Source: Aquiluna sp.
GTDB lineage: Bacteria > Actinomycetota > Actinomycetes > Actinomycetales > Microbacteriaceae
DNA length: 36,928 nucleotides
Direction: 5' to 3'
Assembly: GCA_028144365.1 (NCBI GenBank)
Contig: JAOGAX010000007.1
Coordinates: 1 to 36,928, forward strand
Part shown: positions 1 to 36,928 of the stretch, one piece after another
How positions within the stretch are numbered: the stretch's first letter is position 1
Layout of the letters: every line of letters begins with the position of its first letter
Notes under the pieces: model-generated
Told to the model about the DNA's origin: nothing
What the model saw: only the letters and a program-made list of their open reading frames with translations
The model's database searches: none
Made by a program: the position numbers and the translations under genes

Positions 1-747
1 ATCGGCTGCGTTCAGCGCATACTTCAGCATTCGAATCGCTGTCGGGCTCTTGCCGAGGATCTGCTCTGCGAACTCAAGTCCTGCGCTTTCAAGCTGCTCG
101 TGGTCCACCACCTTGTTCACTGCGCCAATCTCAAGGGCCCGCTGGGCGTCATACTCCTGCCCCAAAAAGAAGATCTCACGAGCAAACTTCTGGCCAACCT
201 GCCTAGCCAGCAGCATTGATCCATAGCCGGCATCAAAGGAACCAACGTCAGCATCTGTTTGCTTGAACTTGGCATGCTCCCTGGAGGCAATCGAGAGATC
301 GCAGACCACATTAAGCGAGTGTCCACCGCCCGCCGTCCAACCTGACACCAGAGCGATTACAACCTTTGGCATGAAACGAATAAGTCTTTGGATCTCGAGA
401 ATATGAAGTCTGCCTGCTCCGCCTGGAGAGTACTCATAGCCGCTATCTCCCCTGACCCTCTGGTCACCACCGGAGCAAAAGGCCCAGACGCCATCCTTGG
501 GTGAGGGACCATTGCCGGTTAGCAGCACGACCCCAACATCGGAGAGCATGCGCGCGTGATCTAAAGCTCTATAGAGCTCATCTACCGTCTGCGGCCTAAA
601 GGCGTTTCTAACCTCGGGCCTTGAGAAGCCGACCCTAACTACTCCCAGGGAATTGTGGCGGTGATAGCTGATGTCTTCCAGGTCCTCAAATCCCGCAACA
701 TCGACCCACTGGGTGGGGTCAAACGGGGCTCCTGGAGAAAATTTCAT
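1..747 (-). CDS. menB: 1,4-dihydroxy-2-naphthoyl-CoA synthase MenB (3' end outside window)
   Basis: Crotonase-fold enzyme that closes the second ring of the menaquinone head group, turning o-succinylbenzoyl-CoA into 1,4-dihydroxy-2-naphthoyl-CoA in the cytoplasm. The leftward frame is open from an ATG at 747 to base 1 (249 codons), so the C-terminal part lies beyond the window. Diagnostic stretches are AFCSGGDQ near residue 95, SGWTAGGGHSLNVVCDL near 145-160 (oxyanion-hole glycines) and TDADVGSFDAGYGS near 175-190, all typical of MenB rather than other enoyl-CoA hydratases. It diverges from menC with only 17 bp between the two start codons. A TAGTCT hexamer ends 6 nt before the ATG, so it is probably leaderless. 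Identification is firm; the length of the missing part (about 50 residues) is estimated from the family. Confidence 0.95.
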   Translation of the reverse strand, partial: MKFSPGAPFDPTQWVDVAGFEDLEDISYHRHNSLGVVRVGFSRPEVRNAFRPQTVDELYRALDHARMLSDVGVVLLTGNGPSPKDGVWAFCSGGDQRVRGDSGYEYSPGGAGRLHILEIQRLIRFMPKVVIALVSGWTAGGGHSLNVVCDLSIASREHAKFKQTDADVGSFDAGYGSMLLARQVGQKFAREIFFLGQEYDAQRALEIGAVNKVVDHEQLESAGLEFAEQILGKSPTAIRMLKYALNAAD

Positions 748-764
748 ATGCCTAGACTAATCAA
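748..764. promoter_or_regulatory. Overlapping divergent leaderless promoters of menB and menC
   Basis: On the + strand TAGACT (753-758) is followed by 6 nt and the menC ATG. On the - strand TAGTCT (759-754) is followed by 6 nt and the menB ATG. The two -10 hexamers share the 7 bases TAGACTA, so polymerase cannot open both at once. The hexamers and spacings are seen in the sequence; promoter activity is inferred from the TANNNT -10 consensus and the leaderless habit of Actinobacteria. Confidence 0.7.
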
Positions 765-1739
765 ATGGCAGCCGACGAGATAACCGATGTAGCGGTTGTA
801 GCCCTCCCGCTGAGGACTAAGTTCCGCGGGATTGTGGTGCGTGAGGCGCTAATCTTCCGAGGCAGCCAGCGCTGGAGCGAGTTCAGCCCCTTCGTCGAAT
901 ACGAGGACGATGAGGCCTCTCAGTGGCTAGCAGGTGCCATCAGTTGGGCCAATGACCCGCTTCCTAGCTCTTTTAGGCAGTCAATACCAGTGAATGCCAC
1001 CCTGCCGGCGGTTGGTCCGGATGAGGTGGCCGATGTCCTCTCACCCTTTGGCCGCTTTAGCTCGGTAAAGATCAAGGTCGCCGAGAAGGGGCAAGATCTA
1101 GAAGACGACATTGCTAGAGCAAGAAGGGTAAGAGACCTCTACCCCGATACCAAGATTCGACTGGATGCCAATGCCGGCTACACCACCGAGCAAACCATGC
1201 AGATCGCAAGGGAGCTCAAGAGCCTTGAACTGGAATATATTGAGCAGCCGGTAAAAACCATCGCTGAGCTCAAGGAGCTCAGGAACTGGTTGGCCGAGGA
1301 ACAGATACCGCTCAAGGTGGCAGTCGATGAATCCATTAGAAAGTCAACCGACCCGCTACTGGTTGCCAGGGAACAGGCGGCTGACATTGCGGTTATCAAG
1401 GTTCAACCGCTCGGAGGCATAAGGAGGGCTCTCGCGATCGCAAGTGAGAGCGGCCTGGAGATAGTCGTTAGCTCTGCCCTTGAGAGTTCTATCGGCATTG
1501 CCCACGGCCTACACCTTGCCGCTGCCATGCCAACGCTCAGCTATGACTGTGGTCTTGCAACCGCAAGACTTCTTGGCGGTGACGTTGTTGCCTCCCCGCT
1601 GGTTCCGGTAGCTGGCGAAATACAGCTTCGCGAGGTGACACCGAGTGAAGAGCTTTTAGAGAAATATGCCGCCGGCCCAGAGCGCACTCAGTGGTGGCTA
1701 AATAGATTAGAGCGTTGCAGGCAGCTATTAGAGACCTGA
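765..1739 (+). CDS. menC: o-Succinylbenzoate synthase MenC
   Basis: Enolase-superfamily enzyme that dehydrates SHCHC to o-succinylbenzoate, the step before MenE and MenB in menaquinone synthesis. It has 324 residues, usual for the actinobacterial form. The KIKV lysine pair near residue 102 is the catalytic KxK. DANAGY near 139, the E of EYIEQP near 165 and DES near 193 supply the three metal ligands, and KVQPLGG near 217 carries the second catalytic lysine. The ATG at 765 is the A of a leaderless start, 6 nt after TAGACT. The gene converges on ccsB and overlaps its 3' end by 12 bp. Menaquinone is the likely electron carrier for the cytochrome c branch encoded next door, a functional link that is inferred. 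Confidence 0.94.
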   Translation: MAADEITDVAVVALPLRTKFRGIVVREALIFRGSQRWSEFSPFVEYEDDEASQWLAGAISWANDPLPSSFRQSIPVNATLPAVGPDEVADVLSPFGRFSSVKIKVAEKGQDLEDDIARARRVRDLYPDTKIRLDANAGYTTEQTMQIARELKSLELEYIEQPVKTIAELKELRNWLAEEQIPLKVAVDESIRKSTDPLLVAREQAADIAVIKVQPLGGIRRALAIASESGLEIVVSSALESSIGIAHGLHLAAAMPTLSYDCGLATARLLGGDVVASPLVPVAGEIQLREVTPSEELLEKYAAGPERTQWWLNRLERCRQLLET

Positions 1740-2588
1740 GTAGACGTGAAGGCCCTTGAAGAAAAGGTTCACGATGGTGAAGTTGAAAATCACCGCTCCA
1801 AACCCAATTAGACCGAGCACCGCCGCTCGCTTACCCGTCCAGCCTCTGGTTGCCATGGCGTGTAGGTATCCGGCGTAGACCACCCAGATGATGAAGGTCC
1901 AAACCTCCTTGGTGTCCCAGCCCCAGTAGCGGTGCCAGGCTCGCTCGGCCCAAATGGCTCCGGCAATCAAGGTAAAGCTCCAGGCCACAAACCCGACCAT
2001 GTTGAAGCGGTAGGCGACTCTCTCTAGCTGCCTCAGATCGGGAAAGCGGTCCATCAAAGCACGCCCCACACCGGCCGCCTTGATGAGGTAGAAGATGTGG
2101 AAACCGGCGGCTATAGCAAAGAACCCGGTAGCCATAATGGCCACGACCACGTGGATTACCAACCAGTAGCTCTGCAGGGCAGGCATCAAGGTCTTGACCT
2201 CGACATAGAACAGGCTTACCGCGGCGAAGATAGTAACGAGCGCGAACCCGGTGACAAAGGTTGCAACGTAGCGCACGTCTTTGACCCTGAGCGAGATCAG
2301 GTAGATGGTCAAAATCATGAGTGCGCCCGAGATAGCAAACTCATACATGTTTGCCCATGGCACGCGCTGAGCCGCAACCCCACGCAGGAATACCCCAATA
2401 CCCAAGACCAGGGTTCCCGCACCCAATACCCAGAAGCCATAGCGCTCGAAGCGAGACTCTGTGGGATCGTCTTTGAGTCTCGCTAGCTGGAACGCGAACA
2501 TCAAAAGTGCAACGGCCAAGAGGCCCATCGCGGCAGAAACGAAAAGCAGCGAGATTTGCGACAGTGGCTCATTTAGGACAATGTTCAA
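1728..2588 (-). CDS. ccsB: Cytochrome c biogenesis protein CcsB/ResC (haem-handling subunit)
   Basis: Polytopic membrane protein of System II cytochrome c maturation. With ResB it exports haem and attaches it to CXXCH motifs outside the membrane. It has 286 residues and about eight hydrophobic segments. The tryptophan-rich WWD-type signature WHRYWGWDTKEVW lies near residues 220-232 and is followed by a conserved His (YLHAMATRGW). The start is TTG at 2588, directly behind the resB TAG stop; no ATG occurs until about residue 21, and GAGGG lies about 8 nt upstream. Translational coupling to resB is therefore likely. It is the last gene of the leftward phosphatase-tlpA-ccdA-resB-ccsB operon and its end overlaps menC. 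Confidence 0.93.
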   Translation of the reverse strand: MNIVLNEPLSQISLLFVSAAMGLLAVALLMFAFQLARLKDDPTESRFERYGFWVLGAGTLVLGIGVFLRGVAAQRVPWANMYEFAISGALMILTIYLISLRVKDVRYVATFVTGFALVTIFAAVSLFYVEVKTLMPALQSYWLVIHVVVAIMATGFFAIAAGFHIFYLIKAAGVGRALMDRFPDLRQLERVAYRFNMVGFVAWSFTLIAGAIWAERAWHRYWGWDTKEVWTFIIWVVYAGYLHAMATRGWTGKRAAVLGLIGFGAVIFNFTIVNLFFKGLHVYSGL

Positions 2589-4085
2589 CTAGTCACCCTC
2601 AATCTCTTTGCGCAAATCAACAATTAGTTCTTCGAGGCCGTCGTCATCGCCCCTGGCAAGTGCTGCGTATTCAATTTTGCCAGCCAACTGCCGCACCCAA
2701 ACCCGTCTTCTGCGAACACTCAGCGAAAACACAATTGCCACAAGAGCAATGAATGCAAACACCATGATCCACAAACCACCCGGGTTATAAGCGACATCCA
2801 AGGAGGCAAATCGCTTCAGCCCATCGAAGGAGATGAACCCCGCTCCGCCGGGAAGCTCGGCCGTCTCGCCGACCCGAAGCTCAATTGGCGGGTTGGGTCC
2901 GTCTCTCCCGGCAATCAAATCGAGGTCTGTGATGTCCAATGCATAAACGTTTCTCGGTATTCCAGCATCGAGCCCAAGATCACCCAAATAGACGTTCATG
3001 GTCAAAAGCGGATCAATCGGGTCCGGGTAGATAGACGCATAGGCTCCCGACTCGAGCTCCTGAGCGGTCGGATAGAAAAAGGCGATGATTCCAATCTGCT
3101 CGGGACTGGCATCAGGAGCTTTAATCACACCAAGCGATGTCATGTTGGAATCCTGGGGCAGAAAGACCACTGGCCCAGAAAAGGCGATGTTGCCCACACC
3201 GTCATAGAGGGTTATCACGGGTGCAAAACCGTTACCGGTCAAGAACACGTTTGCCCCGGGTGCCTCAAGCGGAAAGTTCACCCGAATGTCAGAGTTCGAG
3301 TTTGTAAGCCCATCATCGAGCGTGACGTTGGCAATAAAGTCAACGGGCTGGCCCAGATTTGCAGGGTTTCTTAGGTCATAGACAACCTCAAAGTCCTCCA
3401 AGGTCATTGAAAACGGCTGGAGCTCATTTTCAAAGAACAATGGCCCTGGGGAAAAGGCATCGTAGCTGGCGAGGTTGTTTACGAACGTATCGCCCTCAAC
3501 CAAAACTCGCTGACCCGAGAAGCTGAAGCCACCGCCAAGCCCCACGGCAATCAACAGCAGCACCAGGGAGTAGTGAAAGACCAGGTTCCCAGTCTCTTTG
3601 AGGTAGCCCTTCTCTGCAGAGACTGAGTCGTCCAACCTGCGAACCCTAAAACCACGAGACCTAAGCACCTGTTCGGCCCGGTCAAGCTGATCGCCCTTGG
3701 CCGCTGCAGTTACGTATGCGGGCATTCGCTCAAGCTTTTGTGGGGTCTCAACAGGCTTGGCACGAAGTGCGTTTAGGTGGACCTGCGTCCTAGGTAAGAC
3801 GCAACCAACCAGCGAGACAAAGAGCAGAATGTAGATAGCCGAGAACCAGATCGATGTATAGACATCGAACAGCTGCAATGAATCCAGCAGAGCTGCAATC
3901 TCAGGCTGCTGGTCAAAATAAAGCCTTACGCCATTTGGATCCGCACTTCGCTGCGGATAAAGCGAACCAGGGATTGCCGCTAGGGCGAGTAGCAACAGCA
4001 GAAACAACGCTGTACGCATTGAGGTGAGCTGCCGCCAGAACCAGCGACCCCAAAATATTGGACTAAAGCGGGAGGATGATGCCAC
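2589..4085 (-). CDS. resB: Cytochrome c biogenesis protein ResB
   Basis: Partner of CcsB in the System II haem lyase. It has 498 residues. Three membrane segments lie near residues 25-45, 78-98 and 169-190, a large extracytoplasmic domain fills 190-440, and a last membrane segment lies near 442-462 with a short charged tail. This is the standard ResB topology. The start is GTG at 4085, inside the last 23 bases of ccdA, with AGGTGG about 8 nt upstream. A later Met (residue 23) would cut into the first membrane segment, so GTG is preferred. It is translated as part of the tlpA-ccdA-resB-ccsB operon. Confidence 0.92.
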   Translation of the reverse strand: MASSSRFSPIFWGRWFWRQLTSMRTALFLLLLLALAAIPGSLYPQRSADPNGVRLYFDQQPEIAALLDSLQLFDVYTSIWFSAIYILLFVSLVGCVLPRTQVHLNALRAKPVETPQKLERMPAYVTAAAKGDQLDRAEQVLRSRGFRVRRLDDSVSAEKGYLKETGNLVFHYSLVLLLIAVGLGGGFSFSGQRVLVEGDTFVNNLASYDAFSPGPLFFENELQPFSMTLEDFEVVYDLRNPANLGQPVDFIANVTLDDGLTNSNSDIRVNFPLEAPGANVFLTGNGFAPVITLYDGVGNIAFSGPVVFLPQDSNMTSLGVIKAPDASPEQIGIIAFFYPTAQELESGAYASIYPDPIDPLLTMNVYLGDLGLDAGIPRNVYALDITDLDLIAGRDGPNPPIELRVGETAELPGGAGFISFDGLKRFASLDVAYNPGGLWIMVFAFIALVAIVFSLSVRRRRVWVRQLAGKIEYAALARGDDDGLEELIVDLRKEIEGD

Positions 4086-4779
4086 TGTTCACCACCTGAA
4101 GCCAATTAGTAAATTGCAGCCAGAGCCCGGTTGCCATGAGCGTCCCCAAGACAATCAGTAGCACGCCGCCAAAGATATTTACCTTGCGAATGTTGCGCTT
4201 GATTAGCTCAACGCTCCTTGCGGCCCAACCAATTCCGGCGGCCAAAAGCAAGAACGGCACCCCGATGCCCAGTGAGTAGACCGTGGCAAGTATTCCTCCG
4301 CGTAACGGATCCCCGCTGTCACTTGCGAGAACCAATACCGCCGAGAGCGTGGGCCCAATGCAAGGCGTCCACCCCAGCGCAAACACAACCCCTAGAAGCG
4401 GAGCTCCAAGTAGCCCTGTCCTCGGTGTCACGGGCAACTTGATGGTCCTCTGGAAAATGCCCAGCTGCCCAATCATTGCTAGACCGAAGAGAATCACCAA
4501 CACCCCAAGCACCGCCTGGACCCAGAGGTTTCGGGTGAAAAAGACGAAGGCCGCGGAACCCGCTAGAACCCCAAGCAAAACAAAGACGATGGTAAAACCC
4601 AGCACGAATAGTGCCGTTCCGAGAACTGCCCTTGACCTGACATTTGCGGACACGTAGCCGAGATAACCGGGGACCAACGGCAACACACACGGGCTTGCAA
4701 AGGTAACAATTCCGGCTAGAAGGGCTATTGGAATTGCCAGCAGCATCGAGCCGGATAGGGCAATCTCCGAGGGGCTCAT
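4063..4779 (-). CDS. ccdA: Cytochrome c biogenesis thiol-disulfide transporter CcdA
   Basis: Six-helix membrane protein that carries reducing equivalents from cytoplasmic thioredoxin to extracytoplasmic thiol proteins such as the TlpA/ResA-like protein encoded just upstream. It has 238 residues. The two redox cysteines are in FASPCVLPLVPGY (Cys31) and LGWTPCIGPT (Cys140), the two signature P-C motifs of the family. The ATG start overlaps the tlpA stop as ATGA, so translation is coupled. In this operon its role is to keep apocytochrome c cysteines reduced before haem ligation by ResB/CcsB. The assignment is firm from motifs and context. Confidence 0.94.
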   Translation of the reverse strand: MSPSEIALSGSMLLAIPIALLAGIVTFASPCVLPLVPGYLGYVSANVRSRAVLGTALFVLGFTIVFVLLGVLAGSAAFVFFTRNLWVQAVLGVLVILFGLAMIGQLGIFQRTIKLPVTPRTGLLGAPLLGVVFALGWTPCIGPTLSAVLVLASDSGDPLRGGILATVYSLGIGVPFLLLAAGIGWAARSVELIKRNIRKVNIFGGVLLIVLGTLMATGLWLQFTNWLQVVNSGIILPL

Positions 4780-5345
4780 TCGGCCACCGTCTCGATCAGC
4801 TCGCGCAGGATTGACTGATCTATGCGCCCAAGTATTCTGGCCGAGACTCTTCCCTCCCTGTCGATAACAAGAGTTGTCGGCACAGCCTGCGGGCTCACTA
4901 CTCCCGAGAAAGCAAGCGAAACCGCTCCGCTCTTTGCATCCATGATGGAGGGGTAGGTGATGCCAAAGTTCCTATCGAAGGCGAGCGCCGTCTCTGCGGT
5001 GTCACGAACATTCACGCCAACAAACTGCACTCCCTGATCGGCAAATTCTTCACTCAGTGCAGCCATGTCTGGAGCCTCGGCTCGACACGGAGCACAGGCC
5101 GCATACCACCAGTTCATCACCACCACAAAGCCCTCCAGGGCCTCGGAGCTCAAAAAAGCTCCACTCTCCGTGGCTCCCTCCCAGTCATCAAAAGTTGGTC
5201 GTTGATCGACCGCAAACTCCGTGACTGTGCCATCACCTGCGATGTAGTTTTTGTTATCACCGGAGCGGAACTGCTCGGCTAGTGGGTCCTGAGCGCAACC
5301 AGTGAGGATCAAAGTCGCAAGTGCAATTGAAAGTAATCTCCGCAC
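4776..5345 (-). CDS. TlpA/ResA-like thioredoxin-fold lipoprotein
   Basis: Extracytoplasmic thiol-disulfide oxidoreductase that reduces apocytochrome c cysteines with electrons from CcdA. It has 189 residues. A short lipoprotein signal peptide ends in the lipobox LTGC (Cys17), so the mature protein is lipid-anchored. The thioredoxin-fold active site is WWYAACAPC (Cys84 and Cys87), with a cis-proline region QAVPTTLVID near 150-160. The start is GTG at 5345, directly adjoining the TAG stop of the histidine phosphatase, and the stop overlaps ccdA by ATGA. It corresponds functionally to ResA or CcmG; the exact gene name is uncertain, so none is given. Confidence 0.9.
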   Translation of the reverse strand: MRRLLSIALATLILTGCAQDPLAEQFRSGDNKNYIAGDGTVTEFAVDQRPTFDDWEGATESGAFLSSEALEGFVVVMNWWYAACAPCRAEAPDMAALSEEFADQGVQFVGVNVRDTAETALAFDRNFGITYPSIMDAKSGAVSLAFSGVVSPQAVPTTLVIDREGRVSARILGRIDQSILRELIETVAE

Positions 5346-5969
5346 CTAAATCAGCCCCGCCAGCTTCATGCCGGGCTCACGATAGTCAACCGGCACTAAC
5401 TTCCCATCCTGAACCTCGAAAGAGGTAATCGAAGAGAGTGAGCAGCGCCTGTTTCTTGGGTTATGCGGAAGTCTCAGCCCCATGGCGCTGCGATAGGTCA
5501 TCCATATCGCTAACTGGTGAGAGACGAAGACAACATCTCCCGAATCAGTGCTCTCCCAGCCAGCGAGCGCCGCCTCGGTCATGCGATTCGCAATCTGGCT
5601 AAATGGCTCTCCCCAGCTGGGGCGTGAGGGGTTGTAAAGATTTAGTGCTAGGGATGGTTTTGCGAGTAGCGCCCTTGGCCCCATTGGATAGCCGCGAAGC
5701 AAGTTCCACGGCTCAATAATGCGCTCGTCGATCACCGGCTCAACACCAAACTGCTCTGCAACGGGATCCGCAGACTGCCTCGTTCTCTCAAGCGGGGAAA
5801 CAATTAGCCTTGAGACTTCTCGCCCCATGCCCGCCAACTCCTTAGCGGCGGCCTCAGCCATCTTGTGGCCGCGCTCACTGAGCGGGTAGCCATCCAGACG
5901 CTCATAGAGCAGGCTTTTGGGATTAAACACCTCACCGTGTCTTACGAAGTGAAGGCGAGAGGCTGGCAT
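5346..5969 (-). CDS. Histidine phosphatase family (phosphoglycerate-mutase-like) protein
   Basis: Cytoplasmic phosphatase of the RHG branch. The catalytic motif LHFVRHGE places the phospho-accepting His at residue 11. A second catalytic His is in VFVSHQLA near residue 150, and ERTRQSA near 62-68 supplies the phosphate-binding Arg. The length of 207 residues is usual. The substrate cannot be told from sequence. It is the first gene of the cytochrome c maturation operon, a neighbourhood seen in many Actinobacteria, although a direct role in cytochrome assembly is not established. The ATG at 5969 lies exactly 6 nt after TAAACT on the - strand, which suggests a leaderless transcript that also drives the rest of the operon. 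Confidence 0.88.
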   Translation of the reverse strand: MPASRLHFVRHGEVFNPKSLLYERLDGYPLSERGHKMAEAAAKELAGMGREVSRLIVSPLERTRQSADPVAEQFGVEPVIDERIIEPWNLLRGYPMGPRALLAKPSLALNLYNPSRPSWGEPFSQIANRMTEAALAGWESTDSGDVVFVSHQLAIWMTYRSAMGLRLPHNPRNRRCSLSSITSFEVQDGKLVPVDYREPGMKLAGLI

Positions 5970-5995
5970 AGAACAAGTTTACCTTCGCTAAACTT
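5970..5995. promoter_or_regulatory. Divergent promoters in an inverted repeat (phosphatase operon / aspS)
   Basis: AAGTTTA (5975-5981) and TAAACTT (5989-5995) form a perfect 7-bp inverted repeat with a 7-bp spacer. Each arm contains TAAACT as a TANNNT -10. The leftward one is 6 nt before the phosphatase ATG (leaderless). The rightward one (5989-5994) predicts a start near 6001 and a leader of about 35 nt for aspS. Confidence 0.6.
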
Positions 5996-6035
5996 GGCTG
6001 AATTCCGCCAGCTAGCCCCAAAGGACCTAAGAACT

Positions 6036-7346
6036 ATGCTCAATCGCTCAAAGATCGGCGAACTCGCAGGCCAGCAAGATGGTCCTGTAACAATCGGCGG
6101 CTGGGTTGAAACCCTCAGGGACCAAAAGCGAATCCAGTTCATCATCATTCGCGATGAGTCCGGCAGCGTTCAGGTCACCTACCCTCGCCCAAGCGAGGAG
6201 GATGCTCTTGCGGACCAGGTCTCAGCCCTCACCCACGGCAGCTTTGTTATCGTCAAGGGTCAGCTCAAGCACGATGAGCGTGTGAAGCTCGGCGGTATCG
6301 AGATCTTGCTCGAGGGCCTTGAGGTCGTCTCGGCATCACTACCAGATAGCCCAATCGCCGAAGACACCTCCATTGACAAGAGGCTCGACTGGCGTTTCAT
6401 CGACTTTAGGCGCCCAGAGCTAAACCTGATGATGCAGGTTCAAACCACGATTGAGCAGGCCTGGAGAGAGCACTGGCTAGCCAATGACTTCGTAGAGATT
6501 CACTCCCCGAAGCTAATGGCTTCACCCTCGGAGTCCCATGCCGAACTGTTCAAGCTTGAATACTTTGAGGGTCACGCTTATCTTGCCCAGTCACCTCAGT
6601 TCTACAAGCAGATGGCCATGAGCGCAGGCCTCAACAGGGTCTTTGAAATCGGACCCGTGTTTAGGGCCGACCCCTCCTTCACTTCCCGCCATGCAACCGA
6701 GTTTGTCTCCATCGACATGGAGATGAGCTGGATTGACTCCCATGAGGATGTCATGGGCTTCCAGGAAGAACTGATGGTCAAGGCCATCACCGCCGTCAAG
6801 GAGAAGCACGGGGAGAGAATCAAGGAACTCTACGAGATCGACATCGAGATCCCGAGCACTCCTTTTCCCCGCATTCCGCTTGCCGAGGCGCACGAGATTA
6901 TCGAGAAGCGCGGCTATAAAGTCCCGAGGACCGATGGCGATCTTGACCCAGAGGGCGAGCGCCAGATTTCTCAATACGCCAAAGAAGAACTCGGTCACGA
7001 GTTCGTCTTCCTAACCGACTACCCAAAGCACATCAGGCCCTTCTATCACATGCGCCACGAGGGCAATGATGCGCTAACCAAGAGCTACGACCTGATATGG
7101 AAGGGAACCGAAATCACCACCGGTGCCCAGCGCGAGCACAGGATTGAAGTTCTTGAGGCTCAGGCCAAGGACAAGGGTCTTGACCCCGAGGGCCTCGACT
7201 TCTACATGGACTTCTTCCGCTATGGCGTCCCTCCACACGGTGGTTTTGGTATGGGGCTAACGAGAGTCGTGATGCTAATGCTGGAGCTTCCCAACATTCG
7301 CGAGGCAAGCTTCCTATTCAGGGGACCAAACAGGCTTCAGCCCTAG
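6036..7346 (+). CDS. aspS: Aspartate--tRNA ligase, archaeal/genomic type (likely Asp/Asn non-discriminating)
   Basis: Class II aminoacyl-tRNA synthetase. The protein has 436 residues: an N-terminal OB-fold anticodon-binding domain (residues 1-100, TIGGWVETLRDQK) followed directly by the catalytic core. Motif 2 is FRADPSFTSRHATEFVSIDMEM, and motif 3 is GGFGMGLTRVVM near the C-terminus. The GAD insertion of the long bacterial AspRS (about 590 residues) is absent, so this is the short archaeal-like form. That form often also charges tRNA-Asn for repair by GatCAB, but specificity here is inferred. The frame is open upstream to 5865, but that part lies over the divergent phosphatase gene. The ATG at 6036 with AAGGA about 10 nt upstream fits the family N-terminus. 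It ends on the same CTAG as the convergent gene. Confidence 0.93.
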   Translation: MLNRSKIGELAGQQDGPVTIGGWVETLRDQKRIQFIIIRDESGSVQVTYPRPSEEDALADQVSALTHGSFVIVKGQLKHDERVKLGGIEILLEGLEVVSASLPDSPIAEDTSIDKRLDWRFIDFRRPELNLMMQVQTTIEQAWREHWLANDFVEIHSPKLMASPSESHAELFKLEYFEGHAYLAQSPQFYKQMAMSAGLNRVFEIGPVFRADPSFTSRHATEFVSIDMEMSWIDSHEDVMGFQEELMVKAITAVKEKHGERIKELYEIDIEIPSTPFPRIPLAEAHEIIEKRGYKVPRTDGDLDPEGERQISQYAKEELGHEFVFLTDYPKHIRPFYHMRHEGNDALTKSYDLIWKGTEITTGAQREHRIEVLEAQAKDKGLDPEGLDFYMDFFRYGVPPHGGFGMGLTRVVMLMLELPNIREASFLFRGPNRLQP

Positions 7347-7822
7347 TCGTTTTGTCCTAGCCAGGTATCAAATCCGCCGAACTCAACAAGCCAGAGAGTC
7401 AAGAACGCAAACGCTATCGCCCAAAGCACCATCGCAGTAGAGACAAGCAGAGTTACCTTCGCCGGCTTCACTCCTGCCGCAACCGAGGCAGCGGCAGCAA
7501 ACTGAGTGCCTATGATGAGTGGGCCAAGTAGGGCCATTCCATAGATGCCGTATTTGTCAAAGGCCTTTTGGGCCTTAGTCCACCGGTCAGACTTAGGCTG
7601 CTTGCCTTTTTCCTCTCGTCGTTTGACAACCCAGGCCCTAATCTTGGCTCCGCCATAGGCAAACACGGCAATGGTAATCAGGTTTCCGGCTGCCGCGGCT
7701 ATTACGGTGAGGGTGGGATTGAGGCCAAAGATGATTCCTGCGGGAACCACCCCAATTGCTTCGAACCATGGAATTGCACCGGCAAGAAAAACTCCAAAAA
7801 GCCCGAGCTGCTCGAGGTTCAC
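7343..7822 (-). CDS. Small export-type membrane protein (PF06695-like)
   Basis: Protein of 159 residues with about four hydrophobic segments, resembling the small multi-drug export family, whose transport function is poorly supported. Visible features are an N-terminal FLAGAIPWFEAIGVVPAGIIFG segment (E in a helix, as in the family), a basic cytoplasmic loop KRREEKGKQPKSDRW near residues 75-90, and GIYGMALLGPLIIGTQFAAAASVAAG near 100-125. The frame is open further upstream, but the GTG at 7822 overlaps the DUF418 stop as GTGA and gives the family N-terminus. Its stop shares CTAG with aspS. Family assignment is from memory of sequence patterns and is moderate. Confidence 0.72.
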   Translation of the reverse strand: MNLEQLGLFGVFLAGAIPWFEAIGVVPAGIIFGLNPTLTVIAAAAGNLITIAVFAYGGAKIRAWVVKRREEKGKQPKSDRWTKAQKAFDKYGIYGMALLGPLIIGTQFAAAASVAAGVKPAKVTLLVSTAMVLWAIAFAFLTLWLVEFGGFDTWLGQND

Positions 7823-8985
7823 GACTTCCTCACAAACAGCTTTGAGAACTTCGTCAGCGCCGTCTCCATGGGTCCTCTGGTGAAGAACCTGAGGTTTACC
7901 ATCGCCAGCACGCTCAGCACCAACCAAGTAAGGAAGGCGGTTAGGGCGACGAGCCAGGCATCGAGCTGGGCAAACAAGCCAAGCCCCCAAGCGGAGAAGA
8001 GCACGGAGAAGATGACTGATTGGGATAGGTAGATGGTCAGCGAGTGCCTACCTGCGGCCGAGAGCAGCGCAATGCCACCCAACCTTTCGCTGATCAGCCA
8101 CAGCACTCCCACATAACCCGCAGAGAGAATCGGGGCGGTGAGAAAGTTGATGGCCAAGGAGATAAGTGAAAGCCCGAGACTGTATTGATCCGCTAGCAGG
8201 TTGAAGATATAGATTGCTGCCGCGGCCAGCTGCAAAGGAAGTCCTATGGCAATACCCCAGATAGCCATGCGCCTCATCAGGGCGGGATTAGCTCCAGAGG
8301 CTAGACCGTTCTTTCTCGCAACCAAGACTCCGACCAAAAATGCGACCATAACCAAAGGCCCCTGCAACAGGAAGCCTTGAGGCGCGAAGGTGAGCCAGAG
8401 TTCAAACCTGGCAGCAGCGGCCTCCAAGAATCCACCCGAGGCAAGCGCCTGGTTTAGGCCCCCTAGGCCGGAAGTGTCATCTGGGAGGGTCTTGCCTTTG
8501 CTTGCGAGAAGTGCTTCACCAACTGCCACCAACAGGGCAAGCAGAGTGAACAAGACGGCGGAAAAAATGTAGATCCCCCTTGCCCAGCGCCTGACCGTCT
8601 TATCTGGTCGGAAGTAGAAGGCCAGAAGGACAAGTCCAAATACTCCGTAGAGGAACAGGATGTCGCCGTGGAAGAGGAAGACGAAGTGGACAACACCAAA
8701 GAGAATTAGCCCGACAGACCTGCCAACCCAACGCGAACGATTTGCCCGCTCACCCTTAATTACATAGTGAGCGGAGTAACCAAAGAGGAACGAAAACAGC
8801 AGGTAGAACTTTGACTGGAACAAGAGCATCACGATGAAGGCTGCAGCGGAGTTAGCACTGCCGGCGAGGTCAGCCGACTCAAAGCCGCTAACGGTATCGA
8901 CTGCAAAGTATTGAACGTTCACCATCGCGATACCGAGCAAGGCAAAGCCGCGCAGGATGTCGGGGAAGCTATCTCTTGTCTGCAT
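7819..8985 (-). CDS. DUF418 (YeiB-like) multi-pass membrane protein
   Basis: Integral membrane protein of 388 residues with about ten hydrophobic segments. The N-terminus SFPDILRGFALLGIAMVNV and the C-terminal SLTIYLSQSVIFSVLFSAWGLGLF block are typical of DUF418 proteins, which are distantly related to acyltransferase-type membrane enzymes. No biochemical role is established. The frame opens at 9096, but the ATG at 8985, only 2 nt after the stop of the upstream 7-TM gene, gives the usual N-terminus. The downstream small export-type gene overlaps as GTGA. The gene probably belongs to the leftward operon starting with the XRE regulator at 10083, so it may be controlled by it. Confidence 0.85.
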   Translation of the reverse strand: MQTRDSFPDILRGFALLGIAMVNVQYFAVDTVSGFESADLAGSANSAAAFIVMLLFQSKFYLLFSFLFGYSAHYVIKGERANRSRWVGRSVGLILFGVVHFVFLFHGDILFLYGVFGLVLLAFYFRPDKTVRRWARGIYIFSAVLFTLLALLVAVGEALLASKGKTLPDDTSGLGGLNQALASGGFLEAAAARFELWLTFAPQGFLLQGPLVMVAFLVGVLVARKNGLASGANPALMRRMAIWGIAIGLPLQLAAAAIYIFNLLADQYSLGLSLISLAINFLTAPILSAGYVGVLWLISERLGGIALLSAAGRHSLTIYLSQSVIFSVLFSAWGLGLFAQLDAWLVALTAFLTWLVLSVLAMVNLRFFTRGPMETALTKFSKLFVRKS

Positions 8986-8987
8986 GT

Positions 8988-9851
8988 CTAGCTCTTCTTT
9001 CGTTCGCTCTTCAGTCCCAGAGAAATCAGGGCCATTGACGGCAACATCAACATGTAGGCAAAGTAGAGCCAAAAAACCGCCTGGACCTGAGGCCAAGTTG
9101 GGTTCAGAGCGTAATTGAAGCCATCAGAGCCAGGCTGGAAGTCGGAGATTACTGCGAAGATCATAAGAGCCGTCACACCGAGTGCGACCAAGGTTGTCAG
9201 CCAACGAAATGCGACAACGTAGCTGCGATTTCTCAGTTCAAGCATCATCTCGTCTAGGGCTTCCTCTGGCGCATCGGCGACAAGCCTGACCGACTGGCGA
9301 AGCAAGAACCAAAAAACGAAAATGAGCAAAATGTGAATAAGCCCATATGAGGCCCACTGATTGTCGCCAACTAGAACCAGGAATCCCGTTCCGAAAAGAA
9401 TCATGATGTTTGAGCCCACCAGCAGAAATGTCTTTGCAGCCCGCGTCCGAAGGCCATCCCACCTTGTGTCATTGAGCTGTCTCTCTACGGACTCAACGGA
9501 TGCCGAGGCCCATGCGGCATCGGGGGAGCCCTTCGGTGCAATCCTGAACATTGCCCAGTACTTTTCGCTAAGACCTCGGGCTCGGAGATAAAGAATAAAG
9601 ATCGGAAGCTCAATTGCAAACATTGCAATCAGGGTGAAGAAGAACCAGTTGAGGTCGAAAAAAAGCAACCTGAGTGGTGGATTCGACTCCCAGAAAAGCA
9701 ATGCGGAGATTGCTAGCGGGATGCCTGTAACAAGAATATCCATCCACGCCATGAGTTTGACATTTTCGCCGATGACCTTTGGATAAAACCAGAGGTAAGC
9801 GACCGCCAGCGTTGCAAGAATGTAAAAGATGACTAGAAGTTCGTTACTCAT
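8988..9851 (-). CDS. Seven-segment membrane protein of unknown family
   Basis: Not recognised. The protein has 287 residues with hydrophobic segments near 5-24, 38-57, 66-90, 142-162, 167-187, 215-237 and 260-280. A hydrophilic loop of about 50 residues (95-140, rich in Trp and Arg) lies between segments 3 and 4, and an acidic one (DAPEEALDEMMLELRNR) lies between segments 5 and 6. The start at ATG 9851 is preferred over ATG 9863 because GAGGA lies 5 nt upstream; it overlaps the XRE gene by 8 nt (ATGAGTAA). Small XRE regulators are often paired with a membrane protein they control, so this is the likely primary target. No catalytic motif is visible. Confidence 0.8.
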   Translation of the reverse strand: MSNELLVIFYILATLAVAYLWFYPKVIGENVKLMAWMDILVTGIPLAISALLFWESNPPLRLLFFDLNWFFFTLIAMFAIELPIFILYLRARGLSEKYWAMFRIAPKGSPDAAWASASVESVERQLNDTRWDGLRTRAAKTFLLVGSNIMILFGTGFLVLVGDNQWASYGLIHILLIFVFWFLLRQSVRLVADAPEEALDEMMLELRNRSYVVAFRWLTTLVALGVTALMIFAVISDFQPGSDGFNYALNPTWPQVQAVFWLYFAYMLMLPSMALISLGLKSERKKS

Positions 9852-10083
9852 TGTTTTCCTCATCGAGCCAGAAGATCTCCTCGACGCTGGCTCCTAAGAC
9901 CGAAGCGATACGCAACGCCAACACAAGGGATGGCGAGTACTCACCGCGCTCGATGTATCCGATGGTTTGGTAGTGAACACCAACCTGCTCGGCGAGTTCT
10001 TGCCGAGACAGGTTGTTTCTGGCTCGCAAGTCTTCGACGCGGTTAGCTACCCGCTCTTCTTCAGACTTTGGTTTGCGACCCAT
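9844..10083 (-). CDS. Small XRE-family (Cro/CI-type HTH) transcriptional regulator
   Basis: DNA-binding protein of 79 residues, essentially a single HTH_3 domain. It has a basic N-terminus (GRKPKSEEER), the helix-turn-helix NLSRQELAEQVGVHYQTIGYIERG at about residues 24-47, then YSPSLVLALRIASVLGASVEEIFWLDEE, which is typical of the short YozG-like regulators. The acidic C-terminus has no ligand domain. The ATG at 10083 follows TATGCT by 6 nt (leaderless), and a TACTA/TAGTA inverted repeat just upstream is a plausible self-operator. It heads an overlapping operon with the 7-TM protein, the DUF418 protein and the small export-type protein, so it probably controls that membrane set. The signal is unknown. 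Confidence 0.9.
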   Translation of the reverse strand: MGRKPKSEEERVANRVEDLRARNNLSRQELAEQVGVHYQTIGYIERGEYSPSLVLALRIASVLGASVEEIFWLDEENNE

Positions 10084-10109
10084 GGATGTAGCATAAATAC
10101 TATGTAGTA
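10084..10109 (-). promoter_or_regulatory. Leaderless promoter and candidate operator of the XRE operon
   Basis: TATGCT (10095-10090) ends 6 nt before the XRE ATG. Directly upstream is the inverted repeat TACTA-TG-TAGTA (10098-10109). The element ATGTAG also occurs twice as a direct repeat (10087-10092 and 10102-10107). One copy overlaps the -10, a fitting position for autorepression. The operator role is inferred. Confidence 0.5.
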
Positions 10110-10120
10110 ATAATGCAACA

Positions 10121-10249
10121 CTATTTGAACTTATTTATTTTGGCGTGGAAATCTGAGGCCCACTTATACCGCTTGCCGAGCTGTGCTAGAGCAAATACCA
10201 AAATTGGGAACCAGAAGTTCTTAAGCGCCCAAACGATGATTCTTCTCAT
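10121..10249 (-). CDS. 42-residue basic hydrophobic small protein
   Basis: Unrecognised small protein. The ATG (10249-10247) overlaps the TGA stop of the glutaredoxin-like gene as ATGA, and the frame closes with TAG at 10121. It begins MRRIIVWALK, continues with one short hydrophobic helix (about residues 4-23, FWFPILVFALAQL), then a basic tail (GKRYKWASDFHAKINKFK). The perfect 4-nt stop/start overlap and a sensible membrane-helix profile argue for a real translated gene. A single inner-membrane span with a positive C-terminal tail is predicted. It may serve the glutaredoxin-like protein or be independent; no homologue is recalled. It lies between the glutaredoxin gene and the XRE promoter, with about 37 nt of free DNA after it. 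Confidence 0.6.
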   Translation of the reverse strand: MRRIIVWALKNFWFPILVFALAQLGKRYKWASDFHAKINKFK

Positions 10250-10515
10250 ACAAGCTCGCTTAGATACTCAAAGGCTCGCTTCTCGTCTATCCGCCAAAAT
10301 GAAACCTGCTTTTTATTGATCAGTAAAACGGGAACCTCTTCACTGAACCGCTGCAACTCGTCGTATTCACTGATGTCTAATAGCTCTACCGAGTACTCGC
10401 GGTCTGCATGCTCGGCGGCGAAGCGGGCGATTACCCTTGCCAAATCTGATTCTGCGGCAACGCAGAGATGGCAACCCTGTCTGATAACCAATTGGATTTC
10501 GATTGGCTCTTTCAT
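10246..10515 (-). CDS. Glutaredoxin-like protein (DUF836 type)
   Basis: Small thioredoxin-fold protein of 89 residues with a dithiol motif RQGCHLC (Cys15 and Cys18) after the first beta strand and a cis-proline signature SEEVPVLLIN near residues 58-67. These show a glutaredoxin/DUF836 fold. It probably reduces disulfides in the cytoplasm; its partners are unknown. In many Actinobacteria this gene stands beside a HAD-IB phosphatase gene, as here (divergent). The ATG at 10515 follows TAGTCT by exactly 6 nt, so the transcript should be leaderless. The stop overlaps a 42-residue reading frame by ATGA. Confidence 0.87.
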   Translation of the reverse strand: MKEPIEIQLVIRQGCHLCVAAESDLARVIARFAAEHADREYSVELLDISEYDELQRFSEEVPVLLINKKQVSFWRIDEKRAFEYLSELV

Positions 10516-10557
10516 GGTTCAAGACTAGGCGATTCGCTCCGGCTCTAGACTTAGCGA
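10516..10557. promoter_or_regulatory. Divergent leaderless promoters (glutaredoxin-like / HAD-IB)
   Basis: Leftward TAGTCT (10527-10522) lies 6 nt before the glutaredoxin ATG. Rightward TAGACT (10546-10551) lies 6 nt before the HAD GTG. The whole spacer is 42 bp and the two hexamers are 18 bp apart, so each occupies the other's -35 region. Confidence 0.65.
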
Positions 10558-11268
10558 GTGACCCCAGCAAGCAAACCTCAGAAGAAGGTTGCCGCATTCT
10601 TTGATGTGGACAACACCCTAGTTTGCGGCTCCACATCAATCCTCTTTGGCAAGGTCGCCTTCACAGGAGGCAGCATCAAGCGCCGCGATATTTGGCGGTT
10701 TATGTGGGAGCACGTCATGTACATGCGACGGGGCGAGAAGAACTCCAAAATGGCTGACTTCAAAGACCGGGCTCTGATGCTGACAAAAGGTCACTCGGTT
10801 GAAGAGCTTCAGGGCCTGATCGACCAGGTCTACCGAGATGAGATCAAGCCAAGGCTTTGGCCACGAAGCCTCGAGCGTCTCAAACATCACCTTGAGCAGG
10901 GACACGAAGTTTGGCTGGTGTCAGCAGCGCCTGTTGAACTGGCTCAAGCAATTGCAGATGACCTTGGCGCGACAGGTGCCCTGGGCACCATCGTTGGTCA
11001 CGACGGAAACGTTCTCACTGGCGAGCTGGTTGGTGCCCCTCTGCACGGCAAGGCAAAGCGGAGAGCAATCAAAGCGCTCGCAAAGGAAAGAGGCATCAGC
11101 CTCAGGAAATCCTGGGCCTACTCCGACTCGGTGAACGACCTACCGATGCTCAGTGCGGTGGGGAATCAGGTGGCGGTGAACCCGGATCAGCAACTTAGAC
11201 GCTATGCAGTTGCCGCGGGCTGGGAGATTCTCCGTCAGCGCAGGCGAGAGCTAAGGGCCCAAAAGTAA
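10558..11268 (+). CDS. HAD-superfamily subfamily IB hydrolase (SerB-like phosphatase)
   Basis: Cytoplasmic phosphatase of 236 residues. Motif I is FFDVDNTLV (nucleophile Asp near residue 16, with the DxDNT variant), motif II is WLVSAAP near 118-124, the motif III lysine is in GKAKRRAI near 164, and motif IV is YSDSVNDLPML near 185. This set is typical of the HAD-IB family that includes phosphoserine-phosphatase-like and CicA proteins; the substrate is unknown. The start is GTG at 10558, placed 6 nt after TAGACT, so it is probably leaderless. It converges on the bS22 gene, with that gene's terminator hairpin directly after its stop codon. Confidence 0.88.
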   Translation: MTPASKPQKKVAAFFDVDNTLVCGSTSILFGKVAFTGGSIKRRDIWRFMWEHVMYMRRGEKNSKMADFKDRALMLTKGHSVEELQGLIDQVYRDEIKPRLWPRSLERLKHHLEQGHEVWLVSAAPVELAQAIADDLGATGALGTIVGHDGNVLTGELVGAPLHGKAKRRAIKALAKERGISLRKSWAYSDSVNDLPMLSAVGNQVAVNPDQQLRRYAVAAGWEILRQRRRELRAQK

Positions 11269-11270
11269 AA

Positions 11271-11290
11271 ACCCGCCTTATTGGGCGGGT
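11271..11290 (-). terminator. Intrinsic terminator of the bS22 gene
   Basis: A perfect 7-bp stem ACCCGCC / GGCGGGT with a 6-nt loop sits between the convergent HAD and bS22 genes. On the - strand it is followed by TTTTTACTTTT, so it fits termination of the leftward bS22 transcript. The + direction lacks a T-tract. Confidence 0.75.
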
Positions 11291-11295
11291 AGTTA

Positions 11296-11394
11296 CTACT
11301 TCTTGTTGCGACGCTGGTGGCGCGTCTTGCGAAGAAGCTTGCGGTGCTTCTTCTTCGACATGCGCTTGCGGCGCTTTTTGATTACTGAACCCAC
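11296..11394 (-). CDS. Small ribosomal protein bS22 (AURKAIP1/COX24 domain)
   Basis: Very short, extremely basic protein of 32 residues. It starts MGSVIKKRRKRMSKKKHRK and ends in RHQRRNKK. This is the actinobacterial AURKAIP1/COX24-domain peptide, seen as bS22 at the intersubunit bridge of mycobacterial ribosomes (established for the family). The start is GTG at 11394 with GAGG about 6 nt upstream; the stop TAG is at 11296-11298. Unlike many neighbours it has a leader of about 40 nt with a hairpin at its 5' end, and a strong terminator after it, so it is transcribed as a single gene. Sequence identity to the family is obvious by eye despite the size. Confidence 0.93.
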   Translation of the reverse strand: MGSVIKKRRKRMSKKKHRKLLRKTRHQRRNKK

Positions 11395-11416
11395 AAAAAC
11401 CTCGTCTATGTTCTTT

Positions 11417-11446
11417 TTGCCCTTGTGGGCAACCTGCCAAAGTCTA
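11417..11446 (-). promoter_or_regulatory. bS22 promoter and 5' leader hairpin
   Basis: TAGACT (11446-11441) is the -10; its TAG is also the stop codon of the 2TM gene. The predicted start is near 11434. The leader opens with TTGCCC-ACAA-GGGCAA (11432-11417), a perfect 6-bp stem with a 4-nt loop, followed by A-rich sequence and then the GAGG ribosome-binding site. The hairpin is seen; a regulatory role is a guess. Confidence 0.5.
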
Positions 11447-11728
11447 GCCCTTGCGCCTTAGGCGCTCAACCTCGGCATCGATTTGATCGTCGGTTATCGG
11501 CTTGCCGCCCAGGCGACCGTAGGCATCTAGGCCCACAAAAATCGCTGCGATACCCATCCCCAGGATTACCCATACTGGCCAGTAGGGTGCACTCGGCGAG
11601 GTGATAAACCAGACCCCGGAAGTCAATGCGACGACTGCCGCATAGACCCACATGTAGGTCCGAAAGTCCTGCTTTTTCTTCAGCTGCTTCTCTGCGAAAT
11701 TGCGGAGTTCATCATTACGTTCAGCCAT
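11444..11728 (-). CDS. Two-helix (2TM domain) membrane protein
   Basis: Protein of 94 residues with a charged N-terminus (AERNDELRNFAEKQLKKKQDFR), two membrane helices at about residues 27-43 and 50-67 joined by a short loop (SPSAPYW), and a charged tail with ITDDQIDAEVERLRRKG. This is the layout of the 2TM-domain family (PF13239-like), whose role is unknown. The ATG at 11728 shares one base with the TAA stop of the ArsR-type gene (TAATG), so the two are translated together. Its TAG stop overlaps the predicted bS22 promoter. Confidence 0.8.
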   Translation of the reverse strand: MAERNDELRNFAEKQLKKKQDFRTYMWVYAAVVALTSGVWFITSPSAPYWPVWVILGMGIAAIFVGLDAYGRLGGKPITDDQIDAEVERLRRKG

Positions 11729-12321
11729 TACTTCTTGCCCACCTTTGCCCTAACTTCCTCTGCGAAGTGAGTAGCTTCACTTCGAACATCGTCAACAACC
11801 TCTTCAACTTTTTGCCTGGCTAGCTTCTCGAAGTCCTTTGCACCCTTTTCGGCATCGACCTTTGTCTCTGCGAGTTTCCGACCTAGTCTCTTACCAAGCT
11901 CCTTGGGGTCAACATCGACGTCTAGCTCATCTGCGCGAGCGCGGAGCTGCTCACCGAGCCAAGATGCCTTCTCGGTTATCCAGTGGCCCAACTTCTCGCC
12001 TGCCTCGCTGAGGTTCTTTGCAAGATCCTCTTCACCCTCCGCCTCGAAGCCGAGCGAGAGGAAGTTGATCATCCAGTCCTCGATTTCCTCAAGCGGCTCA
12101 GGGGTTACCGAGTAGAAACGCTTTTGGCCATCCTCGCGGGCGGCAACCAGGCCAACCTCACGGAGGGTCTTTAGGTGCTTTGACACTGTGGGCTGGCCCA
12201 AGCCGGTCTTCTGCACCAGCTCACTTACTGTTAGCTCTGAGCCAGCTACCTGTGCCGAGAGCAGAGTCTCCATAATATTGCGCCGTGTTGGGTCGGCGAT
12301 TGCCTCAAATATGTCTGCCAT
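11728..12321 (-). CDS. ArsR-type winged-helix regulator with a long charged C-terminal extension
   Basis: Protein of 197 residues. Residues 1-95 form an ArsR/SmtB-like winged helix: MADIFEAIADPTRRNIMETLL, the recognition helix region GLGQPTVSKHLKTLREVGLV, and the wing AAREDGQKRFYSV. No CxC metal site is visible, so a metal sensor is unlikely. Residues 96-197 are a Glu/Lys-rich, mostly helical extension (KLGHWITEKASWLGEQLRARADEL, then AEKGAKDFEKLARQKVEEV) that resembles an amphipathic coiled coil and is unusual for the family. It is coupled to a two-helix membrane protein gene (TAATG overlap). The ATG follows TAGGCT by 6 nt. The target genes are unknown. Confidence 0.85.
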   Translation of the reverse strand: MADIFEAIADPTRRNIMETLLSAQVAGSELTVSELVQKTGLGQPTVSKHLKTLREVGLVAAREDGQKRFYSVTPEPLEEIEDWMINFLSLGFEAEGEEDLAKNLSEAGEKLGHWITEKASWLGEQLRARADELDVDVDPKELGKRLGRKLAETKVDAEKGAKDFEKLARQKVEEVVDDVRSEATHFAEEVRAKVGKK

Positions 12322-12333
12322 AACTAAAGCCTA
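12322..12333 (-). promoter_or_regulatory. Leaderless promoter of the ArsR-type gene, overlapping the proC stop
   Basis: TAGGCT (12333-12328) is followed by 6 nt and the ATG at 12321. Its first three bases are the TAG stop codon of proC. The geometry matches the other leaderless starts in the window. Confidence 0.6.
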
Positions 12334-13161
12334 ATCCTTTGCGGCGGCTATTTCATTTGCCCTATTGACTGCCGCATCTAGGGCACTGGAGAAAAGCTTC
12401 TCAAGATTCGCCTCGTCCAATGTTGCGATGATCCGCTCTGTTGTGCCGCCCGGTGATGTCACGTTTTTTCTAAGCACGCTTGGCTCTTCGCCACTGTCTG
12501 CCAACAGGGCCGCGGATCCGAAGAGCGTGGAGCGCACAAGCGTCTCTGCCTGCTCCTGGGTGAAGCCCTTCGAGATGGCGACCTTTTCCCACTGCTCGAT
12601 GATGAAATAAATCCAGGCAGGGCCCGAGCCAGAGATTGCACTCAAAGCATTGATCTGCTGCTCTTCGACCTTGACAACCTCCCCAACCGAAGAGAAAAGC
12701 CACTGAGCCGCATCCAGGGCATCGGCGCTTGCGGTGGAGTGGGAAGCCAGCCCGGTTACCGCTTGACCAACCATTGCAGGAGTGTTTGGCATCGAGCGGA
12801 TGAGGTTCTTGTGTTCAGGGAGGGCTGACGCCACAGTCTTTAGCTCAATGCCCCCGGCCATCGAGATCACCACAGAGTTCTTGGGGAGCTCCTCGGCAAT
12901 CTCAGTGAGAACATCGACAATTTGGTAGGGCTTCACGCCCAGCACGACAACATCCGCATCCCCCGAAAGCAGGGCATTGGCGTCCGGCGACTGTTCAACG
13001 GAGAGCGCGCTAACGCCAATTGCTCTGAGGCTCACAGCACTCTCTTCGCTCTTAGTGGTTGCGGATATGAGTTCAACAGGATGCCCGGAGTCGATTAGGC
13101 CTCTCAGCACCGCCGAGCCCATAGAGCCGGTGCCCAAAAAACATACCCTGAGGTTATCCAT
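12331..13161 (-). CDS. proC: Pyrroline-5-carboxylate reductase ProC
   Basis: Final enzyme of proline synthesis, reducing 1-pyrroline-5-carboxylate to proline with NAD(P)H in the cytoplasm. It has 276 residues, usual for the family. The N-terminal Rossmann motif is VCFLGTGSMGSAVLRG. The C-terminal signature SGSGPAWIYFIIE (near 170) and TSPGGTTERII (near 230-240) line the substrate site. The ATG at 13161 lies 6 nt after TAGGAT, whose TAG is the stop of the upstream CPBP gene. So proC probably has its own leaderless promoter despite sitting 9 nt after a co-oriented gene. Confidence 0.95.
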   Translation of the reverse strand: MDNLRVCFLGTGSMGSAVLRGLIDSGHPVELISATTKSEESAVSLRAIGVSALSVEQSPDANALLSGDADVVVLGVKPYQIVDVLTEIAEELPKNSVVISMAGGIELKTVASALPEHKNLIRSMPNTPAMVGQAVTGLASHSTASADALDAAQWLFSSVGEVVKVEEQQINALSAISGSGPAWIYFIIEQWEKVAISKGFTQEQAETLVRSTLFGSAALLADSGEEPSVLRKNVTSPGGTTERIIATLDEANLEKLFSSALDAAVNRANEIAAAKD

Positions 13162-13173
13162 GGCTAAATCCTA
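13162..13173 (-). promoter_or_regulatory. Leaderless promoter of proC, overlapping the CPBP stop codon
   Basis: TAGGAT (13173-13168) is followed by 6 nt and the proC ATG at 13161. The TAG is the stop codon of the CPBP gene. This has the same stop-in-promoter arrangement and the same 9-nt intergenic gap as proC/ArsR. Confidence 0.6.
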
Positions 13174-13893
13174 GATTGGTAGGTATGGGGCAACCAACGG
13201 ATACCCAATAAACACGGCGGTATTCATGGTGGTGTGGGCGATCACCAGCGGAGCAACTCTGCCGCCACGAAGGAATAGGTAGGCAAAAACCAAGCCCATC
13301 AGGAAGTTGCCTATAAATGCCGAGAAGCCCTGGTAAAGGTGGTAGCTGGCTCTAAAGAGGCTCGAGATTAGAACCACTGCCGCAATAGTTAGCCCTGGTC
13401 TAATTAGCTCAAGCTTCTTGGCCAAAAACGCAACCGCAATCACCTCTTCCTGCAGTCCTGCTCGCAGTGCCGCCAAGAACAGAATCAGTGGCGTCCACCA
13501 GTAGTCACCGAGTGAGCTGGGTATTACCCGCGCGGTTAGGCCTAACTGAACCGCCAACACATAAAGGGCAATCCCCGGTATTCCAATTGCGATTGGCAGC
13601 CCAAGACCCCAAAGGAAATCCTTAGCTTTGGGCAAGAGCCCGATGCTGATGCGATCGAGCCTGAGAAAGTAGAGCGCCAACAAGACTGGGACCAGAGAGA
13701 GTGAAATCGAGGCAAGCTGAGCAATAAAATCCAGCCAGCCCTGCTGGGCGAGAGGACGATTGATGGTGGTTGTAGAACCGGCAAGTCCCTGGGTTGAATT
13801 CAGTATTCGCAGCAGGCTCAGCACGGCATAAATCGTGCTCGCGCCCAAAGAGACCATGAGGGTAAGCCAAAGCTCAAAGGAGTGCCTGCGCAT
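13171..13893 (-). CDS. CPBP-family intramembrane protease-like protein
   Basis: Membrane protein of 240 residues with about seven hydrophobic segments. The Abi/CPBP core is visible: motif 1 LQEEVIAVAFL near residue 150 with the paired Glu, motif 2 FRASYHLYQG near 187-196 with the His, and motif 3 LVIAHTTMN near 220. This SYHLYQG form is common in actinobacterial members. The substrate is unknown. The frame opens at 14022 inside divergent radA; the ATG at 13893 is chosen because GGAG and GAGG precede it and because TAAACT (13936-13931) predicts transcription from about 13924. It diverges from radA. Confidence 0.85.
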   Translation of the reverse strand: MRRHSFELWLTLMVSLGASTIYAVLSLLRILNSTQGLAGSTTTINRPLAQQGWLDFIAQLASISLSLVPVLLALYFLRLDRISIGLLPKAKDFLWGLGLPIAIGIPGIALYVLAVQLGLTARVIPSSLGDYWWTPLILFLAALRAGLQEEVIAVAFLAKKLELIRPGLTIAAVVLISSLFRASYHLYQGFSAFIGNFLMGLVFAYLFLRGGRVAPLVIAHTTMNTAVFIGYPLVAPYLPI

Positions 13894-13930
13894 AAACCTC
13901 GCTCCAAACCAAAAAACTGTTGAGAGAAGA

Positions 13931-13960
13931 AGTTTAGGTGGGGGTGGGTAGCGGTAGTTT
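13931..13960. promoter_or_regulatory. Divergent promoters of the CPBP gene and radA
   Basis: Leftward TAAACT (13936-13931) gives the CPBP gene a leader of about 30 nt with a ribosome-binding site. Rightward TAGTTT (13955-13960) ends 6 nt before the radA ATG at 13967, which is leaderless geometry. Confidence 0.55.
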
Positions 13961-13966
13961 GGTTTG

Positions 13967-15274
13967 ATGGCCAAGACCAAGAGTGAATATCGCTGCAGCG
14001 AGTGTGGTTGGTCAACGGCCAAATGGGTTGGCCAATGCAGTAGCTGTCAGGCCTGGGGAACTGTTTCAGAGACCACCTCCGTCACCAAGGCAAAGCCTGC
14101 ACAGATCAGTTCGGCTCGAGCAGCAAGGCCCATTACAGACATTGAAGTAAGCGGCGAGGGTCACTACCCGACAGGTGTTCAGGAGTTTGATCGCGTTCTC
14201 GGCGGAGGGCTTGTCCCAGGAGCGGTTGTGCTTCTCTCGGGTGAACCGGGAGTGGGTAAGAGCACTCTGCTTCTAGAGGTTGCCGCGAGGCTCGCAAAGG
14301 GCGGCAAGAAAGTTCTCTACGTCTCCGCCGAGGAGTCGGCTTCTCAGGTCAAACTGCGTGCCACCAGGACCTCAGCACTGTCCGAGAACCTTTTTCTTGC
14401 AACCGAGACGGACCTTTCGAGCGTCCTGGGTCAGATTGACCAGGTCGATCCGGAGCTCATAATCGTGGACTCGGTTCAGACCGTCTCAAGCCTGGACCTC
14501 GATGGAGTTGCTGGCATGCCGGCACAGGTAAGAGAGGTGGCAAGCAACCTCATTCGGGTTGCAAAAGAGAGCTCAACACCGCTGGTGTTGGTCGGACACG
14601 TCACCAAAGATGGCTCGATCGCAGGCCCGAGGACCCTCGAGCATCTGGTCGACGTCGTCTGCCACTTTGAAGGCGACCGGCAGACGTCTCTTAGGTTCAT
14701 TCGCACCCTCAAGAATCGCTTTGGCCCAACCGATGAGGTTGGCTGCTTCGAAATGAGTGGCGAAGGCATCATCGAGGTGCCAGACCCGTCTGCCCTGTTT
14801 GTCTCGGAGCAGCAGACCAGCGTCTCTGGAACCTGCATCACAATCACCGTTGAGGGTCGCAGAGCCCTTCGGGCCGAGATACAGGCTCTGGTTGTGAAGA
14901 GTAGCTCTCCGCAACCCAGGCGCGTGACCAACGGTGTTGATTCTGCAAGGGTTGCAATGCTCCTTGCGGTTCTAGAGCGCCGAGCCGGACTGAGCCTCTC
15001 AGACCGAGATGTCTACGTCTCAACCGTTGGTGGAATGAAGATAACCGAGCCTGCCGCTGATTTGGCGATCGCGATTGCAATTGCGTCGGCGGTCAAGGAC
15101 AAACCCGCCAAGCAGTCGCTCGCGGCATTTGGAGAAATCAGTCTCAGCGGAGAAATTCGTGGTGTAACTAACCCTGCACTTAGACAATCTGAGGCGAAGC
15201 GCCTGGGCCACACAAAAGTCATTGACTCTTCGAGTTCACAGCTTGCTGCCGCCATCGCTGCAGCCCTTAGTTGA
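13967..15274 (+). CDS. radA: DNA repair protein RadA (Sms)
   Basis: RecA-like DnaB-type ATPase that promotes branch migration during homologous recombination. It has 435 residues. An N-terminal C4 zinc finger (CSECGWSTAKWVGQCSSC, residues 10-27) is followed by the Walker A GEPGVGKST near 92-100, Walker B LIIVDSVQT near 165, and the RadA-specific KNRFG motif near 249-253. The C-terminal Lon-like domain includes GGMKITEPAADLAIA. A TTG just upstream would add one residue, but the ATG at 13967 is exactly 6 nt after TAGTTT, so it is preferred. It converges on the secreted protein gene with an 8-bp overlap. Confidence 0.96.
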   Translation: MAKTKSEYRCSECGWSTAKWVGQCSSCQAWGTVSETTSVTKAKPAQISSARAARPITDIEVSGEGHYPTGVQEFDRVLGGGLVPGAVVLLSGEPGVGKSTLLLEVAARLAKGGKKVLYVSAEESASQVKLRATRTSALSENLFLATETDLSSVLGQIDQVDPELIIVDSVQTVSSLDLDGVAGMPAQVREVASNLIRVAKESSTPLVLVGHVTKDGSIAGPRTLEHLVDVVCHFEGDRQTSLRFIRTLKNRFGPTDEVGCFEMSGEGIIEVPDPSALFVSEQQTSVSGTCITITVEGRRALRAEIQALVVKSSSPQPRRVTNGVDSARVAMLLAVLERRAGLSLSDRDVYVSTVGGMKITEPAADLAIAIAIASAVKDKPAKQSLAAFGEISLSGEIRGVTNPALRQSEAKRLGHTKVIDSSSSQLAAAIAAALS

Positions 15275-15884
15275 GAATAAAGCGCTTTTCCTCGGAGATA
15301 ACTCCGTTGACCTCAACCTTGATCTTGTAGGTGGCGCCTGCGGTTGGCACCAGGTCATTGCCACTTGGATTACAGCCGTTTTCTGAGGAGTAGGACTTCT
15401 CCCAAGGACTCGCGACTGCCTCCAATGGGGTATTTGACGCGAGGGTGACGTAACGGTCGGTGTCATTGCTGCGGTCACAGTCTCGTGAGGACCAGTAGGT
15501 CTGCTCACCTGAGGTAATAGTGAAGAACGTCACACGAGAACCAACGTTGAACTTGCAGTCGACCAGTCCGTTGTTGGTTATCTCGTACCAAATATCGGGG
15601 TTGGTGTTAGAGGCAAAGGAGTTGAAGGTCTCAACGACCTGATTATCGGCATCGCCGCTTATTAGCTTCCCGATCATTACCTCAACCGAAACCACGCCAG
15701 GGGCACAGTTTGTGATCTCAGCCGGGATGGCCTCCTCGGTCGCCGTTGCTTCCTCGGTCGGTAGGACCTCTTGGCCAGTATTTGCCAATAGCTGGGGAAT
15801 CCCCCAGATACCTGCGATGAGGGCTGCCAGCACCACCAAAGCGCCGATTCTTCGTGTGCGATAGACGCTTTCGTCGTTAGCCAT
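15267..15884 (-). CDS. Membrane-anchored extracytoplasmic protein, unknown function
   Basis: Not recognised. The protein has 205 residues with a short cytoplasmic N-terminus (ANDESVYRTRR), one membrane helix at about 13-32, a Glu/Thr/Ala-rich linker (TEEATATEEAIPAE) and an exported domain with four cysteines (NCAPG, VDCKF, RDCDR, NGCNP) that could form two disulfides. The domain looks beta-rich (YEITNNGLVDC, YKIKVEVNG), like small Ig-fold or DUF4232-like exported proteins, but no family is claimed. The ATG at 15884 follows TAGATT by 6 nt. It lies between radA and argA; context says nothing about function. Confidence 0.75.
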   Translation of the reverse strand: MANDESVYRTRRIGALVVLAALIAGIWGIPQLLANTGQEVLPTEEATATEEAIPAEITNCAPGVVSVEVMIGKLISGDADNQVVETFNSFASNTNPDIWYEITNNGLVDCKFNVGSRVTFFTITSGEQTYWSSRDCDRSNDTDRYVTLASNTPLEAVASPWEKSYSSENGCNPSGNDLVPTAGATYKIKVEVNGVISEEKRFILN

Positions 15885-15896
15885 AAGGTAAATCTA
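15885..15896 (-). promoter_or_regulatory. Leaderless promoter of the exported protein gene
   Basis: TAGATT (15896-15891) is followed by exactly 6 nt and the ATG at 15884. It sits 1 nt after the TAA stop of argA. Confidence 0.55.
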
Positions 15897-15897
15897 G

Positions 15898-16392
15898 TTA
15901 GAGGTGCCTCAGCATTCGGCTGTTTCCAAGCGTGTTCTGCTTAACTCTTGCTAGATCCAGGAACTCCGCAACACCCTCGTCGTGAGAGCGAACCATTTCG
16001 GCGTAAGTTTCTGGGTCAACCGGGATATCGCTGATCTCCTCAAATCCGTGAGAGGCAAAAAAGTCCCTCTCGAAGGTCAGGCAAAACACCCTCTTGATGC
16101 CCAAGGCCTTAGCCCGCTGCAGGAGCTCGCTCAAAAGTGCTGTTCCGACGCCCTTTCGCTTCGCACTCTCAGAGACCGCAAGGGTTCTAACCTCACCTAG
16201 ATCTCGCCACATCACGTGAAGGGCACCGAACCCAACAAGCTCCCCATCTAGTTCGGCAACCACAAACTCTTGAATGGACTCATAGAGCTCGACCAGTTCC
16301 TTACCCAGCAGGATGCGCTTTTCAACTAGCGGGTCGGCTAGTTTGCGAATGGCTGGAACGTCAGCAGTTACCGCGGAGCGAATCGAAAGCAT
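15898..16392 (-). CDS. argA: Amino-acid N-acetyltransferase (short ArgA type)
   Basis: GNAT-fold enzyme of 164 residues that probably acetylates glutamate as the first step of arginine synthesis. It resembles the short stand-alone N-acetylglutamate synthase of mycobacteria (Rv2747 type) rather than the long kinase-fused ArgA. Matching stretches are VTADVPAIRKLADPLVEKRILLG, GFGALHVMWRDLGEVRTLAV near 55-73, the acetyl-CoA loop KRKGVGTALL near 79-88, and RVFCLTFERDFFASHGFEEI near 100-120. The ATG at 16392 has no good ribosome-binding site; a CATAAT hexamer ends 6 nt upstream, a weaker version of the leaderless pattern. Confidence 0.88.
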   Translation of the reverse strand: MLSIRSAVTADVPAIRKLADPLVEKRILLGKELVELYESIQEFVVAELDGELVGFGALHVMWRDLGEVRTLAVSESAKRKGVGTALLSELLQRAKALGIKRVFCLTFERDFFASHGFEEISDIPVDPETYAEMVRSHDEGVAEFLDLARVKQNTLGNSRMLRHL

Positions 16393-16411
16393 CTGCCAAT
16401 TATGGCGATAG

Positions 16412-16915
16412 CTAGGCCCTCAGCGCCACCAACACCTCGTTGCGACGAAGCGGTGCAGGCGTCCAAGGACCGTTATAGCGGGCGTAGCTGACCTCGCCAA
16501 CAGGTTCATAGCCCGCATTCTTAAGCTCTTCGAGCAGCTTCTTAGCCTTGCGTTCGAAGAGCTCGTCCGATGCCAGCCCGGAAAAGCGCTTTGCCGCCAT
16601 CAGGGCACCTTCGACCTTTTTGACCTGCATGCCCTCCCGAAGTGGAGCGGGGGCATCTTCCATGTGGTCGGGCATCACAAATGCGACCTCGTAACCAGTT
16701 GGCTGCTTGTGCTGAAGCACAGGAGCGGTCATGGCAATTTGCTGGCGGTCTTCGTTCTCACCGCCGATATAGCCAGCTAGGTAGCGGAACGCATTGGAAC
16801 CGGCAGCCGAAAGACTTCCAGACACCGACTTGGTTACCAGCAAGTGAGGGGCATACTGCCTGATTTCAAAACCAGGCTTTTTGCCGACTACCTCGTAGCG
16901 CTGAACCTCAGTCAA
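16412..16915 (-). CDS. SOUL-family haem-binding-like protein
   Basis: Protein of 167 residues matching the SOUL/HBP family: YEVVGKKPGFEIRQYAPHLLVTKSV at the N-terminus, GGENEDRQQIAMTAPVLQ near 50-68 (the core IxMTxPV motif) and SYARYNGPWTPAPLRRNEVLV at the C-terminus. Family members bind haem or related molecules weakly; a bacterial role is not settled. The first possible start is TTG at 16915, directly after the clpC TAA stop, and there is no in-frame ATG or GTG near the conserved N-terminus. Translation by re-initiation behind clpC is likely. It is the last gene of the long leftward block. Confidence 0.88.
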   Translation of the reverse strand: MTEVQRYEVVGKKPGFEIRQYAPHLLVTKSVSGSLSAAGSNAFRYLAGYIGGENEDRQQIAMTAPVLQHKQPTGYEVAFVMPDHMEDAPAPLREGMQVKKVEGALMAAKRFSGLASDELFERKAKKLLEELKNAGYEPVGEVSYARYNGPWTPAPLRRNEVLVALRA

Positions 16916-19375
16916 TTACTTCTTTACCGCCTCGGCCTCGCGGCTGGTTGTCTCGAAGGTGAAGGCCTCTGAAACGAAGTCGACCTTGATGTCCTGGGCG
17001 CTCTGGATGTCTCCGGTGAGGATGCGCTCTGAAATCTCGTCCTCGATTTCGCGCTGCACAGTCCTGCGAAGAGGCCTCGCTCCGAGGGAAGGTTCATAAC
17101 CCAACTCGATGAGCCTCTCCTTGGCGGTTGTGGTGAGGACCAACTTCAGATCGCGCTCATCCAGGCGCTGCTGCAGACGACCGATAAACAGGTCGACGAT
17201 CTGCATGAGCTCTTCACGGGTGAGCTGTGGGAAGACGATTACTTCATCAACACGGTTTAGGAACTCGGGCTTGAAGTTCTTCTTGAGCTCCTCGTTAACC
17301 CTTGACTTCATCTGATCGTAATCATTCGCGGCATCACCCTCGAGGGTGAAGCCCAGAGCACCACGGGAGATCTCGCGGGAACCAAGGTTCGTGGTCATGA
17401 TGATGATGGTGTTCTTGAAGTCGACTACCCTTCCCTGACCGTCGGTGAGACGACCCTCCTCAAGAATCTGAAGCAGGGAGTTGAAGATGTCGGGGTGGGC
17501 CTTTTCAATCTCATCAAAGAGCACGACAGAGAATGGCTTGCGGCGGACCTTCTCGGTCAACTGACCACCCTCGTCGAACCCAACGAATCCCGGAGGGGCA
17601 CCGAACAACCTAGAAACCGTGTGCTTCTCAGAGTACTCGCTCATGTCCAGAGCAATCAGGGCGTCCTCGTCGTCGAAAAGGAACTCGGCCAGAGCCTTAG
17701 CCAGCTCAGTCTTACCAACACCGGTGGGGCCGGCGAAGATGAAGGAGCCGGAGGGGCGCTTCGGGTCTTTGAGGCCAGCACGCTGACGACGAATGGTCTT
17801 TGAGAGCGCAGCTATCGCTGCCTCCTGGCCAATAACTCGCTTGTGAAGTTCCTGCTCCATGAAGATGAGCTTTGCGCCTTCTTCCTCACCGAGCTTGAAC
17901 ACGGGGATTCCAGTCGCCTGCGCGAGAACCTCAGCGATTAGGCCCTCGTCAACAAGACCTGTCTGGTCTACCTTGCCCTCGCGGAACTCTTTCTCCATCT
18001 TGATTTTCTCGGAGGTGAGCTTCTTCTCTTCATCACGCTTGGAGGCGGCCAGCTCAAAGTCCTGGTCCGCAATTGCCTGTTCCTTGGCGGCCTTGACAGC
18101 TGCAACCTTGTCTTCCATCTCCTTGAGCTCTGGAGGGGATGAGAGGAAACTGAGCCTGACTCTCGCTCCAGCCTCATCGATTAGGTCAATTGCCTTATCT
18201 GGCAAGAAGCGGTCGGTGACGTAGCGGTCGCTCATACCAACAGCTGCGACCAGTGCTCCGTCTGTGATCGAAACCTTGTGGTGAGCCTCGTAGCGGTCAC
18301 GCAGGCCCTTGAGGATGTTGATCGCCATCGCAGGAGTCGGTTCTGAAACCATCACCGACTGGAAGCGCCTAACAAGAGCGGCGTCTTTTTCAAAGTGCTT
18401 GCGGTACTCGTCCAGGGTTGTCGCACCAATTGTCTGGAGCTCGCCACGAGCAAGCATTGGCTTCAAGATAGAGGCGGCGTCAATCGCACCCTCAGCCGCA
18501 CCGGCACCAACTAAGGTGTGGATTTCGTCGATGAAGGTGATGATGTCGCCACGAGTTCTAATCTCCTTGGTCACCTTCTTCAGGCGCTCCTCGAAATCTC
18601 CGCGGTAGCGAGAGCCCGCGATGAGGCTTCCCATGTCTAGGGTGTAAAGCTGCTTGCCACGAAGGGTCTCTGGGACATTGCCAGAGACGATCGCCTGAGC
18701 CAGCCCCTCAACAATTGCCGTCTTACCAACACCTGGCTCTCCGATGAGAATCGGGTTGTTCTTGGTGCGGCGGGAAAGAATCTGCATGACGCGCTCAATT
18801 TCGCGCTCACGACCAACAACCGGGTCCAGCTTGCCTTCTGCAGCTGCCTGAGAAAGGTTGCGTCCGTACTGGTCTAGAACCTGGCTGCCCTTTTGGGGAG
18901 GGGCAACCTCGCCACCGACCGATACGGCCTCTTTACCCTGGTAGCCAGAGAGCAGCTGAATTACCTGCTGGCGAACCTTGTTGGTGTCTGCCCCCAACTT
19001 GGTAAGCACCTGAGCCGCTACTCCCTCACCCTCACGGATGAGTCCTAGAAGAAGGTGCTCGGTGCCGATGTAGCTGTGGCCCAGCTGCAGCGCCTCACGC
19101 AGGCTGAGCTCCAGGACCTTCTTGGCCCTAGGAGTAAAAGGAATGTGACCCGATGGTGACTGCTGGCCCTGACCAATGATGTCCTGGACCTGCTCGCGAA
19201 CCTGCTCGAGGTTGATGCCGAGAGCCTCTAGCGCCTTGGCGGCGACTCCCTCACCCTCGTGAATTAGGCCGAGCAAAATGTGCTCGGTGCCGATGTAGTT
19301 GTGATTTAAAAGCTTTGCCTCTTCTTGGGCAAGCACGACAACCCTACGAGCCTTGTCGGTAAATTTCTCGAACAA
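16916..19375 (-). CDS. clpC: ATP-dependent protease chaperone subunit ClpC
   Basis: AAA+ unfoldase of 819 residues that feeds substrates to ClpP. Two Clp N-repeats lie at about 1-150 (two copies of YIGTEHxLLGLI). AAA1 has Walker A GEPGVGKT near 211-218. The UVR middle region lies near 430-465 ([20 protein letters not shown]). AAA2 has GPTGVGKT near 548-555, followed by GAPPGFVGF and the C-terminal sensor region GARPLRR. The start is TTG at 19375 with a strong GGAGG 7 nt upstream, giving the standard [21 protein letters not shown]-terminus. A TAACAT -10 at 19408-19403 gives it a promoter of its own. No CIRCE or clear ClgR site was seen. Confidence 0.96.
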
Positions 19376-19402
19376 GCTGGCACCTCCAAAATGTGTATCT
19401 TG

Positions 19403-19408
19403 ATGTTA
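19403..19408 (-). promoter_or_regulatory. Candidate clpC -10 element
   Basis: TAACAT fits TANNNT and predicts a start near 19396, with a leader of about 21 nt that contains GGAGG. No convincing -35 was found. The gap between the small membrane gene and clpC is 53 bp. Confidence 0.4.
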
Positions 19409-19428
19409 GGTGCCTAGTTGGGCGAAAA

Positions 19429-19614
19429 CTAGGGCTGTTCGCCCAAGGCGTTAGCGCGCTTTGCACGCTCCTCTGCCTCGATCTCGCTGTAGGTGTCCCG
19501 CTCCTTCTGGTCAGCACGCAGAATCGAGCGCATCATTACCCAGAAGAGCACACCTACCAAGGCCGGTGGAATCAAGGAGATAAGTGCGTCCAGCACAACT
19601 TCAAAAAAGCCCAT
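19429..19614 (-). CDS. Small single-span membrane protein (61 aa)
   Basis: Not assigned to a named family. The protein has 61 residues: a hydrophobic helix near 5-28 (FEVVLDALISLIPPALVGVLFWVMM) and a charged, probably helical tail (RADQKERDTYSEIEAEERAKRANAL). It starts 3 nt after the lysS stop, so it is translated as part of the lysS operon, and it precedes clpC. A short membrane protein in this lysS-clpC gap is common in relatives (recalled, not searched), which supports a real gene. Confidence 0.75.
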   Translation of the reverse strand: MGFFEVVLDALISLIPPALVGVLFWVMMRSILRADQKERDTYSEIEAEERAKRANALGEQP

Positions 19615-19617
19615 GGG

Positions 19618-21096
19618 TTACTTAACCAGAGGGAACAAAATGGTTTCCCGAATGCCCAAACCAGTTAGTGACATAAGCAGCCTGTCGATTCCCATGCCCA
19701 TTCCACCTGAGGGTGGCATGCCGAACTCAAGCGCCTTCAAAAACTCCTCATCAAGCTTCATGGCCTCGGGATCGCCCTTTGCGGCAAGCTCTGCCTGCTT
19801 CACAAACCGCTCGCGCTGAATCACTGGATCGACTAGCTCGGAGTAACCGGTTGCCTGCTCAAAACCGTTGACATAGAGGTCCCACTTCTCAACAACCCCC
19901 GAGGTTTCGCGGTGGTCCCTGGTTAGCGGTGAGGTATCTACCGGGAAGTCCATAACAAACGTTGGCTTATCCAGGGTCGGCTTCACGTGGTGCTCCCAAA
20001 GCTCCTCGACATACTTTCCTGCCAGCGGGTGCTCAATCTCAATGTCGACTTTGTCGGCAAGCTTCTTCAATGCGGCGAGGTCAGTCTCTGGCGTGATCTC
20101 CTGCCCCACTGCCTCGGAGAGTGAGCCATAGAGAGAGATGCGCTTCCACTGTCCTCCCAAATCATTGACGCTGCCATCCTCAAGCACGACCTCGTGGGTG
20201 CCGAAGACGTCCTTGGCGGCATTCTGAATGAGCTCCTGGGTGAGCTGAGCCATTGAGTTGTAGTCGCCGTAGGCCTCATAGCTCTCGAGCATTGCAAACT
20301 CAGGCGAGTGGGTTCGGTCAGCACCCTCGTTTCTGAAGTTGCGGTTGATCTCGAAGACTCTTTCTAGGCCACCAACTACCGCTCGCTTTAGGAATAGCTC
20401 AGGGGCAATCCGCAAAAACAGCTCGGTGTCAAAGGCATTTGAGTGAGTCTTGAACGGTCTTGCCGATGCGCCACCATGCATTACCTGCAGCATCGGTGTC
20501 TCGATCTCGGTGAAGGCGTGGGAGGCAAAAGTGTTGCGCAAGGACTGCATCACCTGAGCGCGAATCTTGACTACCTCGCGGGCACGATCGCGAACAATAA
20601 GGTCGATGTAGCGATGGCGGACTCTGAACTCTTCCTCAAGGTCGTTGTGCAGGTTGGGCATGGGCCGCAAAGTCTTTGCGGCCATCTGCCACTCTTCTGC
20701 GAGGACGCTCAGCTCACCGCGCTTTGAGGTAATGACCTCGCCGCGAACAAACACGTGATCGCCGAGGTCAACAAGCTCTTTCCAGCTATCGAGCTCTTCC
20801 TGGCCAACCTTGTCCAAGGAAATCATTGCCTGGATACGCTCGCCGGAGCCGGACTGCAGCGTAGCGAAACAGAGCTTGCCAGTGTTGCGCAGGAACATGA
20901 TTCTGCCCGCAAGCGCAACCTCATCGCCGGTGGCAATGTCGGCCTCAAGGTTTGGATAGTGGGCCTTGGTGGCCTCGATGGTGTGGGTTATCGGTAGCGA
21001 AACCGGGTAGGCGTCAGAGAGCTCATTGAGCCGCTCGCGCTTTTGCATACGAAAAGCAATCTGCTCCGGCAGATCTGCCTCGTACTCTTCACTCAC
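19618..21096 (-). CDS. lysS: Lysine--tRNA ligase LysS (class II)
   Basis: Charges tRNA-Lys. It has 492 residues: an N-terminal OB-fold anticodon-binding domain (about 60-170, VALAGRIMFLRNTGKLCFATLQ), then a class II catalytic core. Motif 2 is FEINRNFRNEGADRTHSPEFAMLE near 248-270 and motif 3 is GGMGMGIDRLLMSL near 468-482. The start is GTG at 21096, overlapping the panC stop as GTGA. Membership in the folate-pantothenate-lysS block matches other Actinobacteria. Confidence 0.96.
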   Translation of the reverse strand: MSEEYEADLPEQIAFRMQKRERLNELSDAYPVSLPITHTIEATKAHYPNLEADIATGDEVALAGRIMFLRNTGKLCFATLQSGSGERIQAMISLDKVGQEELDSWKELVDLGDHVFVRGEVITSKRGELSVLAEEWQMAAKTLRPMPNLHNDLEEEFRVRHRYIDLIVRDRAREVVKIRAQVMQSLRNTFASHAFTEIETPMLQVMHGGASARPFKTHSNAFDTELFLRIAPELFLKRAVVGGLERVFEINRNFRNEGADRTHSPEFAMLESYEAYGDYNSMAQLTQELIQNAAKDVFGTHEVVLEDGSVNDLGGQWKRISLYGSLSEAVGQEITPETDLAALKKLADKVDIEIEHPLAGKYVEELWEHHVKPTLDKPTFVMDFPVDTSPLTRDHRETSGVVEKWDLYVNGFEQATGYSELVDPVIQRERFVKQAELAAKGDPEAMKLDEEFLKALEFGMPPSGGMGMGIDRLLMSLTGLGIRETILFPLVK

Positions 21097-21944
21097 TTGC
21101 TACCACCGATCAAAAGGTTATCAATTAGCCTCACGTCTCCCACCCAGGCAGCGATGATCAATCTCGCCCCACCAGCAGGAATACGCTCAACAATCTCAAA
21201 ACTGCTCGCATCGACCAGCTCTAGGTACTCAAGTCTAATCGCGGGGCTAAGAGAGGCCTTTGCTGCCTCAACAATCTCAGCTCTTTGTTTACCTGCCTTG
21301 GATCCTGCGACCAAAGCACCATAGAGCTCAGTCGCGCTCTCTAACTCAGCACCGGAAAGCCTGAGGTTTCGGCTTGAGAGAGCGAGTCCCTGCTCTGAGC
21401 GAATAGTTGGACAAACCACCACGCTCATCGGCTCTCTGCGACCAGAGTGGACCTGGGCATCGACCATCTGCGTCACCAGTGCAACCTGCTGAGCATCCTT
21501 TTCGCCAAAATAAGCCTTGTCCGGGACAACGATGTCGAGCAGTCTGCTCACAACCTTGAGCATGCCGGCGAAATGGCCAGGCCGGAACTCACCCTCAAAC
21601 CTCTCACCAACCACTCCCGGGTCTACCTCCGGGAAGCTCTGCTCTATGGGAAAGACCTCGGCTGCAGATGGAGCAAACAGCACGTCCACCGAAGCATCCG
21701 TTAGCAGCCTGGCATCGACACCCAGTGTTCGTGGGTAACCCTCGTAGTCCTCCTCTGAGGAAAACTGCAGAGGATTGACAAAGATCGAGACAACCGTGAA
21801 GTTGCCTTCTTGCTGGCAACGCTCAATCAGCGAGAGGTGGCCTTTGTGAAGGGCACCCATGGTCGGGACAAATCCAATTGACCGCTCGGTTCGAACCTCC
21901 GCAAGCACCTCCTTGAGCTCGCTGACGGTATGGACGAGCCTCAC
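21093..21944 (-). CDS. panC: Pantoate--beta-alanine ligase (pantothenate synthetase) PanC
   Basis: Cytoplasmic enzyme that joins pantoate to beta-alanine with ATP to make pantothenate, the precursor of coenzyme A. It has 283 residues. The nucleotide-binding motif GFVPTMGALHKGHLSLI (near 23-39) contains the HxGH signature. FVNPLQF, KAYFGEKDAQQ (KMSK-like region) and ALSSRN near 180 are family hallmarks. The start is GTG at 21944, overlapping the DUF2520 stop as GTGA; its own stop overlaps lysS. No panB or panD is present in the window. Confidence 0.96.
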   Translation of the reverse strand: MRLVHTVSELKEVLAEVRTERSIGFVPTMGALHKGHLSLIERCQQEGNFTVVSIFVNPLQFSSEEDYEGYPRTLGVDARLLTDASVDVLFAPSAAEVFPIEQSFPEVDPGVVGERFEGEFRPGHFAGMLKVVSRLLDIVVPDKAYFGEKDAQQVALVTQMVDAQVHSGRREPMSVVVCPTIRSEQGLALSSRNLRLSGAELESATELYGALVAGSKAGKQRAEIVEAAKASLSPAIRLEYLELVDASSFEIVERIPAGGARLIIAAWVGDVRLIDNLLIGGSK

Positions 21945-22633
21945 TTGGCCGCGTCCTCTGGGTCTATCGGCATAACCGGTTTGGCAAGTGCATCATCAAC
22001 CGCACTCCTAACAACCGGAGCGATTAGCTTGGCGGGCTCCATTACCTCGGCCTCAGCCAAAATGCCCATTGCCTGCTGCACCACCAGCGAGGAAAACCCA
22101 GAGGCAACCTCAAAGGCCTCGGCATAGGCACCGCGTTGGTGCTCACTGAGCTCAAATGGCTCCGCGCCAAGCTCAATCACCAGGGCTTGTGCAATGGGTC
22201 TATAGGTGTCGGGAGTGGTCACGACCATGGTGGCGTTCTGCATCACGGCTAGGTCCATTGAGGTACCCGTGAAGTGCATGAGTGGGTGCATCGCAATTGG
22301 GATTGCTCCGTGCCTGGCGGCGTCGCCCAAAATCCCGTAGCCACGATGCGGAGATAGGTGAACCACTATTTTTCTCGGCCCGAATAGCCCCAGGTCCGCT
22401 AGTCCCGCGCAGGTTAGCTCAGCGTCATCGTTTGGAACGGCCAGAACAAGTAGCTCCGCATCCTCAGCAACGGCGGCCATCGGAGCAATCGGAATATCTG
22501 GCAAAAGAGCCTCAACCCGTTCAATTGCCGCCAGGGACTCAACATGGACGCCGATCACCTCGTGGCCAGCACCTGCCCAAGCTTTCGCCAGGACCGGGCC
22601 TGCCGGCTCGTCACCGATGATCCCTACTTTCAC
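21941..22633 (-). CDS. Rossmann-fold DUF2520 protein next to panC
   Basis: Protein of 230 residues with an N-terminal Rossmann-like domain (1-110) and a C-terminal helical DUF2520 domain (about 120-220, HPLMHFTGTSMDLA). The overall layout resembles ketopantoate reductase and ProC-like dehydrogenases, and the gene sits directly before panC in many Actinobacteria. A role as the pantoate-forming reductase has often been suspected, but nothing here proves it. Odd point: the dinucleotide loop reads GIIGDEPAG, so the second glycine of GxGxxG is replaced by Glu, which would change or weaken NAD(P) binding. The start is GTG at 22633 overlapping the DUF3180 stop as GTGA. Confidence 0.85.
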   Translation of the reverse strand: MKVGIIGDEPAGPVLAKAWAGAGHEVIGVHVESLAAIERVEALLPDIPIAPMAAVAEDAELLVLAVPNDDAELTCAGLADLGLFGPRKIVVHLSPHRGYGILGDAARHGAIPIAMHPLMHFTGTSMDLAVMQNATMVVTTPDTYRPIAQALVIELGAEPFELSEHQRGAYAEAFEVASGFSSLVVQQAMGILAEAEVMEPAKLIAPVVRSAVDDALAKPVMPIDPEDAAK

Positions 22634-23103
22634 TCCGCCTCCTCGTTAGGCCCGCGCGGTGCACGGCAGTTGTATTCTCCCGCCAAGCCGCCGCCGAGCA
22701 TAACCAGCGAACCGATAGCCCCAAAAACAGTTGGAGTCGTTAGTCCCGAGGGAGCAATGCTGAAGCTCACCAACCAAATAAGTCCGCCCAAATACCAACC
22801 GGCAAACAAAGCCGCGGTGAGGGCGATTGCCCGAGAGACAACCAATGCCCTAAATGCAAAGAATGGATTTGGCCGAGACGGCCTAGGACCACTTTCCCAC
22901 TTCTCCAGACTCTTGCGATAGCGATAGATCGGCAGCGTCGCCAGATAAATCGCAACCCCAATTAGCGGCAGCATCAAGATCATCGTCCAAGGACTCAAGG
23001 GGAAGCTGTAGCCGAGGCCGGTAGCAAGCTGCGCGGCGCTCAGCCCTAGAACAGCACCTGCCGCCAAGAAGCTCGCCAGCCCTGCCGGCTGCAGTGGCCT
23101 CAT
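22630..23103 (-). CDS. DUF3180 membrane protein
   Basis: Protein of 157 residues with four hydrophobic segments: about 8-28, 38-58, 88-108 and 118-138. A polar loop SLEKWESGPRPSRPNPFFAFRALVVSRAIA lies between segments 2 and 3. This pattern and position (right after folK) fit the actinobacterial DUF3180 family, whose function is unknown. The ATG overlaps the folK stop as ATGA and its own stop overlaps the DUF2520 gene as GTGA. Constant linkage to folate genes hints at a role there, but no motif shows it. Confidence 0.86.
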   Translation of the reverse strand: MRPLQPAGLASFLAAGAVLGLSAAQLATGLGYSFPLSPWTMILMLPLIGVAIYLATLPIYRYRKSLEKWESGPRPSRPNPFFAFRALVVSRAIALTAALFAGWYLGGLIWLVSFSIAPSGLTTPTVFGAIGSLVMLGGGLAGEYNCRAPRGPNEEAE

Positions 23104-23588
23104 GACTGCTTCACCACTCTGGCAGCTAGCTCTGAGACAAGCGCCGAGATTTTTCCCCTGCCTGGAATCACAGCATCTGGGTCAACCTCAAGCCACGGCA
23201 CCAAGACAAAGGCTCGCTCAAAGGCTCTGGGGTGAGGGACAACTAGCTTCTTGGTCTCTATGAGCTCAGTGCCAAAGGTGATGATGTCAATATCTAAAGT
23301 TCTCGGTGCCCAGCGGGCAAGTCTCACCCTGCCAAATTCATTCTCGACATCGCAGGCTAGTTTGTGAAGCTTTGACGGCTTTAGCTCGGTATCGAATATG
23401 CCAACCGCATTCAGGTAGCTCGGCTGGCTCTCGTCCTCACCCTCTGCAGTAACGGCAACCGACTCATACATCGAAGAAAGGGCCAAAAGCTTTACTTTTT
23501 TGTGCTCCGCAAGCCGCTTAGCGGCGGCAACTATTGTTTCCTGACGTTCGCCAAGATTGCTCCCGAAGGCGAGAACGGCTTTAGTCAC
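23100..23588 (-). CDS. folK: 6-Hydroxymethyl-7,8-dihydropterin pyrophosphokinase FolK
   Basis: Transfers pyrophosphate from ATP to 6-hydroxymethyl-dihydropterin, producing the substrate for FolP. It has 162 residues from the chosen GTG. The N-terminal GSNLGERQETI and the signature RWAPRTLDIDIITFG (near 95-109, with the metal-binding DxD) are clear, followed by VPHPRAFERAFVLVPW. The frame opens at 23624, but the GTG at 23588 gives the usual N-terminus, has GGAG 8 nt upstream, and overlaps the folB end by 8 nt (GTGACTAA). It is part of folE-folP-folB-folK. Confidence 0.94.
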   Translation of the reverse strand: MTKAVLAFGSNLGERQETIVAAAKRLAEHKKVKLLALSSMYESVAVTAEGEDESQPSYLNAVGIFDTELKPSKLHKLACDVENEFGRVRLARWAPRTLDIDIITFGTELIETKKLVVPHPRAFERAFVLVPWLEVDPDAVIPGRGKISALVSELAARVVKQS

Positions 23589-23940
23589 CCCTGGCTCCAG
23601 AGACCGATACCGAGACATCACCAAAGCTCTGAGTCAGCGGGGCGTTTGGTTTGTGGATCGTGATTGTGGCTCGCAGAATCTTCGGGTCCAGATCTAAAAC
23701 TGCAGCCAAGCAGCGCTGGGCAAGAGTCTCAATTAGATCAAATCGCTGCTTGGTGGCAACCCTCTCGAGCTCATCGGCGACCAGAGCATAGGAAACGGTG
23801 GAGTCGATGCTGTCTTCACTGCCCGCTTCGACATCAAGATGGCAGTCAACCAGGAAGGTTTGACCAAAGTCCTTTTCGTGCTGCTGGACTCCGTGATAGC
23901 CAAAGAACTCGAGGGCATCAAGTCGAATCTTGTAGATCAT
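23581..23940 (-). CDS. folB: Dihydroneopterin aldolase FolB
   Basis: Cleaves 7,8-dihydroneopterin to 6-hydroxymethyl-dihydropterin and glycolaldehyde. It has 119 residues and forms a ring oligomer in the family. Visible hallmarks are IRLDALEFFGYHGVQQHEKDFGQ (conserved Glu and His near 13-20), TVSYALVADELERV near 48-60, IETLAQRCL (active-site Glu near 70) and KPNAPLTQSFGDVSV near 95-110 with the catalytic Lys. The ATG overlaps the folP stop as ATGA. Confidence 0.95.
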   Translation of the reverse strand: MIYKIRLDALEFFGYHGVQQHEKDFGQTFLVDCHLDVEAGSEDSIDSTVSYALVADELERVATKQRFDLIETLAQRCLAAVLDLDPKILRATITIHKPNAPLTQSFGDVSVSVSGARGD

Positions 23941-24770
23941 TTGTCCTGAGCCTCCTTTAGCGCTGCTACCACGCTAATGGCATCGACAGTGTTACTGACA
24001 TTGTGAACCCGGATGCCCCAGAGCTTTCGCTGCAGCAGAAGGGCAGTCAGTACTGCGGTCGCGACATCGCGTCTGCCGGTGTCTACCGATTGCGGGTTCT
24101 TGCTGTCAAGCGCATGGGCAATAAAGCGTTTTCTCGAGGCGCCAACCAGTATTGGAAGCTCAAGGTTCTCAAGCTCGTCCAGCCTCGCAACCAAGTCCCA
24201 GTTCTGTTTCATGTCCTTTGCAAAGCCGAGGCCCGGGTCAACGACGATGCGCTCTCTGGCTATGCCTGCGGCCACCGCCATCGAAACCTGCTCCGCGAGC
24301 TCCGCAACAACCTCCCTGGCAACATCGGAGTAGGTGGTCAGGGAGTCCATGATGTCGCTGTGGCCGCGCCAGTGACCCAGCACGTAGTTGCAATCGCTGT
24401 CCGCAACAGCGGCAAAGATCTGCGGGTCTGCTAGACCACCCGAGACGTCGTTAACGATGTCCGCCCCCGCCGCAATGGCCTTTGCGGCGGTATCGGCGTT
24501 CATGGTGTCAATTGACACCTTTACCTTGAGCTCGTCCTTGATGGCTCGAATGACCGGCAGCACTCGCTGCTGCTCCTGATCAAGGCTGACCCGCATGCTT
24601 CCGGGTCTTGTTGACTCGCCACCAATGTCGATGATCTGAGCACCCTGCTCTGCCATCTCTCTGGCATGGGCTAGCGCCGAATCGAACTCTAGAAATTGAC
24701 CGCCATCGCTAAAGGAGTCCGGGGTGACGTTTAGGACTCCCATGACAAGGGGTCTTTGCCAGCTAGGCAT
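23937..24770 (-). CDS. folP: Dihydropteroate synthase FolP
   Basis: TIM-barrel enzyme that joins p-aminobenzoate to the pterin pyrophosphate; it is the target of sulfonamides. It has 277 residues. Signature 1 VMGVLNVTPDSFSDGG lies near 9-24 and signature 2 IIDIGGESTRPGS near 46-58. NDVSGG near 110, DPGLGFAKD near 190, the SRKRF pterin-binding Lys/Arg near 214-218 and the final RVHNV are also present. The start at ATG 24770 overlaps the folE stop by 8 nt (ATGCCTAG). Confidence 0.96.
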   Translation of the reverse strand: MPSWQRPLVMGVLNVTPDSFSDGGQFLEFDSALAHAREMAEQGAQIIDIGGESTRPGSMRVSLDQEQQRVLPVIRAIKDELKVKVSIDTMNADTAAKAIAAGADIVNDVSGGLADPQIFAAVADSDCNYVLGHWRGHSDIMDSLTTYSDVAREVVAELAEQVSMAVAAGIARERIVVDPGLGFAKDMKQNWDLVARLDELENLELPILVGASRKRFIAHALDSKNPQSVDTGRRDVATAVLTALLLQRKLWGIRVHNVSNTVDAISVVAALKEAQDK

Positions 24771-25323
24771 TGCCCATGGTGATTAGGCCCATGACCTCGG
24801 CTCTTAGCACCGGGTCTGAGAACTGACCCCTCGAGGCCATGGTCACGGTGTTCACCTCGGGCTGCCTTGCACCCCTCGATGCAACGCACTGGTGCCTTGC
24901 CTCAATAACCACGACAACGCCGCGAGCATCGAGTCCCTGCTCTATGGCATCGGCTATCTGAGCAGTCAGGTTCTCCTGCAGCTGCAACCTCGAAGCCAGA
25001 ATCTCGACAACATTTGCGAGCCTTCCTAGCCCCGCAACCCTGTCCGAGGGAAGGTAGGCGATGTGGGCAACTCCGGTAAAGGGCAGAAGATGATGCTCGC
25101 AGATAGAGACCATCTCGATGTCTTTGAGGATCACGGCCTCGGAGCTCTCTGCCGGGAAGGTCTCGCTCAGTGCACTTAGGGGATCTTTGTTGATGCCGCT
25201 AAAAAAAGACGCGTAGGCGTCCGCGACCTTTTGCGGGGTCTGGGCTAGCTCTGGGCGCCCCGGGTCTTCTCCGATTGCCTCGAGAAGCTCAAGGACGGCC
25301 TTACGAATCCGTTCCGGCTGCAT
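24763..25323 (-). CDS. folE: GTP cyclohydrolase I FolE
   Basis: First enzyme of folate synthesis, converting GTP to dihydroneopterin triphosphate. It has 186 residues from the ATG at 25323, the usual size. Zinc ligands are visible in [12 protein letters not shown] (Cys and His near 80) and RHQCVASRG (Cys near 150); [13 protein letters not shown] is also typical. The frame is open to 25416, but that part lies within ftsH and would add an unrelated Arg/Ser-rich tail. The chosen ATG overlaps the ftsH 3' end by 23 nt. It heads the fol gene order E-P-B-K. Confidence 0.95.
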
Positions 25324-27313
25324 CTTTGGTCTTCTTAGTTCGCCGAGTGGGGGACTTCTTGAGCTCCTTGACCTTGCGCTCGGGAACTGCAATTGGCCCC
25401 TTGGTCGAAAGAGCACGCTTAGTCGACGATCGCCACGTGGTTCGCTTGGGAAGCTTCTTCACTGCCTTGAAGATTGTGGCTATCTCGTCCTGGTTCAAGG
25501 TCTCCTTCTCGAGGAGCTCTTTTGCAAGCTTGTCTAGAACCGCACGGTTAGTAGTAAGAGCCTTATGGGCCTCATCCATTGCGGTCTCCAGAATCACCTT
25601 TACCTCGGCATCAACCTGCTGAGCCATCTCGTCAGAGAAATCCCGGTGGGTGGCAAGCTCCCTGCCCAAGAAAGGTTCCGCGTTCCCACTTCCGAGAGAG
25701 ATTGCTCCGATCTTGGAGCTCATCCCGTACTTGGTAACCATGGTTCTTGCGATGTTGGTTGCCTTCTCAAAGTCATTCGAGGCTCCGGTGGTGGGGTCCT
25801 TGAAGACGATTTCCTCTGCAATGCGGCCACCCATCGCATATGCGATCTGGTCCAGCAGCTGGTTGCGGCTAATTGAGTAGCGGTCCTCCATAGGCATCAC
25901 CATGGTGTAGCCGAGGGCCCTGCCTCTTGGAAGAATAGTGATCTTGGTCACCGGGTCGGCGTAGTTGGCAGCTCCCGCAACCAGCGCGTGGCCCGCCTCG
26001 TGATAGGCGGTGACAAGTCGCTCGTGATCTTTCATGATCGCGCTCTTTCGCTGCGGACCACCGATAACCCTGTCGATGGCCTCGTCCAGCACCTCGTCAT
26101 CGATCTCTTTGCGATTCAGCCGGGCAGCAAGCAGTGCCGCCTCGTTCAATACGTTTGCAAGATCGGCACCTGTGAACCCAGGGGTTCTCCTGGCAACTAG
26201 AGCTAGGTCAACCTTCTTGCCAAGTGGCTTGTTCTTCGAGTGAACCTTCAGAATCTGCTCTCTGCCCTTGAGATCTGGCGCGCTGACGCCGACCTGACGG
26301 TCAAATCTGCCCGGTCTAAGAAGAGCTGGATCTAGAACATCTGGTCGGTTAGTGGCGGCAATCAAAATGACGTTTGTTGAGGTGTCGAAGCCGTCCATCT
26401 CAACCAGCAGCTGGTTCAGCGTTTGCTCGCGCTCATCGTTTCCACCACCAATGCCGGTGCCGCGGTGGCGACCGACCGCATCAATCTCGTCGACAAAGAT
26501 GATTGCTGGAGCTGCCTGCTTAGCCTGCTCGAACAGGTCCCTGACCCTAGACGCACCAACACCCACGAACATCTCTACGAAGTCAGATCCTGAGATAGAG
26601 AAGAACGGAACACCCGCCTCACCCGCAACCGCCTTGGCGATAAGGGTCTTTCCGGTTCCTGGAGGACCATAGAGCAAAACGCCGTGAGGAATCTTGGCGC
26701 CCATCTCCTCAAACTTCTTTGGGTTCTTCAAAAACTCCTTGAGCTCGTTGAGCTCTTCGTGAGCCTCTTCAATGCCGGCGACGTCATCAAAAGTGATCTT
26801 GGACATTTCCTTGCTCACGAGCTTGGCCTTGGACTTGCCAAACTGCATGACCCCACGACCGCCACCTGCCATCGAGCTCATCAGGAACCAGAACAGGGCC
26901 AAGATGATGATGAATGGCAGTAGCGATCCGAGCAGAGCAAGGATCCATGGCGTGGAGGGAACCTCGTCGGACCAACCCTCTGAAATTTGAGCTGATGCCA
27001 CTGTCTCAGCGACAACCTCGGCACGGCCTGAAACAAAGTAGAACTGAACCTTGTCGCCAAACTCAGCATCGGGGTTGCGAAGCACAACGTCGACCCGCTG
27101 ATCGCCATCGAAGATGGTCACCTTCTCAGCCGAGCCTGAGCTGATCATCTCCAGCCCGACCTGGGTGTCCACCTTGGCGTACTGCTCGGTGTTCATCAGG
27201 GTGCTGCCGATGAAGACCACGCTAAGCGCGATGGCAATCCAAAGCCAGGGACCCTTGAGAAACTTCTTGAGCCTGCTCTGTGGGTCGCTCTTCTTGTCTG
27301 CCTTTTCTGCCAT
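25301..27313 (-). CDS. ftsH: Membrane-bound ATP-dependent zinc metalloprotease FtsH
   Basis: Membrane AAA+ protease that degrades misfolded membrane and short-lived proteins. It has 670 residues. Two membrane segments lie near 20-40 and 125-145. The AAA module has Walker A GPPGTGKT near 215-222, Walker [16 protein letters not shown] and SRH ([10 protein letters not shown]). The zinc site HEAGH is near 437-441. The Lys/Arg-rich tail is typical of actinobacterial FtsH. A TTG lies one codon upstream; the ATG at 27313 with AAAGG 7 nt before is preferred. It starts 9 nt after hpt and overlaps folE. Confidence 0.96.
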
Positions 27314-27322
27314 CAAAAACCT

Positions 27323-27868
27323 TTACTCATAAACCGAGGGCGAAAGAATGCCAACGCCGTCTAGGGATCTGTAGTGCTCGTTGTAGTCGAGCCCGTAGCC
27401 AACAACAAAAGCATTTGGGATATCAAACCCCACCCATCTGACAGCTATTTTCACCTTTGCAGCTTCTGGTTTCCTGAGAAGAGTCACAATCTCAACCGAG
27501 GCGGCCCCTCTGGCCTTGAGGTTTGAGGTCAGCCAGGACAGTGTCAGACCGGAGTCAATGATGTCCTCGACTATCAGTACGTGACGGTCCTTGATGTCCG
27601 CATCCAGGTCCTTGAGAATCCTCACTACCCCGGAAGATACGGTTCCGGAACCGTAGGAGGACACCGCCATCCAGTCCTGCTGAACCGGAATTGAAAGCGC
27701 CCTGGAGATGTCTGCCATGAAGGGAACTGCGCCCTTGAGGATGCCCAGAAGCAGCACCTCTTTGTCTTTGTAGAACTCGGAGATTTCGGTCGCAAGCTCG
27801 GCGACTCTCTCCTGAATCTGGTCAGCGGTGACCAGCACCTCTTGAATGTCTGGGTGATTTAACTGCAC
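27323..27868 (-). CDS. hpt: Hypoxanthine phosphoribosyltransferase
   Basis: Purine salvage enzyme that makes IMP/GMP from hypoxanthine or guanine and PRPP. It has 181 residues. The PRPP motif VLIVEDIIDSGLTL lies near 97-110. The first strand region LLGILKGAVPFMADI, the SYGSGTVSSG flexible loop near 71-80 and VVGYGLDYNEHYR near 154-166 are classic. The start is GTG at 27868 with GGGAG upstream, 15 nt after tilS. The tilS-hpt-ftsH order is widely conserved in bacteria. Confidence 0.95.
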   Translation of the reverse strand: MQLNHPDIQEVLVTADQIQERVAELATEISEFYKDKEVLLLGILKGAVPFMADISRALSIPVQQDWMAVSSYGSGTVSSGVVRILKDLDADIKDRHVLIVEDIIDSGLTLSWLTSNLKARGAASVEIVTLLRKPEAAKVKIAVRWVGFDIPNAFVVGYGLDYNEHYRSLDGVGILSPSVYE

Positions 27869-27883
27869 TTGCAGGCTCCCGGG

Positions 27884-28867
27884 CTAATTGGCTGTTACTA
27901 GAAGGCGGTCGTTTACCCGCTCTACTGTAATGCCAGAAAGGGCGAGCTTTTTCTGTCCGTGCCAATTGATAACTAGCTGCTCTACCTCCAAAACCTGAGC
28001 CCGAGAAATGGTCGCTCCGCTGATGCTCTGCAGGTAAAGCTGAAGAGCTTTTCTCCTAAGTCCCGGATGCAGACTCTCAACGCCTGCGACATCGAGACCA
28101 GAATCACCGACTGAGTCTGCCAGAACGGCCTGCGCCTGCTGGGCGAGGAAGTCATCGGCCTCAAAAGCAAGGCCGGCAGTTCTGGCGAGCGCCGCCTGAA
28201 ACCCCGCACCCAGTGTCTTCTCTAGCTCTCCTGCAAGCTTTCTGACTCGAACCCGCAAGAAACTCTCGTCCTGATTGTGTGGGTCGTCCCAAAACTCAAG
28301 ACCCTGATCCAGGCAGGACTGCCTAAGTTCCTCTCTTGTGATGTCGATAAGCGGCCTGACAAGGCTTCGCTCCGTGTCAATTTTTGGCATTCCGCTAATT
28401 GATCTAAGCCCCGAGCCTCTTGCCAGGCCCAGCAAGACTGTCTCCGCCTGGTCATCCTGGTTGTGGCCAAGCAGCACATAACTCGCAGAGTGTCCCACTC
28501 TCGCCCTTTCAAGCGCTGCGTACCTAGCATCCCTAGCGGCAGCCTCGAGGCCCTCACCCTTGGGGTTGACTCTTACCTGCTCAATAAGTACTGGGGCCAA
28601 ACCCAACTCACTGCATCTGTGTGCAGCCTGGTCGGCAACCTCTTGCGAATCGCTCTGTAGGCCATGGTCAACTACTACCGCACCAACCTTGTGACCAGCC
28701 TTGGGGACCTCAAACGCCGCCGCGGCGGCAAGTGCCATCGAGTCCGCTCCGCCCGAGCAGGCAACTAGGAGCATTGATCCAGGCTCTAGCTCGAGCTCTG
28801 CAAGTAGCTCCCTGACAGCGCGCCGAGCGTTTGCCATGGCGGGGGTGAGGCGAGGTCTAACTGGCAT
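27884..28867 (-). CDS. tilS: tRNA(Ile)-lysidine synthetase TilS
   Basis: Modifies C34 of the CAU-anticodon tRNA-Ile to lysidine so that it reads AUA. It has 327 residues from the ATG at 28867. The N-type ATP-pyrophosphatase P-loop is VACSGGADSMALA near 35-47, with VDHGLQSDS and LLGHNQDDQAETVLLGLARGSG near 130-150. The frame extends to a TTG at 28897, but TAGGCT (28903-28898) predicts a start near 28891 and CGGAG precedes the ATG at 28867, so the later start is chosen. It is the first gene of the long leftward block and diverges from ppa. Confidence 0.94.
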   Translation of the reverse strand: MPVRPRLTPAMANARRAVRELLAELELEPGSMLLVACSGGADSMALAAAAAFEVPKAGHKVGAVVVDHGLQSDSQEVADQAAHRCSELGLAPVLIEQVRVNPKGEGLEAAARDARYAALERARVGHSASYVLLGHNQDDQAETVLLGLARGSGLRSISGMPKIDTERSLVRPLIDITREELRQSCLDQGLEFWDDPHNQDESFLRVRVRKLAGELEKTLGAGFQAALARTAGLAFEADDFLAQQAQAVLADSVGDSGLDVAGVESLHPGLRRKALQLYLQSISGATISRAQVLEVEQLVINWHGQKKLALSGITVERVNDRLLVTAN

Positions 28868-28888
28868 TGGCTCCGATTCGATAATGTT

Positions 28889-28903
28889 TACACTCAAAGC
28901 CTA
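28889..28903. promoter_or_regulatory. Crossed divergent promoters of tilS and ppa
   Basis: Rightward TACACT (28889-28894) would start ppa near 28901. Leftward TAGGCT (28903-28898) would start tilS near 28891. The two -10 hexamers lie only 3 bp apart and the predicted start of each falls next to or inside the other's -10, so the two transcripts should overlap at their 5' ends. Confidence 0.5.
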
Positions 28904-28916
28904 TTTAGGAGAACCG

Positions 28917-29396
28917 GTGTCATACGAAGTAGTTATTGAGATTCCTCGCGGCAGCAGAAACAAGTACGAGGTTGACCACGAGAGTGGAAAGGTCTGGTTG
29001 GACAGGGTGCTCTTCACTCCTTTTGTCTATCCAGTCGACTACGGTGCCTTCGAAAACACCCTAGGTGGCGATGGTGACCCGCTGGATGCGCTGGTTCTAC
29101 TGGAGTATCCGGTCTACCCCGGAGTCCACATGAGCGTTCGCCCGGTAGGCATGCTGCTTATGGAGGATGACGGCGGTCAGGACGAAAAACTCCTTTGCGT
29201 TTTGGACAAAGATCCTCGCTTTGCTCACATCCAAGACATTCAAGATGTTCCGCAGCAGACCAAGAACGAGATCGAGCACTTCTTTGAGCACTACAAGGAC
29301 CTAGAACCTGGCAAGTGGGTCAAGCTTGGTGGCTGGCAGAACAAGGCTGCGGCTGAGAAGGTCCTGGCTGACGGCTACGACAACTACAAGGGCTAG
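28917..29396 (+). CDS. ppa: Inorganic pyrophosphatase
   Basis: Family I soluble pyrophosphatase that hydrolyses PPi and pulls biosynthetic reactions forward. It has 159 residues, short as in bacteria. The metal-binding signature DGDPLDALVLLE lies near 52-63 (three Asp). The N-terminal VVIEIPRGSRNKYEVD and the Tyr/Lys residues in FTPFVYPVDYG are typical. The frame is open from 28701, but the GTG at 28917 with AGGAG 5 nt upstream matches the family N-terminus. It ends on the CTAG shared with the convergent peptidase gene. Confidence 0.95.
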   Translation: MSYEVVIEIPRGSRNKYEVDHESGKVWLDRVLFTPFVYPVDYGAFENTLGGDGDPLDALVLLEYPVYPGVHMSVRPVGMLLMEDDGGQDEKLLCVLDKDPRFAHIQDIQDVPQQTKNEIEHFFEHYKDLEPGKWVKLGGWQNKAAAEKVLADGYDNYKG

Positions 29397-30601
29397 TTGC
29401 TAGTAGCGGTTGGCCTGCCGGCATAGGGCCAAAGCTCGCCATAGCGAACCGGAACAATTCTCACCGTTCGAGCTGGGTTTGGTGCCTCGAGCATCATTCC
29501 ATCGCCTAGGTAAATTGCCACGTGGTACTTATCTCCCGAGAACGCACTCTCGGTTGACCACCAGATCAAATCTCCTCGCTGCGCATTCTGGAATGGCACC
29601 AGCTTCTTCTGTCCGGCAAGCACGTTGTATTGCGCTGTGGCTGAGTGCCAACCGATATAAACACCTGCTGCCGCATAGCTCTTCATCGTGATGCCGCTGC
29701 AGTCCCAAACATTTGGTCCAGCTCCCCCAAGAACATATCTTTCGCCAAGCTGCTCACTTGCGAAGGCAATTGCGGTTTCAACCTGAGCCCAGTCTGGCTC
29801 TCCCACTGAGTAGAGCTCGGGAGCGGTGGGAGCAGCCCTAATCGCCGCCTGCCTTCTCTCCCACTCAAGACCCTCTTGCCTTTGGCGCTCGACTTCCTCC
29901 GCGGTGTCTTTGAGCTCTGCGAGCTGCTCCATCATCGTGGCGCGCTCACGCTCCGACTGGGCAACCTTTGCAATGACCGCATCCGCGGCATCCTGGGCCT
30001 CTTGATAGAGCTGCTCTGCCTCGGCCTCTATGTCTTCGAGCTCGATACGGGATTGTTCAAGCTCAAGCGCTAGGGCCTCGGCTTGGGCTTGCTTGTCCAG
30101 TGCGGCTTGGTAGATAGCCTCGGTGCGCTGAGCAATTAGCTCCTCCATGCTCATCTGAAAGAGCAGATTCTCGGCATTGTCTGGGTTGAAAAGAAGTTCC
30201 AAAGTGGTGTCGGTTGCACTGCGATCGCGGAACATCTGGGCAACTATTCTCCCCAGCTGCAACCGAGCCTCCTCGGCCTCGGTGGAGGACTGCTCAACTC
30301 TGGCCTGGAGCGATTCAACCTTCGCAGCCATCTCGTTCTTGGCATCGATGGCCTGGTTGTATTCCTCGTTCTTCTTTAGCGCAATGGTCTCGAGAGCTCT
30401 CGCCTCTTCCTCGAGGGTGACAAGGATTCCCTCGATGCGCTCAATGAGCTTTTCCTTTTCCTGAACATCTCGTTTGGCTGCGGCAACCTCTGCGGCAGTT
30501 GGGTAATCAGGGTTTGCGTAGGCGGGGGTCAGTAGCAGCGTTCCGGCGACCAGGCCGATGCCGGAAAGGGCAGCAATAATCGCGTTTTTGCGCAGTGCCA
30601 T
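29393..30601 (-). CDS. Secreted NlpC/P60 peptidoglycan endopeptidase with N-terminal coiled coil
   Basis: Cell-wall hydrolase of 402 residues. A signal peptide (about 1-28, ending PAYA) is followed by a long coiled coil (about 40-250) that is Glu/Gln/Ala-rich, then the catalytic NlpC/P60 domain. Its Cys is in WDCSGITMKSYAAAG (near 301) and its His in KYHVAIYLGDG (near 358). The layout matches RipC/PcsB-like enzymes whose coiled coil is worked by FtsEX at division; that link is inferred. The ATG at 30601 has GGAGGT 5 nt upstream, and TAGATT (30625-30620) is a likely -10. Confidence 0.92.
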   Translation of the reverse strand: MALRKNAIIAALSGIGLVAGTLLLTPAYANPDYPTAAEVAAAKRDVQEKEKLIERIEGILVTLEEEARALETIALKKNEEYNQAIDAKNEMAAKVESLQARVEQSSTEAEEARLQLGRIVAQMFRDRSATDTTLELLFNPDNAENLLFQMSMEELIAQRTEAIYQAALDKQAQAEALALELEQSRIELEDIEAEAEQLYQEAQDAADAVIAKVAQSERERATMMEQLAELKDTAEEVERQRQEGLEWERRQAAIRAAPTAPELYSVGEPDWAQVETAIAFASEQLGERYVLGGAGPNVWDCSGITMKSYAAAGVYIGWHSATAQYNVLAGQKKLVPFQNAQRGDLIWWSTESAFSGDKYHVAIYLGDGMMLEAPNPARTVRIVPVRYGELWPYAGRPTATSN

Positions 30602-30619
30602 TTCCACCTCCCTGCCAAA

Positions 30620-30625
30620 AATCTA
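30620..30625 (-). promoter_or_regulatory. Candidate -10 of the NlpC/P60 gene
   Basis: TAGATT predicts a start near 30613, giving a leader of about 12 nt that carries GGGAGGT. This is a leadered promoter, in contrast with many leaderless ones in the window. Confidence 0.45.
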
Positions 30626-30688
30626 AGCCAAAGCTTCAAGTATTGCCTGAGAGTTCCCTATGTGTTGCGCAACTTGCCGAAACACAAG

Positions 30689-30694
30689 TAGTCT
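30689..30694 (+). promoter_or_regulatory. Candidate -10 of the tRNA cluster
   Basis: TAGTCT with a poor -35 (TTGCGC, 30665-30670, 18-bp spacing) lies 32 nt before tRNA-Glu and could drive the Glu-Asp-Phe cluster. No other TANNNT of similar quality lies closer. Confidence 0.4.
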
Positions 30695-30726
30695 TTACCG
30701 TCGGTGCTTTGAAGTTGCCAGCTTCT

Positions 30727-30799
30727 GGCCCCATCGTTTAGCGGCCTAGGACGCCGCCCTTTCACGGCGGTAGCACGGGTTCGAATCCCGTTGGGGTCA
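30727..30799 (+). tRNA. tRNA-Glu (anticodon TTC)
   Basis: A 73-nt cloverleaf. The acceptor GGCCCCA pairs with TGGGGTC (one G-T) and the discriminator is A. The anticodon arm is CCGCC-CTTTCAC-GGCGG with TTC, and the T arm is ACGGG-TTCGAAT-CCCGT. The 3' CCA is not encoded. It is first of three tRNAs in tandem. Confidence 0.96.
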
Positions 30800-30822
30800 C
30801 TAGGCGAATGAGAAGCATCTCT

Positions 30823-30896
30823 GGCCCTGTAGCGCAGTTGGTTAGCGCGCCGCCCTGTCACGGCGGAGGTCGCGGGTTCAAGTCCCGTCAGGGTCG
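30823..30896 (+). tRNA. tRNA-Asp (anticodon GTC)
   Basis: A 74-nt cloverleaf. The acceptor GGCCCTG pairs with CAGGGTC and the discriminator is G. The anticodon arm is CCGCC-CTGTCAC-GGCGG with GTC, and the T arm GCGGG-TTCAAGT-CCCGT closes with one G-T pair. The 3' CCA is not encoded. It lies 23 nt after tRNA-Glu; the anticodon arm differs from that of tRNA-Glu only at the wobble base. Confidence 0.96.
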
Positions 30897-30930
30897 CGTC
30901 GCGAAAGCGAATGGGGAGCGCAAGCTCCAA

Positions 30931-31006
30931 GGCTCTGTAGCTCAGTTGGTAGAGCGAACGACTGAAAATCGTTAGGTCACCGGATCGACGCCGGTCGGAG
31001 CCACCA
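30931..31006 (+). tRNA. tRNA-Phe (anticodon GAA)
   Basis: The acceptor GGCTCTG pairs with CGGAGCC (one T-G), the discriminator is A, and CCA is encoded. The anticodon arm is AACGA-CTGAAAA-TCGTT with GAA. The T arm is ACCGG-ATCGACG-CCGGT, so the normally invariant T54 reads A. It ends 14 nt before the EamA transporter start codon, with no terminator between. Confidence 0.95.
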
Positions 31007-31020
31007 GAAAGAGGCAGATA

Positions 31021-31881
31021 GTGACCATAATCTTCGGTTTACTATCTGCCTTTTCTTATGGTTACGCAGACTTTGTTGGGGCACTTGCCGCCAAGAAGGT
31101 AAGGGCTCTAGCCGTAACGACGGTTGCCTTCATATTTGGGCTATTCGTTGCCCTGTTTCTGTCATTGTTCTTCGGCGCAAGCTTTGAGCCGAATGTAATC
31201 CAAATTGGTATTTTCGCGGGCATCTGCTCGGCAGCTGCAATCACATTTCTCTACGCGGCGCTCGCGTTAGGTCCAATCTCGATCGTCAGCCCACTGACAG
31301 CCGTGCTGTCTGCAATGATTCCCGTGCTTTTTGATGTTGCAACGGGCCAGCAGCTGAGTTCCTTCGCACTGGTTGCAATAGTGCTGATTTTGATTGCGGT
31401 GGTACTGGTGGCCTTCATCCCAGGAGAAGATGTCAGGCTTCCAAGCTTGAGAGCAGGCCTCTACTCAGTTGGAGCGGGAGTGGGGTTCGCAGGCATCTTC
31501 CTGTTTTTGGACATGGCCCCTGAGGGCAGCGGCCTGGGCGTGCTAGTGGTGATGAGAGTGGTCGGCCTGATCCTCTTGGCCGCAGGCCTGATTGGACTGC
31601 TGCTGAGCGGCAAGTCCAAGGTGTTGGTGGAGCGGGAGCTTTTTAGCAAGGCAATTCTCCCGCTGGTGCTGCTGGCTGGCCTGGGCGATGTAACCGGCAA
31701 TGTGTTTTTCATGATTGCCACCTCGAGCGGAGCTCTAGCGGTCGCCGCAGTGCTAACTTCGCTATACCCGGTGGGAACAATCCTGCTGGCAAGAATCTTC
31801 TTAAAGGAGCGGATTGCTCTGAGCCAAAACATCGGCATCGCACTTGCCATTGGGGCATGTGCCCTCTTGGCAGCCGGCTAA
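31021..31881 (+). CDS. EamA-family (drug/metabolite transporter) permease
   Basis: Inner-membrane transporter of 286 residues with ten predicted helices arranged as two EamA repeats (about 1-135 and 150-285). The N-terminus TIIFGLLSAFSYGYADFVGALAAKK and the ALALGPISIVSPLTAVLSAMIPVL stretch near 80-103 are typical of DMT exporters. In the second repeat, the matching stretch is ALAVAAVLTSLYPVGTILLARIFLKE. The substrate is unknown. The GTG at 31021 has AAAGAGG 7 nt upstream. It begins only 14 nt after tRNA-Phe and no promoter is visible in the gap, so it may be read from the tRNA transcript. An MFS exporter gene follows after 13 nt. Confidence 0.87.
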   Translation: MTIIFGLLSAFSYGYADFVGALAAKKVRALAVTTVAFIFGLFVALFLSLFFGASFEPNVIQIGIFAGICSAAAITFLYAALALGPISIVSPLTAVLSAMIPVLFDVATGQQLSSFALVAIVLILIAVVLVAFIPGEDVRLPSLRAGLYSVGAGVGFAGIFLFLDMAPEGSGLGVLVVMRVVGLILLAAGLIGLLLSGKSKVLVERELFSKAILPLVLLAGLGDVTGNVFFMIATSSGALAVAAVLTSLYPVGTILLARIFLKERIALSQNIGIALAIGACALLAAG

Positions 31882-31894
31882 CTAAGGAAACAGA

Positions 31895-33502
31895 TTGAAA
31901 ACAAAGAACCGCTGGGTGGGACTGGTCTTTATATCAATGGCCATCTCTCTGGTCATTATTGACGGCACAATCGTCAACACCATCTTCCCTAAGGTCATTG
32001 AAGACCTCTCCCTAACCTCCACGGAGGTGCAGTGGGTTCAAGAGAGCTACGTCCTAGTCTTTGCCTCGACCCTTTTGGTTTGGGGTTCGCTGGCAGACAA
32101 GATTGGCCGCAAGCGGCTGCTGCTGATCGGAATCTTCATCTTTATTGTCGCCTCGGTCTGGGCGGGGTCAACCGAATCGGCCGGCGACATGATTGCCGCA
32201 AGGGTCGTTCAGGGTTTTGGTGGCGCGATGGTGCTCCCCACCACGCTGTCTCTGGTGAACGCGAACTTCCAGGGTAAGGAGCGAGGCATCGCCTTCGCCG
32301 TCTGGGGAGCAACGATTGGCGGCATGGTTGCGGTTGGGCCCGTGCTGGGCGGCTGGCTCGCAACCGACTTCACGTGGCGCTGGGCATTTTTGATAAATCT
32401 TCCGCTGGGCATCCTGATTCTCGCCGGCCTTATCTACCTGATCCCAGAATCAAAGGCTGAGGGTGGCCGGAAGGGCATCGACTGGGTAGGGGCTGCGATC
32501 TCAATCGTCATGTTCGGCACCCTTGTCTTCGGACTTATCGAGGGTCGCGTCTATGGCTGGCTAACTCCTAACCCAAAGAGCCAATTCGCCTTGGGTGATT
32601 TCGTTTGGCCTGAGGACGGTATTTCCGTTATTCCGGTGGCGCTGGCAATAGCTGCCATCACCAGCGTGATGTTTGTGCTCTGGGAACGTAAACGTGAGCG
32701 CGAGGGTAAGAGCGTTTTGTTGGACCTTGGGCTATTTAGCATCGCCTCCTTCCGCAACGGCTCCCTCGCCGCCATGATCATCTCGCTAGGCGAATTCGGG
32801 CTGCTTTTTGCAATCCCGCTATGGCTGCAAAACGTTCTTGGTCTAAGCCCGATAAGTTCAGGGCTAGTGCTGTTGTGGCTTGCTGGTGGAGCCTTCATGG
32901 CTTCTGGAATAGGTGGGGCGCTTTCCGGAAAACTTCCACCGGCGCGAGCGGTCCAGATTGGCGTTGGGCTTGAGCTAATCGGTGTTGCAGGAATTGGTCT
33001 TGTGGCATCGGTTGATGCCGGTTGGGGAGTTATTGCTCCGCTGCTGTTTGTTTACGGCATCGGTATAGGTCTTGCAACCGCTCAGCTGACGGGTGTCATC
33101 ATGGTGGATGTTCCAATGTCCCAGACCGGCCAGGCCTCAGGTTCTCAGTCCACCGTGAGGCAGATTGGTTCTGCGCTCGGTATTGCTGTTCTTGGCAGCA
33201 TGCTCTTCACCGGCACCCAGGCCTCATTCGAAGATCGTCTTAATGAACTTGCGGTTCCCCAGAGTCAGCAGGTGATTCTCGTTGATGCGGTGGTCGAGTC
33301 GGCAGGCGGTGCTATCCCGCAGCTCTCTGAGGGTCTCGCCTCTCAGGGTGTATCTCAAGAACTAGCGCAGTCGATCGAGGAGGCTGCCGGTGATGCCTTC
33401 ACAGACGGAGCTAAGTGGGCGGCATTCGCAGCTGCGATCTTCCTGCTGTTGGGCTTTGCCTCAACCTTCCGCCTGGGCGCTAGGTCGAAAGAAAAGGCCT
33501 AG
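31895..33502 (+). CDS. MFS transporter, DHA2-type (14-helix) drug exporter
   Basis: Proton-driven exporter of 535 residues with about 14 hydrophobic segments. Motif D1-like VIIDGTIVNTIFPKVIEDL lies near 20-38, motif A GSLADKIGRKRLLL near 64-77, and motif C GPVLGGWL near 148-155. This matches the DHA2 group that includes EmrB- and QacA-like pumps; the substrate cannot be predicted. The periplasmic loop with GWLTPNPKSQF near 222-240 is typical. The start is TTG at 31895, with AAGGA 6 nt upstream. It is co-oriented and probably co-transcribed with the EamA gene 13 nt before it. The end overlaps the convergent TipAS-like gene by 4 nt. Confidence 0.9.
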   Translation: MKTKNRWVGLVFISMAISLVIIDGTIVNTIFPKVIEDLSLTSTEVQWVQESYVLVFASTLLVWGSLADKIGRKRLLLIGIFIFIVASVWAGSTESAGDMIAARVVQGFGGAMVLPTTLSLVNANFQGKERGIAFAVWGATIGGMVAVGPVLGGWLATDFTWRWAFLINLPLGILILAGLIYLIPESKAEGGRKGIDWVGAAISIVMFGTLVFGLIEGRVYGWLTPNPKSQFALGDFVWPEDGISVIPVALAIAAITSVMFVLWERKREREGKSVLLDLGLFSIASFRNGSLAAMIISLGEFGLLFAIPLWLQNVLGLSPISSGLVLLWLAGGAFMASGIGGALSGKLPPARAVQIGVGLELIGVAGIGLVASVDAGWGVIAPLLFVYGIGIGLATAQLTGVIMVDVPMSQTGQASGSQSTVRQIGSALGIAVLGSMLFTGTQASFEDRLNELAVPQSQQVILVDAVVESAGGAIPQLSEGLASQGVSQELAQSIEEAAGDAFTDGAKWAAFAAAIFLLLGFASTFRLGARSKEKA

Positions 33503-33846
33503 AGGTTCTTATCTGCGAAGTGGGTTGCGGCCTGATAGATGTAGTTGCCTAGACCCTCACGCTGACCCTCATAGGTTTCGTTGTAGCCGGTAGGTAATGC
33601 GAAACTTAGCGCAAGGTTTTTGTAGCTCTCGCGATCTGGGGTCCAGAACCTCAGGCAAAACTCGTAGTGCTCCTTGACCGCATCCTGCATCTTCTGGTGC
33701 TCAGGCTCCAGTCCCTGATCAAGGCAGGAGATCATTTTCTCGGTAATGGCTGCGAACTCTTTGGTGAACTGCTGGTTCTCTTCGCTCGAATAATTGTTTT
33801 GGTAGTAGCTACCCACAACCAGGTTGTTCTTATCGTCAAAGTTCAC
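33499..33846 (-). CDS. Stand-alone TipAS-like domain protein
   Basis: Protein of 115 residues resembling the antibiotic-binding TipAS domain that normally follows a MerR domain. Matches are QQFTKEFAAITEKMISCLDQGLEP, then VKEHYEFCLRFWTPDRESYKNLALSF and the C-terminal GYNETYEGQREGLGNYIYQAATHFA. No DNA-binding part is attached. It may bind or sequester a small molecule; this is inferred from the family. The frame opens at a GTG at 33852, but TAACTT (33858-33853) would put the transcript start near 33846, where a second GTG lies 6 nt after the hexamer; that one is chosen. It is next to the drug-exporter gene, which makes a link to toxic compounds reasonable. Confidence 0.7.
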   Translation of the reverse strand: MNFDDKNNLVVGSYYQNNYSSEENQQFTKEFAAITEKMISCLDQGLEPEHQKMQDAVKEHYEFCLRFWTPDRESYKNLALSFALPTGYNETYEGQREGLGNYIYQAATHFADKNL

Positions 33847-33852
33847 TCCCAC

Positions 33853-33874
33853 AAGTTAGCAAATTCGCTAGTGT
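33853..33874. promoter_or_regulatory. Divergent leaderless-type promoters (TipAS-like / crcB)
   Basis: Leftward TAACTT (33858-33853) is followed by 6 nt and GTG 33846. Rightward TAGTGT (33869-33874) is followed by 7 nt and GTG 33882. The two hexamers are 10 bp apart. Confidence 0.5.
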
Positions 33875-33881
33875 TTGAAGG

Positions 33882-34265
33882 GTGTTAGCCAACTGGAGAA
33901 TGGCTGGCATGGTGTTTGTCGGTGGCGCGATTGGAACCATGCTGCGTCACCTAATCGGGGAAGTGTTCGGCTCTTCCTATGAGTTCCCCACCTCTGACTT
34001 TCTCGCCCTTGTTTTTGTGAATCTTGTTGGAAGCTATTTTTTAGGCCTAACTGCAAGGCACCCGATTTTCGCAAGCGAGAAAAGAAAAGCATTCTTTGGT
34101 ACCGGCCTCGCCGGGGGCTTCACCACCATGAGCGCGCTAACACTCTTCATAGACACCCAGGGGCTCTCGCCTGAGATTGCACTGCTGCTTTTTATCGGCC
34201 CTGCTACCTATGCCTTTGGTTGGCACCAGGGCAGAAGACGAGCGAAGAAGGTGGGGCATGAGTAA
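33882..34265 (+). CDS. crcB: Fluoride exporter CrcB/Fluc, first copy
   Basis: Four-helix fluoride channel subunit of 127 residues. The family signatures GGAIGTMLRHLIG near 14-26, VFVNLVGSYFLG near 45-56 (the conserved Asn) and GTGLAGGFTTMSAL near 73-86 (the conserved central Gly-Phe-Thr-Thr motif) are clear. The start GTG at 33882 lies 7 nt after TAGTGT; an ATG at 33900 is possible but has its GGAG too close. A second crcB overlaps its end by 8 nt, so the two probably form a hetero-oligomeric channel with opposite subunit topologies, as in other two-gene Fluc systems. No fluoride riboswitch precedes it. Confidence 0.92.
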   Translation: MLANWRMAGMVFVGGAIGTMLRHLIGEVFGSSYEFPTSDFLALVFVNLVGSYFLGLTARHPIFASEKRKAFFGTGLAGGFTTMSALTLFIDTQGLSPEIALLLFIGPATYAFGWHQGRRRAKKVGHE

Positions 34266-34605
34266 CCCGATTCTTCTCACGCTTCTGATTGGCGCTGCCG
34301 GTGGAATTGGCGCTGTGCTGCGCTACGCCATCATCTCCTGGCACGGAGCGCTGCCCTTTGGGCTTTTTGCGGTCAACATTCTTGCCGGCGGTTTTGTCGG
34401 CTACATCTACTCCGGCTCGCTGACCCAGGACTGGTTGGTGATCGCATCGGTAGGGCTTGCGGGAGGTCTTTCAACTTTTGCGACAGTCTCGGCGGAGGGG
34501 TTTGACTACTACCACCGAGGACGCTTGGTGCAGATGCTACTCACTCTGGTAATCAACGCTCTGATGCCTCTTCTGGCAATGATGCTTGTCATGCAGTTCG
34601 TCTAG
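34258..34605 (+). CDS. crcB: Fluoride exporter CrcB/Fluc, second copy
   Basis: Protein of 115 residues with four helices. AAGGIGAVLRYAI near 12-24, LFAVNILAGGFVGYIYSG near 36-53 and GLAGGLSTFATVSAEGFDYYHRG near 67-89 are the CrcB hallmarks. It keeps the Asn and a Phe-adjacent Ser-Thr in the pore region. The frame opens at 34177, but the ATG at 34258 overlaps the first crcB stop by 8 nt (ATGAGTAA) and matches the family start. It is best seen as the partner subunit of the first copy. Its TAG stop is followed directly by TTT, giving a TAGTTT hexamer that could also serve the DUF3073 gene. Confidence 0.92.
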   Translation: MSNPILLTLLIGAAGGIGAVLRYAIISWHGALPFGLFAVNILAGGFVGYIYSGSLTQDWLVIASVGLAGGLSTFATVSAEGFDYYHRGRLVQMLLTLVINALMPLLAMMLVMQFV

Positions 34606-34687
34606 TTTTTGTTATCATTTCTCAAGGTTTTCCAAAGGTTTCCAAGGCAGTATGGCCAAGGACTATGAGAGATAAAGGGGGCTCGCC
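34606..34687 (+). promoter_or_regulatory. Promoter region of the DUF3073 gene with direct repeats
   Basis: TAGTTT (34603-34608) and TATCAT (34613-34618) are candidate -10s. Downstream lie the near-identical units AAGGTTTTCC (34624-34633) and AAGGTTTCC (34635-34643), with a third AAGG at 34644-34647. The spacing is about 10-11 bp, one helical turn. AAAGGGG about 8 nt before the ATG is the ribosome-binding site. Confidence 0.4.
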
Positions 34688-34894
34688 ATGGGGCGTGGCC
34701 GTCAAAAAGCAAAGAACACCAAGGTCGCTCGCGAGCTGAAGTACTACAGCCCATCGACCGACTACTCAGCGCTTGAGGCCGAGCTAGGCCAAAAAGCCGG
34801 GGAAGAGAACGAAGACTTCGTGGACCGCTGGGCTGATGACTACGAGGCTCCGCTTGATGACGAGCGCGTGGTTGATCTCGACGACGAGCAGTAG
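34688..34894 (+). CDS. DUF3073 protein
   Basis: Small, highly charged protein of 68 residues found across Actinobacteria. It opens with a basic stretch (GRGRQKAKNTKVARELKYYSP), followed by YSALEAEL and an acidic tail (EENEDFVDRWADDYEAPLDDERVVDLDDE). Function is unknown; the basic head and acidic tail suggest a nucleic-acid or ribosome-associated protein, but this is a guess. The ATG at 34688 follows a strong purine-rich site. It stands alone, with its own promoter region and a free gap of 66 bp before the antitoxin gene. Confidence 0.9.
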   Translation: MGRGRQKAKNTKVARELKYYSPSTDYSALEAELGQKAGEENEDFVDRWADDYEAPLDDERVVDLDDEQ

Positions 34895-34921
34895 AAGCAG
34901 ATACTCCCATAACCCAATAGG

Positions 34922-34960
34922 TTTTGTACAAAACTTGACACTGTTTTGTACAATAATAAC
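34922..34960 (+). promoter_or_regulatory. Toxin-antitoxin promoter with two TTGTACAA operators
   Basis: The perfect palindrome TTTTGTACAAAA (34922-34933) and a second, near-perfect TTTTGTACAATA (34944-34955) are 22 bp apart centre to centre. TACAAT (34949-34954) inside the second copy is the -10, followed by 6 nt and the ATG. The first copy lies at the -35 position. Antitoxin dimers on both sites would block polymerase. Confidence 0.75.
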
Positions 34961-35224
34961 ATGGCCAAATTTTCTGCCTCCGAGGCAAGAGCGAACTTCA
35001 ACCGCGTCCTTGAGCTAGCTAAAACCGAGGCTGTGGAAATCCAAAAGCACGGCAAGCCCTTGGCAATTATTCTCAGCGCAATGGACTACGACAAGCTAAT
35101 TGACTATATCGAGGACCTAGAGGACAGCCTCACGGTGATGGAATTTGAGGCAGATCCAAAAGCTTTTGGGAAATCTACGCCCCTGGAAGAAGTAGAGCGT
35201 GAGCTCGGCCTCAAACCGCTATGA
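34961..35224 (+). CDS. Phd/YefM-family antitoxin
   Basis: Antitoxin and self-repressor of a type II toxin-antitoxin pair, 87 residues. The N-terminal DNA-binding part AKFSASEARANFNRVLELAK and EIQKHGKPLAIILSAMDYDKLIDYIEDLED (about 25-57) match Phd/YefM. The C-terminal part (about 58-87, EADPKAFGKSTPLEEVERELG) is the toxin-binding tail. The frame opens 15 nt earlier, but the ATG at 34961 is exactly 6 nt after TACAAT and gives the family N-terminus. The toxin frame starts inside its last 26 bases. Confidence 0.9.
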   Translation: MAKFSASEARANFNRVLELAKTEAVEIQKHGKPLAIILSAMDYDKLIDYIEDLEDSLTVMEFEADPKAFGKSTPLEEVERELGLKPL

Positions 35225-35474
35225 AGTTGAGCTGAGCGAAGTTGCGAAAAAGGATCTCGCAAAGCTGGAGATCAAGATTCAAGAACGAATTCGCTTGGCC
35301 TTCAAGGTACTCAGTTTTCATCCAAGGCCACCACTTGCGAAAAAGCTAAAGGGGCGAGACGGCTACCGGATTCGGGTTGGAGACTACCGAATAATCTATG
35401 AGGTCTGTGACAGCCAGGTGCTCGTGCTAGTCATTCGCATAGGACATCGCAAAGAGATATACAAAAGTCGATAA
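35199..35474 (+). CDS. RelE/ParE-superfamily toxin
   Basis: Toxin of 91 residues, likely a ribosome-dependent mRNA endonuclease or a related ParE-fold toxin. YEVELSEVAKKDLAKLEIKIQERIRLAF (8-35), HPRPPLAKKLKGRDGYRIRVGDYRIIYEV (about 41-70) and the end LVLVIRIGHRKEIY are the canonical RelE pattern, with the basic and Tyr residues expected at the active site (RVGDYR, GHRKEIY). The only plausible start is GTG at 35199, inside the antitoxin gene; the ATG at the antitoxin stop is out of frame. The toxin and antitoxin are co-transcribed and the toxin is intact. Confidence 0.9.
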   Translation: MSSASNRYEVELSEVAKKDLAKLEIKIQERIRLAFKVLSFHPRPPLAKKLKGRDGYRIRVGDYRIIYEVCDSQVLVLVIRIGHRKEIYKSR

Positions 35475-35846
35475 TTACCACGCGTTAGCGCCGACGACTA
35501 AGCCAACAAGAAGGTCTATATTTACTCGGTCGTCTCTATAGTCCTCGGTGAGAGCAAAATACTCTCCGTCTTCCGAGGCAATCCTCACGGTTCTACCCTC
35601 TGATTCGAGAAGGTCAACTGCAGCCTCTTTGGTCATGCCAACCACCTGGCAGGCCAGCACCTTGGTCTCGATGTGCAGCTCGGTGAACTGATCCGAAGAG
35701 GTGTCCTCATAGCAGTGCACATTAGGTGTGTCCCTCACCACGCTCACAGTTGCCGACTCTGCTCCGTAAACCAAGCCGAGCAGGAAGGCCCCGATGGCAA
35801 CTGCGATGCCGACAACTCCAACGCCGACGGCAGCCTTATTGCGCAT
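35475..35846 (-). CDS. Small exported or membrane-anchored protein with an I78/potato-inhibitor-like C-terminus
   Basis: Protein of 123 residues. A hydrophobic helix near 8-28 (VGVVGIAVAIGAFLLGLVYG) serves as a signal or anchor, followed by an exported part with two cysteines (VHCYED and VLACQV). The C-terminal GMTKEAAVDLLESEGRTVRIASEDGEYFALTEDYRDDRVNIDL resembles the I78-type small protease-inhibitor pattern (EA..L...G...R....DG.....T.D.R..R.N). That link is tentative. The ATG at 35846 lies within the last 11 bases of purM with GGGGA just upstream, so it is probably translated with purM. It abuts the toxin stop with no gap. Confidence 0.65.
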   Translation of the reverse strand: MRNKAAVGVGVVGIAVAIGAFLLGLVYGAESATVSVVRDTPNVHCYEDTSSDQFTELHIETKVLACQVVGMTKEAAVDLLESEGRTVRIASEDGEYFALTEDYRDDRVNIDLLVGLVVGANAW

Positions 35847-36928
35847 AGTCCCCAACTAAACGAACTGCTCCGCCCTGAACCCCCTTGGCGTTTGTGGTGT
35901 AGCCCTCAGCATCTGCATCGCATGCTGTCGACTCAATGACTCCGAGCTGCCAGGAGCGAATGCCAGCTGCCGTAATGAACTTCTCAATCTCCTGGGCTTT
36001 GGACTTTCTGACGACGAGGGCAAAGCCAAGTCCTAGGTTCCATGTGCTCTCGAGGTCCTTCAGATCATGCCCGGCCCAGCCGGCCAAAACCCTAAAGACA
36101 TCATCTGGGCTCCAGGTGCTGCGGTCGACATCCAGAGAAACAGTCTCGGGCAGCACCCTCGAAAGATTCGCCGCGATGCCGCCTCCGGTGATGTGGCTCA
36201 TGGTCGCAATCTGCCCATCAAACTTCTCAAGGACAGCGTTTAGGACACCGCTGTAAAGCCTGGTCGGCTCCAACAGCTTCTCACCCAAGGTGGTCGAAAA
36301 CTCAGCAACGTGGTCTTTATAGCCAAGACCTTTGTCAGCAACAATTTTGCGGACCAGCGAGTAGCCATTTGAGTGCAAGCCGGATGCTGCAAGACCTAGA
36401 ACCACATCGCCCACCTCGACCTTTTCGCTGGAGAGGATCTTGCTTTTTTCTACAACTCCCGTCGCAGCTCCCGCAACGTCGTATTCGTCCGCACCCAAAA
36501 GCCCTGGGTGCTCAGCAGTCTCGCCCCCAACAAGAGCAACATCAACTTCTTTGCAAGCCTCTGCAATGCCCCTAACGATGTCTGCAATTCGGCTGGGCAC
36601 AAGCTTCCCGCAGGCGATGTAGTCGGTCATGAAGAGGCTCTTTGCCCCGGTTACGACGATGTCATCGACCACCATGCCAACAAGGTCCTGACCTATGGTG
36701 TCGTGCTTGTCAATGGCCTGGGCAATTGCGACTTTGGTGCCGACGCCATCTGTTGACGTCGCGAGAATCGGGTGCTCGTAGTTCTTTAGAAACCCTGCGT
36801 CAACCATCCCGGCGAAACCGCCGAAGCCGCCCAGAACCAGGTTGTTGTGAGTGGCCGAAACGGCCCTCTTCATGAGCTCTACGGCCTTGTCACCGGCCTC
36901 TGTGTCGACACCGGAAGAGGCGTATGGA
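35836..36928 (-). CDS. purM: Phosphoribosylformylglycinamidine cyclo-ligase PurM (5' end outside window)
   Basis: AIR synthetase, the fifth step of de novo purine synthesis, closing the imidazole ring of FGAM with ATP. The leftward frame runs off the window end; at most a few N-terminal residues are missing, because PYASSGVDTEAGDKAVELMKRAV is visible before the first internal Met at 36873. Signatures are GGFGGFAGM, ATSTDGVGTKVAIA near 55-68, DDIVVTGAKSLFMTDYIACGK, GGETAEHPG near 135, ASGLHSNGYSLVR and SHITGGGIAANL. It is followed by an overlapping small exported protein gene. Confidence 0.96.
   Translation of the reverse strand, partial: PYASSGVDTEAGDKAVELMKRAVSATHNNLVLGGFGGFAGMVDAGFLKNYEHPILATSTDGVGTKVAIAQAIDKHDTIGQDLVGMVVDDIVVTGAKSLFMTDYIACGKLVPSRIADIVRGIAEACKEVDVALVGGETAEHPGLLGADEYDVAGAATGVVEKSKILSSEKVEVGDVVLGLAASGLHSNGYSLVRKIVADKGLGYKDHVAEFSTTLGEKLLEPTRLYSGVLNAVLEKFDGQIATMSHITGGGIAANLSRVLPETVSLDVDRSTWSPDDVFRVLAGWAGHDLKDLESTWNLGLGFALVVRKSKAQEIEKFITAAGIRSWQLGVIESTACDADAEGYTTNAKGVQGGAVRLVGDYAQ

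Follow-up and report, generated by a model that had tools for sequence, protein, structure and literature searches.

A putative bidirectional promoter with one shared -10 element and two predicted leaderless transcripts between menB and menC in Aquiluna

Two divergent genes of the menaquinone pathway, menB and menC, lie at the left end of a 36,928-nucleotide stretch of Aquiluna sp. DNA (assembly GCA_028144365.1, contig JAOGAX010000007.1), hereafter called the window. Their start codons are separated by so short a spacer that the locus raises two questions: can both genes be transcribed from it, and, if so, does it act as a switch between them? The answer that we favor, and regard as highly probable, is that the spacer is a bidirectional leaderless promoter with one shared -10 element, which would most simply have merged once and would provide linked low-level expression of the two genes. 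This reading builds on the sequence, its conservation, register statistics, one MenB clade and a changed promoter where the genes lie apart; predicted from these are the start sites, two-way activity, the sigma factor involved, the course that evolution took and the consequence for physiology.

The menB/menC spacer and its conservation

The two genes were identified using curated NCBIfam equivalog models. menB scored 424 bits against PRK08321 (cut-off 378), and menC scored 392 bits against PRK02901 (cut-off 288). The N-termini of eight MenB sequences of the genus, including that of the window, and of one from outside the genus aligned without gaps from the first residue, which supports the menB start codon. 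No in-frame start was found upstream of the menC ATG in the window. The contig stops inside menB, and the arm on that side is therefore described from G002, a relative of the same genus whose genome (1.36 Mb) is on one contig. Its left arm reads menB-menE-menA, with menD approximately 600 bp further, and its right arm holds menC; the scores of menE fall short of the NCBIfam cut-offs, and this listing of the arm omits short ORFs.

Table 1. Coordinates of the features of the menB/menC locus in the window
Feature	Position	Strand	Basis or remark
menB (1,4-dihydroxy-2-naphthoyl-CoA synthase), 3' end cut by contig end	1..747	-	NCBIfam PRK08321 and ORF
menB start codon CAT	745-747	-	
Plus-strand sequence CAT-ATGCC-TAGACTA-ATCAA-ATG	745-767	+	direct reading
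Predicted menB transcription start, A of AUG	747	-	inferred from register
Entire 17-bp spacer separating the divergent menB and menC start codons	748..764		direct reading
Shared -10 core TAGACTA	753..759		identical in the 33 genomes with menB and menC still together
menC -10 hexamer TAGACT	753..758	+	6 nt to AUG
menB -10 hexamer TAGTCT	754..759	-	6 nt to AUG
Predicted menC transcription start, A of AUG	765	+	inferred from register
menC start codon ATG	765-767	+	
menC (o-succinylbenzoate synthase)	765..1739	+	NCBIfam PRK02901 and ORF

Direct reading confirmed the original prediction that the 17-bp spacer contains TAGACT and TAGTCT, overlapping as TAGACTA and each 6 nt from an ATG. A script check of the hexamers gave a five-base overlap, and both genes have TANNNT at a 6-nt gap from the start codon. 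The window contains a single instance of the expression CAYN5TANNNTAN5RTG, where 300 mononucleotide shuffles predict 0.08, and the only match in G002 is likewise at the menB/menC locus.

The core is carried by three genera, g1 (the genus of the window, 22 genomes), g11 (10 genomes) and g117 (3 genomes). menC was present in all g1 genomes, and TAGACTA was kept in 22/22 g1, 8/10 g11 and 3/3 g117 genomes, or 33 of the 35 examined. The spacer is 17 bp long in 18/22 g1 genomes and 18 bp in the other 4, in which the extra base lies on the menC side and yields a 7-nt gap. The eight g11 genomes with the core also have 17 bp; the remaining two do not have menB and menC as divergent neighbors. Among 17 g1 representatives, the mean pairwise identity was 1.00 for the core, 0.49 for the five bases to its left and 0.80 for the four bases to its right. 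The core value compares with 0.31 at fourfold codon sites of menB (15 sites, 15 of the 17 sequences), which indicates that the core is held by selection. On these alignments, the conservation is strong evidence that the arrangement exceeds chance, and a chance origin of the core, which we had considered, is ruled out by it.

The ATC adjoining the core (760-762) is near-invariant in g1 (0.88, 1.0 and 1.0) and not so across the three genera. It is left unexplained by the -10 model and counts against our preferred reading.

We took 29 further loci of the family and left out six for lack of menB. None of the remaining 23 has a TANNNTA core in the register of the window (0/23). In one of them (genome G229, locus L313), the hexamers do overlap, as TACTCTA; the gaps of 6 and 8 nt within its 19-bp spacer put it beyond the search expression. 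The comparison of relatives that had been proposed as a check was thus favorable within the three genera, for the core and, in most g1 genomes, for the exact length, and unfavorable outside them, where the spacers have other lengths and are not conserved.

Leaderless register and the predicted cost of sharing a core

We determined the position of TANNNT relative to the starts of 1288 genes predicted in G002 with an ad hoc gene caller. Of these genes, 154 have the motif at a distance of 6 nt upstream of the predicted start and 49 at 7 nt, and each of the 28 remaining offsets accounts for 2-22 genes. This peak supports leaderless mRNAs. The 154 promoters favor G at -10 (0.62), C at -8 (0.56) and T at -6 (0.60), three positions that had not been used to select them. 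In a per-position scan of the same promoters for a -35 element, which would blur any motif whose spacing varies, no single position from -50 to -21 exceeded 0.08 bits. Genomes with leaderless genes, most of all those of Actinobacteria, have been described as carrying TANNNT some 10-12 bp upstream of the start codon (PMC3160421, in part), and in M. tuberculosis, promoters are reported to carry TANNNT and no -35 motif (PMC3898074, in part). G002 resembles these actinobacterial genes in its -10 word, its register and the lack of a per-position -35 signal. Unlike ordinary leaderless genes, menB and menC would be two leaderless genes placed head to head on one -10 element.

The menC hexamer TAGACT is the commonest word of the leaderless set of G002 (18/154), in which the menB hexamer TAGTCT occurs in 4/154. 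The bases forced by sharing are disfavored letters. A shared TANNNTA imposes A at -6 on both sides (A 0.10 and T 0.60 in the 154), and a central A on one strand imposes T at -9 on the other side (0.10). The central A is on the menC strand in 33/33 genomes, so menC gets TAGACT and menB gets TAGTCT. The A at 759, disfavored at menC -6, is nevertheless present in all 33, and its complement is the -12T of menB; its invariance would be best explained by the use of that complement by menB.

The promoter score percentiles in the window are 0.38 for menC and 0.13 for menB, and they range across g1 from 0.32 to 0.73 and from 0.08 to 0.40, respectively. The menB hexamer scores below that of menC in 20/22 g1 genomes, and its percentile in g11 reaches as low as 0.03; the order is reversed in all three g117 genomes, with menB above menC. 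The predicted strength of the shared promoter is middling to low, and with so low a score for its hexamer, menB could draw part of its transcription from another site. The menB T at -18 is found in only 8/33 genomes, menC beginning with GTG in 25, which suggests that this element is dispensable.

Overlapping leaderless promoters with a shared core were the substance of the original prediction. The idea gains from the register statistics, from the conservation of the core and of the 17-bp length, and from the changed promoter of lone menB genes described below, with both starts predicted from the register. On sequence grounds, we consider it very likely that menB and menC have such promoters.

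Apparently separate, merged and re-separated promoters in the family

In a MenB tree of 61 rows, g1, g11 and g117 form one clade (support 100/96). Leucobacter and an uncultured Microbacteriaceae were placed among the genomes of the family, which is thus probably Microbacteriaceae, and the deep order is weak in places. Of 80 named related loci, none came closer than 73% in MenB. For a single clade of three genera one merger suffices, and this one-protein tree provides modest evidence that there was a single merger.

Relatives outside the three genera have the same two genes in the same divergent orientation. At 29 hand-picked loci, a candidate leaderless -10 was found on each side (29/29), and promoters fitted per locus are separate in all 29. 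The spacing in such relatives is estimated at about 36 to 912 bp, with shorter, overlapping exceptions at L313, L170 and L177. The candidate -10 of menB lies at 6-7 nt in 29/29, in a fit that takes the best of nearby starts and is thereby biased towards finding one. menB has TAGGCT in 16/29 of these loci and menC has [C/G]AGACT in 12/29; menC has T at -12 in only 5/29.

In the window, menC and a convergent ccsB-like gene overlap by 12 bp (1728-1739). In two sister genomes, G171 and G232, which represent one event, menC instead follows ccsB on the same strand, and no TANNNT was found 6-7 nt before the ATG of this relocated gene. The lone menB reads TAGGCTT, not TAGTCTA, with the hexamer TAGGCT 6 nt from its ATG. 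Its -9 base is therefore G (0.32 in the 154 G002 promoters) rather than T (0.10), and its -6 base is T (0.60) rather than A (0.10). By the tree, the shared form would have preceded the separation in these genomes.

Overlap of the menB and menC promoters arose elsewhere, apparently independently. The spacer of Corynebacterium variabile (L177) is 22 bp long, with TACGAT and TAGGCT sharing TA; that of Micrococcales bacterium fen_678 (L170) is 19 bp long and has the imperfect core GAGAATA; L313 was described above.

To place the locus among other gene pairs, we searched 398 family genomes for CATN5TAGACTAN5RTG. It matched at 32 places, spread over 30 genomes, and the control matched at 6. Thirty TAGACTA loci were fetched. 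They comprise 18 menB/menC pairs, 8 pairs of a gpmA-like gene and an unassigned gene (genus g8; in the one example submitted to Pfam, this neighbor had no match), 2 pairs of FMN oxidoreductase and NAD(P)H-hydrate dehydratase genes, 1 pair of M13 peptidase and MATE transporter genes, and 1 apparent chance match, the identities coming from Pfam for one example of each kind and from inspection by eye for the remainder. Other gene pairs carry other TANNNTA words in the same register as menB/menC. With any TANNNTA and ATG on both sides, 199 family genomes gave 13 places at a 15-bp spacer, 69 at 17 bp and 35 at 19 bp, compared with 32, 22 and 18, respectively, for a backward-pattern control. The excess is thus confined to gaps of 6 and 7 nt. 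A 22-bp spacer with TA shared, which sets the starts 23 bp apart, gave 121 places against 9 in the control in the same number of genomes. ORFs of at least about 80 aa on both sides were found at 1/13 of the 15-bp places, 12/26 of the newly fetched 17-bp places (two doubtful; six different pairs, one doubtful), 6/7 of the 19-bp places (three pairs by eye) and 13/20 of the 22-bp places (nine pairs by eye); because sister species and recurrences of one pair are counted among these places, some of them hand-picked, the figures overstate the independent cases. In G002, TANNNT lies 5-8 nt from both starts in 21 of 184 divergent pairs, five of which have spacers of 15-23 bp; in these five, the hexamers overlap.

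Several of these pairs deserve mention in their own right. A pair of sugar-kinase-like and membrane-protein-like genes, named by eye, has a 22-bp spacer and the 23-bp geometry, with the near-palindromic AAGNCTAGNCTT (G000:C26:17323-17350, L340). It is apparently a second conserved double-leaderless pair of the genus, also present at L338, L339, L341 and G002 position 1193241. In at least three genera, a cysteine-desulfurase-like gene and a second gene (both by eye; L369-L371 and L373) are separated by a double-leaderless spacer of 19 bp. A pair of PdtaS-like histidine kinase and alpha/beta-hydrolase-like genes, identified by Pfam for L277 and by eye for the other two, has a 17-bp spacer in L277 (g59) and L275 (g119) and a 22-bp spacer in L343 (g46), as if the overlap geometry could change. 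In the window itself, a divergent pair at 10515-10558 has separate leaderless -10s, TAGTCT and TAGACT, in a 42-bp spacer. At 28836-28837, two divergent genes have overlapping predicted ATGs (CATG), as do three pairs in G002; for the window pair, this may reflect start misassignment.

A phylum-wide class was considered and rejected. CATN5TAGNCTAN5ATG gave 9 places against 8 in the control across 296 genomes, and we claim no excess outside the family. Among 7 new phylum loci, three have ORFs of at least 80 aa on both sides, and a fourth has 77 aa on one side. One of these loci, from a distant phylum member (L327, G547), has a moaA-like/mobA-like pair (Pfam), two genes of one pathway, across a 17-bp TAGGCTA spacer.

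Proposed promoter, alternatives and published systems

We propose that the spacer at 748-764 acts as a bidirectional promoter of which little more than one common -10 element is left, and that its TAGACTA would be read in both orientations by RNA polymerase with the housekeeping sigma factor. Position 754 would serve as -11A for menC and -7T for menB, and position 758 the reverse. Each mRNA would begin directly with its start codon, making both leaderless, with starts 18 bp apart. The arrangement would most simply have a single origin, two separate leaderless promoters of divergent menB and menC having merged in the common ancestor of the three genera. Its likely effect would be low-level linked expression of two arms of the menaquinone pathway, rather than a switch.

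The original prediction went further, holding that polymerase can open only one direction at a time and that the locus would thereby form a reciprocal switch. Exclusive opening is a fair steric argument, stated for bidirectional promoters (PMC12825309, in part), and it is predicted here for the shared -10. The same source, in part, reports that one direction can be repressed by strong activation of the other; in a toggle between menB and menC, polymerase engaged one way would shut off the opposite gene. However, it also reports that the five bidirectional promoters tested in E. coli all fired at basal level without competition. The predicted strength of the menB/menC promoter is middling to low, its forced bases are disfavored, and a regulator could not be accommodated in the spacer without reaching into coding sequence; in reading the locus, no regulator or activator site was noticed. 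In G002, the genes on both sides serve the same pathway, for which linked expression would have an evident use and toggling none. We therefore disfavor the switch, which we hold to be highly improbable.

It may also be that TAGACT drives menC only, TAGTCT being a by-product and menB being transcribed from another start. The standing of the menC hexamer as the commonest leaderless word fits this, as does the rarer menB hexamer with its lower score in most g1 genomes. Yet A759, a disfavored base if menC alone used it, is invariant, menB retains TANNNT 6 nt from its AUG in G171 and G232 after the separation, and the best-fit menB -10 lies at 6-7 nt at all 29 outside loci fitted, albeit in a biased fit. 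We judge a one-sided promoter very unlikely. Even less credible is a core that binds a regulator, with transcription starting inside the opposite genes. An invariant core with a conserved ATC beside it in g1 is what an operator might look like, but on either strand the hexamer matches the leaderless -10 profile derived genome-wide, other gene pairs have different TANNNTA words in the same register, and the lone menB lost the core and kept a -10.

If both transcripts of the shared promoter do start at their AUGs, 17 bp would carry two promoters and abut the transcription and translation starts of two arms of the synthesis of menaquinone, a respiratory quinone. Rules based on E. coli would then extend to bacteria with many leaderless mRNAs, where start-codon spacing and -10 spacing can coincide. 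Tentatively, the family of the window might have a class of double-leaderless bidirectional promoters with 18- and 23-bp geometries, whose cores merge, are selected to fix the output ratio of one pathway and re-separate. In such a class, both start codons would be transcription starts lying inside the opposite promoter, the intergenic region would amount to roughly one core, and the fixed ratio here would be that of menC against menB-E-A. Relatives with apparently separate, merged and re-separated states would offer a natural system for the purpose of bidirectional promoters, for which compaction, a fixed ratio, noise control and mere tolerance are candidates.

The closest published systems are the bidirectional promoters with a shared symmetric -10 described by the Grainger and Wade groups in E. 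coli and Salmonella. Their commonest start spacing, beside 10 and 23 bp, is 18 bp, at which -7T and -11A coincide, with T at -18 (PMC10268837, in part). The window resembles them: 18 bp separate the predicted start at 747 on one strand from that at 765 on the other, 753-759 can be read on both strands with -7T and -11A reciprocally paired, and the T at -18, which is usual and not obligatory, is found on both sides, as the complement of 765 for menB and as plus-strand T747 for menC. The 23-bp spacing named in PMC12825309 (in part) is matched by other pairs of the family. Unlike the E. coli and Salmonella cases, both menB/menC transcripts are predicted to start at the start codons of protein genes, so that the promoter core would fill the intergenic region; the main text of PMC12825309 never uses the word "leaderless". 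In M. tuberculosis, closely juxtaposed divergent promoters are common and a leaderless divergent pair, prpD/Rv1129c, has been shown (PMC3898074, in part), but the available part of that source mentions no shared -10, unlike menB/menC. A search of titles and abstract openings in open-licence PMC returned no divergent leaderless pair sharing one -10, which we do not take as a claim of absence. The menB/menC spacer would thus belong, from its sequence, to the known bidirectional promoters with a shared -10, and its novelty would be that both transcripts are leaderless mRNAs.
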